DNA of 64,000 bases, from NCBI GenBank assembly GCA_013151645.1, contig JAADHU010000016.1, positions 1 to 64,000 on the forward strand. Direction: 5' to 3'. Within the stretch, counting starts at the first letter, position 1; every line of letters begins with the position of its first letter. The notes below the pieces were generated by a model that saw only the letters and a list, made by a program, of their open reading frames with translations, was not told the origin of the DNA and searched no databases. The position numbers and the translations under genes were made by a program. The DNA comes from Gammaproteobacteria bacterium (GTDB lineage: Bacteria > Pseudomonadota > Gammaproteobacteria > Steroidobacterales > Woeseiaceae). Below are positions 1 through 64,000 of this stretch, one piece after another.

Positions 1-345
1 CTTGCCGGTTTCTGCAAGCATGTTTTCGTTTACGACGCCGATATAAATATTCGCGATCCGCGGGATCGGGACTGGGCACTGGCTCACCGATTCATGCCGG
101 ACCGTGATCTGATGATTATTCCGAATGTTATGGGCATGAACATTGAGCCCATGGCACAAGGTGTTGTTGGTTCGAACGCGAAGCTCGGCGTCTATGACGG
201 TTACCCCGAAGTGCCGCTAAACGTGCGTTCATTCATGGGGGTCGATTGCACGGTGCCGTTGGGCCTGAAAGTTATGGACCGTGTGGTACCGATTCCGGAT
301 ATAGAAGCACGGGTCGATGCGTTGTGGCAGCAGGTTGCCGGCTGA
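1..345 (+). CDS. UbiD-family decarboxylase, C-terminal part
   Basis: The open frame enters from the left edge in frame 1, so only about the last 114 residues are present. The stretch reading KHVFVYDADINIRD, followed by ALAHRFMPDRDLMIIPN, matches the conserved C-terminal region of UbiD-type (de)carboxylases, which use prenylated FMN to add or remove CO2 on aromatic or alkenoic acids. The end of the protein has the usual cytosolic character with no membrane segment. Substrate cannot be told from this fragment. A MarR regulator follows after 15 bases, which suggests the pair could belong to an inducible aromatic-acid pathway; that is inference. Confidence 0.8.
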   Translation, partial: LAGFCKHVFVYDADINIRDPRDRDWALAHRFMPDRDLMIIPNVMGMNIEPMAQGVVGSNAKLGVYDGYPEVPLNVRSFMGVDCTVPLGLKVMDRVVPIPDIEARVDALWQQVAG

Positions 346-360
346 GCGGGATGCACTGAA

Positions 361-819
361 TTGACTCAACGGGCAACGCCAAAGACGACGCTCAACAGGC
401 ACGATGAGCAAACCTGTATCGGTATATTTCGTGATTTGCTGCACGCACGCCACAGGCTTTATAAAATCGCGTCCACCGTTGCTGGAGATGCCGGTCTGCA
501 CGCAGCCGAGCTGAACGTTATCGATATTCTCGGCAAAATGGGGCCGATATCAATGGGTCGTCTATCCGACGAGACCTTTGTATCGCCGGCGAACACAACT
601 TATACGGTGCGTAAACTGGAGGTCGTGCATCTGGTCCAGCGATTACGCTCGAAGGACTCCGAGCGCAGCGTTACCGTTGCGCTGACAAAAAAGGGCCAAA
701 CCCTGTTTCGCCGTTGTTATCCGGCCGTGCTAACCGCCGTCGATAACTACCTTTCCGAACGCTTGTCGAGCACCGACAAAAAAAATCTTGCACGGATACT
801 TGCCAGGTTGGCGACCTGA
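361..819 (+). CDS. MarR-family transcriptional regulator
   Basis: This 152-residue protein has the length and layout of MarR regulators: an N-terminal dimerisation helix region (about 20-50), a winged helix-turn-helix around residues 55-115 (ELNVIDILGKMGPISMGRLS, then NTTYTVRKLEVVHLVQR and the wing SKDSERSVTVALTKKG), and a C-terminal dimer helix. Such proteins bind palindromes as dimers and respond to phenolic or other small ligands. The start is TTG, since no upstream ATG or GTG fits in the short gap behind the UbiD-like gene. Its position suggests it controls that gene and may be co-transcribed with it. The ligand is unknown. Confidence 0.85.
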   Translation: MTQRATPKTTLNRHDEQTCIGIFRDLLHARHRLYKIASTVAGDAGLHAAELNVIDILGKMGPISMGRLSDETFVSPANTTYTVRKLEVVHLVQRLRSKDSERSVTVALTKKGQTLFRRCYPAVLTAVDNYLSERLSSTDKKNLARILARLAT

Positions 820-891
820 CTTCGCTCTGCGACACACTGTTCCCGCGAAAAACCGGCTGAATCGCGCCGTAAGCGGTAAACTGGCCGTCTT

Positions 892-2496
892 ATGGCAGCA
901 CACAGATACTATTTTCGCCGGTACCGAGCGGCGTGGCACATAGCGGTTATGAGCTTGTTGCTTGTTTGTGCGGCTAACGCGTCCGCCGAAGCAGAGAAGA
1001 ACAACCAGCAAAGCAGCCGGACGGTCACGTTGCTGTTTACCAACGACGTTGAAAGTGCCTATGACCCGATTGCCGCCTTCTGGATTGATGGCATGGCGAG
1101 GATTGGTGGCATTGCCGAAATGACGACACTGATCCGGGAGCTACGACAAACAGAGCCCAACGTGTTTCTTTTCGATTCAGGCGATATATTCACCGGAGCG
1201 CTGGCGAAACTTACCGAGGGACAGCTGGCGTTCGAACTCATGATCACGATGGGTTACGACGCCATGGCCATCGGCAATCATGAGTTCGAATACGGTCACG
1301 AGGTGTTTGCGTGGGCAAAGAACAGGGCACCTTTCCCGGTGCTTGGCGCCAATTTTTTCTACAAAGGTACCGATCACCCCTACGCGCAGGCCCATGCGAT
1401 CATTGAGCGAGATGGTATTCGAATCGGTGTCATCGGCATCATGGGACAGGACGCGGTCACGGCGATCATTCCGTCGTTCATCGCGCCGCTGGACGTCAGA
1501 GACCCGGTAGAATTGGTGCGCAAGTCGGTGGCGGAACTCCGCGATCAGGTCGATCTCATCGTCCTGCTGACGCACCAGGGAAAAACAGCGCCGATGCAAA
1601 CCGATGCAGAGAGCGACCCGCGGCTGCAACGGGATATCGATGCGGATATTGCGCTTGCCGGCGCGGTCGAAGGGATCGATGTGTTGTTCGCTGGCCACGC
1701 CGATGCCGGTACGCCTGAACCCGTGGTCAATAAAAAGACCGGCACGCTGATTATGCAGACATACGGGCAAGCGACGCATCTGGGCTATCTGCAGCTGACG
1801 CTGGACGACAAGACTGGTGAGATTACTCATTACGAAGGCAAGCTGATTCCGGTGGATCCTTACCGATGGGGGCCGGACGCAAAGATTGCGGCCAAATTGA
1901 AGCAGTATCGATCCGCTTTTCCCGAGCTTACGGAAAAAATTGGCGCGTCAGAAGCACGCATGAATCGACGTTATATCGAGGAGTCAGATGTCGGTAACCT
2001 GTTCGCTGACGCCTTCGTTGATGCAACCGGTGCCGACATCGGCTTTGTTCACAGTGGTAGCTTGCGCAAGGACCTTCCGGGTGGCGATGTACGACTGGTC
2101 GATATTCTGGATACCTACCCGTTTGTTGATGACGTGATCGTTAAGGAAATGACCGGTGAACAAATTCGGCGTGCGCTCGAGCAATCGCTGACGATGGAAC
2201 GAGGGTTTCTGCAGGTATCGGGACTGACGCTACGCTATGATCTTCGGCGGCCCGCGCAGCAGCGTATCGTGGCCCTGGAGAGAAATGGAAAGCCGGTCGA
2301 AAGTGATGACCATTTTACAGTTGCGGCGCCGGGTTTCCTGGCCGAAGGCGGCGACCTCTACGAATCGTTTCGTGAAGCCAAGGTGCTTCAAAGTTCGGCC
2401 AAGGTCTCCGACATCATGATCGAGTATTTCGGCAAACGGGATGTCATCGCCGTGCCGGATCGTGGCCGGCAAACCGACGTGGCACGTGGACAATAG
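892..2496 (+). CDS. exported bifunctional metallophosphatase/5'-nucleotidase (UshA-like)
   Basis: 534 residues with an N-terminal signal peptide (hydrophobic core AVMSLLLVCAANASA, cleavage after about residue 33). The metallophosphoesterase domain (about 44-300) shows TNDVES, DSGDIFTG, AIGNHEFEYG, LLTHQG and FAGHADAG. The C-terminal 5'-nucleotidase domain (about 340-510) has NLFADAFVDATGADIGFVHSG. Family members hydrolyse nucleotides or related phosphoesters in the periplasm using a dinuclear metal site. Oddity: the first motif reads D-V-E rather than the D-x-H of classical UshA, so a usual metal-binding His is replaced by Glu; this may mark a subfamily. It lies 43 bases before the sulfatase, so the two may form a phosphate/sulfate-ester scavenging pair. 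Confidence 0.9.
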   Translation: MAAHRYYFRRYRAAWHIAVMSLLLVCAANASAEAEKNNQQSSRTVTLLFTNDVESAYDPIAAFWIDGMARIGGIAEMTTLIRELRQTEPNVFLFDSGDIFTGALAKLTEGQLAFELMITMGYDAMAIGNHEFEYGHEVFAWAKNRAPFPVLGANFFYKGTDHPYAQAHAIIERDGIRIGVIGIMGQDAVTAIIPSFIAPLDVRDPVELVRKSVAELRDQVDLIVLLTHQGKTAPMQTDAESDPRLQRDIDADIALAGAVEGIDVLFAGHADAGTPEPVVNKKTGTLIMQTYGQATHLGYLQLTLDDKTGEITHYEGKLIPVDPYRWGPDAKIAAKLKQYRSAFPELTEKIGASEARMNRRYIEESDVGNLFADAFVDATGADIGFVHSGSLRKDLPGGDVRLVDILDTYPFVDDVIVKEMTGEQIRRALEQSLTMERGFLQVSGLTLRYDLRRPAQQRIVALERNGKPVESDDHFTVAAPGFLAEGGDLYESFREAKVLQSSAKVSDIMIEYFGKRDVIAVPDRGRQTDVARGQ

Positions 2497-2539
2497 TTCA
2501 ACGGGCCGAAGTATCGATTGAAAAGGCACAAAACGAGTG

Positions 2540-3937
2540 ATGAATATGAATCCGCTTAGAAGTGCAGTGCTGTCGATGCTGGCACTATTGTCATGTGTGC
2601 ATGCCGCCGCAGCGCCGCAACCCAATATTCTCCTTATCTACGTAGACGACCTTGGCTACGGCGATCTTGCGAGTTTCGGTCACCCGGTATTGCAAACACC
2701 AACACTGGATTCGCTGGCGGACAGTGGTCTTACTTTCACCAACTACTATGCACCATCGGCGCTGTGTTCGCCGTCGCGGGCGGGGCTGTTGACGGGCCGA
2801 AACCCCTATCGAAGTGGCATCAAAAGCTGGATACCGGAGGACAGCGGCGTCTATCTGCGGGACGAAGAAATCACCCTGGCCGAAGTGTTGAAGGCGGCGG
2901 GCTACCGCACCGCTTTGATGGGCAAATGGCATCTCAACTCCGATCTTGGCAGCAAGACGGAACCGCAACCCGAAGAGCAGGGCTTCGATTCTTTTTACGG
3001 TCACAATGCGTTTCAGATCCCGACCAATCACAATCCAACCAACATTTACCGTGGCAATGTTGCGCTCGGGATGCAGGAAGGCTATACCGCCGATTTGTAC
3101 GTGGATGAAGCGATTCGCTGGCTCGAACAGGAAGACGAGGACAAGCCCTTTTTCCTGTACCTCAGCATGGCAGAACCCCATACCTCTATCGAAAATCCGC
3201 CGGAGTACAACCGCATGTATGCGGATTTCACCCTTGGCGAAGCGGTCGGGATTCCCAACGGTGGCAAGATTCCACCGAAGGACCAGCTGATTCCGCGCGG
3301 GCCGGGAGAGTATTACGCAAACATTACGTACATGGACGCGCAACTGGGTCGCCTGCTCGAATGGCTTGAAGCCAACGGTTTGCACGATGACACAGTGGTG
3401 GTTTTTACCAGCGACAATGGGCCCGTGACCGACAACTGGATCAACTGGTGGGAGGTCAATGCTTATGGCAGTACCGGTGGGTTCAAGGGTCGCAAGCATT
3501 TTCTCTACGAAGGCGGCATTAAGGTTCCGGCGATCATTCGCTACCCGGGCGTGACCCGTCCTGCGACAGTCAGTGACGCACTGGTGGTCGGTACCGATTT
3601 GTTCGTGACGTTGGCAAAGATCGGTGGCGGCCAGATTCCTCAGGATCGTCCTATTGATGGTATCGATATTACAGCGGCATTGAGCGGTGGCGAGCTGCCG
3701 GCACGCTCCCTGTTCTGGGCGCTGGATTCGGTGTCGGAAATGGAATATGCCGTTCGTGACGGCGATTGGAAACTGTTGCTGGATCACGATCGACAGCCGC
3801 GGGAGCTTTACAATCTTGATGAGGATCCGCTGGAGTTTTTCAATCTGCTGCAGCAGAACAGCGACGAAAAGGAAGCGTTGTACGAATTCTTCAAGACGAC
3901 GTTGTTGTCGATCGAGTCAGACACGCTTCGACCCTGA
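2540..3937 (+). CDS. secreted sulfatase (arylsulfatase family)
   Basis: About 465 residues. A signal peptide (LRSAVLSMLALLSCVHAAAA) is followed by the sulfatase metal motif NILLIYVDDLGYGD and the maturation motif C-S-P-S-R with Cys76, the residue converted to formylglycine by a sulfatase-modifying enzyme. GKWHL and TSDNGP carry further metal and substrate ligands. The enzyme should cleave sulfate esters in the periplasm or outside the cell. A GTG lies directly before the chosen ATG, so the protein may be one residue longer. Its last 21 bases overlap the end of the convergent vWA gene, leaving no room for a separate terminator. No anaerobic-type maturase is seen here. Confidence 0.92.
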   Translation: MNMNPLRSAVLSMLALLSCVHAAAAPQPNILLIYVDDLGYGDLASFGHPVLQTPTLDSLADSGLTFTNYYAPSALCSPSRAGLLTGRNPYRSGIKSWIPEDSGVYLRDEEITLAEVLKAAGYRTALMGKWHLNSDLGSKTEPQPEEQGFDSFYGHNAFQIPTNHNPTNIYRGNVALGMQEGYTADLYVDEAIRWLEQEDEDKPFFLYLSMAEPHTSIENPPEYNRMYADFTLGEAVGIPNGGKIPPKDQLIPRGPGEYYANITYMDAQLGRLLEWLEANGLHDDTVVVFTSDNGPVTDNWINWWEVNAYGSTGGFKGRKHFLYEGGIKVPAIIRYPGVTRPATVSDALVVGTDLFVTLAKIGGGQIPQDRPIDGIDITAALSGGELPARSLFWALDSVSEMEYAVRDGDWKLLLDHDRQPRELYNLDEDPLEFFNLLQQNSDEKEALYEFFKTTLLSIESDTLRP

Positions 3938-6226
3938 CAAGCCCGGCCACCCTCTCTCGGCTGCCAACGTCAACAAGAAGAGCAGCAACGCCAGCCCGAC
4001 CAGCCAACGCCGCGCGTCAAACGCCGGTGCCAGCTCCCTGAATTCAGCAGGCTCCCACAATCGAAGGTATCCCTGGTCCACCCACGTTCTCGCGATGGGC
4101 GGTTCGTTGTGAGCCAGACTGCGGTCGGCTCCGTGCAGAAAACGATACCTTCCTGTCGAGTCGTCTGCCGCAACGACAACCGTATATTGTCCCGCGCGAT
4201 CCAAATGAAGCGTCGTGGAAAGTTCGCCGGGGCTCCGGGCCTGCAGGTCAAGCGACACGATCTTTCCTGAAGGATTGATAAGCGTCGCGCCGAAGTTGTC
4301 GGGCAATTTCACGTTCGGCAATGTAACCCGTAGCGTAGCGCTGTCAGCGTTCGTTTGTGGTATTGATACTCGAATATCGTTGGTGTCGCGTACCGCAAGA
4401 AAACCGGTCAAAGCGGCTGCGAAATCAGGCCATTGGCTCCATTGCAACCAGTTTTCCGCCCATCCGGAGAACCCGCTCGTCACCACGACGACGTTTCCCG
4501 CTCCAGCGGTCATGCTGGCCACCAGAACATCGCCGCGTTGTGACACCATGTGTATGCGGGCCTCCTCGCGCGGACGGGTCAGGAGGTAGCCATCAATGGT
4601 CGGCCAGTCGGCATCTTCAGACAGCCATGCCGCGGGTGACCGAAGGCTTGGCTGAGCCGTTCCAGCGATCAGGGCAGGTCGGTGCGATTCGACTTCGCGC
4701 CGCATCAGCACTGGCAGCCTCAACACGTCATCCACACGAATGACCCGGCCATCGTTCGACACAACAGTTTCTTCAAGATTACCGGCTGCGGATTGCGTAC
4801 CGTCATCGAGGATCATGGCGACCAGCTCAATATCGGTGCCCCGCAGAAGCGCATCGATCTGCTGCAGATCAGCATCAGTGAAAAACCCGTCAGTTAGTAA
4901 AATCAGCAACCGTTGCTCAACACCGCTTTGCTGCAGGGAAGCGACGGCGCGTTCCAATGATGGTATCAAGGCCGTTCCTCCACTCGCGCGTTGCGGCCAG
5001 ACCCTTTCTATGGCCTCCGCATGATTCGCTCGTGCCTCGACCGGCAGCAACTCCCTGCTTTGCACGTCAAAAGTAATGAGGCCCACCCGATCGATGGGTC
5101 GTAATGCACGCGAGGTCTCTACGGTCGCGCGCTGCGCCATTTGCAGGCGATCATTTACGGCGCCCGGTCGACCCATACTGCCGGATACGTCAATGAGAAA
5201 GACGAGGCTGGTCGGCGCCTCATCATCGGGTGGTTCCGATACTACGGGCAGCAACAACTCGAGCGGCGAATCCCGATAGCCGCCCAGACCGAAAGAGTTC
5301 GCTCCAGCAAGGACCAGTAAACCCATTGCATCCTCACGAACCGCCTGCTCAATCCGGTTCCACGCCACAGCCGTTAAGTCCGTCGCAGCGACGTCGTCGA
5401 GTACCAGCAGGGAAGTGGACGCAAGGCGCTCGAGCTCAGTGGTGAAGTTCTGTGGGCGAAATTCGAGCACGGACCATCCACCCTCATCCAGACTCCGGCC
5501 AAAGGGCGAGGGGCTGTCAGAAATAACCAGGACGGATGGGGTCCCGGTAATATTGATCAGTGCTCCCTGTTCCAGCACAGCGAAAACGGTACCGTCGTCG
5601 GGATCACGAAGTTCGGCACCGACGATCACCGGGCCTGAGCCAGGCACTTCGATGAGAAAATTCACGGTACCGGATGCGCTTGCCGCTTTGCGAGCGACGG
5701 AGCGATTGTTCATCAGTAGAACAAGCTCGGCATCGGCCGGTGGTCCCCGTCGAAAACTGACCGAAACACCGATGCGCTGACCGCTACGGGCGCGTGCGGG
5801 CGCCGCAATGCTGACAATTTCGGGCGACGATTGATCCGCCACTACGGGCAGCCAGAAAACGGGTATCTTTGCTGCGCTGGCGTTGTGCAGTGCCCGCAAT
5901 GTGTCCGGACTCGAGCGTCCGTCAGAGACAAGAATGACGGCACCCTGCAGCCCCGGGTTGAACTCCCACAGAGCTTTCTCCATAGCGCGGTCAATACCGT
6001 TGATCGGAGGGCTGAACGTTAGTTTTGCTGTATCACCGACTTCGCTGATGAGACGCCGCCGAATCGAATTGGATTCGTGCGCAGCCGACTGATCCATAAG
6101 CGCAATCGCGTGCAGTTTTTTCCTGCTTTCGTTCCGGGCCGGCATAAAGAGTGTCGTAAGCAGCACAAGAATCGTCACGATCCGGGCTGCGAGCGCCAAT
6201 GTGGAACGACGCCAGGGACTATGCAT
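3917..6226 (-). CDS. membrane-anchored vWA protein with glutamine-amidotransferase-like region
   Basis: 769 residues from the ATG that overlaps the upstream stop by 8 bases; a longer frame to 6295 exists but has no family-like sequence. An N-terminal membrane helix (about 10-28) is followed by a degenerate vWA-like region (to about 110), a beta-rich region, a class I amidotransferase-like section (LVLAGANSFGLGGY and ELLLPV, about 290-330), and a full vWA domain with the MIDAS motif DVSGS beginning at Asp346. A final helix lies near the C-terminus (WLVGLALLLFLLTLAAERGW). This layout is common in clusters with MoxR and DUF58 proteins. It is the last gene of the nine-gene operon. A role as metal-dependent adhesion partner in an envelope complex is inferred. 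Confidence 0.85.
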   Translation of the reverse strand: MHSPWRRSTLALAARIVTILVLLTTLFMPARNESRKKLHAIALMDQSAAHESNSIRRRLISEVGDTAKLTFSPPINGIDRAMEKALWEFNPGLQGAVILVSDGRSSPDTLRALHNASAAKIPVFWLPVVADQSSPEIVSIAAPARARSGQRIGVSVSFRRGPPADAELVLLMNNRSVARKAASASGTVNFLIEVPGSGPVIVGAELRDPDDGTVFAVLEQGALINITGTPSVLVISDSPSPFGRSLDEGGWSVLEFRPQNFTTELERLASTSLLVLDDVAATDLTAVAWNRIEQAVREDAMGLLVLAGANSFGLGGYRDSPLELLLPVVSEPPDDEAPTSLVFLIDVSGSMGRPGAVNDRLQMAQRATVETSRALRPIDRVGLITFDVQSRELLPVEARANHAEAIERVWPQRASGGTALIPSLERAVASLQQSGVEQRLLILLTDGFFTDADLQQIDALLRGTDIELVAMILDDGTQSAAGNLEETVVSNDGRVIRVDDVLRLPVLMRREVESHRPALIAGTAQPSLRSPAAWLSEDADWPTIDGYLLTRPREEARIHMVSQRGDVLVASMTAGAGNVVVVTSGFSGWAENWLQWSQWPDFAAALTGFLAVRDTNDIRVSIPQTNADSATLRVTLPNVKLPDNFGATLINPSGKIVSLDLQARSPGELSTTLHLDRAGQYTVVVAADDSTGRYRFLHGADRSLAHNEPPIARTWVDQGYLRLWEPAEFRELAPAFDARRWLVGLALLLFLLTLAAERGWPGLSGSKRV

Positions 6227-7805
6227 GCGACGCTCCCATTCTGGCGCGCAACAGCACGACGGCATCGAAGAGCAGCAATAGAAACGCGACCGCAAGGAAC
6301 AGCGTGGACAGTGGTTTGTACGTTACCTGATGGACGGGCTTCGACGGGCGAACCCGTGTGTCAAGGAGGGTTGGTGCAATCACGGAGTGGCGCGCCTCCC
6401 GGGAGACAGTGACGGCTTCATCCAGAAGCGTTCGCCCGGTGGCAATGTCCACCAGCGCTGCGATGAAAGCAGCATATTCTGCCTGCTGAATGAAGCGCGG
6501 ATGGTTCAGGTCGATGACGGTATCGATGATCGTCGATGAGCCCGATTCTCCAGCATGTACGACGACCAGAGGTTGATCAGTCGTGGCAAGCAATACGTCG
6601 TGTCTGTCGCCTGGCTGTCGTGGCGGCCACTGAGTGGCCGAGATCCAGTCGACAGCAAGTCCCAGGTTATTTCCGCTGCCGGAGGAGGCAAACCATGCCG
6701 GCGGCGAAGAAACGGGTCTTGCTGAACCAAGCAAAGTGCGAATTCGTGCTTCAGAACTTCCGGCTTCTGCAAACCCGTCTTGTGAGCAGCTGACGGCAAG
6801 CGCAGCTGTGCGGGTTGCGTCAACGATTGCCAGCGATGGGTGGGCCGACAACGCGCGCCATAAAGCCGGCCCGCAAGTTGCCTCAATGCGTGTCGCGAGC
6901 GGTTCGAATCGAGCCAGCGATATCGATAGATCGTCATCATCGACTAACGGATCAGTCGACGAAAGTGAAGCGGTGAGTGATCCGTTAGTCGCTGCGGCTC
7001 GTACTTGCCAGTGAGTTGTCTGACCGGGCGCCAGTGACAATCGCGTGGTCTGTAACTGCTCCTCGCCGCTATACAGAGTCACTCGCCGCTCATCGGTTGC
7101 GACGCCCGTATTGGCGACAGAAATCAGGACGTCGAAGGTTTTAGCGTCTTCAACGCTACGGCGTGCAGCGAGTCGCGTGATCGCGGCATTCTCGGTAGCG
7201 GTACCGGCTTGAATAATCCTGCCAAGATAAACACGCGCTGCCCACGTCTGTGTTTCTGCCGACGCACCATCGGTCAGGAGCCAATGGTTGCTGTCAGTTG
7301 TAAGAATCGGCATGGCATTTTCATCGAGATTCGTTTCCATAGCATCTCGCCAATCGACCGGGTGAAACGAATCCGCACCGCCGTAGGGGCGCGCCTTGCC
7401 GGGTTTAGTGAGCGAGCGGAGTGTGATTTGATCCCATGGAACATCGTTGCTGTCGAGCTCTTCAGTTAGCGACTCAAACATCATCGCAATACGAGAGTTG
7501 CCGTTTTCTATGGCAAACGCGCTCAGCGAATCGTCGATCCAGACCGACAGCGTCCGTGTTTCTGTCGACAGGTAAGGTCCGGCGAGAGCAGTGATCAGTA
7601 GCGCGGCGGCGAGGGCTCGGCGTCGCCAGGCAGGTTCCGGTTCATCCTTTCGATGGCCCGCCGATTCATTCGAAGTAGTGTAACCCCAGAGAAAAACAGC
7701 GCTTACCGGCCAGCTTGACAGTGGCGCGTGCCAGCGATGTAACCAGCGAATGAGCGGGATAACCGCAAGCGCAATTAACCACAGCGGATGGAAGAAACCC
7801 GACAC
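6219..7805 (-). CDS. BatA-like membrane protein
   Basis: 528 residues, GTG start two bases after the DUF58 stop. The N-terminus (FFHPLWLIALAVIPLIRWLHRW) is the typical BatA/aerotolerance N-terminal hydrophobic domain, and a second helix lies near residue 65. The long central part appears periplasmic and includes a vWA-like but motif-poor section (VWIDDSLSAF) plus a beta-rich region. A C-terminal helix (LSTLFLAVAFLLLLFDAVVLL) closes the protein. No intact DxSGS motif is visible, so metal binding is doubtful. Its stop overlaps the vWA gene start, so the two products probably assemble together. BatA assignment rests on the N-terminal pattern and gene order. Confidence 0.75.
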   Translation of the reverse strand: MSGFFHPLWLIALAVIPLIRWLHRWHAPLSSWPVSAVFLWGYTTSNESAGHRKDEPEPAWRRRALAAALLITALAGPYLSTETRTLSVWIDDSLSAFAIENGNSRIAMMFESLTEELDSNDVPWDQITLRSLTKPGKARPYGGADSFHPVDWRDAMETNLDENAMPILTTDSNHWLLTDGASAETQTWAARVYLGRIIQAGTATENAAITRLAARRSVEDAKTFDVLISVANTGVATDERRVTLYSGEEQLQTTRLSLAPGQTTHWQVRAAATNGSLTASLSSTDPLVDDDDLSISLARFEPLATRIEATCGPALWRALSAHPSLAIVDATRTAALAVSCSQDGFAEAGSSEARIRTLLGSARPVSSPPAWFASSGSGNNLGLAVDWISATQWPPRQPGDRHDVLLATTDQPLVVVHAGESGSSTIIDTVIDLNHPRFIQQAEYAAFIAALVDIATGRTLLDEAVTVSREARHSVIAPTLLDTRVRPSKPVHQVTYKPLSTLFLAVAFLLLLFDAVVLLRARMGASHA

Positions 7806-7807
7806 TG

Positions 7808-8740
7808 TCAGAGCCGTATTCGCAGGTGCTCGAGCAGAGCCGGTTGCCAGTGCTGGCCGCTCTCGCAGCTCGTCATGCGGATGCCGAGACTGAGGCAGTC
7901 TTTGTGTAAATCGTTGCGATGAGTACGCAGTGCCGTTCGGGCGTCACTCTTTATCTGGTCGGACAGGTTGACCTGCCGTTCTCTGCCCGATTCGACATCC
8001 CGCAGCTGGGTCAACCCTGTCGCAGCGATATCCACTTCGTCTTCGGCCAGAACCTGCAGAATCGCGGTTGAGGATACGATGGATTGAATACTGCGGAGCT
8101 GTGATCGCATTCCATCGGGCTGCAGAAAATCACTGATGATGAAGACATTGCTGTTGCCGGACAGATAGTCGCGACACAGACCCGGATTTGAGCGGTTGAC
8201 GGGGAGGGTTTTCAGGTGTGATGGTGTCATTAGGGAAGTTCGGCCGTTCCCTGCCGTGGGCGGTGCATCAGCTTGTTGTGCCAGTAGCAAATTCAATAGT
8301 CGGGGGTATTGATGCGCGCCTCGTCCGAGATCACAGCGTGCCTTTATACGGTCGCTGAAAATCAGCAGGGCGACTCTGTGACCCGCGAAAAGACAGGTAT
8401 AAGCGAGCGCTGACGCCAGTCGGATTGACATCGCCCATTTGGCCGGATGAAGACCAACCGATGCGCTGCCATCAACGCAGATAAACCAGTCGACCGCCGC
8501 TTCGCTGCGAAATCGACGCACGACCGGACGTTGCCGGCGGGCGGTCTGACGCCAGTCTATATGGCGCATGTCATCACCGACCTGATAGTCGCGCAGGTCC
8601 AGAAACTCAAGACCGCTACCCGGTCGATCCCTGGCAGCGCGTGGATCGTGTCCGCCCGTGGCAGCACGCTGTAGATACGGTGCTGCCAGCCGTGCGAATC
8701 GTTGCAGTTCCGGTTCCTCTATGATGGCGTCGTCCGTCAT
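7808..8740 (-). CDS. DUF58 domain protein
   Basis: 310 residues from the ATG that overlaps the MoxR stop as ATGA; a start at 8758 would overlap MoxR further and is less likely. The signature GSGLEFLDLRDYQVGDDMRHIDWRQTARRQ is the hallmark of DUF58 proteins, followed by a vWA-like fold (VDWFICVDGSASVG). Members are cytosolic or membrane-peripheral partners of MoxR ATPases, though their biochemical action is not settled. No membrane helix is evident apart from moderately hydrophobic stretches. It sits between moxR and the BatA-like gene, the standard order for this module. Confidence 0.9.
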   Translation of the reverse strand: MTDDAIIEEPELQRFARLAAPYLQRAATGGHDPRAARDRPGSGLEFLDLRDYQVGDDMRHIDWRQTARRQRPVVRRFRSEAAVDWFICVDGSASVGLHPAKWAMSIRLASALAYTCLFAGHRVALLIFSDRIKARCDLGRGAHQYPRLLNLLLAQQADAPPTAGNGRTSLMTPSHLKTLPVNRSNPGLCRDYLSGNSNVFIISDFLQPDGMRSQLRSIQSIVSSTAILQVLAEDEVDIAATGLTQLRDVESGRERQVNLSDQIKSDARTALRTHRNDLHKDCLSLGIRMTSCESGQHWQPALLEHLRIRL

Positions 8741-9732
8741 TGATTGGCCTGCACCCATTCCTCAAGAATCTGCTCGAGTACGGTTCTCTCGGTGTTGCCT
8801 TCAAGTGCACTGCTTGTATGCAACAGGATACGGTGCCGCAATACCGGACGTGCCAAGGCGGCGATATCCTCGAAAGCCACGTGTGCGCGTCCTTCGAACA
8901 GGGCACGCACGCGTGCGGCGCGAATGATTGACAGCAACGCGCGAGGGCTTGCTCCGTAGCGGATATGCTGACGGGCCGTCGCAGACGCGTATTCTGAATC
9001 TTTCTGCGTTGCCAGTATCAATCGGATGGCGCCGGCCCTGACATCCCTGGCGACCAACACCTGCTGAGCAGCCCTGTGTAGTTCGCGGGTACGTTCCACG
9101 CTGCACACGGCATTCAATTGATCAACCGGTTCCTGGTCGAGCGACGTATCCAATAGAGCGTCGAGACTGCCCGCTTCCGGGTATGGCAATAGTAACTTGC
9201 ACAAAAACCGGTCGAGTTGAGCTTCAGGCAACGGGTAGGTGCCCTCCAGTTCGATCGGGTTCTGGGTGGCGATAATCCAGAACGGCTCAGGCAGTACATG
9301 TCGTTCGCCGCCGCAGGTTACCTGTCTTTCCTGCATTGCCTCAAGCAACGCTGACTGCGTTCGCGGCGTTGCGCGGTTTATTTCATCGACCAGCACCAGA
9401 TTGGCAAAAACCGGGCCGGGGCGAAACTGCAGTGTTCCGGTTCCTGCCTTGTCGCTCAGCAGAATTTCGCTGCCGGTAATGTCAGCCGGCAACAGGTCCG
9501 GTGTGCACTGGACGCGCCCGAGGTCGAGACCCAGGGAGCGGGCGAGCGCTTTGGCGAGCTGGGTCTTGCCAAGTCCGGGCAACCCTTCCAGTAACACGTG
9601 GCCACCGGCAAAAACGGCGATCAGCAATTGCCGGATCAACTGTTGTTGCCCAACAAGCACGCGGTTTAGTTGCGTTTCCAATGCGTGGAGGTCACGCATC
9701 ACGCTTTCGAGTTCGTCGTTCTTTTCAGTCAT
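8737..9732 (-). CDS. MoxR-family AAA+ ATPase
   Basis: 331 residues. Walker A is EGLPGLGKTQ (about 49-58), Walker B is LVLVDEINRA, and sensor-type sequence follows (PFWIIATQNPIELEGTYPLPEAQLDRF), all diagnostic of MoxR chaperone-like ATPases. The ATG chosen overlaps the stop of the upstream gene by 8 bases and has a good purine-rich ribosome site (AGGAAA). MoxR proteins are thought to remodel vWA-domain partners, and three candidate partners lie directly downstream. Cytosolic. Confidence 0.95.
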   Translation of the reverse strand: MTEKNDELESVMRDLHALETQLNRVLVGQQQLIRQLLIAVFAGGHVLLEGLPGLGKTQLAKALARSLGLDLGRVQCTPDLLPADITGSEILLSDKAGTGTLQFRPGPVFANLVLVDEINRATPRTQSALLEAMQERQVTCGGERHVLPEPFWIIATQNPIELEGTYPLPEAQLDRFLCKLLLPYPEAGSLDALLDTSLDQEPVDQLNAVCSVERTRELHRAAQQVLVARDVRAGAIRLILATQKDSEYASATARQHIRYGASPRALLSIIRAARVRALFEGRAHVAFEDIAALARPVLRHRILLHTSSALEGNTERTVLEQILEEWVQANQ

Positions 9733-10804
9733 TACTTTTTCCTGATTGTTCGAGATAGCGTCGAGCGTATGCTGCTTGTGCACGGCTCAAAACGGTCGAT
9801 TGTGCCAGCGAATCGGGAGCGGCCGCCGCTCGGACGAGTTCAGGCAGACGCACCTCCCTTCTTTGGCCGTCGCCGGAATACGTGTTGCTGCCCGTCCCTG
9901 TCGACAGAGTCGGTCCGGTGCGCTGTAGTTCAACACGTTCACTACTCTGGAAGGAGCTCTCCGCTGGCCGGGAGTTCAAAGAGTCCGTGGATCGTGCAAT
10001 TGCATCGCCGGGGAGACTGTCGTCGTTGCCGGCCAGGCTCGCGATGCCCGCCGTACCACCGGCTGGTTCGGCAAGGTTTGAAATCTCCGGGGCCGATTCC
10101 GTTTCATTGTGCTGTGCGGGAAAGATATCAGTGGTCGACGGTTGTCCGTCCGATGGGTGTGCGTTAGTGGTAGTTTCATCGGCGATGATGCGTCGGAGTT
10201 TGGCAACATCGTCCGTGCCGGGATGCGGACTTGTATCCTTGTCCGTAGCAGGTAACCGAGCTGAATCGGCCGTGCTTCGATCAGCCTCAGCATTAAATCT
10301 TGCGCCGGGCAGGGATAGTAAAACCAACGCGACAAAAAGAGGAATGATCGCGAGAACGGTTGTCGACGTGGGCGTTCGCCTGAGGCGTCGTGAAATTTCA
10401 GGCGACCAGGACGCCGCCGCGTCATTTGCTTGCCGAAGAACCGTTTTTACTGCGAAACTGTCAGCGTTTTCTGATGTGTTCCGGCATTCCACGGCTGTCG
10501 TCATCAGGGCGTAGCCATTGAAAACCCGGTCCGCATGTACTGCGCATTGCCTGTGTGAAGGTCGCTGACGAACAACCCTGAATAGAAGAACAAACGCCAG
10601 CAGTCCGACGACGGCGAGCACTAACGCCATGGTGACTGCCGCGATCAGCCGATGGATTCCCGCTAACGCGAGAAGAGCGATTCCGGAATACCAAAGCATT
10701 CGGTGCCCGGCTTCAGCCAGGCGTATCGACCAGAGACGCCGCCGAACGGCCAGCAGAAAGCGGTCCATTGCTACGCATTCGCTCGCGTTCACGGTTCGAT
10801 CCAT
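9725..10804 (-). CDS. uncharacterised membrane protein of the MoxR operon
   Basis: 359 residues if translation starts at 10804; the next ATG at 10768, just before FLLAVRRRLWSIRLAEAGHR, is an equally plausible start without overlap. Two close N-terminal membrane helices (about 35-75) are followed by an amphipathic stretch and a third helix (TVLAIIPLFVALVLLSLPG, about 150-170). The C-terminal half is low-complexity, rich in Ser, Thr, Asp and Pro, and looks disordered and probably periplasmic; the last 60 residues regain charged helical character. I do not recognise a family. Overlaps on both sides tie it to the operon. Confidence 0.65.
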   Translation of the reverse strand: MDRTVNASECVAMDRFLLAVRRRLWSIRLAEAGHRMLWYSGIALLALAGIHRLIAAVTMALVLAVVGLLAFVLLFRVVRQRPSHRQCAVHADRVFNGYALMTTAVECRNTSENADSFAVKTVLRQANDAAASWSPEISRRLRRTPTSTTVLAIIPLFVALVLLSLPGARFNAEADRSTADSARLPATDKDTSPHPGTDDVAKLRRIIADETTTNAHPSDGQPSTTDIFPAQHNETESAPEISNLAEPAGGTAGIASLAGNDDSLPGDAIARSTDSLNSRPAESSFQSSERVELQRTGPTLSTGTGSNTYSGDGQRREVRLPELVRAAAAPDSLAQSTVLSRAQAAYARRYLEQSGKSND

Positions 10805-11283
10805 TGCAGCCATTCGACGCGAAACAGCCACACGGTTGCGGTCGCCACAAGTCCCAGCGATGCCTGCATGAGTCGGTTAATCTCTGCCCGCGGGACAAGT
10901 TGCCTGATGGCGCGGGCGAGCAGGATAACGACCCATCCGGCGGCAAGTATCGATGCCTCGGTCGCGGTCAGGGCCACCGCCGATACACCGGTCGCCATCC
11001 AGAATATCGTCAGCAGCGGCCATGCGGGGAACAGCGCCGGGAAAATGCTGGTGGTCAAGTGTCCTGCCAGGGATTCGGATGGCCTGTTGGCCCACAGGGG
11101 AGCAAGCAAACTGATACTCATTAATTGCAGCAGCAAAGTCAGCCGCATTGCTCGCTGGCTTATATCTTGTGCCGCGGCGGCATCGGTGGCGGGTAGCAAC
11201 GACCATTGCGTGAACCACCAGACAGCCACCGCAACAAGGCAGCCAATTGCTATGAGCGCCGGCAGGACGGTCAGCTTGCGCAC
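10789..11283 (-). CDS. small membrane protein, four to five helices
   Basis: 164 residues with a GTG start that overlaps the upstream stop by 13 bases. Hydrophobic segments appear near residues 5-25, 45-63, 80-100, 105-125 and 140-155. The pattern recalls an integral-membrane subunit of an exporter, but there is no motif that assigns a family, and no ATP-binding cassette gene is present in the operon. Its place between the secreted 494-residue protein and the 359-residue membrane protein suggests it belongs to the same envelope assembly. Confidence 0.6.
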   Translation of the reverse strand: MRKLTVLPALIAIGCLVAVAVWWFTQWSLLPATDAAAAQDISQRAMRLTLLLQLMSISLLAPLWANRPSESLAGHLTTSIFPALFPAWPLLTIFWMATGVSAVALTATEASILAAGWVVILLARAIRQLVPRAEINRLMQASLGLVATATVWLFRVEWLQWIEP

Positions 11284-12755
11284 GGTGTTCGCCGGTTTTC
11301 ATGTGATTGGTATCGCAGCAACCACGCGTGTTCGTTCTTGCCGGCATGCGGTATCGATAGTGACTGCAACACGGTTAACGGATGCGGGGCTGATCGAGCC
11401 AGAAAGAGTCTGAGTTCAGGTCGGCTGTCTGCATCCGGACCCAGAGGAACCTGGTTCATACTTGACCATGCCATTCCCGCCGCAAGCGGGGGGATTGCGT
11501 AGAGATCGCCCTGCCAATGCAGGTACATCGGCGTTGTGGAACTGACGCCGGTGTTGCAAACGCTCGCCGTATCCGCGTCCTGGTTGAGGCGCAACGTGGT
11601 ATTAACCGGAAAACTACCGTGCGTGATGCGATCGAGTGACTGAAAAGGAGTCGCATTCCAGGCGATTCTTCGTTGCCCGGATTCAGCGCTCCAATCGAGA
11701 GAATAGTTTTCTCCGCTAATTTTTCGAGTGTATCCATCGAAGCTGTGAGCGGATAACATCACGGTTTCACGACGAGTGGCCGAGTATCGTTCGATGCTCC
11801 GGTAACGGGCGACCTGCTCCGTCGAAGCTATTTCGGCCCAGGCCACGAAATCGCGGGACGTGGCGGCAGGCCACGCTACCCACACCAGAAAAGCGGCTAC
11901 GAGGCTGAATCCAGGCGCGGCGAAACGAGACTGTGATCGGCTCAGTAGTACGATCAAGACAACCAGGTAGGCACCGAGGAAAAGGGCTAGTCGGGTTCCG
12001 TAAAGTGCCTCGATGGAAGATCCGCTGAGCAGTCCTGCAAGATTCCGTTCGGAGGGTAGCGGAGCATCCGTTTGTGCGATGAGAGACAAAAACGTGTGCT
12101 CAGCGTTGTCGTTGTTCGCGAGCAATCCCAGGAATCGACCCTCGCAGGCAGCCCGGTTGACGAATGCCCGCGCGATGGCGGCGGAAGCATCGATCAACAA
12201 TACGCGACCGCAAGTTCCCACGTATTCGAGCAACGACCGCAATTGGTTCTCATCCAGCGCCGCCATGGCCCGGCTATCGATCGCAAGCGCCGAGATCTGT
12301 TGGTAGGTCTCCGAGAGGTGTGGCAAGTCGGCCGCGATCATCGCTTCGGTGTCGGGCAGGTGCGATAACCGCTGTATCGCTTGCGGGCCGAGCAAGGCGA
12401 ATCGTGGCAGAGAGCGCGGCGAATATTGCAGCGCTACTTCTTGTCGGCTTGACTGGTTAAGCGTCGCACTCAGCGATAGTGGCGATGCAGAGGATTCAAT
12501 GTATACGGGTAGCCAGGTGTCCCGAGGCTGATTGGGTTGCAATTCAAGATCGACGCTTACGGTGGGAGCGGCACCGGCGGTTTCAATACGTAAAATGCCG
12601 CCCGTGCTGCTCACGGCTCTAACGTGAATTTCCGAGAAACCCTCGCCGCTGACATAAGCGCCGAACGCCAGAGATGCATCTATTTCTAACGCGGCATTCG
12701 CAGGCGCGGTTAAACCTTGTGCGAGCAGTACACTCAGTAGAAGCAGGCCATCCAT
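11271..12755 (-). CDS. uncharacterised secreted/membrane protein
   Basis: 494 residues. An N-terminal signal peptide (LLLLSVLLAQGLTAPANAA) is followed by a beta-rich periplasmic region (to about 245), two adjacent membrane helices (ALFLGAYLVVLIVLLSRSQ and FSLVAAFLVWVAWP, about 255-300), and a second soluble region that is again beta-rich. No catalytic motif is recognised. The topology (periplasmic domain, membrane hairpin, periplasmic domain) resembles other uncharacterised proteins encoded beside MoxR/DUF58 modules. It starts 13 bases after the cyclase-like gene ends. Confidence 0.6.
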   Translation of the reverse strand: MDGLLLLSVLLAQGLTAPANAALEIDASLAFGAYVSGEGFSEIHVRAVSSTGGILRIETAGAAPTVSVDLELQPNQPRDTWLPVYIESSASPLSLSATLNQSSRQEVALQYSPRSLPRFALLGPQAIQRLSHLPDTEAMIAADLPHLSETYQQISALAIDSRAMAALDENQLRSLLEYVGTCGRVLLIDASAAIARAFVNRAACEGRFLGLLANNDNAEHTFLSLIAQTDAPLPSERNLAGLLSGSSIEALYGTRLALFLGAYLVVLIVLLSRSQSRFAAPGFSLVAAFLVWVAWPAATSRDFVAWAEIASTEQVARYRSIERYSATRRETVMLSAHSFDGYTRKISGENYSLDWSAESGQRRIAWNATPFQSLDRITHGSFPVNTTLRLNQDADTASVCNTGVSSTTPMYLHWQGDLYAIPPLAAGMAWSSMNQVPLGPDADSRPELRLFLARSAPHPLTVLQSLSIPHAGKNEHAWLLRYQSHENRRTPCAS

Positions 12756-12768
12756 GACACTGTTTCTA

Positions 12769-13857
12769 TCACTTCAGCGCGGCATTTAACGCGATCACAC
12801 TCCAGGCGGTTACCAACTCCTTGTTGCCTTCCCACCAGCGCGGGGAGTCCGGATTAACCCATGATCCATCGTCATTCTGCAGGCTGAGCAGTTTTTCGGC
12901 GAGGTCGTTGCGCCAGTTGTGCTCATTGTCTTGCGCATCCACCAGGGTGTCAGCTCCATAGGCGGCCATGCTCTTGGCGAAGACGTTGTAGTAGTAGTAA
13001 AGACCTTGTGTGCCACCGTCCGACCCCGGATTTTGCTCCAGCGTGTAGTTGCTACGAATCCAGTCGTAGGCAGCCTGGATGCGTGGATCTTCCTTATCGA
13101 CGCCGGCGAACAGTAAGCTCAGCAAACCGGCGGCCGTCATGCCGCCATACGAGGCGGTGCCGCCATTCGGGCTATAACCTGGCATGTAAGTGAAACCCCC
13201 GTCGTTGCCAGCCCATTCCTGATCGTTGCTTTCGCTGCGGTTTTGCGAACGGCTGACGAACAGCAATGCTTTTTCCCACACAGGATCGTCCGGGTCAGTC
13301 GCGCTGGCCTGCAATCCTTCAAGTGCCATGTAGGCGTTGGATAGATCGGGTCTTTCGTCACCGCCGTAACCGATGCCGCCGTAGTAGGCGTGTTCACTTT
13401 CGTAACCGTCACCTTCGTCGATCTGCAGGTTGATCAAAAAGTTTCGCGCACCGTTCAAGGCTTCCTCGTATTCCTCGTTGCCCGTTGCTGCCAGCGCCGT
13501 CATGCAGACGGCGGTGTTGTAGTTGCGGTTCTGGTTGGTCTCGCTGATCGATCCGTCTTCGTTAATATGCGCGAGCATGAATTCGATCGGCTTGGTAATG
13601 AAAGCGCCATCTGTTTCGTCGTAACCGCGATGACTTTGCAGAAATGCACGCAGGCCCAGTGCTGTCACGCCGACCGAGTTTGACCACGAGCCATCCTCCG
13701 CTTGCTGGCCGCGAAGATAGTGCAGTCCGGCATCCACTGCACGCTTCGCTTTGTTGCGCAATTCCGGGTTCATTCCGACCGGATCGGCTGCTTGAGAAAA
13801 AGTGGCGATTAGCAGGAGGATGGGTGTTACGAGGGCAACCATTGTTTTTGTTTTCAT
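12769..13857 (-). CDS. exported prenyltransferase/squalene-cyclase-like repeat protein
   Basis: 362 residues. A signal peptide (MVALVTPILLLIATFSQAADP) is followed by alpha-alpha toroid repeats with QW-like elements: LRGQQAEDGSWSNSVGVTALGL, NEDGSISETNQNRNYNTAVC, GGTASYGGMTAAGLLSLL and LSLQNDDGSWVNPDSPRWW. The fold matches squalene/oxidosqualene cyclases and prenyltransferase alpha subunits, but the cyclase catalytic DxDD motif is not evident and the protein is exported, so classical cyclase chemistry is unlikely. It overlaps the upstream membrane gene as ATGA. A similar repeat region occurs in the 1180-residue protein at 29925. Confidence 0.8.
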   Translation of the reverse strand: MKTKTMVALVTPILLLIATFSQAADPVGMNPELRNKAKRAVDAGLHYLRGQQAEDGSWSNSVGVTALGLRAFLQSHRGYDETDGAFITKPIEFMLAHINEDGSISETNQNRNYNTAVCMTALAATGNEEYEEALNGARNFLINLQIDEGDGYESEHAYYGGIGYGGDERPDLSNAYMALEGLQASATDPDDPVWEKALLFVSRSQNRSESNDQEWAGNDGGFTYMPGYSPNGGTASYGGMTAAGLLSLLFAGVDKEDPRIQAAYDWIRSNYTLEQNPGSDGGTQGLYYYYNVFAKSMAAYGADTLVDAQDNEHNWRNDLAEKLLSLQNDDGSWVNPDSPRWWEGNKELVTAWSVIALNAALK

Positions 13858-14591
13858 GAGGCTGTTACTCTTTTTCTGAATAAATGGGCAATACGAGTGA
13901 ATTTACCGTCTGCGGCGCTCAATGAACACCCCGCGACGACGGCAATCAGGGTCAGCGCGTAACCTGACCATGCAAAATACTCGTAACGCAGCGACCCCAG
14001 AACACTGTGCTGGTAAAACCAGCGGCTACGCAAATAGTCGAAATCCAGCGTTGTCGCGATCGCGGAAAACGGGCTCACACCAACAATCGCGTTGCTGAGC
14101 AAGGGCAGGTTACCGCTGACTTCCGCGAGCGGTCCAAGCCAAAGCGGCGTGAGCATCAGCGCAACGGTTATCGATAATACTATCTGGCGAGCGGCCGCTT
14201 GATGCCTGGTCCGCGCGAGAACCACCGCAAGCGTTGCCACTAACAGCAGGAATAGCATGACGGTCGTTAACAGGAGTTGAGTGAAAATCGCGCGTGTTTG
14301 CGGGTCGACCAGCGCGGCGGCAAGGAAGACTATTGTCGCGATGGCGCAGTGGCGGACCAGCGTCCAAAAAGTTTGCAAGGAGAAAGTCGAATCCAGTGGC
14401 ATCAGCAGAATTGCAGTGGCATGGGTAACAGCCGCGTATACGAGGATCATTAACGCATCGTTGCCCGGTTCTTGCGGTAAGACAAACACAAACCTCGCGA
14501 GCAGCAGTGAACCCGCCAAAGGAGCAATAAACCAGAAACGCTCGAACGTGTTTCGCGGTTGATGCGGTGGCGTTGGGTGTCTTTTCTGAAT
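13854..14591 (-). CDS. multispanning membrane protein with probable ATT start
   Basis: About 245 residues if translation begins at ATT (14591-14589). The hydrophobic segments, roughly six, begin at FERFWFIAPLAGSLLLARFVF. The only conventional start in frame, TTG at 14519, would cut into this first helix. The ATT follows a purine-rich AGGAAAAAGTC stretch almost identical to the start region of the downstream moxR gene (AGGAAAAAGTAATG), and an in-frame stop lies at 14612-14610. The C-terminal part (GVSPFSAIATTLDFDYLRSRWFYQH) is reminiscent of ABC-2 type permeases, but the family is uncertain and no ATPase partner is nearby. First gene of the operon, 258 bases below a sigma54 promoter. Confidence 0.6.
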   Translation of the reverse strand: MQKRHPTPPHQPRNTFERFWFIAPLAGSLLLARFVFVLPQEPGNDALMILVYAAVTHATAILLMPLDSTFSLQTFWTLVRHCAIATIVFLAAALVDPQTRAIFTQLLLTTVMLFLLLVATLAVVLARTRHQAAARQIVLSITVALMLTPLWLGPLAEVSGNLPLLSNAIVGVSPFSAIATTLDFDYLRSRWFYQHSVLGSLRYEYFAWSGYALTLIAVVAGCSLSAADGKFTRIAHLFRKRVTAS

Positions 14592-14849
14592 GACTTTTTC
14601 CTGGTTGATTCAGTGGCGGGTCAGTCCGTCTGTGACGTTTGTGTCCCTCATGGTGGTTGGGGCGGAGCTGAAAGACGGAAGGACACGACGCGCTCGTCTG
14701 AGCGCGCCGGTCCGAACCCGGCAATAGCGGGTGCCGCTGTGGAATCTGTAACCATCGAGGGTCTGGAGGGACCGGGCCCTGCGCGCTTCGATCCTGAGTT
14801 TTATGTGGGGAACTCGCGGGTTCGAAGACATCGGATTAACACATTCCTC
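14592..14849 (-). other. long 5' leader of the Bat/MoxR operon
   Basis: This stretch lies between the predicted sigma54 transcription start (near 14849) and the first gene. It contains a GC-rich inverted repeat, CGCGCT/AGCGCG at 14689-14706, and a second pair GTGTCC/GGACAC (14641-14646, 14681-14686). A short Arg-rich frame of 73 codons (14831 to 14610) runs through it in phase with the first gene, but it looks non-coding. No known riboswitch is recognised. Confidence 0.4.
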
Positions 14850-14859
14850 ACTGTCAGGT

Positions 14860-14875
14860 AGCAGGAATCGTGCCA
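14860..14875 (-). promoter_or_regulatory. sigma54 (-24/-12) promoter for the Bat/MoxR operon
   Basis: On the minus strand the sequence is TGGCACGATTCCTGCT, one mismatch from the consensus TGGCACG-N4-TTGCW, with the required GG-N10-GC spacing. The start site would lie near 14849. An NtrC-type activator gene ends 170 bases upstream, leaving 14876-15045 as the likely enhancer-binding region. No clear palindromic activator site could be assigned there. Confidence 0.85.
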
Positions 14876-15045
14876 CTGAAAGCCGCGACCAAAAACTCTT
14901 GTTAATCATACATATAGTGAGCAACACTGCGGTCGGTCGGGTGGCGCGCTGACAGGGGTGAGGTCGCGTTGTACAGGCGCTGATCGTTTTCTCACCACAA
15001 CCACAAGACAGAGTGACGGCGATAACGGTGTCCACCACCGACCCA
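14876..15045. other. intergenic region, probable activator-binding region
   Basis: Gap between the sigma54 promoter of the Bat/MoxR operon and the end of the response-regulator gene. It is the natural place for enhancer sites of an NtrC-type activator. I see no convincing palindrome, gene or terminator in it. Confidence 0.35.
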
Positions 15046-16443
15046 TTAGTCAGCTTCAGAGAGCTTTTTCCGCAAGGTAGACCGGTTGATTCCCAGTAAC
15101 TTTGCGGCTGCAACCTGATTGCCCTTGGTCAAGGCCAGCGCGGCATGGATGATCTCGAGGCCGGCCGCATCCATCAGGTGTTGATACACGAAACCGCTGC
15201 CACCGTAGCGGTCGGGATCCGCCACGATCTCCCTGGCCTGAACCCTGAGGGATTGTCGCAGTCCGGCGTGTACGGATGAATGAGCGGGCCTTTCTTCCGC
15301 CAAATCCAGATCGTGCAGGGTAATTGTCGTTCCCCGAGCCGCCAGCACAGCACGTTTGACGCAATGCTCCAGTTCCCGAACATTGCCGGGCCACGAATAC
15401 GTTTTGAGCCTGCTCACGACATCCGCTTCAATGCCGTGAATCTGTTTGCCAATTTCCCGATTTGCCTGGTGCAGGAAATGCCCCATCAGCAATTCAAGAT
15501 CGTGTTCACGGTCGCGAAGTGCCGGAACCCGAAGCGAAGCGAGGTTGAGTCGGTGGTACAAATCTTCGCGAAAATTCCCCGCTTCGACTTCGTCTTCCAG
15601 ACTGCGATTGCTGGCGGCGACGATTCGTGCGGTGAATGCAATGGACGTAACGCTGCCAAGACGCTCGAAGGAGTGTTCCTGCAATACTCGCAACAGTTTG
15701 CTTTGCAGGTGCAGGGGGATCTCTGCAACCTCATCGAGAAACAGCGTGCCGGTACCGGCCGCTTCGAAACGCCCCACACGTTTGTTTTTAGCATCCGTAA
15801 ATGCTCCAGCTTCGCTGCCGAAGAGTTCAGCTTCAATCAAGGTATCCGGAATGGCCGCACAATTAACGGCAATGAACGGTTGCTCTGAATTCGGGCCAAA
15901 CTTATGTACAGCTTTGGCAACCAGCTCCTTACCGACACCACTTTCTCCCGTTATCAGGATCGCGAGATCGTTGTTGCCGAGCAGTGCCATTTTCTTGAAC
16001 AATGTTTGCATGGCTGCGCTTTGACCCAGCAGGCTGGCATCGCCATCGCCTCCGGCCTCAATCGCGGCGACTGACGATTTGCGGGGCTTGTGCAACGCAC
16101 GTTTCAGCAGCTCGCGTACCTGGTCCAGCTCAACGGGCTTGCCGAGGTAGTCGAAAGCGCCCAGATCAATAGCCCGGCGGGCGGACTCAAGCGTGCCGAA
16201 GGCCGTCATGATGATGACGGGCAGGTCCGGTGCGATGCCTTTTATCTCCTCGAGTGCCGTCAGGCCATCACCGCCCGGCATCTGTATGTCGATAAACGCA
16301 ACGGCCGGTGTTTCGTCCCGAACCATTTGCACGGCTTGCTTGCCATTGGATACGAGCAACGGTTCGTGACCTTCACCTGTAAGAAATGCGCCAAAAGCTT
16401 CGCAAATCCCACGTTCGTCATCGGCGACCAATATTCGTGACAT
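15046..16443 (-). CDS. NtrC-type sigma54-dependent response regulator
   Basis: 465 residues. The receiver domain (1-120) has acidic residues D8, D9 and phospho-acceptor D52 (AFIDIQMPG). The AAA+ domain (about 138-370) has Walker A GESGVGKE (166-173), Walker B GTLFLDEV, and the sigma54-contact loop GAFTDA at 213-218 instead of the usual GAFTGA. The C-terminal Fis-type helix-turn-helix reads GNQVAAAKLLGINRSTLRKK. It activates sigma54 promoters by ATP-driven remodelling. The gene begins two bases after the histidine kinase ends, so the two form a cognate pair. The nearest target is the Bat/MoxR promoter directly downstream. Confidence 0.93.
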   Translation of the reverse strand: MSRILVADDERGICEAFGAFLTGEGHEPLLVSNGKQAVQMVRDETPAVAFIDIQMPGGDGLTALEEIKGIAPDLPVIIMTAFGTLESARRAIDLGAFDYLGKPVELDQVRELLKRALHKPRKSSVAAIEAGGDGDASLLGQSAAMQTLFKKMALLGNNDLAILITGESGVGKELVAKAVHKFGPNSEQPFIAVNCAAIPDTLIEAELFGSEAGAFTDAKNKRVGRFEAAGTGTLFLDEVAEIPLHLQSKLLRVLQEHSFERLGSVTSIAFTARIVAASNRSLEDEVEAGNFREDLYHRLNLASLRVPALRDREHDLELLMGHFLHQANREIGKQIHGIEADVVSRLKTYSWPGNVRELEHCVKRAVLAARGTTITLHDLDLAEERPAHSSVHAGLRQSLRVQAREIVADPDRYGGSGFVYQHLMDAAGLEIIHAALALTKGNQVAAAKLLGINRSTLRKKLSEAD

Positions 16444-16445
16444 GA

Positions 16446-17834
16446 CTAACCTGCTTGCCCGGAAGATTCGATTATAGGCACATGCAGGCGAATCGTGAAT
16501 TTTGCGCCGCCGAGTTCCTCGCTGCTGGTCTGGAGAAACTCGCCTTCATGCAGCTCGATGATCTCCCGGCAAATTTTCAGGCCGAGACCGAGACCGAACG
16601 GCTTCTTGCCCACGGTGTCCTGTAGCGTGGACGACACACCGGGGCCCGAATCGGCAACACTGATCTCCAGTGTATCGTCGTCATCGACAAGTCCCGCGCT
16701 GACACGGATGGTGCCGCCGTCACCGAGCACATCTGCTGCGTTGTTGATCAGGTTGAGGAAGACCTGCTTGAGCCGGTCCGGGTCAGCGTTGACCACAGAG
16801 GAAGACACCAGTCGGGTTTGCAGGTCAATATTGCGGTGATTCAGAGCGGGCCCAAGCAATTCAGTCAGTTCGTCGATCAGGCGATCAACCTGAACGTCGA
16901 TGCGACGCAAAACAATTGGAGCACCGAGGGTCAGCGCGGTTTCCACGATTAACTCCATGCGTCGAATCTCGTTCAAAAGCGTGCGTACACGCGTCGCCTC
17001 ACTGGCGGAGATATTTTCCTCCAAAAGCTGCAACTGCATTTTTATGGACGTGAGCGGATTGCGAATCTCGTGGGCAAGCCGGGCCGCAAGGTCGCCGAGG
17101 CCGGCGAGATGGCTTTGGCGCGCCAAATCCGTTTCGTATTGTTGCAGTCGGCCGGCCATTCGGTTCAGGGCGCGGGCGAGGAGACCGATTTCGTTCGCGG
17201 CGGTGATGTCGCTGGATACTTCCCGTTCGCCCTCGGCGATTCGATCCGCCATCCTGGCCAGATCGCCGATGGGCTCAGTAATGCTGCGCGCAAAATAGTT
17301 ACCGAACCATGCCAGCAACACAGTGGCGAATAACATTGCCGTACCGAGCAAGACGGCCGCATTGCGCGCAGCCTGGCGAGTCTCTGCCAGCGATGCGGCC
17401 GCGACTACGTAGTAGTATCGACTATCACGATCCTGCGGCAATGCGCGTAACGCAATACGCCAGGCGATTCCGTCGACTTTGCCGGTGTGCAGAATAAGCG
17501 GCTCTTTCTGCAGGACGGTCCTGTCGCGTATCAGTTCGGACAAAATTTCATTGACTGCGTCGGACGTTGTGCCGAGTTTGACGTCGCCTGACTGATCGAG
17601 CAAAGCGATGCGCGCCTCGATGAGTCGGTCAATGCGGCCGATCAGCTCGGGGCTGAACGGAAATACGCCATCTGCAAGAATGGCCGTGGCATGATCGAGC
17701 TGCTCATCCAGCCGTCGATCGAAGCTGTTGGTAAGCAGCTGCACAGCGATTATCCACGCCGCCAGCATGGCGATCAGAAGTGTCACGCCTAGCGGGATGA
17801 CGAGTCGGATGTAAATACTTCCGCGGCGCGTCAA
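16446..17834 (-). CDS. membrane sensor histidine kinase
   Basis: 462 residues from a TTG that overlaps the upstream stop as TTGA; a frame extending to 17942 runs through the upstream gene and is not credible. Two membrane helices flank a periplasmic sensor of about 140 residues (helix 1 IRLVIPLGVTLLIAMLAAWII, helix 2 NAAVLLGTAMLFATVLLAWFG). A HAMP domain follows (ARSITEPIGDLARMADRI), then the HisKA box AARLAHEIRNPLTS with His255, and a HATPase domain with N box LINNAADVLG, G1 VADSGPGV and G2 FGLGLGLKI. It phosphorylates the NtrC-type regulator encoded next. The sensed signal is unknown; the envelope operon downstream suggests an envelope or membrane cue. Confidence 0.93.
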   Translation of the reverse strand: MTRRGSIYIRLVIPLGVTLLIAMLAAWIIAVQLLTNSFDRRLDEQLDHATAILADGVFPFSPELIGRIDRLIEARIALLDQSGDVKLGTTSDAVNEILSELIRDRTVLQKEPLILHTGKVDGIAWRIALRALPQDRDSRYYYVVAAASLAETRQAARNAAVLLGTAMLFATVLLAWFGNYFARSITEPIGDLARMADRIAEGEREVSSDITAANEIGLLARALNRMAGRLQQYETDLARQSHLAGLGDLAARLAHEIRNPLTSIKMQLQLLEENISASEATRVRTLLNEIRRMELIVETALTLGAPIVLRRIDVQVDRLIDELTELLGPALNHRNIDLQTRLVSSSVVNADPDRLKQVFLNLINNAADVLGDGGTIRVSAGLVDDDDTLEISVADSGPGVSSTLQDTVGKKPFGLGLGLKICREIIELHEGEFLQTSSEELGGAKFTIRLHVPIIESSGQAG

Positions 17835-18463
17835 GGCTGCTGCTCCCGTTCTGAGGATCGATTCTGTCCGACCAGCTTCCGCCAGATAAGCCACGCAGCG
17901 ACGGGCAACAGCATCGGCACAACCAAACCCGGACCGACCCATGCCTGGGGAATGAACGTTGCGCCGTTCGCCGCCAGAACCAACGCGTATAACGCGTTGC
18001 CTGCTGCACAGGCGGCTAGATACGGTAACACCGCCATGCGAGTTGCACCTGCCGTCAAAGACATGGCCTCGGCAATCACTGGCACCGGCCGGCTCAAGAA
18101 TACCAATGCAAGTGTCGTGCGTGTCGGGAAGACCGGAAACCAGGCGCGCAGGCGCGTCATTGCCAATCGTGCCAGTGAATAGCCGAGCACATTGCCCCCC
18201 ATCAGGCCGATCCAGACGGACAGGAATCCAGCCAGAAACCCCAGGCGCGCACCCAGGAGAGTACCAACAATGCTTGAGGGCACGGGCAAGAGGATGTCGG
18301 CCAGCAAGAGACCGCTACCGGTCAGGCCGAATAACAGGGCATCGTCATCCGCTGCACTTAACCATTTCTCGCCCGGCAACTCGCCAATTATGACAAAGGG
18401 CAGAATCGGTATCAGCAGAGCCGCTATAATGACGAGCGACTGTCGGGTTCTTTGTCCATGCAT
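17831..18463 (-). CDS. VTT-domain (TVP38/DedA-like) membrane protein
   Basis: About 210 residues from ATG at 18463; an upstream in-frame extension to 18601 lacks homology-like content and would run through the divergent promoter region. Several helices are present, with the VTT-type signature region ADILLPVPSSIVGTLLGARLGFLAGFL and a second conserved stretch FLSRPVPVIAEAMSLTAGATRM. Such proteins act in membrane homeostasis and are proposed lipid or undecaprenyl-phosphate flippases. It overlaps the histidine kinase by four bases, so it heads the kinase/regulator operon. Confidence 0.8.
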   Translation of the reverse strand: MHGQRTRQSLVIIAALLIPILPFVIIGELPGEKWLSAADDDALLFGLTGSGLLLADILLPVPSSIVGTLLGARLGFLAGFLSVWIGLMGGNVLGYSLARLAMTRLRAWFPVFPTRTTLALVFLSRPVPVIAEAMSLTAGATRMAVLPYLAACAAGNALYALVLAANGATFIPQAWVGPGLVVPMLLPVAAWLIWRKLVGQNRSSEREQQP

Positions 18464-18567
18464 AGGTATGATAAAGACCGCGTAGTCACAAGAAGCTGGA
18501 TCACCAATAATATCAGCGCACACCCGCAAAACGCGAGATGTGATAAGAAACTTCAGGAGGGACGAAG

Positions 18568-19806
18568 ATGTCGCTGCGAGAACTCGAGACTTCACCGGCA
18601 TTCAAGACCGAAGTTATGTTTGAGGGCATTCGCTATTCGAGCGCACTCGCCGAAGCGGCGGAACACTCGTTGCCCAACTACTATCCGTATCGATTTAGAA
18701 AAGGCGAGGCGGATCCGACCGGTACGGGTAAGGCGCAAATACCTTATTTGATGATTACCGAAGACAACACGCTGATTCGCGTCATGGGCAATGGTAATTC
18801 TCCGTGGTCCGTTGAGGGCTCGAGGGAATCGGGCTACCGGTTATGCAATGACCGGGACGGAAACAGTCGCAACATCTCTTTTGAGCCACAACTTTCCTGG
18901 TTGTCACAAACGACCAGCGACGGTTTTCCAATGGCGCAGGCCGGTGTGAGCACTCATCGCGACATGCTGGTGATCAATGTTGCGCCTGGTTGCGAGTATT
19001 TCTTGAAAAAGCACGATGGCCGGTCGATGCGTTGCACGTTTTGTTCCTATGGGGCACCCGATGAGCGCACCGCACATTTAGGCCAGATTGCGGGCCAGGT
19101 CGAAATTCCGGCGATTACCTTGCAGAGGATGAATGAAGCCATGACAGCGGTCATGGCGGAGACCGAGGTTCGGCACATCTATCTCGTTGGCGGTTCGCTG
19201 ACCGATCCCGACCTTGAAGGTGAGCGATTTCTGCAGCTCGCGAGGGCCGTCAAGGCCTGCAATCCGGATGGTATTCCGGTGTGCCTCGGTTCCGCTGCAT
19301 TGTCGAGTGACATGCTGCAAACTTTCTACGATGAGAAGCTCGTCGACGCCGTTTGTTTTAACCTCGAAATTTGGTCGGAGAAACTGTTTGCGCAGGTCTG
19401 CCCGGGGAAAAACCGTTATGTCGGTTACGACGACTGGATCGCAGCGCTCGAGAATGCGGTCAGACTGTGGGGCCGTGGGCGTGTGTATTCGGCGATGGTG
19501 GCTGGCGTCGAACTCGAACCGGAATACGCCATGAACTGGGAAGACGCCGCAAAGCTGGCGATTGAAGGGGCGGAGGATCTGTGTTCGCGAGGCATTATCC
19601 CGGTCTATTCCCTGCACTGGCCAGCAGGCGGCAAGGAGCGGGCTGACTATCAGTCGCGACTGCGGAATTTTTTTGAGCGCCTGGCGCTGGGCTACCAGGA
19701 GATTCGCCAGCGACATGATCTTCAGGTCTGGGACGGGTTTATGTGTCATCGCTGCGCGTACATGCAGCTGGAGTGCGACATGGACCGGACCGGGGAGTCA
19801 GGCTGA
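18568..19806 (+). CDS. radical SAM enzyme with atypical CX13CX2C motif
   Basis: 412 residues, strong ribosome site (AGGAGG) before the ATG. The putative [4Fe-4S] motif is spread as Cys142, Cys156, Cys159 (PGCEYFLKKHDG, then MRCTFCSYG) instead of CX3CX2C. Downstream, YLVGGSLTDP resembles the GGE SAM-binding motif, and a TIM-barrel-like pattern follows. A second cysteine cluster lies at the C-terminus (MCHRCAYMQLECD) and could bind an extra cluster or metal. The first 130 residues are an unassigned N-terminal domain. The stop overlaps the methyltransferase start (TGATG), so both probably modify the same substrate. Family and substrate are unknown to me. Confidence 0.8.
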   Translation: MSLRELETSPAFKTEVMFEGIRYSSALAEAAEHSLPNYYPYRFRKGEADPTGTGKAQIPYLMITEDNTLIRVMGNGNSPWSVEGSRESGYRLCNDRDGNSRNISFEPQLSWLSQTTSDGFPMAQAGVSTHRDMLVINVAPGCEYFLKKHDGRSMRCTFCSYGAPDERTAHLGQIAGQVEIPAITLQRMNEAMTAVMAETEVRHIYLVGGSLTDPDLEGERFLQLARAVKACNPDGIPVCLGSAALSSDMLQTFYDEKLVDAVCFNLEIWSEKLFAQVCPGKNRYVGYDDWIAALENAVRLWGRGRVYSAMVAGVELEPEYAMNWEDAAKLAIEGAEDLCSRGIIPVYSLHWPAGGKERADYQSRLRNFFERLALGYQEIRQRHDLQVWDGFMCHRCAYMQLECDMDRTGESG

Positions 19807-20828
19807 TGCCCGCCGATTCGACAACCTCCGTTGGCAGCGCTGATCCGTCTGCAATTATGGCGCTCAGTACTGCCTACTGGGGATCGCAAACACTGCTGAC
19901 CGCCAATCGCATCAAACTATTCGATATGCTGGCGGGCGGTCCGCAAAGCAGCGCGGTCCTCGCAGCACAACTGGAACTCGATGTGCGGGCGACAGAGTTA
20001 TTCCTGAATGCTTGCGTTGCGCTGGGGCTGTGCGAAAAGCAGGCGGATCAATTCAGCAACAGCCTGTCCAGTGCCACGTTTCTCACCACCGGCAGTCCCG
20101 CATCGATGGCAAACGCCATATCGTACAGCGACAATCTTTTCTCCACCTGGGGTGAGTTGGAAACAGCGGTGAGAACGGGCGTGCCGCCTAAGAAGGCCGC
20201 GACCTATCTGGGTGAGGACGACGCGCAGACACGTCACTTTGTCTACGGAATGCACGATCGCGCAATGGCCATCGGGCGCGCATTGCCGGAAATGCTCGAT
20301 CTAGGCGGTCGCAGGAAGATGCTCGATGTGGGCGGTGGGCCCGGCACCTATTCCGCGTTGCTGACGGAGCGTTTCCCCGATTTGCGCTCCGACGTTCTGG
20401 AGCTGGCCGGCGTCGCGAGAATCGCGGCGGAGATTCTCGAGACAATGGATGCTACCCGGCGGGTGACGATGTTGAGCGGTGACTACCACACGAGCGACTT
20501 CGGCGAGGGATACGACGTGGTGTTGATGTCCGGCATGTTCCACCGTGAATCCGGGCAAAACTGCCGTCGCCTTATCGACAAGGCGCGGGCATGTCTTGAG
20601 CCGGGTGGCTTGTTGGTGATCAGCGATATTTTTGCGGACGAAGGTGGCGCGGGCCCCGCGTTTGCCACGCTTTTTGGGCTCAATATGATGTTGACCGCAG
20701 CGGATGGCGGCGTGCATGCTGATGCGGACGTTGCTCACTGGATGGCGGAGGCCGGTTTTGAGATGATCGACCGGCAAGAATTTCCACCACCAATGCCACA
20801 TCGCGTCGTCACGGGATCGAAACCATGA
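19806..20828 (+). CDS. O-methyltransferase, SAM-dependent (family 2-like)
   Basis: 340 residues from the ATG overlapping the radical SAM stop. An N-terminal winged-helix dimerisation domain (about 10-105: ANRIKLFDMLAGG, TELFLNACVALGLCEK) precedes a Rossmann domain with motif I MLDVGGGPGTYSALL, a later acidic motif (SDVLELAGV) and VLMSGMFHRE where plant and bacterial small-molecule O-methyltransferases have their catalytic-loop region. These enzymes methylate hydroxyl groups on aromatic or polyketide-like small molecules. Together with the upstream radical SAM enzyme this suggests a small-molecule modification step. Substrate unknown. Confidence 0.85.
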   Translation: MPADSTTSVGSADPSAIMALSTAYWGSQTLLTANRIKLFDMLAGGPQSSAVLAAQLELDVRATELFLNACVALGLCEKQADQFSNSLSSATFLTTGSPASMANAISYSDNLFSTWGELETAVRTGVPPKKAATYLGEDDAQTRHFVYGMHDRAMAIGRALPEMLDLGGRRKMLDVGGGPGTYSALLTERFPDLRSDVLELAGVARIAAEILETMDATRRVTMLSGDYHTSDFGEGYDVVLMSGMFHRESGQNCRRLIDKARACLEPGGLLVISDIFADEGGAGPAFATLFGLNMMLTAADGGVHADADVAHWMAEAGFEMIDRQEFPPPMPHRVVTGSKP

Positions 20829-21532
20829 GCGTGAGCGCAACATTGCAGACCAAAGCACGCGCTGTTGTTGGTGTGTTGACGTTGTCGTGCATACTGGTGC
20901 AAGCGGCACACACGCAAGAGGGTGCCGGCCCGGCGATGGGCAAGATTGTCGATCTCGGCGAGCAGCGCTTTCAAATCGGTGAAATCGTCATCGATCGCAA
21001 GGCACGGGAGTTCAGTGTGCCGGGCCGAATCCTGCATCTGAGCGATGCGCTCGAATACCTGGCGGTTTCAAAAGGCGGCATGAAGGACTACGAAAGTCTG
21101 CTGGAACTGACCACGACACCAAGGGATTTCAACCTGGCGTGCATACTCATCGGTTTTGACGATACCGAGACCGTCAAACCACGATATCAGTTCGACGAAT
21201 TCGAAGTGCAGGGACCGCCGGTGGTGCTGACATTGAGTTGGCAGGAAGACGGCAAGACTCAGAGCGTATCGGCGGCGAATGCCATGAAGGCGGGAGAGGA
21301 GACTTTTGATAACAATGATTGGGTCTATATCGGCTCGTCGACCTCCGCAGACGGTCAGCAATTCTTGGCTGAGAGAGGCGGTACGTTGATTGGATTCGTG
21401 CACGATCCTTACAGCATCATTGATCATAAAACGGGCGGCGGAATTGGCGCATACGGATTGATCACCGGCAACGAATCACTATTGCCGGCGGAAGGGTCGG
21501 CTATTCGTCTGACGGTGGGTTTCGCACGGTAA
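20825..21532 (+). CDS. secreted YdjY-domain protein
   Basis: 235 residues, ATGA overlap with the methyltransferase gene. A signal peptide ends near residue 31 (VVGVLTLSCILVQAAHTQ). The body has the YdjY-type pattern: IVIDRKAREFSVPGRILHL, LEYLAVSKGGMKDYESLLEL, ACILIGFDDTE and a C-terminal part with WVYIGSSTS. Such domains are often found in secreted proteins of unknown function near FG-GAP or thioredoxin-like proteins. No catalytic residues are known. The following lipoprotein seems to contain a related module. Confidence 0.7.
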   Translation: MSVSATLQTKARAVVGVLTLSCILVQAAHTQEGAGPAMGKIVDLGEQRFQIGEIVIDRKAREFSVPGRILHLSDALEYLAVSKGGMKDYESLLELTTTPRDFNLACILIGFDDTETVKPRYQFDEFEVQGPPVVLTLSWQEDGKTQSVSAANAMKAGEETFDNNDWVYIGSSTSADGQQFLAERGGTLIGFVHDPYSIIDHKTGGGIGAYGLITGNESLLPAEGSAIRLTVGFAR

Positions 21533-21556
21533 CGGTGTCCCGCCGACGGTGCGTTG

Positions 21557-23863
21557 ATGCCACACATGACTCTGTTATTTCCGTGCACACTTGCCGTCGT
21601 GTTGCTGATGTCGGCGCCGCTTTCGGCGGCGGCTGACGACTCGCCAGGGGGCAAGAATCTTCCCGGCGCAGCACCTTTTTCCGAGTCTTTGCGCAGCAAA
21701 ATCGAAGTTGAGCTTGCCGCTCGGGACGACGCCGGCTCACCCAGGACAAAACACCTGCAAGCCAACGGCCGGGCAATCTTCACCAATCGCCTGATTTTGG
21801 AGGCCAGTCCCTACCTGCAACAGCATGCCCACAACCCGGTTAACTGGTATCCGTGGGGTGACGAGGCGTTCGCGGCGGCGCAGCAACAAGGCAAACCGGT
21901 ACTCCTTAGCGTTGGTTATTCAACCTGTCACTGGTGTCACGTCATGGAGGATGAGTCGTTTGATAATCTGGAAATTGCGACTTATCTGAATCGCAATTAC
22001 ATCGCGATCAAGGTCGACCGGGAACAGCGGCCGGATATTGACAGTATTTACATGGCGGCAGTACAGGCGCTATCGGGTCGTGGCGGTTGGCCAATGACGG
22101 TGTGGTTGACGGCGGATCGTGAGCCCTTTTTCGGTGGCAGTTATTTTCCGCCGTACGATGGAGATCGGGGCGTGTCGGAGGGCTTTCTGACATTGCTCCA
22201 ATCGCTGCGCGGCGTTTACGAAGAACGGCGCGACGATGTAGGTGCGGCTTCGATGCAGCTAATGGAAGCGGTACGCCGGCGTGTCGTGCCGCCAGCGGGC
22301 GATCTGGTTCCTGGCGAAGAGGTTTTTTCACAGGCGTTCGATACGCTGGAGAATTCCTACGATCCTTTCAACGGCGGCTTGCAAATGACGCAGAAGTTTC
22401 CCAGCAACTTGCCAATTCGCTATCTGCTGCGTTACTACCGCCGTTCGGCTAACAGCGACGCATTGCACATGGCGGAAAAGACCCTGCGCTCAATGGCCGC
22501 GGGTGGCATCTACGATCAGGTGGGCGGCGGGTTTCATCGCTATGCGACCGACCCGGACTGGCTCGTACCGCATTTTGAGAAAATGATCTATGACAATGCC
22601 TTGCTGGCGATGGCCTACCTGGAAGCGTACCAGGTCAGTGGAGACGAGGACTTCGCTCGCGTTAGCCGGGACCTGTTGAGATACGCCACGCGTGATATGC
22701 GAGCGTCGTCGGGAGCGTTTTATACGGCCAGCGACGCGGACAGCAAGACGCCATCCGGTGACACGCAGGAGGGTTGGTTCTTCACCTGGAGCGCGCAAGA
22801 GATCGACTCTGTGCTGAGCAAAACAGAAGCGGCCGTTGTTCGCGAGTTCTACGGCATTACGGATGCGGGCGAACTGGAAGGGCGTAATGTCCTGCACGTT
22901 ACTCAATCACCCGCTGAACTGGCAGCGAAAATGGAGCTTGATGAAGATGCGGTAAAAAAGGCGATCGCCAGCGCTAGGGAGAAACTCTATCGGGTACGCA
23001 GTGGCCGACCGGCACCTTTTCGAGACAAGAAAATACTCGCGGCGTGGAATGGCTTGATGATTTCCGCGTTCGCCCGAGCGGCCCTCGATCTCGGAAACGA
23101 TGACTATCTCGCGACGGCAAGTCGCGCTGCCCGTTTCATTCTCGACAATATGCAGCACGAAGGCCGACTGCTGCGAATGTACACAGATGGTGCGGCGTCA
23201 GGTAATTCGTATGCTGATGACTACGCGTTTTTCGTGCAGGCGTTGCTCGACTTGTATGAAGCCAGCGGCGATATCGACTGGTTCGTGCAAGCCGTAAGAC
23301 TGGAAGGCGTCATGGCGGATGAGTTTGAAGATAAGGTTGACGGCGGTTTCTTTCTGTCATCGATAACAAGCGAAGCGTTGCTTGCGCGCGAAAAATCCGG
23401 ATTCGATGGGTCGGTGCCTTCCGCCAACTCGATTGCCATCTTGAACCTGTTGCGGTTGTATGAGTTCACCAGCGATGACGTTTACCGTCGCCGGGCGGAG
23501 AAAGCATTGACGTTTTTCGGGCTCGTTCTCAAGCGATCGCCGGCGGCATTGCCTGAAATGCTGCAGGCACTGGATTTCTTCCACGGCGAAGCCCGCGAGA
23601 TTGTGATCGTGACAGCCAATGAGCGTGCGGACGCCGAACCCTATCTAAGGCTTCTGGGCAAAACGTTTTTTCCGAACCACGTATTGGTGGTTGTGCAGGA
23701 TGGTCGGGAACTCGAGCGGCACGCCGAGCATATTCCGTTGCTGGAAGGAAAAACAGCGCTAAGAGGAAAAACGACGGTCTACGTTTGTGAGCAGGGCATC
23801 TGTGAACTGCCGACCAGCGATACGGCCACGTTTGCCGCGCAAATTGGTGCCACCGGACTTTGA
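21557..23863 (+). CDS. exported SSP411/YyaL-type thioredoxin-fold protein
   Basis: About 768 residues. A signal peptide is present ([21 protein letters not shown]), unusual for this mostly cytosolic family. The N-terminal thioredoxin-like domain carries the signature [13 protein letters not shown] and [15 protein letters not shown] with a CxxC pair, then [13 protein letters not shown] and [10 protein letters not shown]. The rest is an (alpha/alpha)6 toroid typical of glycoside-processing folds ([35 protein letters not shown]). The family role is unresolved, with redox and carbohydrate links proposed. A TTG directly before the ATG is an alternative start. Co-transcribed with the YdjY gene and the next lipoprotein gene. 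Confidence 0.9.
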
Positions 23864-25252
23864 ATGAGACAGTTAAGCAACAGCGGACGCGGACCGGGCA
23901 GACGAACGAGTCTTGCGACGATCTTGCTACTAGCGGTATTCGCGTCGATGACGGTTTCCTGCGATCGGCACAGTGCGAGCGGCGGTTCCTCGATCAGCGA
24001 TACGAGCAAGTGGCTCGATGCCGAATTTCTCAACAATCAAGAACGCTATGCGATGGACCCGGATATGCTGGTCCAGCGGGGATTACTGGCTGACCGCAAA
24101 CATCGCTACATTGACGTCCTGGCGACTGCCACGGGAGCCGGTCCTGATAGCACGCTGTACGCTCTCATCGCGGCGGGTGGTGAAGGCTCATCCGCGGCGA
24201 TTGCGGTAACCGCCGTGAAACCGGACGATGTTCAGTCCGCCCTCGAATTTATCGGCATGCGCGCGGGTCATCCACTGGATGGCTCAAAAACCCATCATTG
24301 GCCTAAAGGCGAGAGAGTCAGTATCACTGTGTACTGGGGTGAACCCGAGGCAGGACTGTTTAATCGATCATTGCGAGCGGAAGAATTGATTACGGATGTT
24401 CGCTGGAATACGACGTTACCCGCACTGGGCTTCCGTTTCGTCGGTGTCCCGGAGGGTCGGAGCGCCGAAGCGATTGCGACGCTGTTCAATGCGACCAATA
24501 CAGTGCTTGAAGTGCCCTATATTGTCGATCGCAAGTCCATCCAGGGACAGTTAGTCGCCAACGAGGAATATCGTTTCTCGCAGGGGCAAAAACTTCGTAT
24601 CCGTATACGGCCGGAATTTCGTGGCGATCGCCGGCGCGTACAGAATCTTGTTCTGGACATACAGGCGGGAGTGGATGTAGAGCAACTGAATAACCTGCGT
24701 GTCAAGCTGTCAACACCGGCAGGCGAAGTACGGGTTGACGGCAATTTCGAATCGACTTTTGTCTATCTCAAAACGTTAATCGACGATGGTAAAGAACCGT
24801 TCCTCCAATTGAGGTTTGCCGATTCGCTGCCGGTTGGTAGTGTGCGGATGATTGCGAGATTCGTCCAGTCATTCCTGATTGCGCAGGATATTCGCATCGA
24901 GCCGAACCCCCCGCAGATTTTTTATAGCGCGTTCCTGCCGCGCGATGTGTGGCGAGATCCCGATCGGCGGGGACGATCCAGTCAGCCAGTGGAGATTCAC
25001 CTGGAGCGTACCGGCAGCGATGGGCTGGGCGGTGAAATTATTCAGTACCCGCTGGCGGCGGAAGCCAGCGCAACGATCAAACGGATACGCTTTGGCAATA
25101 TAAAAGAGCTTGGCGAAGCGATCGAGCGAGGCGAACCCTGGCAGACCGACGGCGTATTCCTGTTTGCCGATCCTTCTGCACCGTACCGTGAAATTCGCCA
25201 GGTATACGAGTTAGTATTCACGTTGTTCCCGAATCTCTATGTTTTCATGTAA
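23864..25252 (+). CDS. probable lipoprotein with YdjY-like segment
   Basis: 462 residues, ATG directly after the previous stop. An N-terminal basic region and hydrophobic core end at a cysteine (FASMTVSC) that could be a lipid-attachment site, though the lipobox is imperfect. Residues about 75-150 (DVLATATGAGPDSTLYALI, VQSALEFIGMRAGHPLDGS) resemble the YdjY module of the upstream gene. The remainder is beta-rich with no known motif. The gene ends 14 bases inside the next coding region, so translation is coupled to the FG-GAP gene. Function unknown. Confidence 0.65.
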   Translation: MRQLSNSGRGPGRRTSLATILLLAVFASMTVSCDRHSASGGSSISDTSKWLDAEFLNNQERYAMDPDMLVQRGLLADRKHRYIDVLATATGAGPDSTLYALIAAGGEGSSAAIAVTAVKPDDVQSALEFIGMRAGHPLDGSKTHHWPKGERVSITVYWGEPEAGLFNRSLRAEELITDVRWNTTLPALGFRFVGVPEGRSAEAIATLFNATNTVLEVPYIVDRKSIQGQLVANEEYRFSQGQKLRIRIRPEFRGDRRRVQNLVLDIQAGVDVEQLNNLRVKLSTPAGEVRVDGNFESTFVYLKTLIDDGKEPFLQLRFADSLPVGSVRMIARFVQSFLIAQDIRIEPNPPQIFYSAFLPRDVWRDPDRRGRSSQPVEIHLERTGSDGLGGEIIQYPLAAEASATIKRIRFGNIKELGEAIERGEPWQTDGVFLFADPSAPYREIRQVYELVFTLFPNLYVFM

Positions 25253-28200
25253 TCGCCATTGTCTTGTATGCGTGTGTGCCTGGCTTGCGCCACTGGCATT
25301 GTTCTCTGTCGTGTCAGCGGAACCAGGGCCTCCCGGGACCGAGTCAATCAGCAGTGAGCCGCTACGTTTACGGTCGCAAGGCAGCGCGACGCTGTTCACA
25401 CGCATCGATGCCGATGTTAGTGGTATCCATTTTCAGATAGATGTCGACAAGAATAATCCGCGACGCCGCCTGTATGAAATAGCCTTCGCCGGGGCGGGCG
25501 TGACGATTGGCGACTATGACGGTGATGGCAGGCCGGACGTTTTCATGACGCACCACTCGGGCAAGGACCGCTTGTACCGGCAGACTGGTGACCTCGTGTT
25601 CACGGACGTTACCGACGAGGCCGGGGTTGGGGGCGGCCGGGAGTGGTCGGCGGGCTCCGTGTTCATCGACATCAACAACGATGGGCTGCTCGATTTATAC
25701 GTTTGTCGTTACGATGCGCCGAACGCGCTGTACGTCAATGCCGGCGACGGGACATTCAAGGACATGGCGGCGGAATACGGTCTGGACTTTTCCGGTGCTT
25801 CGGTCATGGCGGCGTTCTCGGACTACGATCGCGACGGCGATCTTGATATGTACCTGCTAACCAGTCGACTGGCAGCGAACACGGAAGTTGAGCGGCAGAT
25901 TCCGATCGTGCGAAAACCCGGTCCGGGCGGTCGGACGGTGCCGACAATACCGGGGCAGTACCTGGAGTACACGGATTTCATACAGCGACCGAACGGTCAA
26001 TTCGTGCAAATCGCGGCCGGGCAGCGTGACCATCTGTTTCGTAACGATGACGGACGTTTCACAGAAGTTGAGCTGCCGGCAAAGGATGGTCAGAACGGCC
26101 TGCGCGGTAACGATAACTACATGGGCATGAGTGCGGTGTGGTGGGATTACGATAACGACATGTGGCCCGATCTCTATGTCGCCAACGATATGTTTGGTCC
26201 GGATCATTTGTATCACAACAATGGGGACGGAACGTTTACGGATGTAATCGCGACGGCGGTGCCGCACACGCCCTGGTATTCGATGGGCAGTGATTTTGCC
26301 GATATCAACAACGATGGCCTGTTCGATTTTATGGCAGCGGACATGTCGGCGACCACGCACTACGAACAAAAGATCGGTATGGGTGATATGGATTCACAGG
26401 GCTGGTTCCTGGTCAGCGCCGTGCCTCGCCAGTACATGCGCAATGCGCTGTATCTGAATAGCGGTACAGACCGATTTATGGAGACGGCATCGATGGCCGG
26501 CGTCGCGAGCACGGACTGGACGTGGAGCGTCAAATTTGCCGATTTTGATAACGACGGATTCAGTGATCTGTTCATGACCAATGGCATGGTCCGGAATTTT
26601 ATGGACGCGGACGTTCAGCGTGCCATAGCTGCGCAAACTGACTTGCAGGATTACTGGGAAATTCTGAAGGATGAACCGGCAAAGCGGGATACCAATTTCG
26701 CGTTTAGAAATACGAATGGCCTGCAGTTCGAGAACGTTTCACGTGCATGGGGGCTGGACCATACGGGTCTCAGTTTCGGTGCCGCACTCGGTGACCTGGA
26801 CCGGGATGGCGATCTGGATTTGATCGTCAACAACCTTGACGAGCCGGTTAGTCTGTACCGCAACGATTCGGATAGCGGTGGGCGCGTACTCATCAGACTG
26901 CAAGGGGTCGAGAGCAATCGTTTCGGAATCGACGCCAAAGTTCGCGTGGAAACGGACTCGGGTATGCAGGTCAAACAGCTGGCGACGGCACGTGGTTTCA
27001 TGTCGGCTGATGATCCGGTCCTGCAGTTTGGAACTGGCCAGGCAACTATATTGCGTCGTCTGACCGTGCATTGGCCGAGCGGTGCAATACAGACTTTCGA
27101 AAACCTGCCTTCAAATCGTTTCTATACCATTACGGAGCAAGCCAGCGCCACGCCGACGGAATCGCCGCGTGCATCTGCTGCGGTTTTGTACACCGAGGTG
27201 ACTGTTTCGAGCGGCCTGGACTACCGGCACAAAGAGCTGGCGTTCGACGATTATCGTGCACAGCCATTATTGCCTGCCAGGTTGTCGCAACTGGGTCCGG
27301 GAGCGGCCTGGGGAGACGTTGACGGTGATGGCGACGATGACGTGTTTATCGGCGCCGCCATCGGTGAAGCAGGCGCGTTGTATTTGCGTGAAGGTAACGG
27401 GCGCTTTCGTCGCGCTCCCGATGGGCCGTGGGTCAAACATGAGAATCGCGAGGACATGGGCGTGTTGTTGTTCGACGCCGATGGCGACCAGGATCTTGAT
27501 CTGTTCGTCGCGAGTGGTAGCGTCGAAAGTTCCATCGGCGACAACGATTTAGGTGATCGTCTCTATTTGAATGCCGGTGACGGACAGTTTGTCCATGCAA
27601 GCCCGGAAAGGTTGCCTTCGGCGGCGAATTCGAGCGGTGTTGTCGTCGCCAGCGATTTTGATCAGGATGGCGACCTCGATCTCTTCGTCGGCGGCCGAAC
27701 ATTACCGGGACAGTATCCGCTGTCGCCGGACAGTCAGCTTCTAAGAAATGAAAACGGTGTATTCACTGACGTGACCAAGGAGTTGGCACCGGGTCTGCGC
27801 AAGGCGGGCATGGTGACGGCTGCGTTGTGGTCGGACGTTGACGATGATGGCGATCAGGATCTCTTGCTGGCTCTTGAGTGGGGGCCGATCCGGTATTTCC
27901 GCAACGACGAAGGGAGACTGCTGGATTGGACCGCGGTCGCAGGTCTGGCTGAACGGACGGGTTGGTGGAATAGTATCGCCAGTATCGATGTTGATAACGA
28001 CGGGGATACAGACTACGTTGTGGGCAATGCCGGTCAGAACACGAAATACGCTGCAACCGCTGAACAATCTGCGGTGCTTTATTACGGCGATTTCGGGGGT
28101 TCAGGCAAGAGCAACCTGGTAGAAGCACAGTGGGAAGATGACACTGAATTTCCCGTTCGTGGCCTGAGTTGTTCGACGAACGCCATGCCGTTTCTCGCCG

Positions 28201-28970
28201 ATGAGTTTGGCACCTTCGACGCGTTCGCACGCGCGGATATGCAGCAACTGTTTACGCCGAAGAAACTGGGCACCGCCAAACGATTTGCGGCCACGGAATT
28301 ACGCAGTGGCGTCCTGGTCAATGCGGGCGGGAAATTTGAATTTCAGCCGCTGCCGCTGCTGGCTCAAATCGCGCCCGGTTTCGGTGTTGTGAGCGGAGAC
28401 TTCGATCTTGACGGCGTTAGCGATATCTATTTGCTGCAAAATTCATTCTCGCCGCAGGCGGAAACCGGGCGAATGGACGGGGGAATTGGTCAAATGCTGC
28501 TTGGGAATGGTCAGGGTGGGTTTGAAATCCTGTGGCCGTCCTCGAGCGGCCTGATTGTTACCGGTGATGCGAAGGCGCTGACCATAGCGGACTTCAATCA
28601 GGATGGGCGAGCTGATTTTCTCGTTACACGCAATGATGACGCCGTCATCGCCTTCCAACACAATTCCGGAGAGCAGACCAGGAACCGACATCCGTTGTCC
28701 GTGCGCCTGCTCGGACGTAGCGGCAATCCGACGGCCGTGGGCGCGAAGATTGTCCTGGTGCGGGCCGACGGCACTCGCTCGTCAGCGGAGATACATGCGG
28801 GATCGGGCTACTTGTCGCAATCGGCGGCCACGGTTTTTTTCGCCGACAGTGACGCGAACAAAGGCATTGAATGGCGTATTCGATGGCCGGACGGTAGCTA
28901 CAGTAGCCATCCAGTCAGCGAACAGTCCGTGCAAGTCATTCGCTACGGTGCCGGTCTACTTCTGGAATAA
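25239..28970 (+). CDS. secreted FG-GAP/VCBS repeat protein with two UnbV/ASPIC domains
   Basis: 1243 residues with a signal peptide (cleavage near residue 28). Many calcium-binding DxDxDG-type loops are visible: GDYDGDGRPDVF, IDINNDGLLDLY, SDYDRDGDLDMY, GDVDGDGDDDVF, SDVDDDGDQDLL and others, which predict beta-propeller blades. An ASPIC/UnbV domain lies at about 548-634 (TARGFMSADDPVLQFGTG, LTVHWPSG) and a second at about 1150-1238 (AGSGYLSQSAATVFF, WRIRWPDGS). The protein is therefore a tandem duplicate of the CRTAC1-type architecture. It is probably an outer-surface or secreted binding protein and the largest product of the operon. Its 3' end overlaps a convergent gene by 15 bases. Confidence 0.9.
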   Translation: MFSCNRHCLVCVCAWLAPLALFSVVSAEPGPPGTESISSEPLRLRSQGSATLFTRIDADVSGIHFQIDVDKNNPRRRLYEIAFAGAGVTIGDYDGDGRPDVFMTHHSGKDRLYRQTGDLVFTDVTDEAGVGGGREWSAGSVFIDINNDGLLDLYVCRYDAPNALYVNAGDGTFKDMAAEYGLDFSGASVMAAFSDYDRDGDLDMYLLTSRLAANTEVERQIPIVRKPGPGGRTVPTIPGQYLEYTDFIQRPNGQFVQIAAGQRDHLFRNDDGRFTEVELPAKDGQNGLRGNDNYMGMSAVWWDYDNDMWPDLYVANDMFGPDHLYHNNGDGTFTDVIATAVPHTPWYSMGSDFADINNDGLFDFMAADMSATTHYEQKIGMGDMDSQGWFLVSAVPRQYMRNALYLNSGTDRFMETASMAGVASTDWTWSVKFADFDNDGFSDLFMTNGMVRNFMDADVQRAIAAQTDLQDYWEILKDEPAKRDTNFAFRNTNGLQFENVSRAWGLDHTGLSFGAALGDLDRDGDLDLIVNNLDEPVSLYRNDSDSGGRVLIRLQGVESNRFGIDAKVRVETDSGMQVKQLATARGFMSADDPVLQFGTGQATILRRLTVHWPSGAIQTFENLPSNRFYTITEQASATPTESPRASAAVLYTEVTVSSGLDYRHKELAFDDYRAQPLLPARLSQLGPGAAWGDVDGDGDDDVFIGAAIGEAGALYLREGNGRFRRAPDGPWVKHENREDMGVLLFDADGDQDLDLFVASGSVESSIGDNDLGDRLYLNAGDGQFVHASPERLPSAANSSGVVVASDFDQDGDLDLFVGGRTLPGQYPLSPDSQLLRNENGVFTDVTKELAPGLRKAGMVTAALWSDVDDDGDQDLLLALEWGPIRYFRNDEGRLLDWTAVAGLAERTGWWNSIASIDVDNDGDTDYVVGNAGQNTKYAATAEQSAVLYYGDFGGSGKSNLVEAQWEDDTEFPVRGLSCSTNAMPFLADEFGTFDAFARADMQQLFTPKKLGTAKRFAATELRSGVLVNAGGKFEFQPLPLLAQIAPGFGVVSGDFDLDGVSDIYLLQNSFSPQAETGRMDGGIGQMLLGNGQGGFEILWPSSSGLIVTGDAKALTIADFNQDGRADFLVTRNDDAVIAFQHNSGEQTRNRHPLSVRLLGRSGNPTAVGAKIVLVRADGTRSSAEIHAGSGYLSQSAATVFFADSDANKGIEWRIRWPDGSYSSHPVSEQSVQVIRYGAGLLLE

Positions 28971-29498
28971 GGCATCGAGTCGAATCTTCGCCTGGATAAA
29001 AAATATTCCGCCAATCCCGGGGTCCATTCTGTCTGCATGAGTTACATTTCTTACGGCCATTTTTGGTACATAACTCACGTTGATTCCACCGTACCGGTTG
29101 CCGAACGTCATGCTGGGTAATATGGCGGGAAATGGTCGATTATTTTCGACGTCTTCGCGCGTCATGACGAACGCATTCAGGCCGGCATCCATATAGAATC
29201 CGGCGAAGCGGTCCGAGATGATAAGACGCCGATGCAATCCGGCGCCCAGCATGTAAGACATGTTTTTACCACTGTCGAGAAAGGCATTGGCCATCGTCGT
29301 GCGGATCCAGCGCGACCGGGTATCGAACTCGTACTCGATCCCGGCACCGTAATTTTTCTCATTCCAGCCATAGTTGGAATTTACATGGATGGATTTGCCA
29401 TTAATCACCATGTGTAACTTGCTGGCTTCGGCGGTCGTGCTCAGTCCGGCCAGGACGAGTGCTCCAATACAGAGGGCGAATACTTTTGTCATTTTCAT
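28956..29498 (-). CDS. small outer-membrane beta-barrel protein
   Basis: 180 residues from ATG at 29498; a second ATG lies two codons on, at 29492. The signal peptide TKVFALCIGALVLAGLSTTAEA is followed by alternating, aromatic-rich strands (NYGAGIEYEF, GNRYGGINVSYVP) ending without a typical terminal Phe. It resembles small 8-strand barrels of the PagP/PagL size class, but no active-site motif is recognised. It sits directly below a perfect -24/-12 promoter, so close that the transcript would have almost no leader. Convergent with the FG-GAP gene, overlapping by 15 bases. Confidence 0.7.
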   Translation of the reverse strand: MKMTKVFALCIGALVLAGLSTTAEASKLHMVINGKSIHVNSNYGWNEKNYGAGIEYEFDTRSRWIRTTMANAFLDSGKNMSYMLGAGLHRRLIISDRFAGFYMDAGLNAFVMTREDVENNRPFPAILPSMTFGNRYGGINVSYVPKMAVRNVTHADRMDPGIGGIFFIQAKIRLDALFQK

Positions 29499-29510
29499 GA
29501 GCAGATATAA

Positions 29511-29526
29511 AGCAAGGGTCGTGCCA
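29511..29526 (-). promoter_or_regulatory. perfect sigma54 promoter before the small barrel gene
   Basis: The minus strand reads TGGCACGACCCTTGCT, an exact match to TGGCACG-N4-TTGCW. The predicted start site near 29500 lies only about 2 bases before the ATG at 29498 or 8 before the ATG at 29492, which implies a leaderless or nearly leaderless message. AT-rich DNA (29527-29570), including ACAATATGTTGT with inverted ACAA/TTGT arms, lies just upstream. Confidence 0.85.
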
Positions 29527-29924
29527 AAAAATATATTTTTATAAAACAATATGTTGTGACTGAAAGCTAGATAAGGTGTAAATAATGCCGACGCCATATC
29601 CGGTCAATCCATTGGTTATGTCAACGGCGGATTCCCGACTAAGCGATCTGTCCGCACCTGAATTCAGATTGCACTTGTGCCGGCGAGCAGACACCTCCAT
29701 TTCGTAAAAAATTCCGACAGAAAACCCGCCCGCTTGCAGCTGCGACAAACTTGGCCTAAGGTGTTGGTATATCTGAAAATAAGACAAGTTTCGCAGATTA
29801 AAAACAAACGCGTTCGTCTTATTCTCGATGTCGGCATTCCAACAAATAATCAATGCCGAATACGAAATATAAATTTTTGTTTTCATGCGATGTGGGGTTG
29901 CATGAACTCAAGTGGAGGGGAACC
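29527..29924. other. AT-rich intergenic region
   Basis: About 400 bases between the divergent small barrel gene and the 1180-residue protein gene. It is clearly more AT-rich than its surroundings at both ends. Besides the inverted repeat at 29831-29859 and a strong GGAGGGG ribosome site at the right edge, I see no gene. A 115-codon frame on the minus strand (29539-29886) lacks coding character. No clear sigma70 promoter could be fixed. Confidence 0.4.
29831..29859. repeat. inverted repeat upstream of the 1180-residue protein gene
   Basis: TCGGCATT (29831-29838) pairs with AATGCCGA (29852-29859) across a 13-base loop. No T-run follows on either side, so it is not a terminator. It could be an operator or a leader hairpin for the gene at 29925. 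Confidence 0.35.
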
Positions 29925-32900
29925 ATGAAGTTATCACGCCCGTTATTCGTGGCCGCAGGAATCTGTGCGGCTTTCCTGATGTCCGTTGCCAATGTTGCAC
30001 TCGCCGCTCAACCGGTTGTCAGCGCAGTGCCCGGCGACGCAAACAATCCGACGGTCCAGCATCCGATGATTATCGGCCGGCCGATTACGCTCAAAGGCGC
30101 GGTGGACGCAGCGTCCATTGGCGCCAACTGGTCCTGGGACCCGGGTGATGGCAGCGCAGCTATAACCGGCGTCGTCGACGCGACACACTGGGCTGTGTGG
30201 GCGGAACATACCTACGCGGGAAATGCGGGTGACGTATTCATAGCGACCCTGACGGTTGATAACACGGTTGATCCCGTCGGCACGGCCACCTTTGAAATGG
30301 TGGCGCGTGCGGATACGGTACCGAATCGATCGAATACCGCGATCGCGGAAGCGTTGTGGTACATGCACCGAAATCAACAGCGATTTCTCGGCGATGCGAC
30401 CGGCGTGCAAGGGTTGGCGGAATCCATCATTCCGATGGGTGACTGGATTTACCCCAGTTTCGGCGGCACGAACGGTGTTTCAGCACAAGGCGCTACGCTG
30501 AATGCCTTTGAGGCGAATGGCCATCGTGAAAACGGCGATGCCAGCAATCCCTACGCAGAAACGGTCAATCGCGGCATGAAGTACCTGTTTGCCCGGATCG
30601 AGGCCGAGGCTATCAGTCCACAGACGCTCAACCCGATCGACGGCGCTGCCGCGCGAAATGACGATCCTGATTCAAACGGCAACGGACTCGGCATTCGAAC
30701 CGATAGCCGAAATCTGGGTGGTGTCTCCGGCAACGTCGATCAGCCGTACCAGCTGGGCATGGTCATGGATGCGATCGTTGCCTCCGGCACCCCCGGTGCG
30801 CTGACGACGACGGGCCCAACGGATGTCATCGGACGCAGCTATGCCGATATCGTTCAGGATATGGTCGACTGGTATGCAATGGCCCAGTCGGACAACATGA
30901 GTCATGGTGGCTGGCAATACAGCGCATTCAACAATGTATCCGGCAGTCAGGATAACTCCGCCAGTGGGTGGGCGGCGACCGGAATTGTGGCCGCCGAAGA
31001 CGTTTTCGGCGCGACCGTGCCGGCCTGGCTCAAAGTGCGAAATCAGAACGGCCTGGAGTTCACGGATAACGAGTCTGACGTGAGCGACAACGACGGTGTT
31101 CACGGCTACAACAGTACCGGCCCGATATGGGGGCCCTTTGGCACCAGCGGCGCGGCGATGGTGCAGATGTCGATGAACAGTTTGCTGGCAACAACATCAG
31201 CGACGCCTGACGAGCGGTGGGTGCGGACGGAAAACAAGTTTCGCCGAAATTTCGACAATCTCACCGGCACGAACCCGCTGAAACGCTATTACTACGGCAT
31301 GTTTAATTTCTCCAAAGCCATGCGGACCGCAAAACCGGCGCCGGTAACCATCATTGGTACGCAAGTTGGCGCGGCCGAGGGCGGCGTTGGCTGTGGACCC
31401 AGCGTAAACTGCGCGGCGAACGGGCCGCAACCGCTGGACTGGTATAACCATCCGACCTCCGGATTGGCGCAAACGGTCATTAGCTACCAAGCGACGACGG
31501 GTGCAAGCATCGGTCGGTTTGGCACGCAAAATGCGGTCGGTGAAAGTAGCCAGGCCAAACACGTGCAGCCGTGGGGTACGCAGATTCTGACGCGTACGCT
31601 GGCACAGGCGGGTCCGATTGCGGTTGGCAGTGTGTCGCCGAATCCCGGCGGCGAGAATTTCCCGATCACTCTGGATCACTCTCGTTCCTTCCATCAGGAC
31701 CCAAACCGTACGCTGGTTCTGTTCGAGTGGGACATCGATAACGACGGTACTTTTGATATCAGCAGCGCAGATGCCAGCCCGGCTCCGGCGCTTGACGTGC
31801 CCGGCGGCTACGATTGTGGTGCCGGTGGACTGCCGTGCTCGCGCATTCTCAACTTGCGCGTAACGGATGATGCGAGTCCGCCAGTGACCACGACGGATGT
31901 TATTATTCTCGATCTAACCATTCCCCCCCACGCACCGACTGCCGTTTCCGGTGGTCCTTACATGGTTTGTGCCGGCGATATGTTGACGGTCGACGGTAGC
32001 GCGTCTTTCGATATCGATCAGGGCAATAGTGAGGCTGGCGCAGCAGACACCGACCGCATCACATCCTATGAGTGGGAGCTTGATGGTGCCAGCCCGTTCA
32101 ACTATGCGGAAGCAAATACGGCCGTGGCACAGATTACCTACGCAACGGCCGGCGTACGAAACATTGGATTGCGCGTGACTGACAATTCTTCGGTTTCTTA
32201 TCCGAGCGCATCGCTCGTTGATCTGACCAATACTGACAATACACAAGTCATCGTCGCCGATTGCATCACCGCGGATCTGGCTGTTTCGGCGACGGCCGGC
32301 GGGTCTGATTTTATTGTTCCGACCGAATTTACGGTGACGGCAACGATCAGTAACGGTGGTCCGGATGATGCTTCCCAAGTGCGGGTAGTGGCGAACTTGT
32401 CCGACCTGTTCACGATCGTCGATGTAACGCCGACACAGGGAAGTTGTGCGGCGACTGGCATCGTCCTGGCGGGCCAGGTGCAATACGAATGTGGCATCGG
32501 TGATCTGGCGGCGGGTTCGAGTATAGACATCGCCGTTGTTGTCAGTGCGGCAGATGAGGGCAGTGCTGATTTTGAGTTTACCGTCGATATTGATTCAGGC
32601 CCGTTGGTGGCATTGAGTGACCCCAACCTGGCGAATAACAGCATCATGGCGACGGCGATTCTTATCGATGAGGTGATTGTCGAGATCGTTGGTAAGGGCA
32701 AGGGCACCGGTAGCGTGGGTTTGCTTGAAATTCTGTTGTTGGTTGGAGCGGTGGGCCTCGTTTTACTGCTGCGAAGACGCCGGATACCTGCAACGACAAC
32801 CTTTGCAGCGTTCATTAGCATAGGCCTGTTGCTCACGGCAACAATGGCCAGTAACACGGTCGAGGCACAGGAACCCATCAAAAAAGGTTTCTATCTCGGT

Positions 32901-33467
32901 GGTGCCATCGGCAACGCGGTCACCGACGTTGATGCCACGGAATTCAGTCGAGGACTCGTTGATGCGGGATTCAATGTCAGCGATGTCACACTCGGCGACG
33001 ACTCCTACGGATGGAAAATTTTTGCCGGCTATATGTTCAATGATTATGTTGGTGTGCAGGCTTCAATGCTCGATTTGGGAGGTTTGCAGAGTCAACTGAC
33101 TGCTTCTGTGCCACCGAACCAGATTGATGATTTGCTGCGGGTTAGCACAAACCTGTTGCCGGGTCGCGGCAAAGGTTTTCTGGCCGACATCGTATTGCAG
33201 TACCCGATATCGAACCGCTTTGCGGTTTACGGAACCCTCGGCATGTTTTTGGCTGAGCCTTCAACGAGACAGACCGTAGTCGCGGGCGGGACCGGATCGG
33301 CATCACGGTCCGAAGGTGATGACGATTTTTCGGCGAGTATCGGCGTCAGTTATGCTGCAGGCAAGCGCGCCACGGTCAAGCTTGCCTGGGAGAGATACGA
33401 TATCGATGGCCTGAAGACGGACTTCCCGATGGTGGCCGTTCAGTTCGTGTTCGGTGACGGACGCTAG
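29925..33467 (+). CDS. mosaic secreted protein: cyclase-like repeats, PKD, CTERM-like anchor, OmpA-like barrel
   Basis: 1180 residues from an ATG behind GGAGGGG; an in-frame ATG at 29853 lacks a signal peptide. Order seen: signal peptide (1-28), a PKD-like beta domain, an alpha-toroid region with prenyltransferase/squalene-cyclase-like helices (IAEALWYMHRNQQ, LNAFEANGH), further PKD-type domains (FEWDIDNDGTFDI, YEWELDG), and a DUF11-like domain (ADLAVSATAGG, SNGGPDDASQVRV). At about 923-955 a Gly-rich stretch, hydrophobic helix and RRRR follow, like a C-terminal sorting signal. Then comes a second signal-like helix ending VEAQEP and an 8-strand OmpA-like barrel (GFYLGGAIGNAVTDV to the end). 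A strong terminator follows. Confidence 0.75.
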   Translation: MKLSRPLFVAAGICAAFLMSVANVALAAQPVVSAVPGDANNPTVQHPMIIGRPITLKGAVDAASIGANWSWDPGDGSAAITGVVDATHWAVWAEHTYAGNAGDVFIATLTVDNTVDPVGTATFEMVARADTVPNRSNTAIAEALWYMHRNQQRFLGDATGVQGLAESIIPMGDWIYPSFGGTNGVSAQGATLNAFEANGHRENGDASNPYAETVNRGMKYLFARIEAEAISPQTLNPIDGAAARNDDPDSNGNGLGIRTDSRNLGGVSGNVDQPYQLGMVMDAIVASGTPGALTTTGPTDVIGRSYADIVQDMVDWYAMAQSDNMSHGGWQYSAFNNVSGSQDNSASGWAATGIVAAEDVFGATVPAWLKVRNQNGLEFTDNESDVSDNDGVHGYNSTGPIWGPFGTSGAAMVQMSMNSLLATTSATPDERWVRTENKFRRNFDNLTGTNPLKRYYYGMFNFSKAMRTAKPAPVTIIGTQVGAAEGGVGCGPSVNCAANGPQPLDWYNHPTSGLAQTVISYQATTGASIGRFGTQNAVGESSQAKHVQPWGTQILTRTLAQAGPIAVGSVSPNPGGENFPITLDHSRSFHQDPNRTLVLFEWDIDNDGTFDISSADASPAPALDVPGGYDCGAGGLPCSRILNLRVTDDASPPVTTTDVIILDLTIPPHAPTAVSGGPYMVCAGDMLTVDGSASFDIDQGNSEAGAADTDRITSYEWELDGASPFNYAEANTAVAQITYATAGVRNIGLRVTDNSSVSYPSASLVDLTNTDNTQVIVADCITADLAVSATAGGSDFIVPTEFTVTATISNGGPDDASQVRVVANLSDLFTIVDVTPTQGSCAATGIVLAGQVQYECGIGDLAAGSSIDIAVVVSAADEGSADFEFTVDIDSGPLVALSDPNLANNSIMATAILIDEVIVEIVGKGKGTGSVGLLEILLLVGAVGLVLLLRRRRIPATTTFAAFISIGLLLTATMASNTVEAQEPIKKGFYLGGAIGNAVTDVDATEFSRGLVDAGFNVSDVTLGDDSYGWKIFAGYMFNDYVGVQASMLDLGGLQSQLTASVPPNQIDDLLRVSTNLLPGRGKGFLADIVLQYPISNRFAVYGTLGMFLAEPSTRQTVVAGGTGSASRSEGDDDFSASIGVSYAAGKRATVKLAWERYDIDGLKTDFPMVAVQFVFGDGR

Positions 33468-33504
33468 CTTCAGACCGGCCGGCAACATGGGCGCAATGAA
33501 CCGT

Positions 33505-33547
33505 GGCGCTCGGCATATGAATTTCATATGCCGAGCGCCTTTTTTTT
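33505..33547 (+). terminator. strong intrinsic terminator
   Basis: A perfect 17-base inverted repeat (GGCGCTCGGCATATGAA and its complement around one central T) spans 33505-33539 and is followed by eight Ts. It lies 38 bases after the stop of the 1180-residue protein gene. The only credible start codon of the next gene (33517) lies inside the stem, so the hairpin may also control that gene. Confidence 0.92.
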
Positions 33548-34119
33548 GCAGTATGCTTTGCCTGGTCGTCGTCAGCGCATGGGCGATGGATTCACCGGAG
33601 CCACGGGTCGCTGCCATCATTGCATCCGGAAACAATTCCATGGTGTTGGTCGAAGAGAATGCCGGCAAACAAAACTGGTACCGAGTCGGCGATCTTGTGG
33701 GGGACGCACGAATCGAACACATCGACCCGGACTGGATTGGACTGAGCACCACGGACGGTGAGGTGCGTTTATATCTTCGCGGTGACACATACAAAGAAGC
33801 TCCGGAGAAGGCGACGTCCCCGGCCGAGCAACCGCCAAGGGAAGTTTCGCGCAGTTACCGCTTTGTTAACCTGATCTCGCGGGTGGACTCTGCTGTTCCT
33901 GGAACTGCGGCACAATCGGAGCAACTCGGCGTACGCAGTCTGAACGAGATTTTCGGTCTGGCTGAGCGCGCAAAGATTACCGCAATCAACCGGGTCGAAG
34001 TATCAACCGTGTCTGAAACGCGAGCGGCCTTGAGAAGCCAGTTGCTTCAGGACGAACCCATTCGGATTGCCGTCGACAACGCCTATACCAAAGTGTTGTA
34101 CGTGATCCCCGAACGGTAG
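33517..34119 (+). CDS. GspC-like (type II secretion HR domain) protein
   Basis: 200 residues from ATG 33517, with a signal-like or membrane segment (FFCSMLCLVVVSAWA). An upstream in-frame ATG at 33454 would place 21 extra residues before it. The region RVAAIIASGNNSMVLVEENA and WYRVGDLVGDARIEHIDPDW matches the HR domain of GspC/PilP-like proteins that link inner-membrane pumps to secretins. A C-terminal PDZ-like region follows (ITAINRVEVSTVSETRAALR). No other secretion genes are nearby, so it is an orphan. Translation start lies in a terminator stem, so expression must use read-through transcripts or a promoter within the hairpin; a start at 33553 would trim the signal segment. Confidence 0.65.
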   Translation: MNFICRAPFFCSMLCLVVVSAWAMDSPEPRVAAIIASGNNSMVLVEENAGKQNWYRVGDLVGDARIEHIDPDWIGLSTTDGEVRLYLRGDTYKEAPEKATSPAEQPPREVSRSYRFVNLISRVDSAVPGTAAQSEQLGVRSLNEIFGLAERAKITAINRVEVSTVSETRAALRSQLLQDEPIRIAVDNAYTKVLYVIPER

Positions 34120-34128
34120 TCGGTCGAA

Positions 34129-35271
34129 CTAGTTCGTTGACGCCAATATCAGATTAAGCATTGGGTAACCGCGAATCGGCGATTGCCCGGTGCAACTGAT
34201 CATCCGTTGACCCGTGCCTCGTACATCGTTGTCAACCATGCAGGCGAGGTTGCCGGTGTTGCCGCCCATGGTGAAGTTACCAGTGGCGAAACCAGGCGAT
34301 GGCTCGTTTATGGTGCCGAACAGATCGGCCGTAAACGGCTGTCCTGCAGTGGCGCCTGTCGCGGTATCCGCGACAACATCGCCGGAACAAATTCCTGCAG
34401 CGCATGTTACGGATACTGGCAATACCTTCTCGTTGGCATTCGCTCCACCGTCTGACAAGACACCTACATAGCTTCCGTCATAATCGGATATCGATCCTAT
34501 CGTGGTTTTTGGTAGCGCGAGCAGCATGAAACCTCCATCCTGATCGGATGAAAAAGCATTGGCCATCACCGCGCCTGTCCCGGAGAAATAAATATCAGAA
34601 GTTGCCGTGCTCATGATGCCGTCGTTGCAGAAGCCCGGATCCAGGCTAAGCGATCCCTGATCCGGGAATCCGCCAGTGAGCGCAAACTGAGTGGACAGAT
34701 CAGATGTGCCGACTGCACTGGTGAAGCTGAACGATCCGAAGTAGCTGCCGACTGACGATGTCGCGTCCGCACTGAGTCGTGCCTGGACGTTAATCCAGTT
34801 GTTTCCCAAATCGCCGCCAACGCACTGGCCTCCCTGGACCATCGGGATCATACGATCGTCACTGGTCGTCGCCGGGCTGAGAAACAAGGCGTAGTCCGGT
34901 ACCTCAAGCGCCCACAGCGAACTGGCGACGGCCGGCGCATCAGAGCCGCTGCTGGCGTCAATCGTCATTTGAAGAAACCCGGCAGCGGATGTTTGATACG
35001 TACCGCTAATCAAAAGATCGTTAGCCGCGCCGACGAACGGACTGCGAGTAATCTCAAATGAACCATCGTCGTTCAGGTCGTAGCGCCAGTTGGAACCGGG
35101 TCCGCTGTAACTGGACATGGGTGGAGTTTCGGCTACGGGATCCGGCGCGGCGGTAACGCTCGCGGGTGTCTCACTCGTGGTTTCGTCTCCGCAACCTGCT
35201 GCAATCGAGAAAACCGCCAGCACGGCCGAATACATAGTCCAGCGAGTGTTCTTGTTCACTAAAGAAAACAT
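34129..35271 (-). CDS. uncharacterised lipoprotein
   Basis: 380 residues from ATG at 35271, which has GGAG eight bases upstream; a TTG two codons earlier is an alternative. The signal sequence ends at AVFSIAAGCGDE, a credible lipobox with the lipidated Cys. The mature protein begins with an acidic, Thr/Pro-rich linker and continues as a beta-rich, Gly/Ser/Asp-rich domain (WRYDLNDDGSFEI), with four or more cysteines that could pair. I know no family. Convergent with the GspC-like gene (9-base gap) and divergent from the TonB receptor genes, so it may be linked to their substrate. Confidence 0.7.
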   Translation of the reverse strand: MFSLVNKNTRWTMYSAVLAVFSIAAGCGDETTSETPASVTAAPDPVAETPPMSSYSGPGSNWRYDLNDDGSFEITRSPFVGAANDLLISGTYQTSAAGFLQMTIDASSGSDAPAVASSLWALEVPDYALFLSPATTSDDRMIPMVQGGQCVGGDLGNNWINVQARLSADATSSVGSYFGSFSFTSAVGTSDLSTQFALTGGFPDQGSLSLDPGFCNDGIMSTATSDIYFSGTGAVMANAFSSDQDGGFMLLALPKTTIGSISDYDGSYVGVLSDGGANANEKVLPVSVTCAAGICSGDVVADTATGATAGQPFTADLFGTINEPSPGFATGNFTMGGNTGNLACMVDNDVRGTGQRMISCTGQSPIRGYPMLNLILASTN

Positions 35272-35319
35272 TTCCAAATCTCCGTAGATTCACCGGCCAT
35301 TTGTTAGCCGGAGTGATGT

Positions 35320-35437
35320 TGACGGAGTATTGCGGCATGTGGGGATTTGGTTAAATGAGATGGATCACACATTCCGAAATGTGAAGGTTTGCTCATTGGG
35401 AACTGCGTACTCCGTCACATTACGCCGTACTCTGACG
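35320..35437. repeat. repeated TACTCCGTCA element, candidate activator sites
   Basis: TACTCCGTCA occurs exactly at 35408-35417, its reverse complement TGACGGAGTA exactly at 35320-35329, and a degenerate copy TACTCTGACG at 35428-35437, 20 bases (about two helical turns) after the second. These lie 120-240 bases upstream of the -24 box, the usual distance for enhancer sites of an NtrC-type activator. Confidence 0.5.
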
Positions 35438-35555
35438 ACGGCTCGCGGAGCGAATTCCGGCGCCTGTCGGATAAATAGTCAGGTGCAGGCCATTTTTTCG
35501 CCAAATTGTAAGATTAGTTCCATCGATTTCAATACAATCAAGTACTTACCGTCGA

Positions 35556-35571
35556 TGGCACAGGCCTTGCA
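35556..35571 (+). promoter_or_regulatory. sigma54 promoter for the TonB receptor genes
   Basis: TGGCACAGGCCTTGCA matches TGGCAC-N5-TTGCW at every fixed position, with GG-N10-GC spacing; only the weakly conserved seventh base differs. The start site would be near 35583, giving a leader of about 112 bases before the receptor ATG. Confidence 0.85.
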
Positions 35572-35694
35572 CACAAATTAGGGCAAACAAATAACAATAA
35601 ACGACAGACCCTGCGGGGTACGCTCGAGCGCGGGCAAAATGTCGTGGATTCGTTTCGCGAATCAGACTTTCTACGCCGGGGATAAACAAAAAAG

Positions 35695-37629
35695 ATGATC
35701 TCAGCAATTGCTTCAGCATTTTTCTCGTCGCTGCGCCTGCAGACTGTGCTTCTGTTCGCGGCGGGCTTCGTCGTCATGGCAACCGCGCCCGTAGTTGCCG
35801 AGGAAGCCGTCGACAACATCGTGGTCACGGGTGCACGTACTACCGATGAATTGTCCGAGATCTCGAATACGACCAGCGTCGTTCGCAGGGCGGAAATAGA
35901 AGCTCGCAATAAAACAAGCGTCGCGGACCTGCTCAGAAATTTGCCGGGTGTCCACGTTGTACAACCGTCCGGACAAGGCGGTGTCGCCAGGATTTTTCTT
36001 CGCGGAGGCGATCAGAACCTGACGATGATATTGCTGGATGGCATCAGGGTGAACAACCCGATGGACACCCGCGGGTCGGCATTCGATTTCTCGGTGATCA
36101 ATATGAACGATATCGAGCGGATCGAAATTGTGCGTGGCCCGCAGTCTGCCGTATACGGGTCCGACGCGCTCGCCGGCGTCATAAATATTATCACCAGGGA
36201 ACCGGCCGATAAGCTGGGAGGCTCCGTCTTCGCAGAAATAGGCGCTGACGACTATTTTCGGGCGGCGCTGGATTTGTCGGGTCCGGTTGGTGATGGCGGC
36301 GGCTTCTCCCTGCGCGTGGCAAGCAAAGACGATGGAGAGCCCGTAACAGGAACGACTTTCGAAAGCGACTCTGTGACCGGCCGGTTGACATTCGGCGGCG
36401 GAGAGAGCTGGCAAATGCGCCTCGTTGGAAGTTATTCGGAGAGCAACGGCAGCGCGTTTCCAGAGGATAGCGGCGGCGCTGCCCTGGCGGTACTCAGGAC
36501 CGTCGACACACGCTCGGCCGAAGATTTTCGACTGGGCCTCAACGGTAGCGTGGTTCTATCGGATCGCTGGACACTGAATGTCCTTGCCACCTGGTATGAA
36601 AACGAGTCCGGCTATTTCTCGCCCGGCATAGCCCCCGGCATTCGTGGTTCTGTCCCTCCGAACGGTGGCGACGCGACTCTGCAGCGCGCCGATCTGGCGG
36701 TGAACGCCGTCGTGAGTATCAGCGAGGCCCTCAAGGGTACGTTCGGCGTCGACTACTACGACGAAGACGGTGTTTCCGACGGATTTGTTGAGTTTTTTCC
36801 GGGTTTTAGCATTCCCGCCGGCTATGACTTCAACCGCAGTGTGGTCGGTGCTTTCGGTGAACTGCACTACAAAATCGCCTCCGGTCCGACACTACTCGCG
36901 AGCGTACGCCGGGACAATCCCGATGAGGAATCTGGCGAGACGACCAGCAAGCTGGGCATCGTGCACGAATTCAACGACGGCCAGACCAGCATGCGCGCAA
37001 ACTGGGGGCAGGGCTTTAGCTTGCCAGGATTTTTCGCCCTGGCCAGCCCATTGGTGGGCAATCCGGATCTTCTCCCGGAAACCAGCACGAGCTTCGATAT
37101 CGGTGTAACACGATGGTCTGCGGACAAACGAACCAGTGGCTCGCTGACGTTGTTCCGCAACCAGTTCAAGGATTTGATCGACTTCGATTCGACCCTCTTT
37201 ATGATGGTGAATCGCGAGGGCGTGGATGCGGACGGTGTTGAGATGCAGTTGGACTACTCGGCCAGCGAAAATCTCTACTTCAGAATGCAGGCGACGTATA
37301 CCGACTACTCAGTAGAAAACAGCGAAACGCCGTTGCGGCAACGGCCGGAGTGGGCGGGCAGCGTTGCGATGCGCTGGACACCAGCCGAGCAATGGCTCAT
37401 CGACGCGTCGTGGCTCTTCGTTGGTGAAACATTCGATTCTTCGATTCCGACCGATGACCTGTTTCTTGACAGCTACAGCCGACTGGACGTAACCGCGACG
37501 CTGAAGTATTCAGAAAAACTTCATCTTCTTCTTTCTATCGACAACCTGCTTGACGAAAATTATCAGGAAGCGATCGGCTTCCCACCGCCTGGATTCAGGG
37601 CGAGATTGGGACTTCGATACCGGTTCTAA
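35695..37629 (+). CDS. TonB-dependent outer-membrane receptor (BtuB-like)
   Basis: 644 residues. Signal peptide to about residue 35, TonB box region DNIVVTGART, plug domain (about 45-165: ADLLRNLPGVHVVQPSG, IFLRGGDQNLTMILLDGIRVN, IEIVRGPQSAVYGSDALAGVINI), then a 22-strand type barrel ending in a terminal aromatic (ARLGLRYRF). Size and plug sequence are closest to vitamin B12-type receptors, but the substrate is not proven. It should import a large or scarce ligand using TonB energy. Transcribed from a sigma54 promoter, which is uncommon for such receptors. A second receptor follows after 18 bases. Confidence 0.9.
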   Translation: MISAIASAFFSSLRLQTVLLFAAGFVVMATAPVVAEEAVDNIVVTGARTTDELSEISNTTSVVRRAEIEARNKTSVADLLRNLPGVHVVQPSGQGGVARIFLRGGDQNLTMILLDGIRVNNPMDTRGSAFDFSVINMNDIERIEIVRGPQSAVYGSDALAGVINIITREPADKLGGSVFAEIGADDYFRAALDLSGPVGDGGGFSLRVASKDDGEPVTGTTFESDSVTGRLTFGGGESWQMRLVGSYSESNGSAFPEDSGGAALAVLRTVDTRSAEDFRLGLNGSVVLSDRWTLNVLATWYENESGYFSPGIAPGIRGSVPPNGGDATLQRADLAVNAVVSISEALKGTFGVDYYDEDGVSDGFVEFFPGFSIPAGYDFNRSVVGAFGELHYKIASGPTLLASVRRDNPDEESGETTSKLGIVHEFNDGQTSMRANWGQGFSLPGFFALASPLVGNPDLLPETSTSFDIGVTRWSADKRTSGSLTLFRNQFKDLIDFDSTLFMMVNREGVDADGVEMQLDYSASENLYFRMQATYTDYSVENSETPLRQRPEWAGSVAMRWTPAEQWLIDASWLFVGETFDSSIPTDDLFLDSYSRLDVTATLKYSEKLHLLLSIDNLLDENYQEAIGFPPPGFRARLGLRYRF

Positions 37630-37647
37630 AACGCGCGGGGTAGCAAT

Positions 37648-39813
37648 ATGCAAGACAATGTCTGTGAGTTAACAAAAAACATGGCAGACGGACGTTCGAA
37701 ATTCCTGCCAGGGCTGCTTTCATGCGTTCTGGTGCCGGGCGCCGTGTACGGTGAGGATCTGCCACCGAGCGCATACGATCTTGAGGAAATAGTCGTGACC
37801 GCATCGCGTCGCGAGGAAAAGGCGCTAGAGATTCCGGCGACCGTCAACGTGCAGGGCATGATCGAGTTACAGGAAATTCGTCAGGTGCGAACCATCCCGG
37901 AAGCCATGCGCGAGATCTCCGGAGTCATGGTGCAAAAGACCGGGCACGGACAAGGTTCACCGTATATACGCGGTTTTACCGGGCTGCGCACATTGTTTCT
38001 GATTGATGGCATTCGATTGAATAACTCGACGTTTCGCGAAGGGCCGAACCAGTACTGGAATACCGTAGACCCATTTAGTGTATCGCGTCTCGAACTGGTC
38101 AAAGGTCCCTCGTCGGTGCTTTACGGGAGCGATGCGATCGGTGGCACGGTAAATGCGATCAGCAAGGCGTACGGGTACGCTATTCCCGCTGAATCGGCTT
38201 TGCGCAGCCGCGTAGTTCTGCGCGGCGCGACCGCGGAACGTTCTTTCATTATTCGTCCGGAAGCCGATTATTCGAATGGTGCTCTGTCCGTTCAGGGCGG
38301 TATTTCCCTGAAATCCTTCGGAGATCTTGAGGCTGGCGGCGCTACTGGCAGGCAGCCAAAGACGGGTTACGACGAGCAAGATGTGGATTTCACGATTAAG
38401 TACGATATTGATGATAACCGCAGGGTGGTAGCCGCATTTCAACGCGTTAATCAGGATGACGCATGGCGGGTACACAAGACAGTGTTCGGTAAGAGTTGGC
38501 GTGGAACGACGGTCGGTAGCGAACTGCAACGCTCGCTCGACCAGGAAAGGACGCTCGCATATTTGCAATATCAGGCGAGGGATCTTGCGTCCTGGGTGAG
38601 TGACGTGACGCTGAGTGTTTCCTATCAACAGCAGAAAGAGGAGCGCTTGCGTATACGGACCCGTGGACGGGTCGATCGGCAGGGAACCGACGTTGGCACG
38701 CTCGGACTCTGGGGCCAGATAAACGTACCAAGCCGGCTGGGTCTATGGACTGCGGGAACAGAAGTCTATCGGGATGAGGTTGACTCGTTCCGAAGAAATT
38801 TTGATACGGACGGCAATTTGACCAGTGTCGCCATCCAGGGACCAGTGGCAGATGACGCGTCATACACGACGGCTGCCGCCTATGTGCAGAATGTTCTGCC
38901 GATCGGCGACAAAGGCAGCCTATATACCGGACTTCGATATACATCGTCCAAATTAGACGCTCAGACCGTTGAAGATCCACAATCCGGTAACGTGATATCG
39001 GTGGACGACGAATGGTCGAAGCTGACAGCAAGCATTCGCTACAGTCACGCGATCGATGCCGATGGAAAAACACGCGTGTTCGGCGGGGTATCGCAAGGTT
39101 TCCGGGCGCCGAATCTCTCTGATATGACCCGCTTCGATTCCGCACGCAGCAACGAAGTTGAGACGCCGGTGTTTGGGCTTGGGCACGAAAAGTTCGTCAA
39201 CTATGAACTGGGTATCAAAATCGTTCAAGACCGATTCGACGGTCAGCTGTCCCTGTATTACACCAATATCGACAACCTGATTATCAGGACGCCAACCGGC
39301 CGCATAATCGACGGGGAAAACGAAATTTCGAAGCAGAATTCCGGCAGTGGTTTCGTCAAGGGAATCGAATTGCAGGGGCGCTATCATCTTTCGGATGCAT
39401 TGTATTTATTCGGTAACCTGACCTGGCTCGACGGCGAAGTAGACACATTTCCAACTGCAAACAGCCCGCTTGTCGCTGAGCCACTGGATCGACTCATGCC
39501 CACCCGACTGTATCTGGGCAGTCGCTGGCGGCCATCGGAGAGTGACTATTGGCTGGAAGCGTTACTGAATATTGCGGATAACCAGGACAAGTTATCGACC
39601 AGAGATCAGGCTGATACTGATCGCATTCCTGTCGGTGGCACGCCCGGTTACACTGTGTTGACGTTGCGAGGCGGGTGGGATATCTCGGACAGTCTGGGGC
39701 TGTCGCTGTCGCTGGAAAACGTGTTTGATGAGAACTACCGGATACATGGCTCAGGGTTGAATGAACCCGGTCGAAACCTGATTCTTTCCCTGTTCTGGCG
39801 TCCGTACCGTTAG
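37648..39813 (+). CDS. TonB-dependent outer-membrane receptor
   Basis: 721 residues. After a signal-like segment (FLPGLLSCVLVPGAVYG) comes the TonB box LEEIVVTASRREE, a plug (IPEAMREISGVMVQKTGHGQG, YIRGFTGLRTLFLIDGIRLNN, LELVKGPSSVLYGSDAIGGTVN) and a large barrel with the C-terminal TBDR signature FDENYRIHGSGLNEPGRNL, ending LILSLFWRPYR. It resembles haem/siderophore-class receptors by size. Substrate unknown. It lies directly behind the first receptor, so both probably share the sigma54 promoter at 35556. Confidence 0.9.
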   Translation: MQDNVCELTKNMADGRSKFLPGLLSCVLVPGAVYGEDLPPSAYDLEEIVVTASRREEKALEIPATVNVQGMIELQEIRQVRTIPEAMREISGVMVQKTGHGQGSPYIRGFTGLRTLFLIDGIRLNNSTFREGPNQYWNTVDPFSVSRLELVKGPSSVLYGSDAIGGTVNAISKAYGYAIPAESALRSRVVLRGATAERSFIIRPEADYSNGALSVQGGISLKSFGDLEAGGATGRQPKTGYDEQDVDFTIKYDIDDNRRVVAAFQRVNQDDAWRVHKTVFGKSWRGTTVGSELQRSLDQERTLAYLQYQARDLASWVSDVTLSVSYQQQKEERLRIRTRGRVDRQGTDVGTLGLWGQINVPSRLGLWTAGTEVYRDEVDSFRRNFDTDGNLTSVAIQGPVADDASYTTAAAYVQNVLPIGDKGSLYTGLRYTSSKLDAQTVEDPQSGNVISVDDEWSKLTASIRYSHAIDADGKTRVFGGVSQGFRAPNLSDMTRFDSARSNEVETPVFGLGHEKFVNYELGIKIVQDRFDGQLSLYYTNIDNLIIRTPTGRIIDGENEISKQNSGSGFVKGIELQGRYHLSDALYLFGNLTWLDGEVDTFPTANSPLVAEPLDRLMPTRLYLGSRWRPSESDYWLEALLNIADNQDKLSTRDQADTDRIPVGGTPGYTVLTLRGGWDISDSLGLSLSLENVFDENYRIHGSGLNEPGRNLILSLFWRPYR

Positions 39814-39850
39814 GCAAGGCAGGCGTCTATCCGTTCTTATGGGCGGGTCT

Positions 39851-40642
39851 TCATTCGGGCGGTTTTTGCGCTGTTATCACAAGATAGCCACCGCCTTCCG
39901 AATGGATAAACCGTTCAAGTTCTGCGAGCGTTTGTGCCGGATCACCCCAGCTTGCCGGTAGCGTTAAATCGGCAGGACTTGCTGTATCGAGGACGGCGAG
40001 ATTGCGGCGTACGCGAGCAATCATTTCGGTGAGGGCCCAGTTCGCTTTACGTAAACGAACATACTCGAAGCCGACTGCCGAGAAAGCGCATCGCAATGTG
40101 TCGATCGAATCCGCGCCTGCAACGCACAGCGCCTGGCCGAGCAGTCCATCGAGCACCCTGGGAACGGGCGCATTCAGGTAAAAATCGGATATGCTCACTC
40201 GCCCACCGGCCTTCAATACCCGAAAAATTTCAGCCAAAGCAGCATTGAGGTTTTCAAACAGGCACAGGCTGCATTCGCAAAGTACGACATCAAATGATTT
40301 TCCGCCAAAGGGAAGCTGCTCTGCGTTGCCGCGTACGAACGACGTGCTCGCTTCGAGTTTGGCGGAACGCGAAGCAACAGCGGCACGTTGAAGATTGATG
40401 TCCGAGAAATCGCAACCGGTGACCGACGCGCCGAAATCGGCCGCAATGATTCGTGCCGAATTTCCGTTGCCACAGGCAACATCGAGAACTTCGGATTTCG
40501 GACCGACCAGTGCCGTGCTTGCGAGTTGCCGTGTCAGCCTGGGGCCACCCGGGTGGAAACTCTGTCCAAGCAGATAATCAACGATCGGTAGCTCATAGAG
40601 TTCGCTACAACAACCAAGCACACGCGGGGCGACTGCACTCAC
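39851..40642 (-). CDS. class I SAM-dependent methyltransferase
   Basis: 263 residues, ATGA overlap with the radical SAM gene. Rossmann motif I is VLDVACGNGNSARIIA, followed by GCDFSD and NAEQLPFGGKSFDVVLCECSLC, then FRVLKAGGRVSISDFYL. The N-terminal CCSELYELPIVDYLLGQSFHPGG is distinctive and similar in style to ArsM-like enzymes, with Cys residues that could bind a metalloid or take part in substrate binding. The close coupling to a Tes-like radical SAM enzyme suggests one pathway. Arsenite methylation is an alternative but no ars genes are nearby. Confidence 0.75.
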   Translation of the reverse strand: MSAVAPRVLGCCSELYELPIVDYLLGQSFHPGGPRLTRQLASTALVGPKSEVLDVACGNGNSARIIAADFGASVTGCDFSDINLQRAAVASRSAKLEASTSFVRGNAEQLPFGGKSFDVVLCECSLCLFENLNAALAEIFRVLKAGGRVSISDFYLNAPVPRVLDGLLGQALCVAGADSIDTLRCAFSAVGFEYVRLRKANWALTEMIARVRRNLAVLDTASPADLTLPASWGDPAQTLAELERFIHSEGGGYLVITAQKPPE

Positions 40643-42120
40643 GCCGTTACGTCGCCGGTTTCGTTGTAGCGGGCTAGCGATAGTGGCCCGTTCAGGGTTT
40701 GTGTTCGTTGACGTCGCAGTGGTTCCAGAACCTGAGACTGCAGTCCGTCACGGTACAACAGGTTATAGGTATCAAACGGAATGACCCGATTCCCGTCCGG
40801 GTGCACGATGTGTACGCAGGTCTTACGTACGGCCCTGATGTCGAAGGCATGTGCATCGATGAATTCGACAATCAAAACGCGGAAAATATTGCCGTAGCCA
40901 AGATTCTGCGCTTGCTCGTTCCCCATGCTGCCGAGAAAGCCGTTCATCGCGTCTGTCTGAGAGGATACAGAATGATGGGTCGAGAAGAGATTGAGGAAAT
41001 GCTCGCGAATAGCGGGTTCCGCTTCGTAAGTCATTGTCGCTCTGCCAGCCTCGATAAGAAACTCCGGATCGATCAGTCCCGTCAGCGGCACCAGTCCGGT
41101 ATCCAGCTTCAAGGCATAGGCCATGGCCAGATGGTCAGGGTGACACGGTACGGGAATCAGATCTTCGGACGCGAAGGCGGGATATTGCTGCAATATTTTC
41201 CGGCGGATCTCCGTCAGGGTGAGCCGATCGCGATTGATGCTATAGGACGGGTCGTAGCCCTCCAGGCGACCGGCCGCCTGTACCGGTTGAAACGTCACCC
41301 CTCTGACGCAGGGTTGCTGTGTGCCATATTCAATGATCTCGCCCATTTCGTCGTCATTCAGGCCACGTCGTATGGTAGCAACGAGTGTCGTGTGGATATG
41401 CAGTTCGTTGAGTCGCTCGATGGCCCGCTGATGGGCGCGACGAAGATCCGTGGCCCGGAGTGCCTTCAAAACATGGGCGCGGAAAGAGTCGAACTGTAAA
41501 TAGATTTCCAGGCCAGGAGAATATTCGGCGAGTCGCGCGGCAAACTCAGCATCGTTGGCGATACGTACGCCGTTCGTATTTACCATCAGATGACCAACGG
41601 GCCGCTCCCGCACCAGGTCCAGAATCTCGAAAAACTGCGGATGAATCGTTGGCTCGCCTCCGGATATCTGAATAATTGACGGCTCACCTTCGTTCGCGAC
41701 GGCTCGGTCAAGCATGCGCTCGATCTGTTCCAGGCTACGATGAGTTTGCCGCTCCGGGCCACTTCCCGCATAACAGGTTGGACAGCGCAGATTGCAGTTG
41801 TCGGTGATTTCGATCAGTAAGGTGCAGCCATGTTGTTCGTGATCCGGACAAATACCACAGTCATAGGGACACCCGTAGTGAGTCGCCGTGTTCGGCGCCA
41901 GGACCTGTTCCGGCGTCTTGATGAAAGTTTCTCTCGCCAGTTTGTAGTAGGCGACATCGTCCGCCATCAGGACACGTTCCGGACCGTGCGCAGGACAACG
42001 CTTCAGCATCCATACGCAGCCGTCCTGAAAAACGATTTTCGCATCGACTCGAGTCAGGCAGATACTGCACAGGGATATAGTGGAGTCGTAGTATTGATAG
42101 GGTCGTTGTTTAACTGGCAC
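40639..42120 (-). CDS. radical SAM protein of the Tes/MJ0619 type
   Basis: 493 residues, GTG start with GGAG eight bases before. The N-terminal zinc- or cluster-binding region has C18xxC21 and C42PAHG, then a Cys-rich stretch YGCPYDCGICPDHEQHGC (C84, C88, C91, C99), followed by the core radical SAM motif CNLRCPTC (C109, C113, C116) and ISGGEPTIHP. This order is typical of the family containing tetraether lipid synthase (Tes, MJ0619), which couples lipid chains through sp3 carbons. Assignment to lipid chemistry is inference; other members may act on different substrates. It overlaps a methyltransferase gene, making a two-gene operon. Confidence 0.8.
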   Translation of the reverse strand: MPVKQRPYQYYDSTISLCSICLTRVDAKIVFQDGCVWMLKRCPAHGPERVLMADDVAYYKLARETFIKTPEQVLAPNTATHYGCPYDCGICPDHEQHGCTLLIEITDNCNLRCPTCYAGSGPERQTHRSLEQIERMLDRAVANEGEPSIIQISGGEPTIHPQFFEILDLVRERPVGHLMVNTNGVRIANDAEFAARLAEYSPGLEIYLQFDSFRAHVLKALRATDLRRAHQRAIERLNELHIHTTLVATIRRGLNDDEMGEIIEYGTQQPCVRGVTFQPVQAAGRLEGYDPSYSINRDRLTLTEIRRKILQQYPAFASEDLIPVPCHPDHLAMAYALKLDTGLVPLTGLIDPEFLIEAGRATMTYEAEPAIREHFLNLFSTHHSVSSQTDAMNGFLGSMGNEQAQNLGYGNIFRVLIVEFIDAHAFDIRAVRKTCVHIVHPDGNRVIPFDTYNLLYRDGLQSQVLEPLRRQRTQTLNGPLSLARYNETGDVTA

Positions 42121-42323
42121 CTGTTATGCTCCGGCGATCGCGCCTCGTATCCTTACCAGCACATAGACCCGCCGCTTGCCGGAATCATTACTGACTATAT
42201 CTGCCATCAGGCACCTTGACGCTATCCACCCTTCCTGGACATGTCAACTTGATGAACATTGGTTTATTGTGTAGCGCAATGGCCGGAAGATTGCGCCGAC
42301 AGGTTCTTGCTGGAGTGCGGGTC

Positions 42324-43028
42324 ATGTGCCACAAAGACAGAGTTAAGTTTTTCGGCCGGCTTTTGAACCACGAGGCATTTTCAGAGGAAGTTGACGGAAT
42401 TTGCTTTCCGCACGAGAAAGCCTCTACCAACGTTGCCGTGCTCCCGGACATATACGGTCTTTCTGATTTCTACAAAGGGTATGCATCCTATCTGACCGAC
42501 TTTGGCGCGCAAGTCTGCGTGGTCGATCCTTGGAGCCCGTTTGACGAACCGGCTGATCTGACTCGTGATGCAGCCTGGGAGCGCCGGCACAGGCTCAGGG
42601 ATCGCGAGCATTGCGATCGTCTTGAGAAATTTCTCGCCAGGAAAAGAACAGATGCAGTCGTTGGATTCTGCATTGGTGGGAATTTCGTGCTTGAGTTAGC
42701 CAGGCGCGGCTTCAAGGGTACGCTCATCGCCGTTTATCCCTTGCCCTGGGGTATGAAGAACCAGGATGAGATCGCGCCGGCTTTCGAATACATGGCAACA
42801 CTGATCCACAAGGTGACCATTCTTATGGGAGATGCCGATCGCCTTGCGGGCCCGGGCAACGTCAAAAAAATCGAGGGCCTCGTCGTGGGCAACAAAAATC
42901 TGAAAATGCATTTATACAAAGGCTCTGGTCACGGCTTCTTCACCGATGTCGACGGAACCGATCGAAAACTGAAGCTGAATGCAAAAGATGCCATCGACCA
43001 GATCAACAAGATATTGTTCGCTGGCTGA
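42324..43028 (+). CDS. dienelactone hydrolase family protein
   Basis: 234 residues from ATG 42324, which has GGAG eight bases upstream and gives the usual DLH length; in-frame starts at 42216 and 42252 are longer and lack good ribosome sites. The alpha/beta-hydrolase fold carries the DLH triad: nucleophile Cys116 in GFCIGGNF, Asp170 or Asp172 in LMGDADR, and His203 in SGHGFF. A cytosolic hydrolase of lactones or esters. It precedes a GST-like gene (55-base gap) and an acyl-CoA synthetase, suggesting a small catabolic or detoxification cluster. Confidence 0.85.
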   Translation: MCHKDRVKFFGRLLNHEAFSEEVDGICFPHEKASTNVAVLPDIYGLSDFYKGYASYLTDFGAQVCVVDPWSPFDEPADLTRDAAWERRHRLRDREHCDRLEKFLARKRTDAVVGFCIGGNFVLELARRGFKGTLIAVYPLPWGMKNQDEIAPAFEYMATLIHKVTILMGDADRLAGPGNVKKIEGLVVGNKNLKMHLYKGSGHGFFTDVDGTDRKLKLNAKDAIDQINKILFAG

Positions 43029-43083
43029 CGCGGCAAGTGCCCTCGGCCATAGTCACTCTTAGTCTCCCGGGAAAACCAGCCTC

Positions 43084-44208
43084 ATGTCCGACCTGAAAAG
43101 TAACGCCACTCCGCATGCCCGACTGCTTGGCCACGAGTTTTCCCTGTATTCAGGCAAGGCGCGTGCCTATCTTCGCCACAAGCAGATTCCCTTTGTCGAA
43201 GGGGTAACGCCGGAGGATCGCAAGCTTATCGAGGAACGCGTCGGACGGCGTGTCATACCTGTCGTTGTGATGCCCAACGGCGATTGCATTCAGGATACCA
43301 CCGAGATAATCGACTATTTTGAACGCCTCTATCCGCAACGATCCGTGTATCCGGAAGGCCCGTGGCAGAAACTGGTCGCGTTGTTGTTCGAAGTCTATGG
43401 CGATGAATGGCTGCTCTTGCCCGCAATGCACTACCGGTGGCATTTCAAGCGTCAGAACCTGGCCTACGTCCTGAAAAATTTCGGCGACATCGTCAAGCCG
43501 GGATGGCCGCGTGTTCTGCGACCGTTAGGCGGGCTACCTGCGGCAATGATATTCGGCAATCTGTATAAGCCGATTATGGGGCGGAGTCGGCGCAATATCG
43601 GTGAGATAGAAAAGAGCTACGAGTCGTTTCTGGACGATTTCAATCGCCACCTTGAAGATCATGAGTTTCTTCTGGGTAGCAGGCCGTGCGTTGGAGATTT
43701 CGGCCTGATAGGCCCACTGTACGCTCACTTGTACAGAGACCCCTATCCTGGCAAATTGATGCGTGATCGTGCGCCGAATGTAGCCTCGTGGGTTGAGCGT
43801 ATGCAGCGACCGGTGAAATTTGACGGAAATTTTCTGGTGGCCGATCAGGTGCCGGAGACCTTGTACCCGATATTGCAGCGTATGTTCGTCGAACAATTTC
43901 CGGTCCTCGTGGATACGCTGCGGCGTGTCGGGGCGTGGTTCGAAGATCACCCGGGAGCCAGGCGTATTCCACGCTTCATCGGCAAGCATGAGTTCTACCT
44001 TGGCGAGGTCAAAGCGACCCGCTACGTGATGCCGTTCGCGCAATGGATGTTTCAGCGGCCGTTGGCACACTATCGATCTTTGCGAGCAGCCGAAAAAGGC
44101 CGCATCGATCCCATTGTGGACGAGCTGGGTGGTTTGAGCGGACTGAATGAGTCGGTCGTGGCCCCGCTAAAATTCGAAAACTATCGTATTGTGCTGGATC
44201 GTCGATAG
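43084..44208 (+). CDS. glutathione S-transferase-like protein
   Basis: 374 residues, longer than a typical 200-230 residue GST. The N-terminal thioredoxin-like domain (about 12-90: FSLYSGKARAYLRHKQIPFVE, RVIPVVVMPNGDCIQDTTEI) includes the cis-Pro and the D/T-T glutathione-contact region. The helical C-terminal domain follows (FLLGSRPCVGDFGLIGPLYAHL). The extra 100-150 C-terminal residues do not match a motif I know. Likely a cytosolic transferase or isomerase. Confidence 0.8.
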   Translation: MSDLKSNATPHARLLGHEFSLYSGKARAYLRHKQIPFVEGVTPEDRKLIEERVGRRVIPVVVMPNGDCIQDTTEIIDYFERLYPQRSVYPEGPWQKLVALLFEVYGDEWLLLPAMHYRWHFKRQNLAYVLKNFGDIVKPGWPRVLRPLGGLPAAMIFGNLYKPIMGRSRRNIGEIEKSYESFLDDFNRHLEDHEFLLGSRPCVGDFGLIGPLYAHLYRDPYPGKLMRDRAPNVASWVERMQRPVKFDGNFLVADQVPETLYPILQRMFVEQFPVLVDTLRRVGAWFEDHPGARRIPRFIGKHEFYLGEVKATRYVMPFAQWMFQRPLAHYRSLRAAEKGRIDPIVDELGGLSGLNESVVAPLKFENYRIVLDRR

Positions 44209-44284
44209 CGGAGGCCAAAACGCCAGTGCTGCGTGCAGCGGAAAAAACGATTCAAAAATAGCAGATTTTTCGAGGGGGAATAAC

Positions 44285-45829
44285 ATGAGCGTCAAATACT
44301 ATGACTGGGCGGACAAGCAGGCCGCAATGCGACCCAACGACGTTGCTATCAGGGATCTCGACACCCAGCGTCAATTCACTTACCGGGAACTGAACGCCAG
44401 ATCGGAATCTCTGGCAGCCTGGTTACAGGATCACGGCATTGAAGCAGGTCGTCGGGTTGCTATTCTGGCACGCAATTGTGCGGAGTTTTTCGAGTTGCAG
44501 TTCGCATGTGGAAAAATTGCTGCTATCGCTGTGCCGTTAAACTGGCGTCTGACTGAAAAAGAACTCGACTACATCGTTAACGATTGCACGCCGACGGTCT
44601 TGTTGTATGACCGGAAATTCCGGGACATGGCTCACTACCTGCAAACGCATTGCCAGATTGCCACGCTCCTGGAAATCGACGCGGAAAATGATCAGGGTGC
44701 CTACGAGCAGGCCCTCGCGCAGCATGCACGAGCTTGCTCCCCTGTGCCCATGAGTCAGGATGATACGGCCATGATCATGTATACGTCAGGAACGACAGGG
44801 CACCCGAAAGGTGCCGAAATCACCCATCAAATGAATCTTTATAACTGCATCAACCTGGGTATCCCGGGACACATTTCACCCGATTCTGTACACCTGGTAG
44901 CGTTGCCGTTATTCCATACGGGTGGCCTGAATTGTTACGCCAATCCCGTTCTTCATGCCGGCGGTCAAGTGCTGCTGATGCGCGAGTTTTCTCCAGGGGC
45001 TGCGCTCAGGATCATGGGCGATGCTGAACTGGGCGTCACGCATTTTTTCGCTATTCCGGCCGCCTATCAATTCATGATGCTACACCCCGACTTCGAGTCC
45101 ACGGATTTTTCGAGAATCAAGGTTGCCGGAGTTGGCGGAGCACCCTGCGCGGAGACGATTCTCAAAACCTGGCTGGACCGTGGTGTTGCAGTCTTCCAGG
45201 GGTGGGGCATGACGGAGACCAGCCCGGGTGGTACGGCCCTGAACGCCGAAGATGCCGCTCGAAAAATCGGTTCTGCGGGAAAGGCCTTGATGCACACCGA
45301 AATCAAAATCGTCGACGAAGACGGCGATCCAGTGCCACAGGGTGATGTGGGTGAACTCCTGATCAAGGGCCCGAATATTACGCCCGGCTATTGGAACAAT
45401 ACGGCAGCAACCGCGGATGCGTTCGTTGAGGGTTGGCTGAAGACCGGCGACGCCGCTCGCTTCGACGACGAGGGCTTCATCTACATCGTCGATCGCTCGA
45501 AAGATATGTATATTTCCGGCGGGGAAAACGTCTATCCCGCCGAAATCGAAAACGTCCTCTATCAACTTCCGGGGATTGCCGAGGCAGCCGTTATTGGCAT
45601 ACCCGACAAGCGTTGGGGGGAAACCGGCATGGCGGTGCTGGTTCTAAGAGAGGGCAAGACGCTGGACGACAAGACCGTCATTGCTCATTGTCGAAAGAAT
45701 CTCGCGAAATTCAAGGTGCCGCGCTCCGTTGAGCGTATCGACGCACTGCCGAGGAATGCCACCGGAAAAGTCCTGAAGCGCGTACTACGTGACCGCTTCG
45801 TTGGAAAGGACGCGCCCGCCATAACCTGA
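44285..45829 (+). CDS. AMP-forming acyl-CoA synthetase
   Basis: 514 residues from ATG 44285, with GAGGGGG as ribosome site; an in-frame start at 44189 overlaps the GST gene and is unlikely. ANL-superfamily motifs: P-loop-like IMYTSGTTGHPKGAE (about 165-178), GWGMTETSPGG (about 308), KTGDAARFDDEGFIYIVDRSKDMYISGGENVYPAEIE (split here by the hinge Asp) and the catalytic Lys in NATGKVLKR near the C-terminus. It activates a carboxylic acid to its CoA ester with ATP. The substrate could be a medium-chain, long-chain or aromatic acid. Confidence 0.9.
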   Translation: MSVKYYDWADKQAAMRPNDVAIRDLDTQRQFTYRELNARSESLAAWLQDHGIEAGRRVAILARNCAEFFELQFACGKIAAIAVPLNWRLTEKELDYIVNDCTPTVLLYDRKFRDMAHYLQTHCQIATLLEIDAENDQGAYEQALAQHARACSPVPMSQDDTAMIMYTSGTTGHPKGAEITHQMNLYNCINLGIPGHISPDSVHLVALPLFHTGGLNCYANPVLHAGGQVLLMREFSPGAALRIMGDAELGVTHFFAIPAAYQFMMLHPDFESTDFSRIKVAGVGGAPCAETILKTWLDRGVAVFQGWGMTETSPGGTALNAEDAARKIGSAGKALMHTEIKIVDEDGDPVPQGDVGELLIKGPNITPGYWNNTAATADAFVEGWLKTGDAARFDDEGFIYIVDRSKDMYISGGENVYPAEIENVLYQLPGIAEAAVIGIPDKRWGETGMAVLVLREGKTLDDKTVIAHCRKNLAKFKVPRSVERIDALPRNATGKVLKRVLRDRFVGKDAPAIT

Positions 45830-46071
45830 GGGCGTCGCCTGCCTTGAAGTATCGTTGCATGCGGACCGAACACGATTCGAGGCTTGTACTCAGAGAGTCG
45901 GGCAGCCGTGTGCAACTGCCGGGATATGCGTACCACTACTTACTGGGTATGGCGCCGTCTTCGGAATGCCCGTATTGCCCGCTCTGGTACCAGCGGTGAT
46001 AATGGTACGTAAGTAACGCTTGCAAGAAAATGTTAAACAAGACGTTCGTTTTCGATTGGGAACTGGTAGCG
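45830..46071. other. intergenic region before ppk2
   Basis: About 240 bases with a weak hairpin (GGCAG/CTGCC near 45900-45920) lacking a T-run, and a GGTACC palindrome near 45990. No gene, clear promoter or terminator was identified. An in-frame ATG at 46030 would start ppk2 14 codons earlier. Confidence 0.3.
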
Positions 46072-47058
46072 ATGACAAGGAAGAGAACTAAAACCGATTC
46101 GGCTTCTGGCGTAGCGGCGGCAACTGTTTCACAAGGTTTGACGGACAAGGATGACGCAGAGCCCGCCACGTCGAAGAAAAAGCCGACTCGTCGACCATCG
46201 GCCGTCAGACCATCCCCTTCGTACGGGGAGTTACGCCATAGCCCCGAACAAATTAAGGATCTTTTTAGAAACGGTACTTACCCGTATAAGACCAAGATTC
46301 GGAAAGCGACCTATGAAAAACACAAGGAGGAGCTTCAGGTCGAATTGCTAAAAGTGCAGAGCTGGGTCAAGCAGACCGGGCAGCGAATTGTCGTACTGTT
46401 CGAAGGGCGGGACGCAGCCGGTAAGGGCGGTACGATCAAGCGTTTCATGGAGCACCTGAATCCGCGGGCGGCGCGCTCGGTGGCGCTGGAGAAGCCAACC
46501 GACAGAGAGCTGGGACAGTGGTATTTCCAGCGCTACATCAAGCACCTGCCAACGCGAGGCGAAATGGTGTTTTTCGACCGTTCCTGGTACAACAGGGCAG
46601 GCGTTGAGCGTGTCATGGGCTTTTGCAATTCATTGGAGTACCTGGAATTCATGCGCCAGGTACCGGACCTGGAGCGGATGATCACGCGCTCCGGCATTCG
46701 CTTGTTCAAGTACTGGTTTTCTGTCACAAAAGACGAGCAGGAGCGGAGGTTTATCTCGCGTGAGGGGGACCCCTTGAAGCAGTGGAAGCTCAGCCCGGTC
46801 GATCAGCAGTCGCGTGACAAATGGGCAGAATACACGCAGGCAAAAGAAGCGATGTTTTTCAATACCGACACAGCGGACGCTCCATGGACAATCATCAAGT
46901 CAGATGACAAAAAACGGGCACGGTTGAATTGTATGCAGCACTTTCTAGCCAGTCTTGAATACGATGGCAAGAATCCGACTACAGTGCATGGCCCGGATCC
47001 ATTGATCGTGGGCACACCATCGCAGGTCATCAAAAAGGACAGTCATCTCTGGGGTTGA
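46072..47058 (+). CDS. ppk2: polyphosphate kinase 2
   Basis: 328 residues from ATG 46072. A Lys/Ser-rich disordered N-terminus (to about 60) precedes the PPK2 domain: Walker A FEGRDAAGKGGTIKRF (about 110-124), Walker B/lid EMVFFDRSWYNRAGVERVMGF, SVTKDEQERRF and DDKKRARLN. Single-domain PPK2 enzymes transfer phosphate between polyphosphate and nucleoside di- or monophosphates; length and sequence suit the class I group. Cytosolic. It stands alone, convergent with the GNAT-like gene. Confidence 0.92.
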   Translation: MTRKRTKTDSASGVAAATVSQGLTDKDDAEPATSKKKPTRRPSAVRPSPSYGELRHSPEQIKDLFRNGTYPYKTKIRKATYEKHKEELQVELLKVQSWVKQTGQRIVVLFEGRDAAGKGGTIKRFMEHLNPRAARSVALEKPTDRELGQWYFQRYIKHLPTRGEMVFFDRSWYNRAGVERVMGFCNSLEYLEFMRQVPDLERMITRSGIRLFKYWFSVTKDEQERRFISREGDPLKQWKLSPVDQQSRDKWAEYTQAKEAMFFNTDTADAPWTIIKSDDKKRARLNCMQHFLASLEYDGKNPTTVHGPDPLIVGTPSQVIKKDSHLWG

Positions 47059-47077
47059 GAGGACGCATAGCCAGTCG

Positions 47078-48763
47078 CTATCGTTTGTCTTCGGATTGAC
47101 ACCTTGATCGTAAGGTCGCCAGAAAGTGGCTGTGTTCGCACAGCTGGCGAGCGTATGTCGCTTCCGTCAAGCCGCCTTTCGCACGCAGCAATGTACGCAT
47201 CGATCGTTTTTCCGCGGCCGGCCAGCTCGCGGGGCCGGTTGTCGCTACAATGGGCGCAAGTTGCCGGTACGCGCGCCTCTCATTGACTGACCAGTCGTTC
47301 ATCGATCGAATGCCAAGTTCACGGGCGACACGTTTGGCAACATGATCCGCGGATGCTTGTCTTGTTGCCGCCCGTGCTGCGGCGAGCTCCCGGGTCGCGA
47401 GCATCGAACTGGTTTCTATCCAGTGTTCCTTGAATAGCTCGCTCTTGCGCGCTCCGGGTAAGGTTAGATGCATATCGCAACTTGCCAGGCGGCGCAGTAC
47501 CGGGAGGTTGCATCGGTATGATCGGTTGCGACGAATGCGCCGCGCTTCACGTTGCGCGAGTTCGCGCACTGCAGTCCGTACCGGCCGATATCCGAGCCGA
47601 TAGTAGAACCAGAACGCGCCGCTTTGCAGCGCTTCGGCATTGTCGCCACCGAACTGAAAAGCATTCGCGATGAATCGTGTACAGCCGAAAAGGTGATGAT
47701 ATACACGCATCACCTGCACCCACAGGTATGCAGCCTCGCTGCCGCGGTATTCGTCGAAAATATTCACGCCGGTATTGACCTGGTGAAATACCGCACTGGC
47801 GCCGCCATAGCCGATGGGTGAGCCGTTGGACACAATCAGGTAACCCATCGTGCACTCAAGCGGATAGCGGTATTCCGGTCGCAAACCGAATACGGCGATC
47901 GATATTCCGTGGCCTGTATCCGCGACGTATACCTCCTGCGGATTGGCGTAGTTAAAGTGAAAGGTCTCGCGATGCCGAACGGCCAGGGAAGCCATCGCAA
48001 CATCGATGAGCCGTGTGCCCTTGCGTGTCGAAACCTGCTCAAGCCTTTCTAGCGGCCGCATGATTTCTGCTTTCGGTGCAACAACGTTCTTGCGCAGCCC
48101 GTCCTTACGCGGGCTGATTGCCGCGTGTGGTGCGATGTTGAGCGATTTGGAGTAAGGCGTGCTACCGAGATTCCAGGCCAGCGGCAATTCTGCGGCGTTG
48201 TACAATCGTGTCCATACAGAAACCCAACGCGCCTTTCGTAGCTGAGCTAGCAGCCAGTCAAAATTTCCGCCACCCCGGGTACCTGCAGCCAATTCGATCC
48301 ACTCCTGGCTGCTGACGAGTCCGCTGTCAAAGTAATCCGTTTCCGGCGGCAGCAACAGGTGTTCCAGCAATTCATCCAGCCCGGCCGTATCGTCCAGTTC
48401 ATCCCAGTCGATCGCGACGGTACCCGGCGTTTTGCCGGCGAGCCAACACGCCATTTCAAAGGAAAACGGATAGTGCATCGGAGTACCGGCGATGCCCGTA
48501 TCCCAGAGTTTTGTGCGTTCACCTACGGACAGCTTTCTGATGCGTCTCTCGAAGTCCAGGAGCAGCGCGTGTGCGGCACGATAGTGAGCGGCGGTGTCGG
48601 GAAACGCCCGCAAGAAGCAAAGTGTACTGTGCAGTTTCTGCACTTCACGGCTGGACCGCAGTTCGATATCGGGGATCTGGCGGAGCAGTTGCAGTTTTTC
48701 GAGTGAATCATCGGTCCTGAACGAGGCCCGAAGTCTGCACAGCCGTTTGATTTCCGGCTTCAC
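47078..48763 (-). CDS. uncharacterised protein with GNAT-like domain
   Basis: 561 residues from the GTG at 48763, which overlaps the upstream stop as GTGA and has GGAG five bases before; a start at 48823 would overlap the DUF2452 gene by 64 bases. The region about 315-400 (YLIVSNGSPIGYGGASAVF, VNIFDEYRGSEAAYLWVQV, ALQSGAFWFYYRLGYRP) reads like an acetyltransferase fold with the bulge and final GYRP strand. The N- and C-terminal portions are helical and Arg-rich with no known motif. Function unknown; coupled to the DUF2452 gene. Confidence 0.6.
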   Translation of the reverse strand: MKPEIKRLCRLRASFRTDDSLEKLQLLRQIPDIELRSSREVQKLHSTLCFLRAFPDTAAHYRAAHALLLDFERRIRKLSVGERTKLWDTGIAGTPMHYPFSFEMACWLAGKTPGTVAIDWDELDDTAGLDELLEHLLLPPETDYFDSGLVSSQEWIELAAGTRGGGNFDWLLAQLRKARWVSVWTRLYNAAELPLAWNLGSTPYSKSLNIAPHAAISPRKDGLRKNVVAPKAEIMRPLERLEQVSTRKGTRLIDVAMASLAVRHRETFHFNYANPQEVYVADTGHGISIAVFGLRPEYRYPLECTMGYLIVSNGSPIGYGGASAVFHQVNTGVNIFDEYRGSEAAYLWVQVMRVYHHLFGCTRFIANAFQFGGDNAEALQSGAFWFYYRLGYRPVRTAVRELAQREARRIRRNRSYRCNLPVLRRLASCDMHLTLPGARKSELFKEHWIETSSMLATRELAAARAATRQASADHVAKRVARELGIRSMNDWSVNERRAYRQLAPIVATTGPASWPAAEKRSMRTLLRAKGGLTEATYARQLCEHSHFLATLRSRCQSEDKR

Positions 48764-49356
48764 TTTTTCTCCGTATGCTGTTGCAGTAAAGGATGACGGG
48801 GCAGTGCTTGCAACCAGTCGCACGCCGGTGTCGATAGCTGTCCACCCATCGTCATGGATGTTCGAAGCGATCGTGACAGGGCGCTGGCAAAAAGGCGTTG
48901 ATAGTACGGAAACTCGGCCACGTAAGTTGGCAACAGGTTTTCCAGGGGCAAGTCGGACTGCAATTTCTCAACGAAGGCTTCGTGAAAGACCGTTATAGCG
49001 GCCACCGTGGACGGTCGGTCCGCCAACTCGTTCGACGGGCTGATGGTCCAGGTCATGTCCGGGTGTAACTCGCATTTGCCGACATAAGCCTGCCGTCTCG
49101 TGTTAGTCCATTCTATCGGTGCAATGAGGCTTAGTGACCATTCCGTTTCCAGTCGATACAGGTAATACACCTGACCGACTACCGGTTTGAACTTGAAGGT
49201 CGCGGACAGAACCAGTATTGAAGTGAAATAGTCGGCCAGCAGCTGCGCGGCTGGCTTGGCCACAGTCCCTCTGGGGCGGCTCTGATCCCAGTCCGCCAGC
49301 AGCCCGATAACGCCCTTGCCCTGCGGGTTCGGTGGAGAATACTCGGTGATCTTCAC
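48760..49356 (-). CDS. DUF2452 family protein
   Basis: 198 residues from GTG 49356 (VKITEYSPP); another GTG at 49380 is possible but has its GGAG only one base away. The sequence NPQGKGVIGLLADWDQSRP, DYFTSILVLSATFKFKPVVG and YYLYRLETEWSLSLIAPIEW fits the DUF2452 family found mainly in gammaproteobacteria. No catalytic motif or membrane segment is visible. Cytosolic. The stop overlaps the next gene's GTG, so the two products may act together. Confidence 0.7.
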   Translation of the reverse strand: MKITEYSPPNPQGKGVIGLLADWDQSRPRGTVAKPAAQLLADYFTSILVLSATFKFKPVVGQVYYLYRLETEWSLSLIAPIEWTNTRRQAYVGKCELHPDMTWTISPSNELADRPSTVAAITVFHEAFVEKLQSDLPLENLLPTYVAEFPYYQRLFASALSRSLRTSMTMGGQLSTPACDWLQALPRHPLLQQHTEKK

Positions 49357-49423
49357 GGCTTTCTCTTGTCGGGCCGCCACACTCCGGACGGCCCGCCAAT
49401 CGTTACGATGCGGAGACGGCTGA

Positions 49424-50239
49424 CTAGCCTCCGGGTTTGCGCAGCTTTAACAGGAAGCGGGTTGTCTTGCCGCGGACTCCCTCGGCGAATACGGCCTCTG
49501 TCATATCGTCATCGTGCATGCTCAAGATACCGCTATCGCCTTCCACAACGAAACCAGCTGCTTCCGCAATGCGTATGGCATCAGCCTTCTGAACCCGATG
49601 CAGCGCCTTGTTGTCGTTCCCCTCGGCTCCCGCGTGATCGATGATGCCGAAAACACCACCTGGCTTCAGTGCCGCATAAATGGTGGTCAGGAACCCGGTT
49701 GCGCCCTCGTCACCGCCGTTATTGTAGATATCGTGAAAGTTCAGTGCCGTCATGCCAGCGTCGAACGGGCCATCCGCCGCCGAAATCTCGGCAAGTTCCT
49801 TGTCCAGGCGCGACACATTCGCCAGACGGTCTCCAGCAAGCCTCTCGTTCAGTGCCTTGTCATTGGCGCCGTCTCGCATCGCCAGAATGAACGCCGGGTT
49901 CTGCGCGGCAACGTGGCCATCCGGACCGACCGCCAGCGACAAGACTTCGGTGTAGTAGCCACCGGCCGCGAATATGTCGATGACGTTCATTCCCGGCTCT
50001 ATGCCGAGAAACGCGATGACCTCGGCGGGTTTTCTACCAGCGTCCCGCGCGCGATCCGCTTCGGCTCTGGAATCGCTGGCGAGCAAGCTAGCCAGATCGT
50101 CAGCTACGGGAGCTTCCGTCACCGTCGGAGCTTCTTCCTGAACGGCTTGTTCGGGTTCCGATCCGCCACTACAAGCCGCAAAAGTCAAAGCAGCCAGTAA
50201 CAATAGGAAATGTCGCATCCTGTATAAATTCGTATTCAC
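49424..50239 (-). CDS. exported methyltransferase-like lipoprotein
   Basis: 271 residues from GTG 50239, with GGAGG five bases before; an ATG at 50218 is an alternative. The signal sequence ends LLLLAALTFAACSG, giving a probable lipid-modified Cys. After an acidic linker comes a Rossmann methyltransferase-like domain: GMNVIDIFAAGGYYTEVLS, DAGMTALNFHDIYNNGG and YAALKPGGVFGIIDHAG. Predicted periplasmic methyltransferases of the COG4798 type have this form. As SAM is not known in the periplasm, catalysis is doubtful and a binding role is possible. Confidence 0.8.
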   Translation of the reverse strand: MNTNLYRMRHFLLLLAALTFAACSGGSEPEQAVQEEAPTVTEAPVADDLASLLASDSRAEADRARDAGRKPAEVIAFLGIEPGMNVIDIFAAGGYYTEVLSLAVGPDGHVAAQNPAFILAMRDGANDKALNERLAGDRLANVSRLDKELAEISAADGPFDAGMTALNFHDIYNNGGDEGATGFLTTIYAALKPGGVFGIIDHAGAEGNDNKALHRVQKADAIRIAEAAGFVVEGDSGILSMHDDDMTEAVFAEGVRGKTTRFLLKLRKPGG

Positions 50240-50376
50240 ATGGGCCTCCAGATAATCTCAAAAATCAATTTTTGTAGTAAGCTCATAGCGTACTGCAAAA
50301 AACCGCTTAGGTGTGTGCACTTTGAAATCATCGAGCGTAGTGACCGGGCAAAGCAGCGGGATCTTGTCCCGCAACC
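50240..50376. other. upstream region of cbpA
   Basis: Divergent gap between the exported methyltransferase-like gene and cbpA. It contains the hairpin GCGGGA-TCTTG-TCCCGC at 50356-50372 just ahead of the heat-shock-type promoter. No gene is present. Confidence 0.35.
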
Positions 50377-50404
50377 GTTGAAAAACGACCGATTTGCCTC
50401 ATCT
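50377..50404 (+). promoter_or_regulatory. sigma32-type heat-shock promoter of cbpA-cbpM-trxC
   Basis: GTTGAAA (50377-50383), 13 bases, then CCTCATCT (50397-50404) matches CTTGAAA-N11-16-CCCCATNT with one mismatch in each element. The start would lie near 50411, about 32 bases before the GTG of cbpA. Confidence 0.6.
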
Positions 50405-50442
50405 AGACAGGCTTAAGCGTAACGAGAAGGCCGGTTAATTCC

Positions 50443-51396
50443 GTGGACTACAAAGACTACTACCAGCCACTGGGTGTCGAACGAGACGCGAGCCAGGACG
50501 AGATAAAGCGGGCCTACCGCAAGCTGGCGCGCAAATATCACCCCGACGTTAGCAAGGAGCCTGATGCGGAGGCGCGCTTCAAAGAGCTGGGTGAGGCCTA
50601 TGCCGTCCTGAAAGACCCGGAAAAACGTGCCGCGTACGATGAGCTGGGTGCCGGTTGGAAAGGTGGTCAGGAGTTTCGGCCACCGCCCGACTGGGACGCC
50701 GGTTTTGAATACAGTGGCAGCGGTTTTGATGGCGCCGACGCGGCGGCATACAGTGATTTTTTCGAATCGTTGTTCGGTCGGGGCGGGACGGGTCCACGAT
50801 TCGATGCCGGCGCCCGACACGGCTACCGGGCTCGCGGCGAAGATCACCACGCCAAGGTGCTGATCGATCTGGAAGATGCCTATCACGGAGCGACTCGCAG
50901 TATCAGCTTGCGAGCGCCGGAACTGGACGAGACCGGCCACGTCAGCGTCAAAGACCGTACGCTGCACGTCAAAATTCCGAAGGGCGTCAAACAGGGGCAA
51001 AAGATCCGTCTGTCCGGACAGGGTTCGCCCGGTCAGGGTGACGGAAAGGCGGGCGATCTCTATCTCGAAATAGAATTCAGGCCCCATCGCTTGTACCGGG
51101 CAGAAGGTAAAGACGTCTACATGGAATTGCCGTTAACGCCCTGGGAGGCAGCGCTGGGAGCAACGATTAAAGTACCTACGCCTGCCGGTCCGGTTGATTT
51201 GAAGATACCGGCCGGGGCAGGTAACGGGCAGAAGCTGCGGCTAAAAGGTCGTGGTATTCCGAGCAAGGACCCAGGTGATTTCTACGTGATTATTACGCTT
51301 TCCGTGCCACCGGCGAACAGCGACAAGGCCAGGGATTTTTACAAGAAGATGCGCGAGGATTTGCCCTACAATCCTCGTAGTCACCTGGAGGTCTAG
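50443..51396 (+). CDS. cbpA: curved-DNA-binding co-chaperone CbpA
   Basis: 317 residues, GTG start. The J domain (1-70) carries HPD at 33-35. A Gly/Asp/Phe-rich linker follows (about 75-135), then two DnaJ C-terminal beta domains ([24 protein letters not shown]-like [14 protein letters not shown] and [16 protein letters not shown]), without the zinc finger, as in CbpA rather than DnaJ. CbpA stimulates DnaK and can bind DNA. The next gene encodes its modulator CbpM, supporting this identity. Confidence 0.93.
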
Positions 51397-51402
51397 GCGG
51401 TC

Positions 51403-51714
51403 ATGACGAAAAAGATACTGACCGGAACACTGCTTGACGATCAGTTGCACCTGTCGTTGATCGAGATTTGTGAGGCTTGCGCAAGCCGCACAGAATGGGT
51501 CATCGAACTGGTCGAAGAAGGAATTCTGGAGCCGCTCGGTAACCAACGAGATCAGTGGCGCTTTCCCGGGGAAAGTCTTGCGCGCGCCAACGCCGCCAGG
51601 CGACTGCAACACGATCTGGGCCTGAATCTTGCCGGCGTCGCACTGGTGCTTGACCTGTTGGAAGAGATTGAAACACTGCGTGCCCGGCTGCGCAGTCAGG
51701 AGCTACCATCATGA
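51403..51714 (+). CDS. cbpM: CbpA modulator CbpM
   Basis: 103 residues, ATG shortly after cbpA with a GGAGG-type ribosome site. The sequence has MerR-like helices (LSLIEICEACASRTEWVIELVEEGILEPLG) and a C-terminal coiled coil (LNLAGVALVLDLLEEIETLRARL), as in CbpM, which binds the J domain of CbpA and blocks its activity. It overlaps trxC by four bases. Confidence 0.88.
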   Translation: MTKKILTGTLLDDQLHLSLIEICEACASRTEWVIELVEEGILEPLGNQRDQWRFPGESLARANAARRLQHDLGLNLAGVALVLDLLEEIETLRARLRSQELPS

Positions 51715-52145
51715 GTGATTCTTCGCATATCGTTTGTCCGCATTGCGGTGCCGTCAACCGAATTCCGGCGAACCGCCTCGGCGAGGCTCCCAAGTGCGGA
51801 AAATGCAGTGAACCCCTGTTTTCGGGTCAACCGGTGACGTTGGACAACAACAGTTTTCAGAAGCACGTCAGTCGCAATGATATTCCGCTTCTGGTGGATT
51901 TCTGGGCACCCTGGTGCGGGCCATGCAAGATGATGGCCCCTGCTTTCGAGCAGGCTGCAAAAGAACTCGAGCCTCGCATGCGCCTGGCAAAACTGAATAC
52001 CGAAGACGCACCTGCCATCGCGGCACAGTTTCGAATTCAAAGCATTCCTACGCTGGCGTTGTTCCGCGGCGGAAAAGAAATCGCTCGCCAGCCCGGAGCG
52101 ATGGGAGCGGCTGATATTGTGCGTTGGGCAAGCAGTAACGTCTGA
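51711..52145 (+). CDS. trxC: thioredoxin 2
   Basis: 144 residues with an N-terminal zinc-binding domain, two CxxC pairs (C9/C12 and C29/C32), and a thioredoxin domain with active site WAPWCGPC (C69, C72). This is the TrxC layout, a cytosolic, oxidative-stress-linked reductase reduced by thioredoxin reductase. Coupling to cbpA-cbpM under a heat-shock-type promoter suggests a shared protein-folding stress response. Confidence 0.95.
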   Translation: MSDSSHIVCPHCGAVNRIPANRLGEAPKCGKCSEPLFSGQPVTLDNNSFQKHVSRNDIPLLVDFWAPWCGPCKMMAPAFEQAAKELEPRMRLAKLNTEDAPAIAAQFRIQSIPTLALFRGGKEIARQPGAMGAADIVRWASSNV

Positions 52146-52160
52146 GCGTGCTGCCGCGCG

Positions 52161-53450
52161 CTATTTGAGCGCTCTTCGTCGGCGCCAGGCTGATAAAACG
52201 ACTACCGCCAACAGGATGAATACATAGACGCTGGCCATCCAGACCAGGTCAGAGCGCGAGTTGCTCCAGAGGTAGACGATCATTGTGGCAATGGTGGTCA
52301 GCATCAATGCGATACCGGCAATAACAATCGCCGGCCGGGCTCCTGTTTGTTGCCGCAGGCGAAAATTGGCGAAAGAGACCGCAACGGAAACCAGCAGGAA
52401 CGTCATGCTTGAAAATGCCGCGATCAATTCGAGGCCTCCAAGACTGGTCAGGCCAATCGCGAGAACGGAGATTACGACGACAGCGATCCAGGGGACGTCG
52501 ACTCTGCTGCGGAATGAGAATGCCGTGGGAGCAGCATCGTCACTGGCCATTTCAGCCATCATTCGAGAGGAGCCAAACAGCGTCGCGTTTATTGCCGAGG
52601 AGGTGGCCAGCAGCGCGGCCACCGAAACCAGAATGCGACCAGTATTGCCGAGTGACGGTTCGACAGCGACAGCCAGAGCATATTCCTCCGCTGCAATGAG
52701 TTGCTCGACGGGGATTCCTCCGATAGCGACGATCGACAATCCTACATAGATAAAAGCGACGATAGCAATCGAGCCGTAAATACCCCTTGGAATGTTTCGC
52801 CCGGCATTGACCGTTTCACGCACGGCGTTGGTAATCAGTTGAAAACCCTCGTAGGCGACAAAAATTAATGCGGCCGCCATAAATACCGACGCCGGTCCCT
52901 GGTCAAAGACGGGCGTGAGATTTTCTTTTTCGACGCTCGGTAGCGCGGCCAGCGCCAGCAACCCCAGAATTGCGATCTTTATGTAGACAATCAAGTCTTC
53001 CATTTGCCCGGATGTTTTTGTGCCGTTAAGATTGATGATCATGAACGCGAGCAAGATACCCACGGACAAAACCTGCCGTGTTAGCGTGTGGTTCGGGTCG
53101 CCAAACAACTCTGCGCCGTAGGCACCAAAGGTGAATGCGTACAGCGCGAGGGTACCGATATAGCCGAATATGACAGTCCAGCCCATCGCCATTGCTGCAC
53201 CACGCTGATTGGGAAACGCATGTTCGAGGTAGGTAAAGCTGGCGCCGTCCCCCCGGAACGCGAGGGCGAGTTTCACGTAAGAATATCCGGCGACCAGTGC
53301 AACCAGGCCACCCAGAGCGAAAGCGACCGGTGTTGCGTGTCCGGTGATGCTGGCGGCGAGACCCATCACCGAAAATATGCCGCCGCCAATCATGCCACCG
53401 ACACCGATCGCAATAAGCTCTTTCAGACCAAACGATTGAGTCGAATTCAC
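52161..53450 (-). CDS. APC-family amino-acid permease
   Basis: 429 residues, GTG start behind GGAG. About 12 membrane helices are seen. The unwound helix 1 motif IGVGGMIGGGIFSVMG and LALAFRGDGASFTYLEHAFP are typical of the amino acid-polyamine-organocation family. It imports or exchanges amino acids or related amines across the inner membrane. The substrate is not clear. It is separated from modC by 30 bases and convergent with trxC. Confidence 0.88.
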   Translation of the reverse strand: MNSTQSFGLKELIAIGVGGMIGGGIFSVMGLAASITGHATPVAFALGGLVALVAGYSYVKLALAFRGDGASFTYLEHAFPNQRGAAMAMGWTVIFGYIGTLALYAFTFGAYGAELFGDPNHTLTRQVLSVGILLAFMIINLNGTKTSGQMEDLIVYIKIAILGLLALAALPSVEKENLTPVFDQGPASVFMAAALIFVAYEGFQLITNAVRETVNAGRNIPRGIYGSIAIVAFIYVGLSIVAIGGIPVEQLIAAEEYALAVAVEPSLGNTGRILVSVAALLATSSAINATLFGSSRMMAEMASDDAAPTAFSFRSRVDVPWIAVVVISVLAIGLTSLGGLELIAAFSSMTFLLVSVAVSFANFRLRQQTGARPAIVIAGIALMLTTIATMIVYLWSNSRSDLVWMASVYVFILLAVVVLSAWRRRRALK

Positions 53451-53480
53451 GCCGTATTCTCCATTATCATCCGGGGGTGA

Positions 53481-54578
53481 TCAGTTGCGTATGGCGACGG
53501 CCTTGATCTGCGCCAGCAACTCGTCTCCCGGTCGCAGCGCCAGTTTGTCGCAGGAACGTCGCGTAATCCTTGCCAGCATGCGATCCGATCCCAGCCGCAG
53601 TCGTAACAATAACATCGGTCCGGACGCGGGCTGAATTTCCTCAATGACCGCCGGCAGTATGTTGAGCATTGTGCTGCTGTCGGGACGCTGGCGACACAAG
53701 CTGATATCACTGGCTCTGATGCGGAGTCGTCGTTCATCACCGATTTGCCCGATACAACCCGGGACTAATAGCTCGCCGCCGGAAAAAGCAAGATGAGTCA
53801 GATCGTAGGTTTTGTCGACGTGTTTGATTGAGCCGAGAATCACCGATCCCGCTTCTTCATCAGACAACGTTGGTACGTCCAGCCGTACCAGTACGGCTTG
53901 CAGCTCACCTTCGGCGACGACGTTGCCGTTTTGCAACACGAGTAGATGGTCGCAAAGCCGGCAAATTTCCTCGATATGATGACTGACGTAAATAATCGGA
54001 ATTTTCAGTTCGTTATGCAGGCGATCAAGAAACGGGAGTATTTCGTTCTTGCGCGCGCTGTCCAGTGCCGCAAGGGGTTCGTCCATGAGCAGCAGGCGAG
54101 GGGAGCGAAGCAGAGCCCTGGCAATGGCGACACGTTGGGCTTCGCCACCGGACAAATCGGCGGGTGAACGGTCGAGTAAGTGCTGCAGATCGAACAATTC
54201 AACGGCTTGATTGAACGCGACTCTATCAATCTTCATCGTCGTGCGTTGTTGTCCGTATTCGAGGTTGCGGCGTACGTTCAAGTGCCGGAACAGGCGTGGC
54301 TCCTGGAATACGTAGCCAATTTCCTGCTCATGAATCGGTCGGGATATGTTCCTGGATCGGTCCAGCCAGACGTCGTCACCGATCGCCAGTCTACCTGTCC
54401 CCCTCGTTTCCAGTCCGGCGATACAGCGCAACAATGTCGTTTTCCCTGATCCCGACTCACCGAATATTCCGGTGATGCCGTGCATCGGTATATCGACGTC
54501 AATATCCAATGCAAAAGTACCCAGTCGCAGCGCGTAACGTATGTCGACAGTCGGGTTGCTGTTGGTGACAGCGTTCAT
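53481..54578 (-). CDS. modC: molybdate ABC transporter ATP-binding protein
   Basis: 365 residues. Walker A GESGSGKTTLL, signature LSGGEAQRVAIARALL, Walker B LLLMDEPLAALD and the H-loop VSHHIEE are intact. The C-terminal TOBE domain (about 295-360: AVIEEIQPASGPMLLLRLRL) binds oxyanion. It powers ModB. ATGA overlap with modB supports the assignment. Confidence 0.92.
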   Translation of the reverse strand: MNAVTNSNPTVDIRYALRLGTFALDIDVDIPMHGITGIFGESGSGKTTLLRCIAGLETRGTGRLAIGDDVWLDRSRNISRPIHEQEIGYVFQEPRLFRHLNVRRNLEYGQQRTTMKIDRVAFNQAVELFDLQHLLDRSPADLSGGEAQRVAIARALLRSPRLLLMDEPLAALDSARKNEILPFLDRLHNELKIPIIYVSHHIEEICRLCDHLLVLQNGNVVAEGELQAVLVRLDVPTLSDEEAGSVILGSIKHVDKTYDLTHLAFSGGELLVPGCIGQIGDERRLRIRASDISLCRQRPDSSTMLNILPAVIEEIQPASGPMLLLRLRLGSDRMLARITRRSCDKLALRPGDELLAQIKAVAIRN

Positions 54579-55267
54579 GGTTGTTGCCAGCGACGATTGA
54601 TGACAAACATCAGCAGCAATACCGAGAAAGCGAATAGCAACAGGATGGCGGACAGCCGGTGCGCGACGCCGTAGTTCAGCGATTCAACCTGATCATAGAT
54701 GGCAATGGATATCGTGCGTGTCTCTCCGGGGATATTGCCGCCGACCATCAGGACGACGCCGAATTCACCGAGTGTATGCGCGAAAGCCAGTACCACGGCG
54801 TTGAGAAACCCCCGTGACGATTGCGGTACGGCGACGGTGAAAAAAGCGTCGATGCGACTGGCGCCAAGCGTCCAGGCCGCCTCGAGATTGCGCTTATCAA
54901 GCGACTCGAATGCATTTTGCAGCGGTTGCACCGCGAATGGCAGGCTGTACAGGCACGACGCTATCACGAGCCCCGCAAACGAAAAAGTCAAAGTCTCCCC
55001 GGTGAGTTCCACCCACCAGCGACCGATGGCACCGTATGGACCCATTACGACCAGCAAATAGAAGCCCATTACGGTTGGCGGCAAGACAATGGGTAACGCC
55101 ACGATGGCTTCGAGTGGCGACTTCCAGCGAGACGCGGTGCGCGAAAGCCACCAGGCCAGCGGTGTGCCGATGAGGACCAACAGTACCGTGGTAACGGCGG
55201 CCAGGCGCACTGACAACCAGAGCGGTCCGGCACCGGGAAAACTGAACAATCCGATCTCTGACATCAA
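54575..55267 (-). CDS. modB: molybdate ABC transporter permease
   Basis: 230 residues with about five helices and the permease loop EAAWTLGASRIDAFFTVAVP facing the ATPase. Sequence ALPIVLPPTVMGFYLLVVMGPYG and HTLGEFGVVLMVGGNIPG is typical of ModB. Overlaps modA and modC by four bases each. Confidence 0.92.
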   Translation of the reverse strand: MMSEIGLFSFPGAGPLWLSVRLAAVTTVLLVLIGTPLAWWLSRTASRWKSPLEAIVALPIVLPPTVMGFYLLVVMGPYGAIGRWWVELTGETLTFSFAGLVIASCLYSLPFAVQPLQNAFESLDKRNLEAAWTLGASRIDAFFTVAVPQSSRGFLNAVVLAFAHTLGEFGVVLMVGGNIPGETRTISIAIYDQVESLNYGVAHRLSAILLLFAFSVLLLMFVINRRWQQP

Positions 55268-56040
55268 TGATCCTGTGCGACAAGCAAATAGCCATTGCGG
55301 GCAATTATGGCCCGTCCCGGGTCACTTCGCAGAAATTTCAGGAAGGCACGGGCGGTTGGATCGTTGGCCGCCCGTTCAAGCAGTATGGCTTGTTGCTCGA
55401 TCGGGTCGTGCAAGTCGGGTGATACATCCCATGAGCAACTGGCCTCCGGCAAGCGTGCGTTGCGTAACTGGGATTTGGCCACAAAACCCAGACTGGCATT
55501 ACCGGATGCGATGAACTGCAAAGTCTGCGCGATGTTCTCGCCGATTACCAGACGCGGCCGGACCCGGTCCCACAGTTCGAGTTGAATCAGAGTCTGTCGT
55601 GCGGCGCCGCCGTAGGGCGCCGTATCGGGATTGGCAATCGCGACGCGATCAGATCCGAGGTGTCGCAGGTGTTTCTGGCAGTCGGATCGATTGATAGCCG
55701 GATTTCGCGACCAGAGTACAAGCTGTCCGATCGCGTAAGTAAATCGTGAATTGCTGACCCCGTTTCCGGATGCTTCAAGCCGCGCTGGCCGCACAGAGTC
55801 CGCCGCCAGGAGAATATCGAACGGAGCGCCATTTTGTATTTGCACGAAGAGTTTTCCGGTCGACGCGCCGCTAATGCGAACGTTGTGTCCGCTGGCAACG
55901 CGAAACTCTGTGGCGATTTCCTGCGCCGTCTCGGTGAAATTACTGGCGACCGCAATCAATAGTGAATCGGCACTCGCCTGCAGGGCCGTCAGACCCATGA
56001 GTCCCAGGATCAGTTGTGTTACGCGATAGCCAGCAGGCAC
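55264..56040 (-). CDS. modA: periplasmic molybdate-binding protein
   Basis: 258 residues, GTG start, signal peptide (LILGLMGLTALQASA). VAVASNF-type start (LLIAVASNFTETAQEIATEF), SGASTGKLFVQIQNGAPFDILLAAD and ATN-like binding residues in the ModA fold are seen. It binds molybdate or tungstate and delivers it to ModBC. No ModE box was recognised upstream. Confidence 0.9.
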   Translation of the reverse strand: MPAGYRVTQLILGLMGLTALQASADSLLIAVASNFTETAQEIATEFRVASGHNVRISGASTGKLFVQIQNGAPFDILLAADSVRPARLEASGNGVSNSRFTYAIGQLVLWSRNPAINRSDCQKHLRHLGSDRVAIANPDTAPYGGAARQTLIQLELWDRVRPRLVIGENIAQTLQFIASGNASLGFVAKSQLRNARLPEASCSWDVSPDLHDPIEQQAILLERAANDPTARAFLKFLRSDPGRAIIARNGYLLVAQDH

Positions 56041-56113
56041 AGGGGGTCTCGTTCCAGCGAATCAATAATCGACGATAACGTACCGCGTGTTATTCGACCA
56101 CACTTCGAAAGAC

Positions 56114-57826
56114 TCATTGGCCACCTTCGACAGGCCGTAGCACCTGGTCACCGATGTACAGATTCTTGAATCGCGGCGGGACCAACGACATTTCACCGCT
56201 TCGGATTGACTCCGCGCCGTTTTGCAACGCCTTTCCGGTCCAGCTTTGACTGACCGATCCGGTCAGCCATTCACCATTCTCCTGGTAAAAAAACAATGAT
56301 CCGGAAATTGCATCTTCATTCAGGAAGACCAGCAGATATTCGAATTCTCCGTCGTTATCAAAATTATCGCGAATTAACACCGACTCCGTTGAGTACCTGT
56401 TGATGTTTTGTCGCTCGATCCTGCTTCTTAGTTCGCCAGGAACTTCGAACGGCTCCGGTCGGTATTTCATTTCAAGCCAGAGGTCGCTGACAGGGCGAAG
56501 CGGACGCGCAAAAACCAGATTTCGAGGATTATCGATGAGTGTGACAAGTTCCGGATCCGTCTCGGCGAATGTCTGTTTCAGAGCTTCCATCTTCAGGTAA
56601 CCCGGGCGGGCCAGGCTGTTGCGTGTATACCAGAAATCGAAATCTTTCCATTCGGTTTCACCGGACTCGACACGTTCGACCTGACTCGCAAGCGATATCT
56701 TTCGAAAATCCAGAGCGGGGCTGTTGGCAACCAGCATCAAAACGAGCACCACGAGACCCATCGCGGTATTCACGCGTGCAAGTTCCGTCGTCCAGGTATC
56801 GCGTTTTCGGACGATCCCCTGTGTGTAACCGATCGCGAACAGTGTTAGTACCAGCCAGGCAACAAACGCCCAGCATCGCGAGACGGTCCAGCCGTACTGA
56901 TCAACGCGTAACCACAAACCGTAAAAGCTGAGTGCGGAAATCAGCGGGCCGATGCAAATTCCGGCATAAATCATGCGGTGAATCAGTTTCGGATAGGGAT
57001 GGGTTTCGCGACCGTCCTGATAAACAGCGTTGGTAAAAAACAGAATGATCGCCAGCAACCAAAGCAGAAGCGATGTGCCTCTGCCCGTCGCCCACAGACC
57101 GTCAAAACCAACGACAGGCAAAGACAGGATAAAAATAGCAGCAACAAATACGACCAGCGGAAGAAGTAACTTGATCAGTCCCTGCAGGAGCTTGGTAATA
57201 CTGTCGATGACATTGGTTAGATTACGAAATATGATGATGCCCAGTCCGTGTGCAAAACCAAGCACCGGGTAAAGAAACCAGTCCATGCGAAAGAGTTCGT
57301 CGAAGAAATTGATTTCGATAACACGAAACAATTGCGCCCATAGAATCAGTATCAGCCAGAATGCAAGAACGAAAATCAGCGCCAGCGCCAGCGTCAGGAA
57401 ATTTCTCCACGAATAGGTAAACAACTCGGCGTACGACATTGCGGTACCGGCGGCCCGCTGCTGGATATACATCAGGGCCTTGAAACAGGCGAGCGTAATG
57501 CTGGCACCGAAGACGAAAGACAGGGTGCTCAGTCGGAATTCTCCGAACGGTTGTGCCTGATAACCGACGTAAATGGCCGCCAAGCCGATCACGGCCGCGA
57601 ATGCGGTCACCCATTTTATAGTCGCCAGCTCTCGACCCGCTTCCAGCGAAAGCAATAACAGTACGGGCACGGCCAGTGAAAGCGTCCACAAGGGAAAAGA
57701 CCACAACGGCGATTCTGCGGGCCAGGTGCCGGAGTCGTGGGCATCGCGCAGCAGCAAGAGAAAAATGCCCTGCGCAACCGCGATTAACAACATCAATTTG
57801 GGGCGTAGTCTGGAGGTCTCGGGCAT
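56114..57826 (-). CDS. DUF4153 membrane protein
   Basis: 570 residues with about a dozen membrane helices in the first 370 residues, then a soluble region to the end. The pattern FGASITLACFKALMYIQQRA, FFDELFRMDWFLYPVLGFAHG and ILFFTNAVYQDG matches DUF4153, an integral membrane family of unknown function. The C-terminal soluble domain is predicted to be periplasmic. It is 73 bases upstream of modA on the same strand, but functional linkage is unlikely to be more than proximity. Confidence 0.75.
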   Translation of the reverse strand: MPETSRLRPKLMLLIAVAQGIFLLLLRDAHDSGTWPAESPLWSFPLWTLSLAVPVLLLLSLEAGRELATIKWVTAFAAVIGLAAIYVGYQAQPFGEFRLSTLSFVFGASITLACFKALMYIQQRAAGTAMSYAELFTYSWRNFLTLALALIFVLAFWLILILWAQLFRVIEINFFDELFRMDWFLYPVLGFAHGLGIIIFRNLTNVIDSITKLLQGLIKLLLPLVVFVAAIFILSLPVVGFDGLWATGRGTSLLLWLLAIILFFTNAVYQDGRETHPYPKLIHRMIYAGICIGPLISALSFYGLWLRVDQYGWTVSRCWAFVAWLVLTLFAIGYTQGIVRKRDTWTTELARVNTAMGLVVLVLMLVANSPALDFRKISLASQVERVESGETEWKDFDFWYTRNSLARPGYLKMEALKQTFAETDPELVTLIDNPRNLVFARPLRPVSDLWLEMKYRPEPFEVPGELRSRIERQNINRYSTESVLIRDNFDNDGEFEYLLVFLNEDAISGSLFFYQENGEWLTGSVSQSWTGKALQNGAESIRSGEMSLVPPRFKNLYIGDQVLRPVEGGQ

Positions 57827-57920
57827 GGCGCTGTGCTCCGTTTACGGTTGACCGGAGCAGTATACCGGCCAGCGGTCTGTCACCGGTGGCATTATCGTGA
57901 CAACGCGGTGGCGGAACCGG

Positions 57921-59333
57921 TCAGGATTCGTCAGCGAGGTTGGCGCTTCGCGAAATCGTCTGCCACTCGTGTTTTCCGCCACGCAACCAGCGGAACAGAC
58001 CCTGCAATCGCCAGATCGCCGTGAGTTGACGAAAGCCGAAATTCTCGATGATCGCGATGAAATACAACAGCATCAGATCACGGGTCCGCGGATACATATG
58101 GAACGACAACTCCTCGAGCATGATCGCGCTGGTCGAAAGCAATACGCCCAGCCCAATGGCCAATGCGAGAAAAAGGAGGGATTCCGGCCAGGCCAGCCAA
58201 CCCATGATTGCGCAGGTGAGGATGAACAGGTATCCAGCCACTTCAATGACGGGACCCATCAGCTCGAAGACCAGATAAAACGGAATGGACACCCACGATA
58301 CGGTGCCGCCACGCGGGTTGAACATCAACGAACGATTTAAAAACAGGGCTTGCCCGAGCCCGTGTTGCCAGCGGACCCGTTGCCCTTTCAGGTCATAAAG
58401 ACTGGCCGGCGCATCGGTCCAGCAAACCGGGTCGGGAACGAACGTGATTCGATACGGACGCCGCTTTTCTTTCATCAAACGATGCATGCGCAGGACCAAT
58501 TCCATGTCTTCACCCACCGCCTGCGGATTGTAGCCGCCAACCTCGACCAGCGTTTCCTTGTGAAACACGCCGAAGGCACCGGAGATGATCAGCAGTGCGT
58601 TAATTGGTGACCAGCCCATACGTCCGAAAAGAAACGCCCGCAGGTATTCGACCACCTGTACAAGCGGGAGGAACGACGTTGGTAAGCCGATTTTTTCAAG
58701 AAAACCACGTCGCACGGTACAGCCGTTGGCGATGCGCACGGTGCCGCCGACCGCTACCGTCGTTGGGTCTTCAAGAAACGGCCGGACAACGCGCCGCAGA
58801 CTATCAGGCTGCAATATCGAATCGGCATCCACAACGCACACCAGCGGGTAGCGACAGGCGTTGATGCCGGCATTCGAGGCATCCGCCTTGCTGCCGCCGT
58901 TTTCCTTATCAACGACACGCAGGTTGCTGAAATGCATGGAACGATAGACACCGCGCACGGCGGCGCACGGTACGCGGGCCCGGTAGGCTTCCGGAAAGCG
59001 TCGCATACCGAATTCTTCGATGAGCTTTTCGAGCGTATTGTCGGTGGAGCCGTCATTGACGACAACAAGCTCAAAAGCGGGGTATTCGAGTTGCAGCATC
59101 GCCTTGACCGATGTGACGATAGAGGCGGACTCGTTATAAGCAGGGATGACGAGGCTGATTGGTATATCCAGTGCGGAGAAGACGCTTTCTGCCTCGAACT
59201 GATCGGCCGTTTGCAGGTATTTACGGATGCCGTGCGCGGCCACGATATTCTGCAACAGATAGCCGGTATTGATGCCGACGAAATAGGCCAGGAAGACCCA
59301 CTGTCCCGAATTGACAATTTGCTCGGCCGTCAC
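57921..59333 (-). CDS. processive family 2 glycosyltransferase
   Basis: 470 residues. A membrane helix lies at the N-terminus and two or three near the C-terminus. The GT2 catalytic set is complete: D94 in VVNDGSTD, D169xD171 in VVDADS, E275-D276 in VGEDMEL and QRVRW at 318-322, as in poly-N-acetylglucosamine and cellulose-type synthases. It should polymerise and export a beta-linked polysaccharide. Overlaps the HEAT-repeat gene as ATGA. The operon lacks recognised BcsB or PgaB genes. Confidence 0.88.
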   Translation of the reverse strand: MTAEQIVNSGQWVFLAYFVGINTGYLLQNIVAAHGIRKYLQTADQFEAESVFSALDIPISLVIPAYNESASIVTSVKAMLQLEYPAFELVVVNDGSTDNTLEKLIEEFGMRRFPEAYRARVPCAAVRGVYRSMHFSNLRVVDKENGGSKADASNAGINACRYPLVCVVDADSILQPDSLRRVVRPFLEDPTTVAVGGTVRIANGCTVRRGFLEKIGLPTSFLPLVQVVEYLRAFLFGRMGWSPINALLIISGAFGVFHKETLVEVGGYNPQAVGEDMELVLRMHRLMKEKRRPYRITFVPDPVCWTDAPASLYDLKGQRVRWQHGLGQALFLNRSLMFNPRGGTVSWVSIPFYLVFELMGPVIEVAGYLFILTCAIMGWLAWPESLLFLALAIGLGVLLSTSAIMLEELSFHMYPRTRDLMLLYFIAIIENFGFRQLTAIWRLQGLFRWLRGGKHEWQTISRSANLADES

Positions 59334-60406
59334 GCGAGGCCTACTTCTGCATAAGCCTGCTGAAGAATGTCGGCGGCGAACGGGTCGCTTTGACGATTCT
59401 GTAGCTGGCGCAGTTTATTGGGTCCTAGAAAGGGCAGCGAGGCGATGGCCTGTGCGGCACGGTAGCGAACCCACCATTCGTCGTCGTGCAGCATCGATTC
59501 GAGCAGCGCCAGATGTTCGGGTTGCCCGACACGACCAAGAACTCTGGCCGCCTGTACCCGCACGAACCACGTTTTATGACGAATCAACGCAGCGATACGC
59601 GGCACATCGGAATGCCCGCTAACGAGTTTCAGTGCGGCGTTCAAAACGCCGGCATCGTTGCTTTCACGGATAAGATCTTCGACCAGTGCATCCAGTACGT
59701 TCGTTTCTACCTGACAGGCGAATTTCAACAGCAGGGATTTCCCCTGGTTGTCGGCCGAACGAATGGCCCGATACATCGGCTCGCTGATTCTTTCGCTGCC
59801 GGCTATGTGCAAAAATATTGAAACGCGATTGCGCGGCCAGTCACTGCGTTTTTCGATCATGGGAATCAAAAGCTGGACTGCCTGATCGGGACAGATTTGA
59901 ACCAGCGCGATGGCCGCGGTGATCGACAAAGCCGTGTTGTCGTGTGTTACCAGTTCCCTGATCGCCGGCTGGCTGGGGAGGTCACGCAGGTTGCCCAGGG
60001 TTTGTATTGCCAAAATTCGACTTTTGAGCCGCCTGCTGCCAAGCATGTCCGTGGTAATTGCCGGAAGCGCAAGTCGCTCGCCCAGAAAGATCAGGTTTTC
60101 CGCGGCCGCACCATCTACGGCAGCTCTGGCTCGGTTCCACTCCTCAAGCAGATCGCTGCGCTGTTTACGTCCAAAATGGGGCAAAGCGATCGACGACGCA
60201 TCTTCTTCGCTCAGTGTCGCGGCGGCGAAAACGCCGCGCCAGTGAGCCACAAATTGCGTGCGCCGACGGGCGCCGACGATCGTTACCCAGCGCAATCCAA
60301 GCGTGTACACGAAGAGCGTAATCGTGGTGACGAATACAGCCGCTATCGACCAGATGGCCGCGGTTGTGACGCCATCAAAGTCTGATCGAAACAGCCATTC
60401 CAGCAT
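59330..60406 (-). CDS. membrane-anchored HEAT-repeat protein
   Basis: 358 residues from ATG 60406 behind GGAGG; an in-frame ATG at 60472 would overlap the barrel gene further. An N-terminal helix (IWSIAAVFVTTITLFVYTLGL) precedes repeated helical pairs such as RLKSRILAIQTLGNLRDLPS and TWFVRVQAARVLGRVGQPEHLALLESMLHDDEWWVRYRAAQAIASL, broken by short linkers, which are HEAT repeats. A scaffolding role for the glycosyltransferase is likely. Confidence 0.8.
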   Translation of the reverse strand: MLEWLFRSDFDGVTTAAIWSIAAVFVTTITLFVYTLGLRWVTIVGARRRTQFVAHWRGVFAAATLSEEDASSIALPHFGRKQRSDLLEEWNRARAAVDGAAAENLIFLGERLALPAITTDMLGSRRLKSRILAIQTLGNLRDLPSQPAIRELVTHDNTALSITAAIALVQICPDQAVQLLIPMIEKRSDWPRNRVSIFLHIAGSERISEPMYRAIRSADNQGKSLLLKFACQVETNVLDALVEDLIRESNDAGVLNAALKLVSGHSDVPRIAALIRHKTWFVRVQAARVLGRVGQPEHLALLESMLHDDEWWVRYRAAQAIASLPFLGPNKLRQLQNRQSDPFAADILQQAYAEVGLA

Positions 60407-61592
60407 ACTGCCTCCGATAGAAGTCGCCTTGCTCGTGTATACCCAACCACCCATGCAGTCCGATGCGATCATTCAATGCATGGCGGCCCGTTAAGGCGAT
60501 GCCGCGTACGCTGGTGACCAGAACCTGACCCGCGTCGATGGCTTCTGCTTCATTGCCGCTGCTAAGCGATACACCGAAAGCAGTGCGGTCGTTCCGGTAC
60601 CAATTGAGCGTTATGGTGTGCCCGGCGGAAACTTTCGCGCCACGCAAATCGGCCAGGCCGAGAGTATAGGCGGCACGAAAGTTGCCGAAATAATATTCCG
60701 TCGTTGCGATATAGAAATCCACGGTAGCGGTGTCGTAGTTCCGTCGCCGGTAGCGCAGATCGGCTACCCAGTTTTTCGCGAATTTCCGGCCTGCGTGCAG
60801 GCTGTATTCGTTGTTAGCCTGAAAACTGGCATCGGGCGAAATATTTGCGTCGAATCCGGCGAGCCAGTTGCGGGTCAGTTGCCAGTCGGCACCACCACCG
60901 ATAGTACTGTCGGACCGGTCGAAGCGCTCGTATCGTGAGGCGCGGAAAAAATATCGGACGCGGTCGCCCGAATCCGAACTCACTTCGAGGAATTGCCGGT
61001 TCCAGCCGGGCAAATCTCGAGAAAGCTGTTCGAATGTCAGGCCCGCCAGTATCGTCCAGTCGGAACGGGTTTGGTCGCGAGGTTTGATTAGCCACCCGGC
61101 CTGGGGAAATTTCCGTTCTGCTTCGAGGTAGAGCGCGTTGAGTTTCAACTTCGCGTCCGCGGACTTTTGCCGGGACAACAATTGAAATTGCAGTTGCCAG
61201 ATTGCTTCGTAGTCCGGCGCAAGCGCGCGTGCTCGACGAAGTTCCGTGAGTGCTTCTGCATCGTTGCCCTGCAAGCCCAGTATTCGCGCGCGACCGAATA
61301 CATAGTCGACGTTGTCCGGATGTTTTTTTACCAAACCGTCGAAGCCGTCACGCGCCAGTGAGTACTCACCCATCCAGCCAAGAACCTGCGCCCGTTTGAA
61401 TCGTTTGTTGTCATCGTCCGGTTGCTCGACGAGGTGTTCGTCGAGCAGGGCGACGGCGGTGACAAAGTCTCGCTGCGAGATAGCAAGGTCAATATCGGCG
61501 GTGAGGTCGGTGCCGTACGACACCGACGGAGGTGCTCCAGCGAGAGCGACAATACAAAGAGCAGCGATGATGAATCGTCTGCAAGAAATCAT
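60375..61592 (-). CDS. TPR plus YaiO-type outer-membrane barrel
   Basis: 405 residues. Signal peptide to about 28, TPR-like helices (about 30-150: FVTAVALLDEHLVEQPDDDN, EYSLARDGFDGLVKKHPDN) and a C-terminal YaiO-family barrel (DWTILAGLTFEQLSRDLPGWN, WLGIHEQGDFYRRQYAGMAVSIRL). YaiO proteins are outer-membrane proteins linked to polysaccharide or nucleotide-sugar systems. The TPR part resembles the periplasmic scaffold of cellulose and PNAG exporters, supporting a role as exit channel. Overlaps its neighbours. Confidence 0.85.
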   Translation of the reverse strand: MISCRRFIIAALCIVALAGAPPSVSYGTDLTADIDLAISQRDFVTAVALLDEHLVEQPDDDNKRFKRAQVLGWMGEYSLARDGFDGLVKKHPDNVDYVFGRARILGLQGNDAEALTELRRARALAPDYEAIWQLQFQLLSRQKSADAKLKLNALYLEAERKFPQAGWLIKPRDQTRSDWTILAGLTFEQLSRDLPGWNRQFLEVSSDSGDRVRYFFRASRYERFDRSDSTIGGGADWQLTRNWLAGFDANISPDASFQANNEYSLHAGRKFAKNWVADLRYRRRNYDTATVDFYIATTEYYFGNFRAAYTLGLADLRGAKVSAGHTITLNWYRNDRTAFGVSLSSGNEAEAIDAGQVLVTSVRGIALTGRHALNDRIGLHGWLGIHEQGDFYRRQYAGMAVSIRL

Positions 61593-62038
61593 CGCAAGGC
61601 CGCCACTCGATTCTGGCCGTGTTGACCGACAAATGCCTCGTGGTCCGTTACCGCCCGACGTAGCCTGGCCAGGAGTTCCTGCGGTCGAAAAGGCTTGGTG
61701 ACATAGTCGGTCGCGCCGAGATCGAGAGCTCGCACGACATCCTGTTCCAGCACCTTAGCGGACAGAACCACAATGGGCACGTGCTGCCAGTCGTGGATTT
61801 CACGGATTTCCTCGATGAGTTGATAGCCGGAGACATAAGGCAGCATCAGATCCAGCAGGATTACATCGACGGGTGGTACATTTTCGATGACACTCTGTGC
61901 ATCTCGGCCGTTTCCGGCGAGGAGAACGTCGTAGCCTGCGCGCCGCAGCATGAAATCGAGCAAATAACCGATGTGCTCGTCATCCTCCACGACGAGCGCG
62001 CGGTGGGTGGCTATCTGTGCAGGATCACCGGTAGTCAT
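61589..62038 (-). CDS. single-domain response regulator
   Basis: 149 residues from ATG 62038; a GTG at 62050 is an alternative. The CheY-like fold has D19, D20 and phospho-acceptor D63 (ILLDLMLP), with the conserved VTKPF lysine. There is no output domain, so it works by protein contact, possibly on the HEAT-repeat protein or glycosyltransferase. First gene of the exopolysaccharide-type operon, divergent from a histidine kinase gene. Confidence 0.85.
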   Translation of the reverse strand: MTTGDPAQIATHRALVVEDDEHIGYLLDFMLRRAGYDVLLAGNGRDAQSVIENVPPVDVILLDLMLPYVSGYQLIEEIREIHDWQHVPIVVLSAKVLEQDVVRALDLGATDYVTKPFRPQELLARLRRAVTDHEAFVGQHGQNRVAALR

Positions 62039-62331
62039 TGCCTTTTCCACTCATACATATTTGACATAACGTAAGATTGCTCGCGTATGAAAAACGAACG
62101 TCCTGATCAATGGTTATCGGCCGTAACCGATGTAACTGAAAGAAAAAACCGCTCCGGTCCGGTGAGGTTGGAGGTGTTTTGAGCGTCGGTATACCGAACG
62201 CCAGGCAAAAGGCGGAAAATTCACCTCGGGGTACTTGCCTGCCGCGCTCGCAGCCACTAGCGTAGCGGGGAACAGTGCGAGGTCCGCCTGTTGGGAAGAG
62301 TGGGCCGTATCACTGTGACGGAGGTTCCGAT
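62039..62331. other. divergent regulatory region
   Basis: 293 bases between the response regulator gene and the histidine kinase gene. A quasi-palindrome GGTTATCGGCCGTAACC at 62112-62128 could be an operator. A TTGACA at about 62060 is followed by TATGAA after 19 bases, a possible but weakly spaced sigma70 promoter on the + strand. No gene is evident. Confidence 0.35.
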
Positions 62332-64000
62332 ATGAGCAAGCGATGGAAGGGTCGGCAATGCTGGCTTGTCATTCGTTTGTGCGTGGGCCTTTTGCTGACA
62401 TTCAACACGGCCGGGGCTGATCCTGAAACGGTTAGCGATGTCGCTATCACAGCGCTCACGACCGCTGAATTCGCATTGGTCCCGGGCGCCGATATTCCGC
62501 TGACCGGCGCATGGAGGCCGGTGACTCTGACCGACAAATGGCCAATCGAACGATACGATGTCAGTCGCGAGGGTTGGTACCGCCTGACCGTGACGGCCCA
62601 TCCGCAGGCCGGCAAACGAATCGGTATCTATCTGCGTCGTCTTAATATGAACGCGCAGCTTTTTCTTAACGGCTCCCTGATCGCGAGCGGCGGACAGTTC
62701 GAAGAACCCATAGCACGAAACTGGAACTACCCGATGTATGCCGAAGTACCGGAGAGTCTCTGGAAGGACGGCGTCAATACGATCCACATTCGCCACATCT
62801 CATATCGTGGCTACGGTTACATCAGTCCGGTCTATGTTGGTCCTGCCATACTGTTGAAAAAGGAGTACGACACAGCGTTCATCATGCAGGTTCAGCTCGC
62901 CCGGTACCTGTTTCCGGTCACCTTGGTGACCGGCCTGTTCATTTTTCTTATCTGGTGGCGTCGTCGCAAGGAATCCATTTACCTGTGGTTTGCTGCCGCG
63001 ACGTTTTTCTGGTCGATCTATATCGTCAACATGTTCGTGCGCCAACTCATTATCCCAACGCGCGTCTGGGAATGGATCGCACATCTTTCGATCGAACTCT
63101 GGGTGGTCGCCTTTTTCGTATTCTGCTACCGGTTTGCGGGATTGAAGTTAGGCAAAATCGCATGGGCACTGGCGGCGTACGTGGGTCTTGCCGCGATCGT
63201 CTACGCTTATGGTGATTTGTACCAATTGAAGAACAGCGTGGTGTGGTTTCACGGCACAAGTCTCGCTATTTGTTTCGTACTCATCCTGCGTTTAACGGTT
63301 CGCTGGGTCCAGGCGCGAAGCCCCGGCCTTCTGGTATTGATAATCGGATTACTCATTCTGTTCGCCACCGGTATTCATGACTGGATGTTTCAAACCGGGT
63401 TCGTCGGTGTAACCGGAATACTTTCTCTGCATCTACACTACTATTGTGCACCGCTGGTTTTCGCGTTTATCGCCTGGCACCTGACATCACGGTATGCGAG
63501 CGCGGCGGACGAACTGGAAAACCTGAATCTGCATCTTGAGCAACGCATCGCCGAAGCCGAAGCCGAATTGTCGGTGCGAATCAATCGTATCAGGACGATG
63601 GAACAGCGTGAGGCGGTTTTGCATGAACGGGAGCGTATTGCGCGCGAAATACACGATGCAATCGGCGGGCGCTTCTCCAGCGCCATCATGGTAACGAACC
63701 TTATGGAGCGAAAAGATGAATCGGGCGGCCGAACGGATGTATTGAGAAAAATTCTCACAGAGGGCCTGACCGAAGTTCGTCATCTGGTTACGGCCATGGT
63801 CGGAGATATCAACAATTCGAGCGACCTGATTTATTATCTCGCCGACAAGACCAGCGCAGCCTTGCGCTCTGTCGATATCGAACTCAGCGTTGATTTCGAT
63901 CTCTCTGATGAGTCCTGGGCGATCTCCAACAGCGAGGCGCTGAATATTGTGCGCATCATTCAGGAAGCGACAAACAACATTATCAAGCACGCTCACGCGA
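62332..64000 (+). CDS. 7TM-type sensor histidine kinase (incomplete at right edge)
   Basis: The ATG at 62332 has GGAGG seven bases before. 556 codons are present before the window ends. A signal peptide (LVIRLCVGLLLTFNTAGA) precedes a periplasmic beta domain (about 35-180: LTGAWRPVTLTDKW) of the 7TMR-DISM type, then about seven membrane helices (about 185-385), a coiled coil (LENLNLHLEQRIAEAEAEL) and a HisKA_3 box REIHDAIGGR with His441. The N box of the HATPase region is starting (EATNNIIKHAHA) at the edge. This is a NarX-like kinase; the partner with a LuxR-type output is not in the window. Confidence 0.88.
   Translation, partial: MSKRWKGRQCWLVIRLCVGLLLTFNTAGADPETVSDVAITALTTAEFALVPGADIPLTGAWRPVTLTDKWPIERYDVSREGWYRLTVTAHPQAGKRIGIYLRRLNMNAQLFLNGSLIASGGQFEEPIARNWNYPMYAEVPESLWKDGVNTIHIRHISYRGYGYISPVYVGPAILLKKEYDTAFIMQVQLARYLFPVTLVTGLFIFLIWWRRRKESIYLWFAAATFFWSIYIVNMFVRQLIIPTRVWEWIAHLSIELWVVAFFVFCYRFAGLKLGKIAWALAAYVGLAAIVYAYGDLYQLKNSVVWFHGTSLAICFVLILRLTVRWVQARSPGLLVLIIGLLILFATGIHDWMFQTGFVGVTGILSLHLHYYCAPLVFAFIAWHLTSRYASAADELENLNLHLEQRIAEAEAELSVRINRIRTMEQREAVLHERERIAREIHDAIGGRFSSAIMVTNLMERKDESGGRTDVLRKILTEGLTEVRHLVTAMVGDINNSSDLIYYLADKTSAALRSVDIELSVDFDLSDESWAISNSEALNIVRIIQEATNNIIKHAHA

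Follow-up and report, generated by a model that had tools for sequence, protein, structure and literature searches.

The DNA analysed here is a stretch of 64,000 nucleotides (the window) from a gammaproteobacterial genome of the Woeseiaceae. On its plus strand, positions 29853 to 33467 form one open frame of 1204 codons without a stop, and the parts of this gene described below, with the terminator-like hairpin behind it, lie on the same strand. The likely start is the ATG at 29925 (MKLSRP...), placed there because of the signal-peptide-like N terminus that it opens. As read off the translation, this first signal peptide, MKLSRPLFVAAGICAAFLMSVANVALAA, spans 29925-30008. Between it and a PKD domain at 31929-32198 (residues 693-782; Pfam PKD_4, E 8.5e-07), no Pfam family passes its cut-off. 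A DUF11 domain at 32274-32654 (residues 808-934; E 6.4e-14) closes the folded portion of the protein's first half.

The two halves meet in a short stretch whose chain order is EVIVEIV-GKGKGTGS-VGLLEILLLVGAVGLVLLL-RRRR-IPATTT-FAAFISIGLLLTATMASNTVEA-QEPIKKGFYLGG. The Gly-rich signature GKGKGTGS lies at 32691-32714, and GTGSxG is invariant in the four rows of profile A1. It is followed by a hydrophobic helix (32715-32771), predicted to run from outside to inside, and by RRRR (32772-32783). A second, internal signal-peptide-like helix then occupies 32784-32867, with its hydrophobic stretch at 32802-32849. This helix ends in V-E-A at a cleavage-like site, VEA|Q, of which the alanine is encoded at 32865-32867. 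In the window there is no ATG, GTG or TTG between RRRR and the second helix, and the tag arginines therefore seem to double as the n-region for the signal that follows. The predicted mature product behind the site is an eight-stranded OmpA-type barrel (32868-33464, with the barrel itself from 32886). Just 3' of the stop, at 33505-33539, is an intrinsic-terminator-like hairpin of 16 pairs followed by T8. The terminator scan returned six sites, all kinds taken together, where shuffled sequence gave 5.2, and this stem is by far the longest. The next-door frame at 33454-34119, considered as GspC-like, gave only weak Pfam matches (E 0.022) and no meaningful match in the PDB.

The barrel is assigned to the OmpA-type eight-stranded class by sequence and by fold. 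By sequence, it matches Pfam OMP_b-brl (residues 992-1191; E 4.7e-16) and OmpA_membrane (E 3.4e-07), and profile A2 finds 2k0l among PDB sequences at E 9.9e-19. AlphaFold2, run on the join-barrel fragment with six sequences, gave a mean pLDDT of 68.3 and a pTM of 0.61, with block values of 59-88 in the barrel. The tag helix and the second helix appear in this model at fragment residues 28-47 and 53-72, at low confidence (block pLDDT 34-43). The best Foldseek matches of the barrel model are OmpA structures (9fzc, E 2.7e-10, target TM 0.74). The join, the barrel and the single reading frame are real features of the window gene. An earlier note, made from the sequence alone, had pointed to a Gly-rich segment, a hydrophobic helix and RRRR with the look of a sorting tag, continuing in frame into a second signal-like helix and an OmpA-like barrel. 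The tripartite, tag-like segment is present at 32691-32783, and the open frame and the Pfam matches bear out the remainder.

The same join recurs well beyond the window. The samples were 60 relatives, 296 genomes of the order searched with profile A1 (the window and three relatives) and 369 genomes of the class searched with the broader profile A2; joins were read in the long-frame matches of the profile searches. Thirty-three further fusions were found, 32 with a barrel and one, in G005, with TPR repeats. The total is at least 34 proteins, spread over 33 genomes of 14 families, a lower bound that mostly leaves out weaker or unlisted search rows. Among the 60 relatives, three genomes of another genus match the order DUF11, tag and barrel in a single open frame. 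At the level of the order, 54 barrel matches were examined: 10 are fused with a tag, three are separate behind a tag-ended frame, two are long but tagless frames, and the other 39 have no such join. The window's own fusion and six others of its family rank above these 54 and are counted apart. The order-level rows (E 2.4e-58 to 6.8e-15) number 58 in all, the four outside the main reading (G005:C98, G039, G278 and G139:C31) having been viewed separately, G039 not usefully. At the level of the class, 24 loci comprised seven fusions, three split pairs and 14 with neither, and further reading added five fusions. The A1 matches that carry organism names include five fused loci, from four Woeseiaceae MAGs and one MAG labelled Chromatiales, all of them already counted. 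Frames in G249:C22, G127:C182, G358, G399, G453, G405 and G663, two in G607, and those of G454, G511 and others, G139b, G278 and G256 were left uncounted, no tag join being seen in them.

The first halves of the fusions vary widely and include DUF11, InlB repeats, HYDIN/VesB-type Ig, DUF7948 with Calx-beta, FG-GAP/UnbV, fn3 and cadherin. One InlB-repeat first half also has a lectin match below cut-off. The second halves are more uniform: of the 15 relatives scanned, 14 match OmpA-type barrel models and the remaining one matches TPR. In some relatives, such as G308, an OmpA domain stands behind the barrel as well. For the window's own 516-residue stretch at 30150-31697, the only homologue among 369 genomes is in G391, where it is ended by the contig edge, and there is no match in plasmids or in the PDB. 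The part from DUF11 to the tag matches G011 (38%), whose frame ends at a Cys-bearing tag. As for the TPR fusion, among the listed matches from 107 genomes none outside G005 covers both halves, and four fn3 relatives (L208, L209, L210 and L224) stop at their tags or a short way behind them. In a search for conserved neighbours in nine relatives, the sole other matches were those of the window frames 35695-37629 and 37648-39813 to one frame of L097.

What the 34 fusions share at the join is a hairpin of two hydrophobic stretches around a basic loop. In all 34, the best split at the Arg/Lys cluster yields two such stretches, with lowest hydropathies of 1.42 and 1.39; as the script chooses the most hydrophobic split near the cluster, these lowest values weigh more than the count. 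The mean loop charge is +3.7/-0.09, and a lenient A/V/S/T-x-A site is present in 33 of the 34. A pattern of two hydrophobic 15-mers flanking a loop of 2-15 residues with at least two R/K and at most one D/E, its thresholds derived from the same data, occurs once per protein in 33 of the 34, at or just before the join, while the 34th has one extra near the N terminus (45,058 aa in all), a distribution taken to exceed chance. Ka/Ks was measured in four overlapping pairs of relatives, two close and two distant and none including the window; it is 0.12-0.19 in the first half, 0.36-0.63 in the join and 0.08-0.20 in the barrel. Judged by these ratios, both halves are under purifying selection in the four pairs. 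Overall, the join behaves like signals rather than a domain.

The two halves are also found apart. Single barrels of the family exist with a signal-peptide-like start of their own. Six split pairs, in which a tag-ended gene (the tag judged by eye) and a barrel gene stand in tandem, occur in families f16 and f25: two in G064 and one each in G085, G308, G461 and G662. Moreover, G064, G308, G461 and G662 carry a fusion elsewhere in the same genome. The earlier note had read the window gene as two genes fused, perhaps by loss of a stop. Two proteins in frame are what is found; a recent loss of a stop is not supported, given the conservation of the join, which recurs across genera and families with both halves conserved in the pairs tested. 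The note had also suggested looking for separate homologues of each half, and held that a widespread fusion with no single halves would speak against its reading. The fusion is widespread, and single halves exist: single barrels are found, some close behind tag-ended frames.

A quickly built tree, whose backbone is weak, comprises 61 barrels. Of the 34 fusions, 31 are on it, all but G133, G237 and the TPR fusion of G005; the single barrel of G289 was dropped as its motif was not found. On this weakly resolved tree, a single origin of all fusions is rejected (p-AU 0.012). Parsimony counts eight state changes, of which the starred branches force only one. The fusion, or the splitting, probably happened more than once, as far as the barrel sequences tell. 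Without constraints, the tree puts the window next to single barrels. Holding the window with a fused clade of ten rows (f1, f16, f36 and f146), which was picked after the tree had been seen, raises the log-likelihood by 4.6 (p-AU 0.611). The tree thus allows that the window's fusion may have been inherited.

The tag of the window has the tripartite layout of a sorting tag (Gly-rich motif, hydrophobic helix and basic cluster) but not the extreme C-terminal position, with 227 residues following in frame. It stays under every NCBIfam sorting-tag cut-off; TIGR03501 gives 8.0 bits in one cut of the sequence (cut-off 15.5) and is unlisted in another. Because its tag fails every curated cut-off, the window protein is not filed as GlyGly-CTERM. 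Having no Cys and no JDVT-CTERM or MYXO-CTERM score over cut-off, it is not placed with those classes either. When the 34 tags were excised, each ending with its Arg run, and scored, seven reached or exceeded the GlyGly-CTERM cut-off, one that of JDVT-CTERM, and 26 stayed under all curated models. At E up to 10, the GlyGly_CTERM model matches 23 of the 34 and the MYXO-CTERM model 14, none of the latter over cut-off. The window tag probably works like a GlyGly-CTERM tag.

Rhombosortase is the protease of that pathway, and the earlier note had proposed looking for such a gene in the genome. It was found in the window's genome at G000:C21:14727-15182, scoring 149.1 bits against a cut-off of 84. 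The gene is divergent and lies beside a run of pseudopilin-like genes read as gspG-L. GspD is over cut-off in this genome, and in 10 of the 12 genomes searched. Rhombosortase (TIGR03902) is over cut-off in all 33 fusion genomes, compared with 126 of 369 in the class sample and 42 of the 60 relatives. Fisher's test gives p 1.8e-7 for the 14 fusion genomes within the class sample and 6e-5 with nine families counted once each, both values being optimistic owing to shared ancestry. The co-occurrence partly reflects kinship, as the frequency of rhombosortase among the relatives indicates. In G605, rhombosortase is the next gene after the fusion, on the same strand and 41 nt on. In G584, the gene for a tag-ended protein of 1870 residues overlaps that of rhombosortase, and an OmpA-type barrel gene adjoins. 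One fusion has a different tag: that of G476 is JDVT-CTERM (34 bits, cut-off 27), and the genome carries rhombosortase and also the JDVT protease, which scores 98.7 against a cut-off of 75. The JDVT protease is also present in G605, with no match over cut-off in G000, G010, G230, G466 or G308.

We consider it likely that the gene encodes a two-protein precursor, a polyprotein that would be matured by signal peptidase I and rhombosortase. The first signal peptide would start export. The tag helix would then stop transfer with RRRR in the cytoplasm, and the following helix would restart it as an internal signal peptide. Cleavage by signal peptidase I after VEA would free the barrel for the outer membrane. 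Rhombosortase would cut at the Gly-rich motif and free the adhesin-like first half, probably lipidated, which the type II secretion system would display at the surface. There the barrel may be the outer-membrane partner of the first half, as TraB is for TraA; such a TraAB-like partnership of the two products is suggested by their linkage and by analogy. Separation of the halves after export, which the earlier note had raised, is on present sequence evidence the best reading of the gene.

Few bacterial polyproteins are known that yield two separate exported proteins. In the Bradyrhizobium FbcH cytochrome b/c1 precursor, two proteins are made as one chain, and an internal signal peptide is the place of the cut. 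It resembles the precursor proposed here in these two respects, but it consists of respiratory proteins and has no sorting tag. A Haloferax ArtA substrate reportedly carries a tripartite tag away from its C terminus, and so resembles the window protein in its internal tag, in a setting that is said to be archaeal, with Tat export and an archaeosortase and with no barrel.

Signal peptidase I might do all of the cutting. The first half would then stay in the inner membrane, held by the tag helix, the Arg loop and what is left of the second helix, and rhombosortase would have no role. The AxA-type site and the sub-threshold GlyGly-CTERM score of the window tag agree with this, and an internal hairpin would be an unusual rhombosortase substrate, given that Haft 2011 stresses location at the extreme C terminus. 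Against it stand the rhombosortase in 33 of 33 fusion genomes, the gene pair of fusion and rhombosortase in G605 and the exchange of the JDVT tag together with the JDVT protease. Sorting tags are moreover said to function even mid-protein by Guo, Haft and Wall 2025 (PMC11980579). Cleavage by signal peptidase alone is, on balance, unlikely.

Less likely again are two overlapping genes in the same frame, in which case most of the barrel would come from a start inside the tag helix or loop, and the read-through fusion would be minor or incidental. In 15 of the 34, the loop or the opening codon of the second helix does offer an ATG, GTG or TTG, preceded in three of them by an SD-like 4-mer at a distance of 4-11 nt. 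In four of the 34, a start codon preceded by such a 4-mer at this spacing lies within the tag helix; one of them is G426, where it is an ATG just before the Arg run. The window's tag helix contains a GTG whose GGAG stands 2 nt upstream, a poor spacing. Twenty-seven of the 34, however, show no start codon so preceded in either the tag helix or the loop. G238 has an ATG just before the Arg run that its near relative G016 lacks, and the frame that is kept open in 34 proteins would need another reason.

A passenger with a barrel after it on one chain is reminiscent of type V secretion, and an uncleaved chain might anchor the first half in the outer membrane by its barrel. Autotransporters have a C-terminal translocator barrel of 12 strands, fused directly to the passenger. 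In the window protein, by contrast, the barrel is of the eight-stranded OmpA type by sequence and model, and a two-helix hairpin with an Arg-rich loop separates the halves. Barrels of this family also stand alone with a signal-peptide-like start of their own, and an autotransporter-like chain is very improbable. Though the genome is a draft of 83 contigs and a related pair in G064 is separated by one in-frame TGA, an assembly or sequencing artefact or a recent, functionless stop-codon loss is scarcely credible for a join that is found in other genomes, with purifying selection on both halves in relatives and a window barrel that can be placed with the fused clade.

Three further described systems come close to the window protein. 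The first is MXAN_5598 of Myxococcus xanthus, which PMC11980579 describes as a single atypical protein with an adhesin N half, an internal MYXO-CTERM and a barrel/OmpA C half. Its authors suggest a fusion of two genes like TraA and TraB and processing of the N part. The large adhesin-like N half, the internal sorting tag and the C-terminal outer-membrane barrel are common to MXAN_5598 and the window protein, while MXAN_5598, as described there, differs in its MYXO-CTERM/myxosortase and its added OmpA wall-binding domain. The fusions analysed here differ in turn by tags that are mostly GlyGly-CTERM-like, by their spread over 14 families, by the split pairs and by the link to rhombosortase. The second is TraA/TraB of M. 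xanthus, whose frames overlap by four bases and are both required for one function (PMC3325183). The likeness, which is drawn by description, is that of a surface adhesin bearing a tag, with an OmpA-domain envelope partner coming after it; TraA and TraB differ in being two genes, in carrying MYXO-CTERM and in serving membrane exchange on cell contact. The third is the GlyGly-CTERM, rhombosortase and type II secretion pathway. For VesB of V. cholerae, PMC6219818 and PMC13393428 report cleavage by rhombosortase, a glycerophosphoethanolamine adduct and display by the T2SS. The window shares with this pathway the Gly-rich motif, the single hydrophobic helix and the basic tail, and its genome encodes rhombosortase and GspD. 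It departs from the pathway in that its tag is internal, with a further signal peptide and a barrel behind it. A search of the open-access literature on rhombosortase/GlyGly-CTERM and internal tags found no earlier description of a GlyGly-CTERM in an internal position. What is new here is the recurrent, rhombosortase-linked variant, with MXAN_5598 as its published relative.

A broader proposal is possible but is advanced tentatively, as one that may well prove wrong. Sorted adhesins across the Gammaproteobacteria would have a dedicated OmpA-type barrel, made from a tandem gene or from a polyprotein in which the Arg cluster of the tag doubles as the n-region of the following signal peptide. Adhesin and barrel would together make a TraAB-like surface machine, put together independently on several occasions, with tags of the rhombosortase, JDVT and myxosortase kinds. 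If the precursor reading is true, the family is a recurrent polyprotein with one hairpin that serves two membrane proteases, unrelated to each other, as their common cutting place, and the substrate rule of rhombosortase would widen from C-terminal to internal tags. It would also name an outer-membrane partner for sorted adhesins, a role that is testable since split pairs and fusions coexist. The fusion looks like a built-in route to two matched surface proteins from one gene.

The fusion found in genome G005 (L105:5544-8141, + strand) joins, in a single frame, a purple acid phosphatase/fn3 half, the tag, the signal-like helix and TPR repeats, and differs in its second half from the other fusions, which carry a barrel. 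Both of its halves were spanned by no other match among those listed (107 genomes). In the G426 fusion (L192), the join's Arg run is directly preceded by an ATG that has a GGAG at a distance of 8 nt on its 5' side. The barrel of this fusion may also be produced from an internal start.

In the window, the fusion ORF is preceded by an FG-GAP/UnbV_ASPIC protein of 1243 aa (25239-28970, + strand) and a PagP-like lipid A palmitoyltransferase family protein (28956-29597, - strand; Pfam E 1.2e-10). FG-GAP/UnbV also forms the first half of the JDVT-tagged G476 fusion. The ORF next to the fusion (33454-34119, + strand) has weak matches to GspC (E 0.022) and PDZ (E 0.06). Because its listed start is ahead of the terminator-like hairpin, the true start is likely further downstream.

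A tag-ended protein of 1870 aa in G584 (L187:861-7105) is encoded by an ORF that overlaps the start of the rhombosortase, and an OmpA-type barrel gene adjoins this locus in convergent orientation. Barrels or OmpA-type proteins are also found directly 3' of ORFs with a common NVPAP/NVPSP-like tail (L146, L150, L152, L154, L155 and L184), and this arrangement is a further recurrent pairing for the same barrel family.
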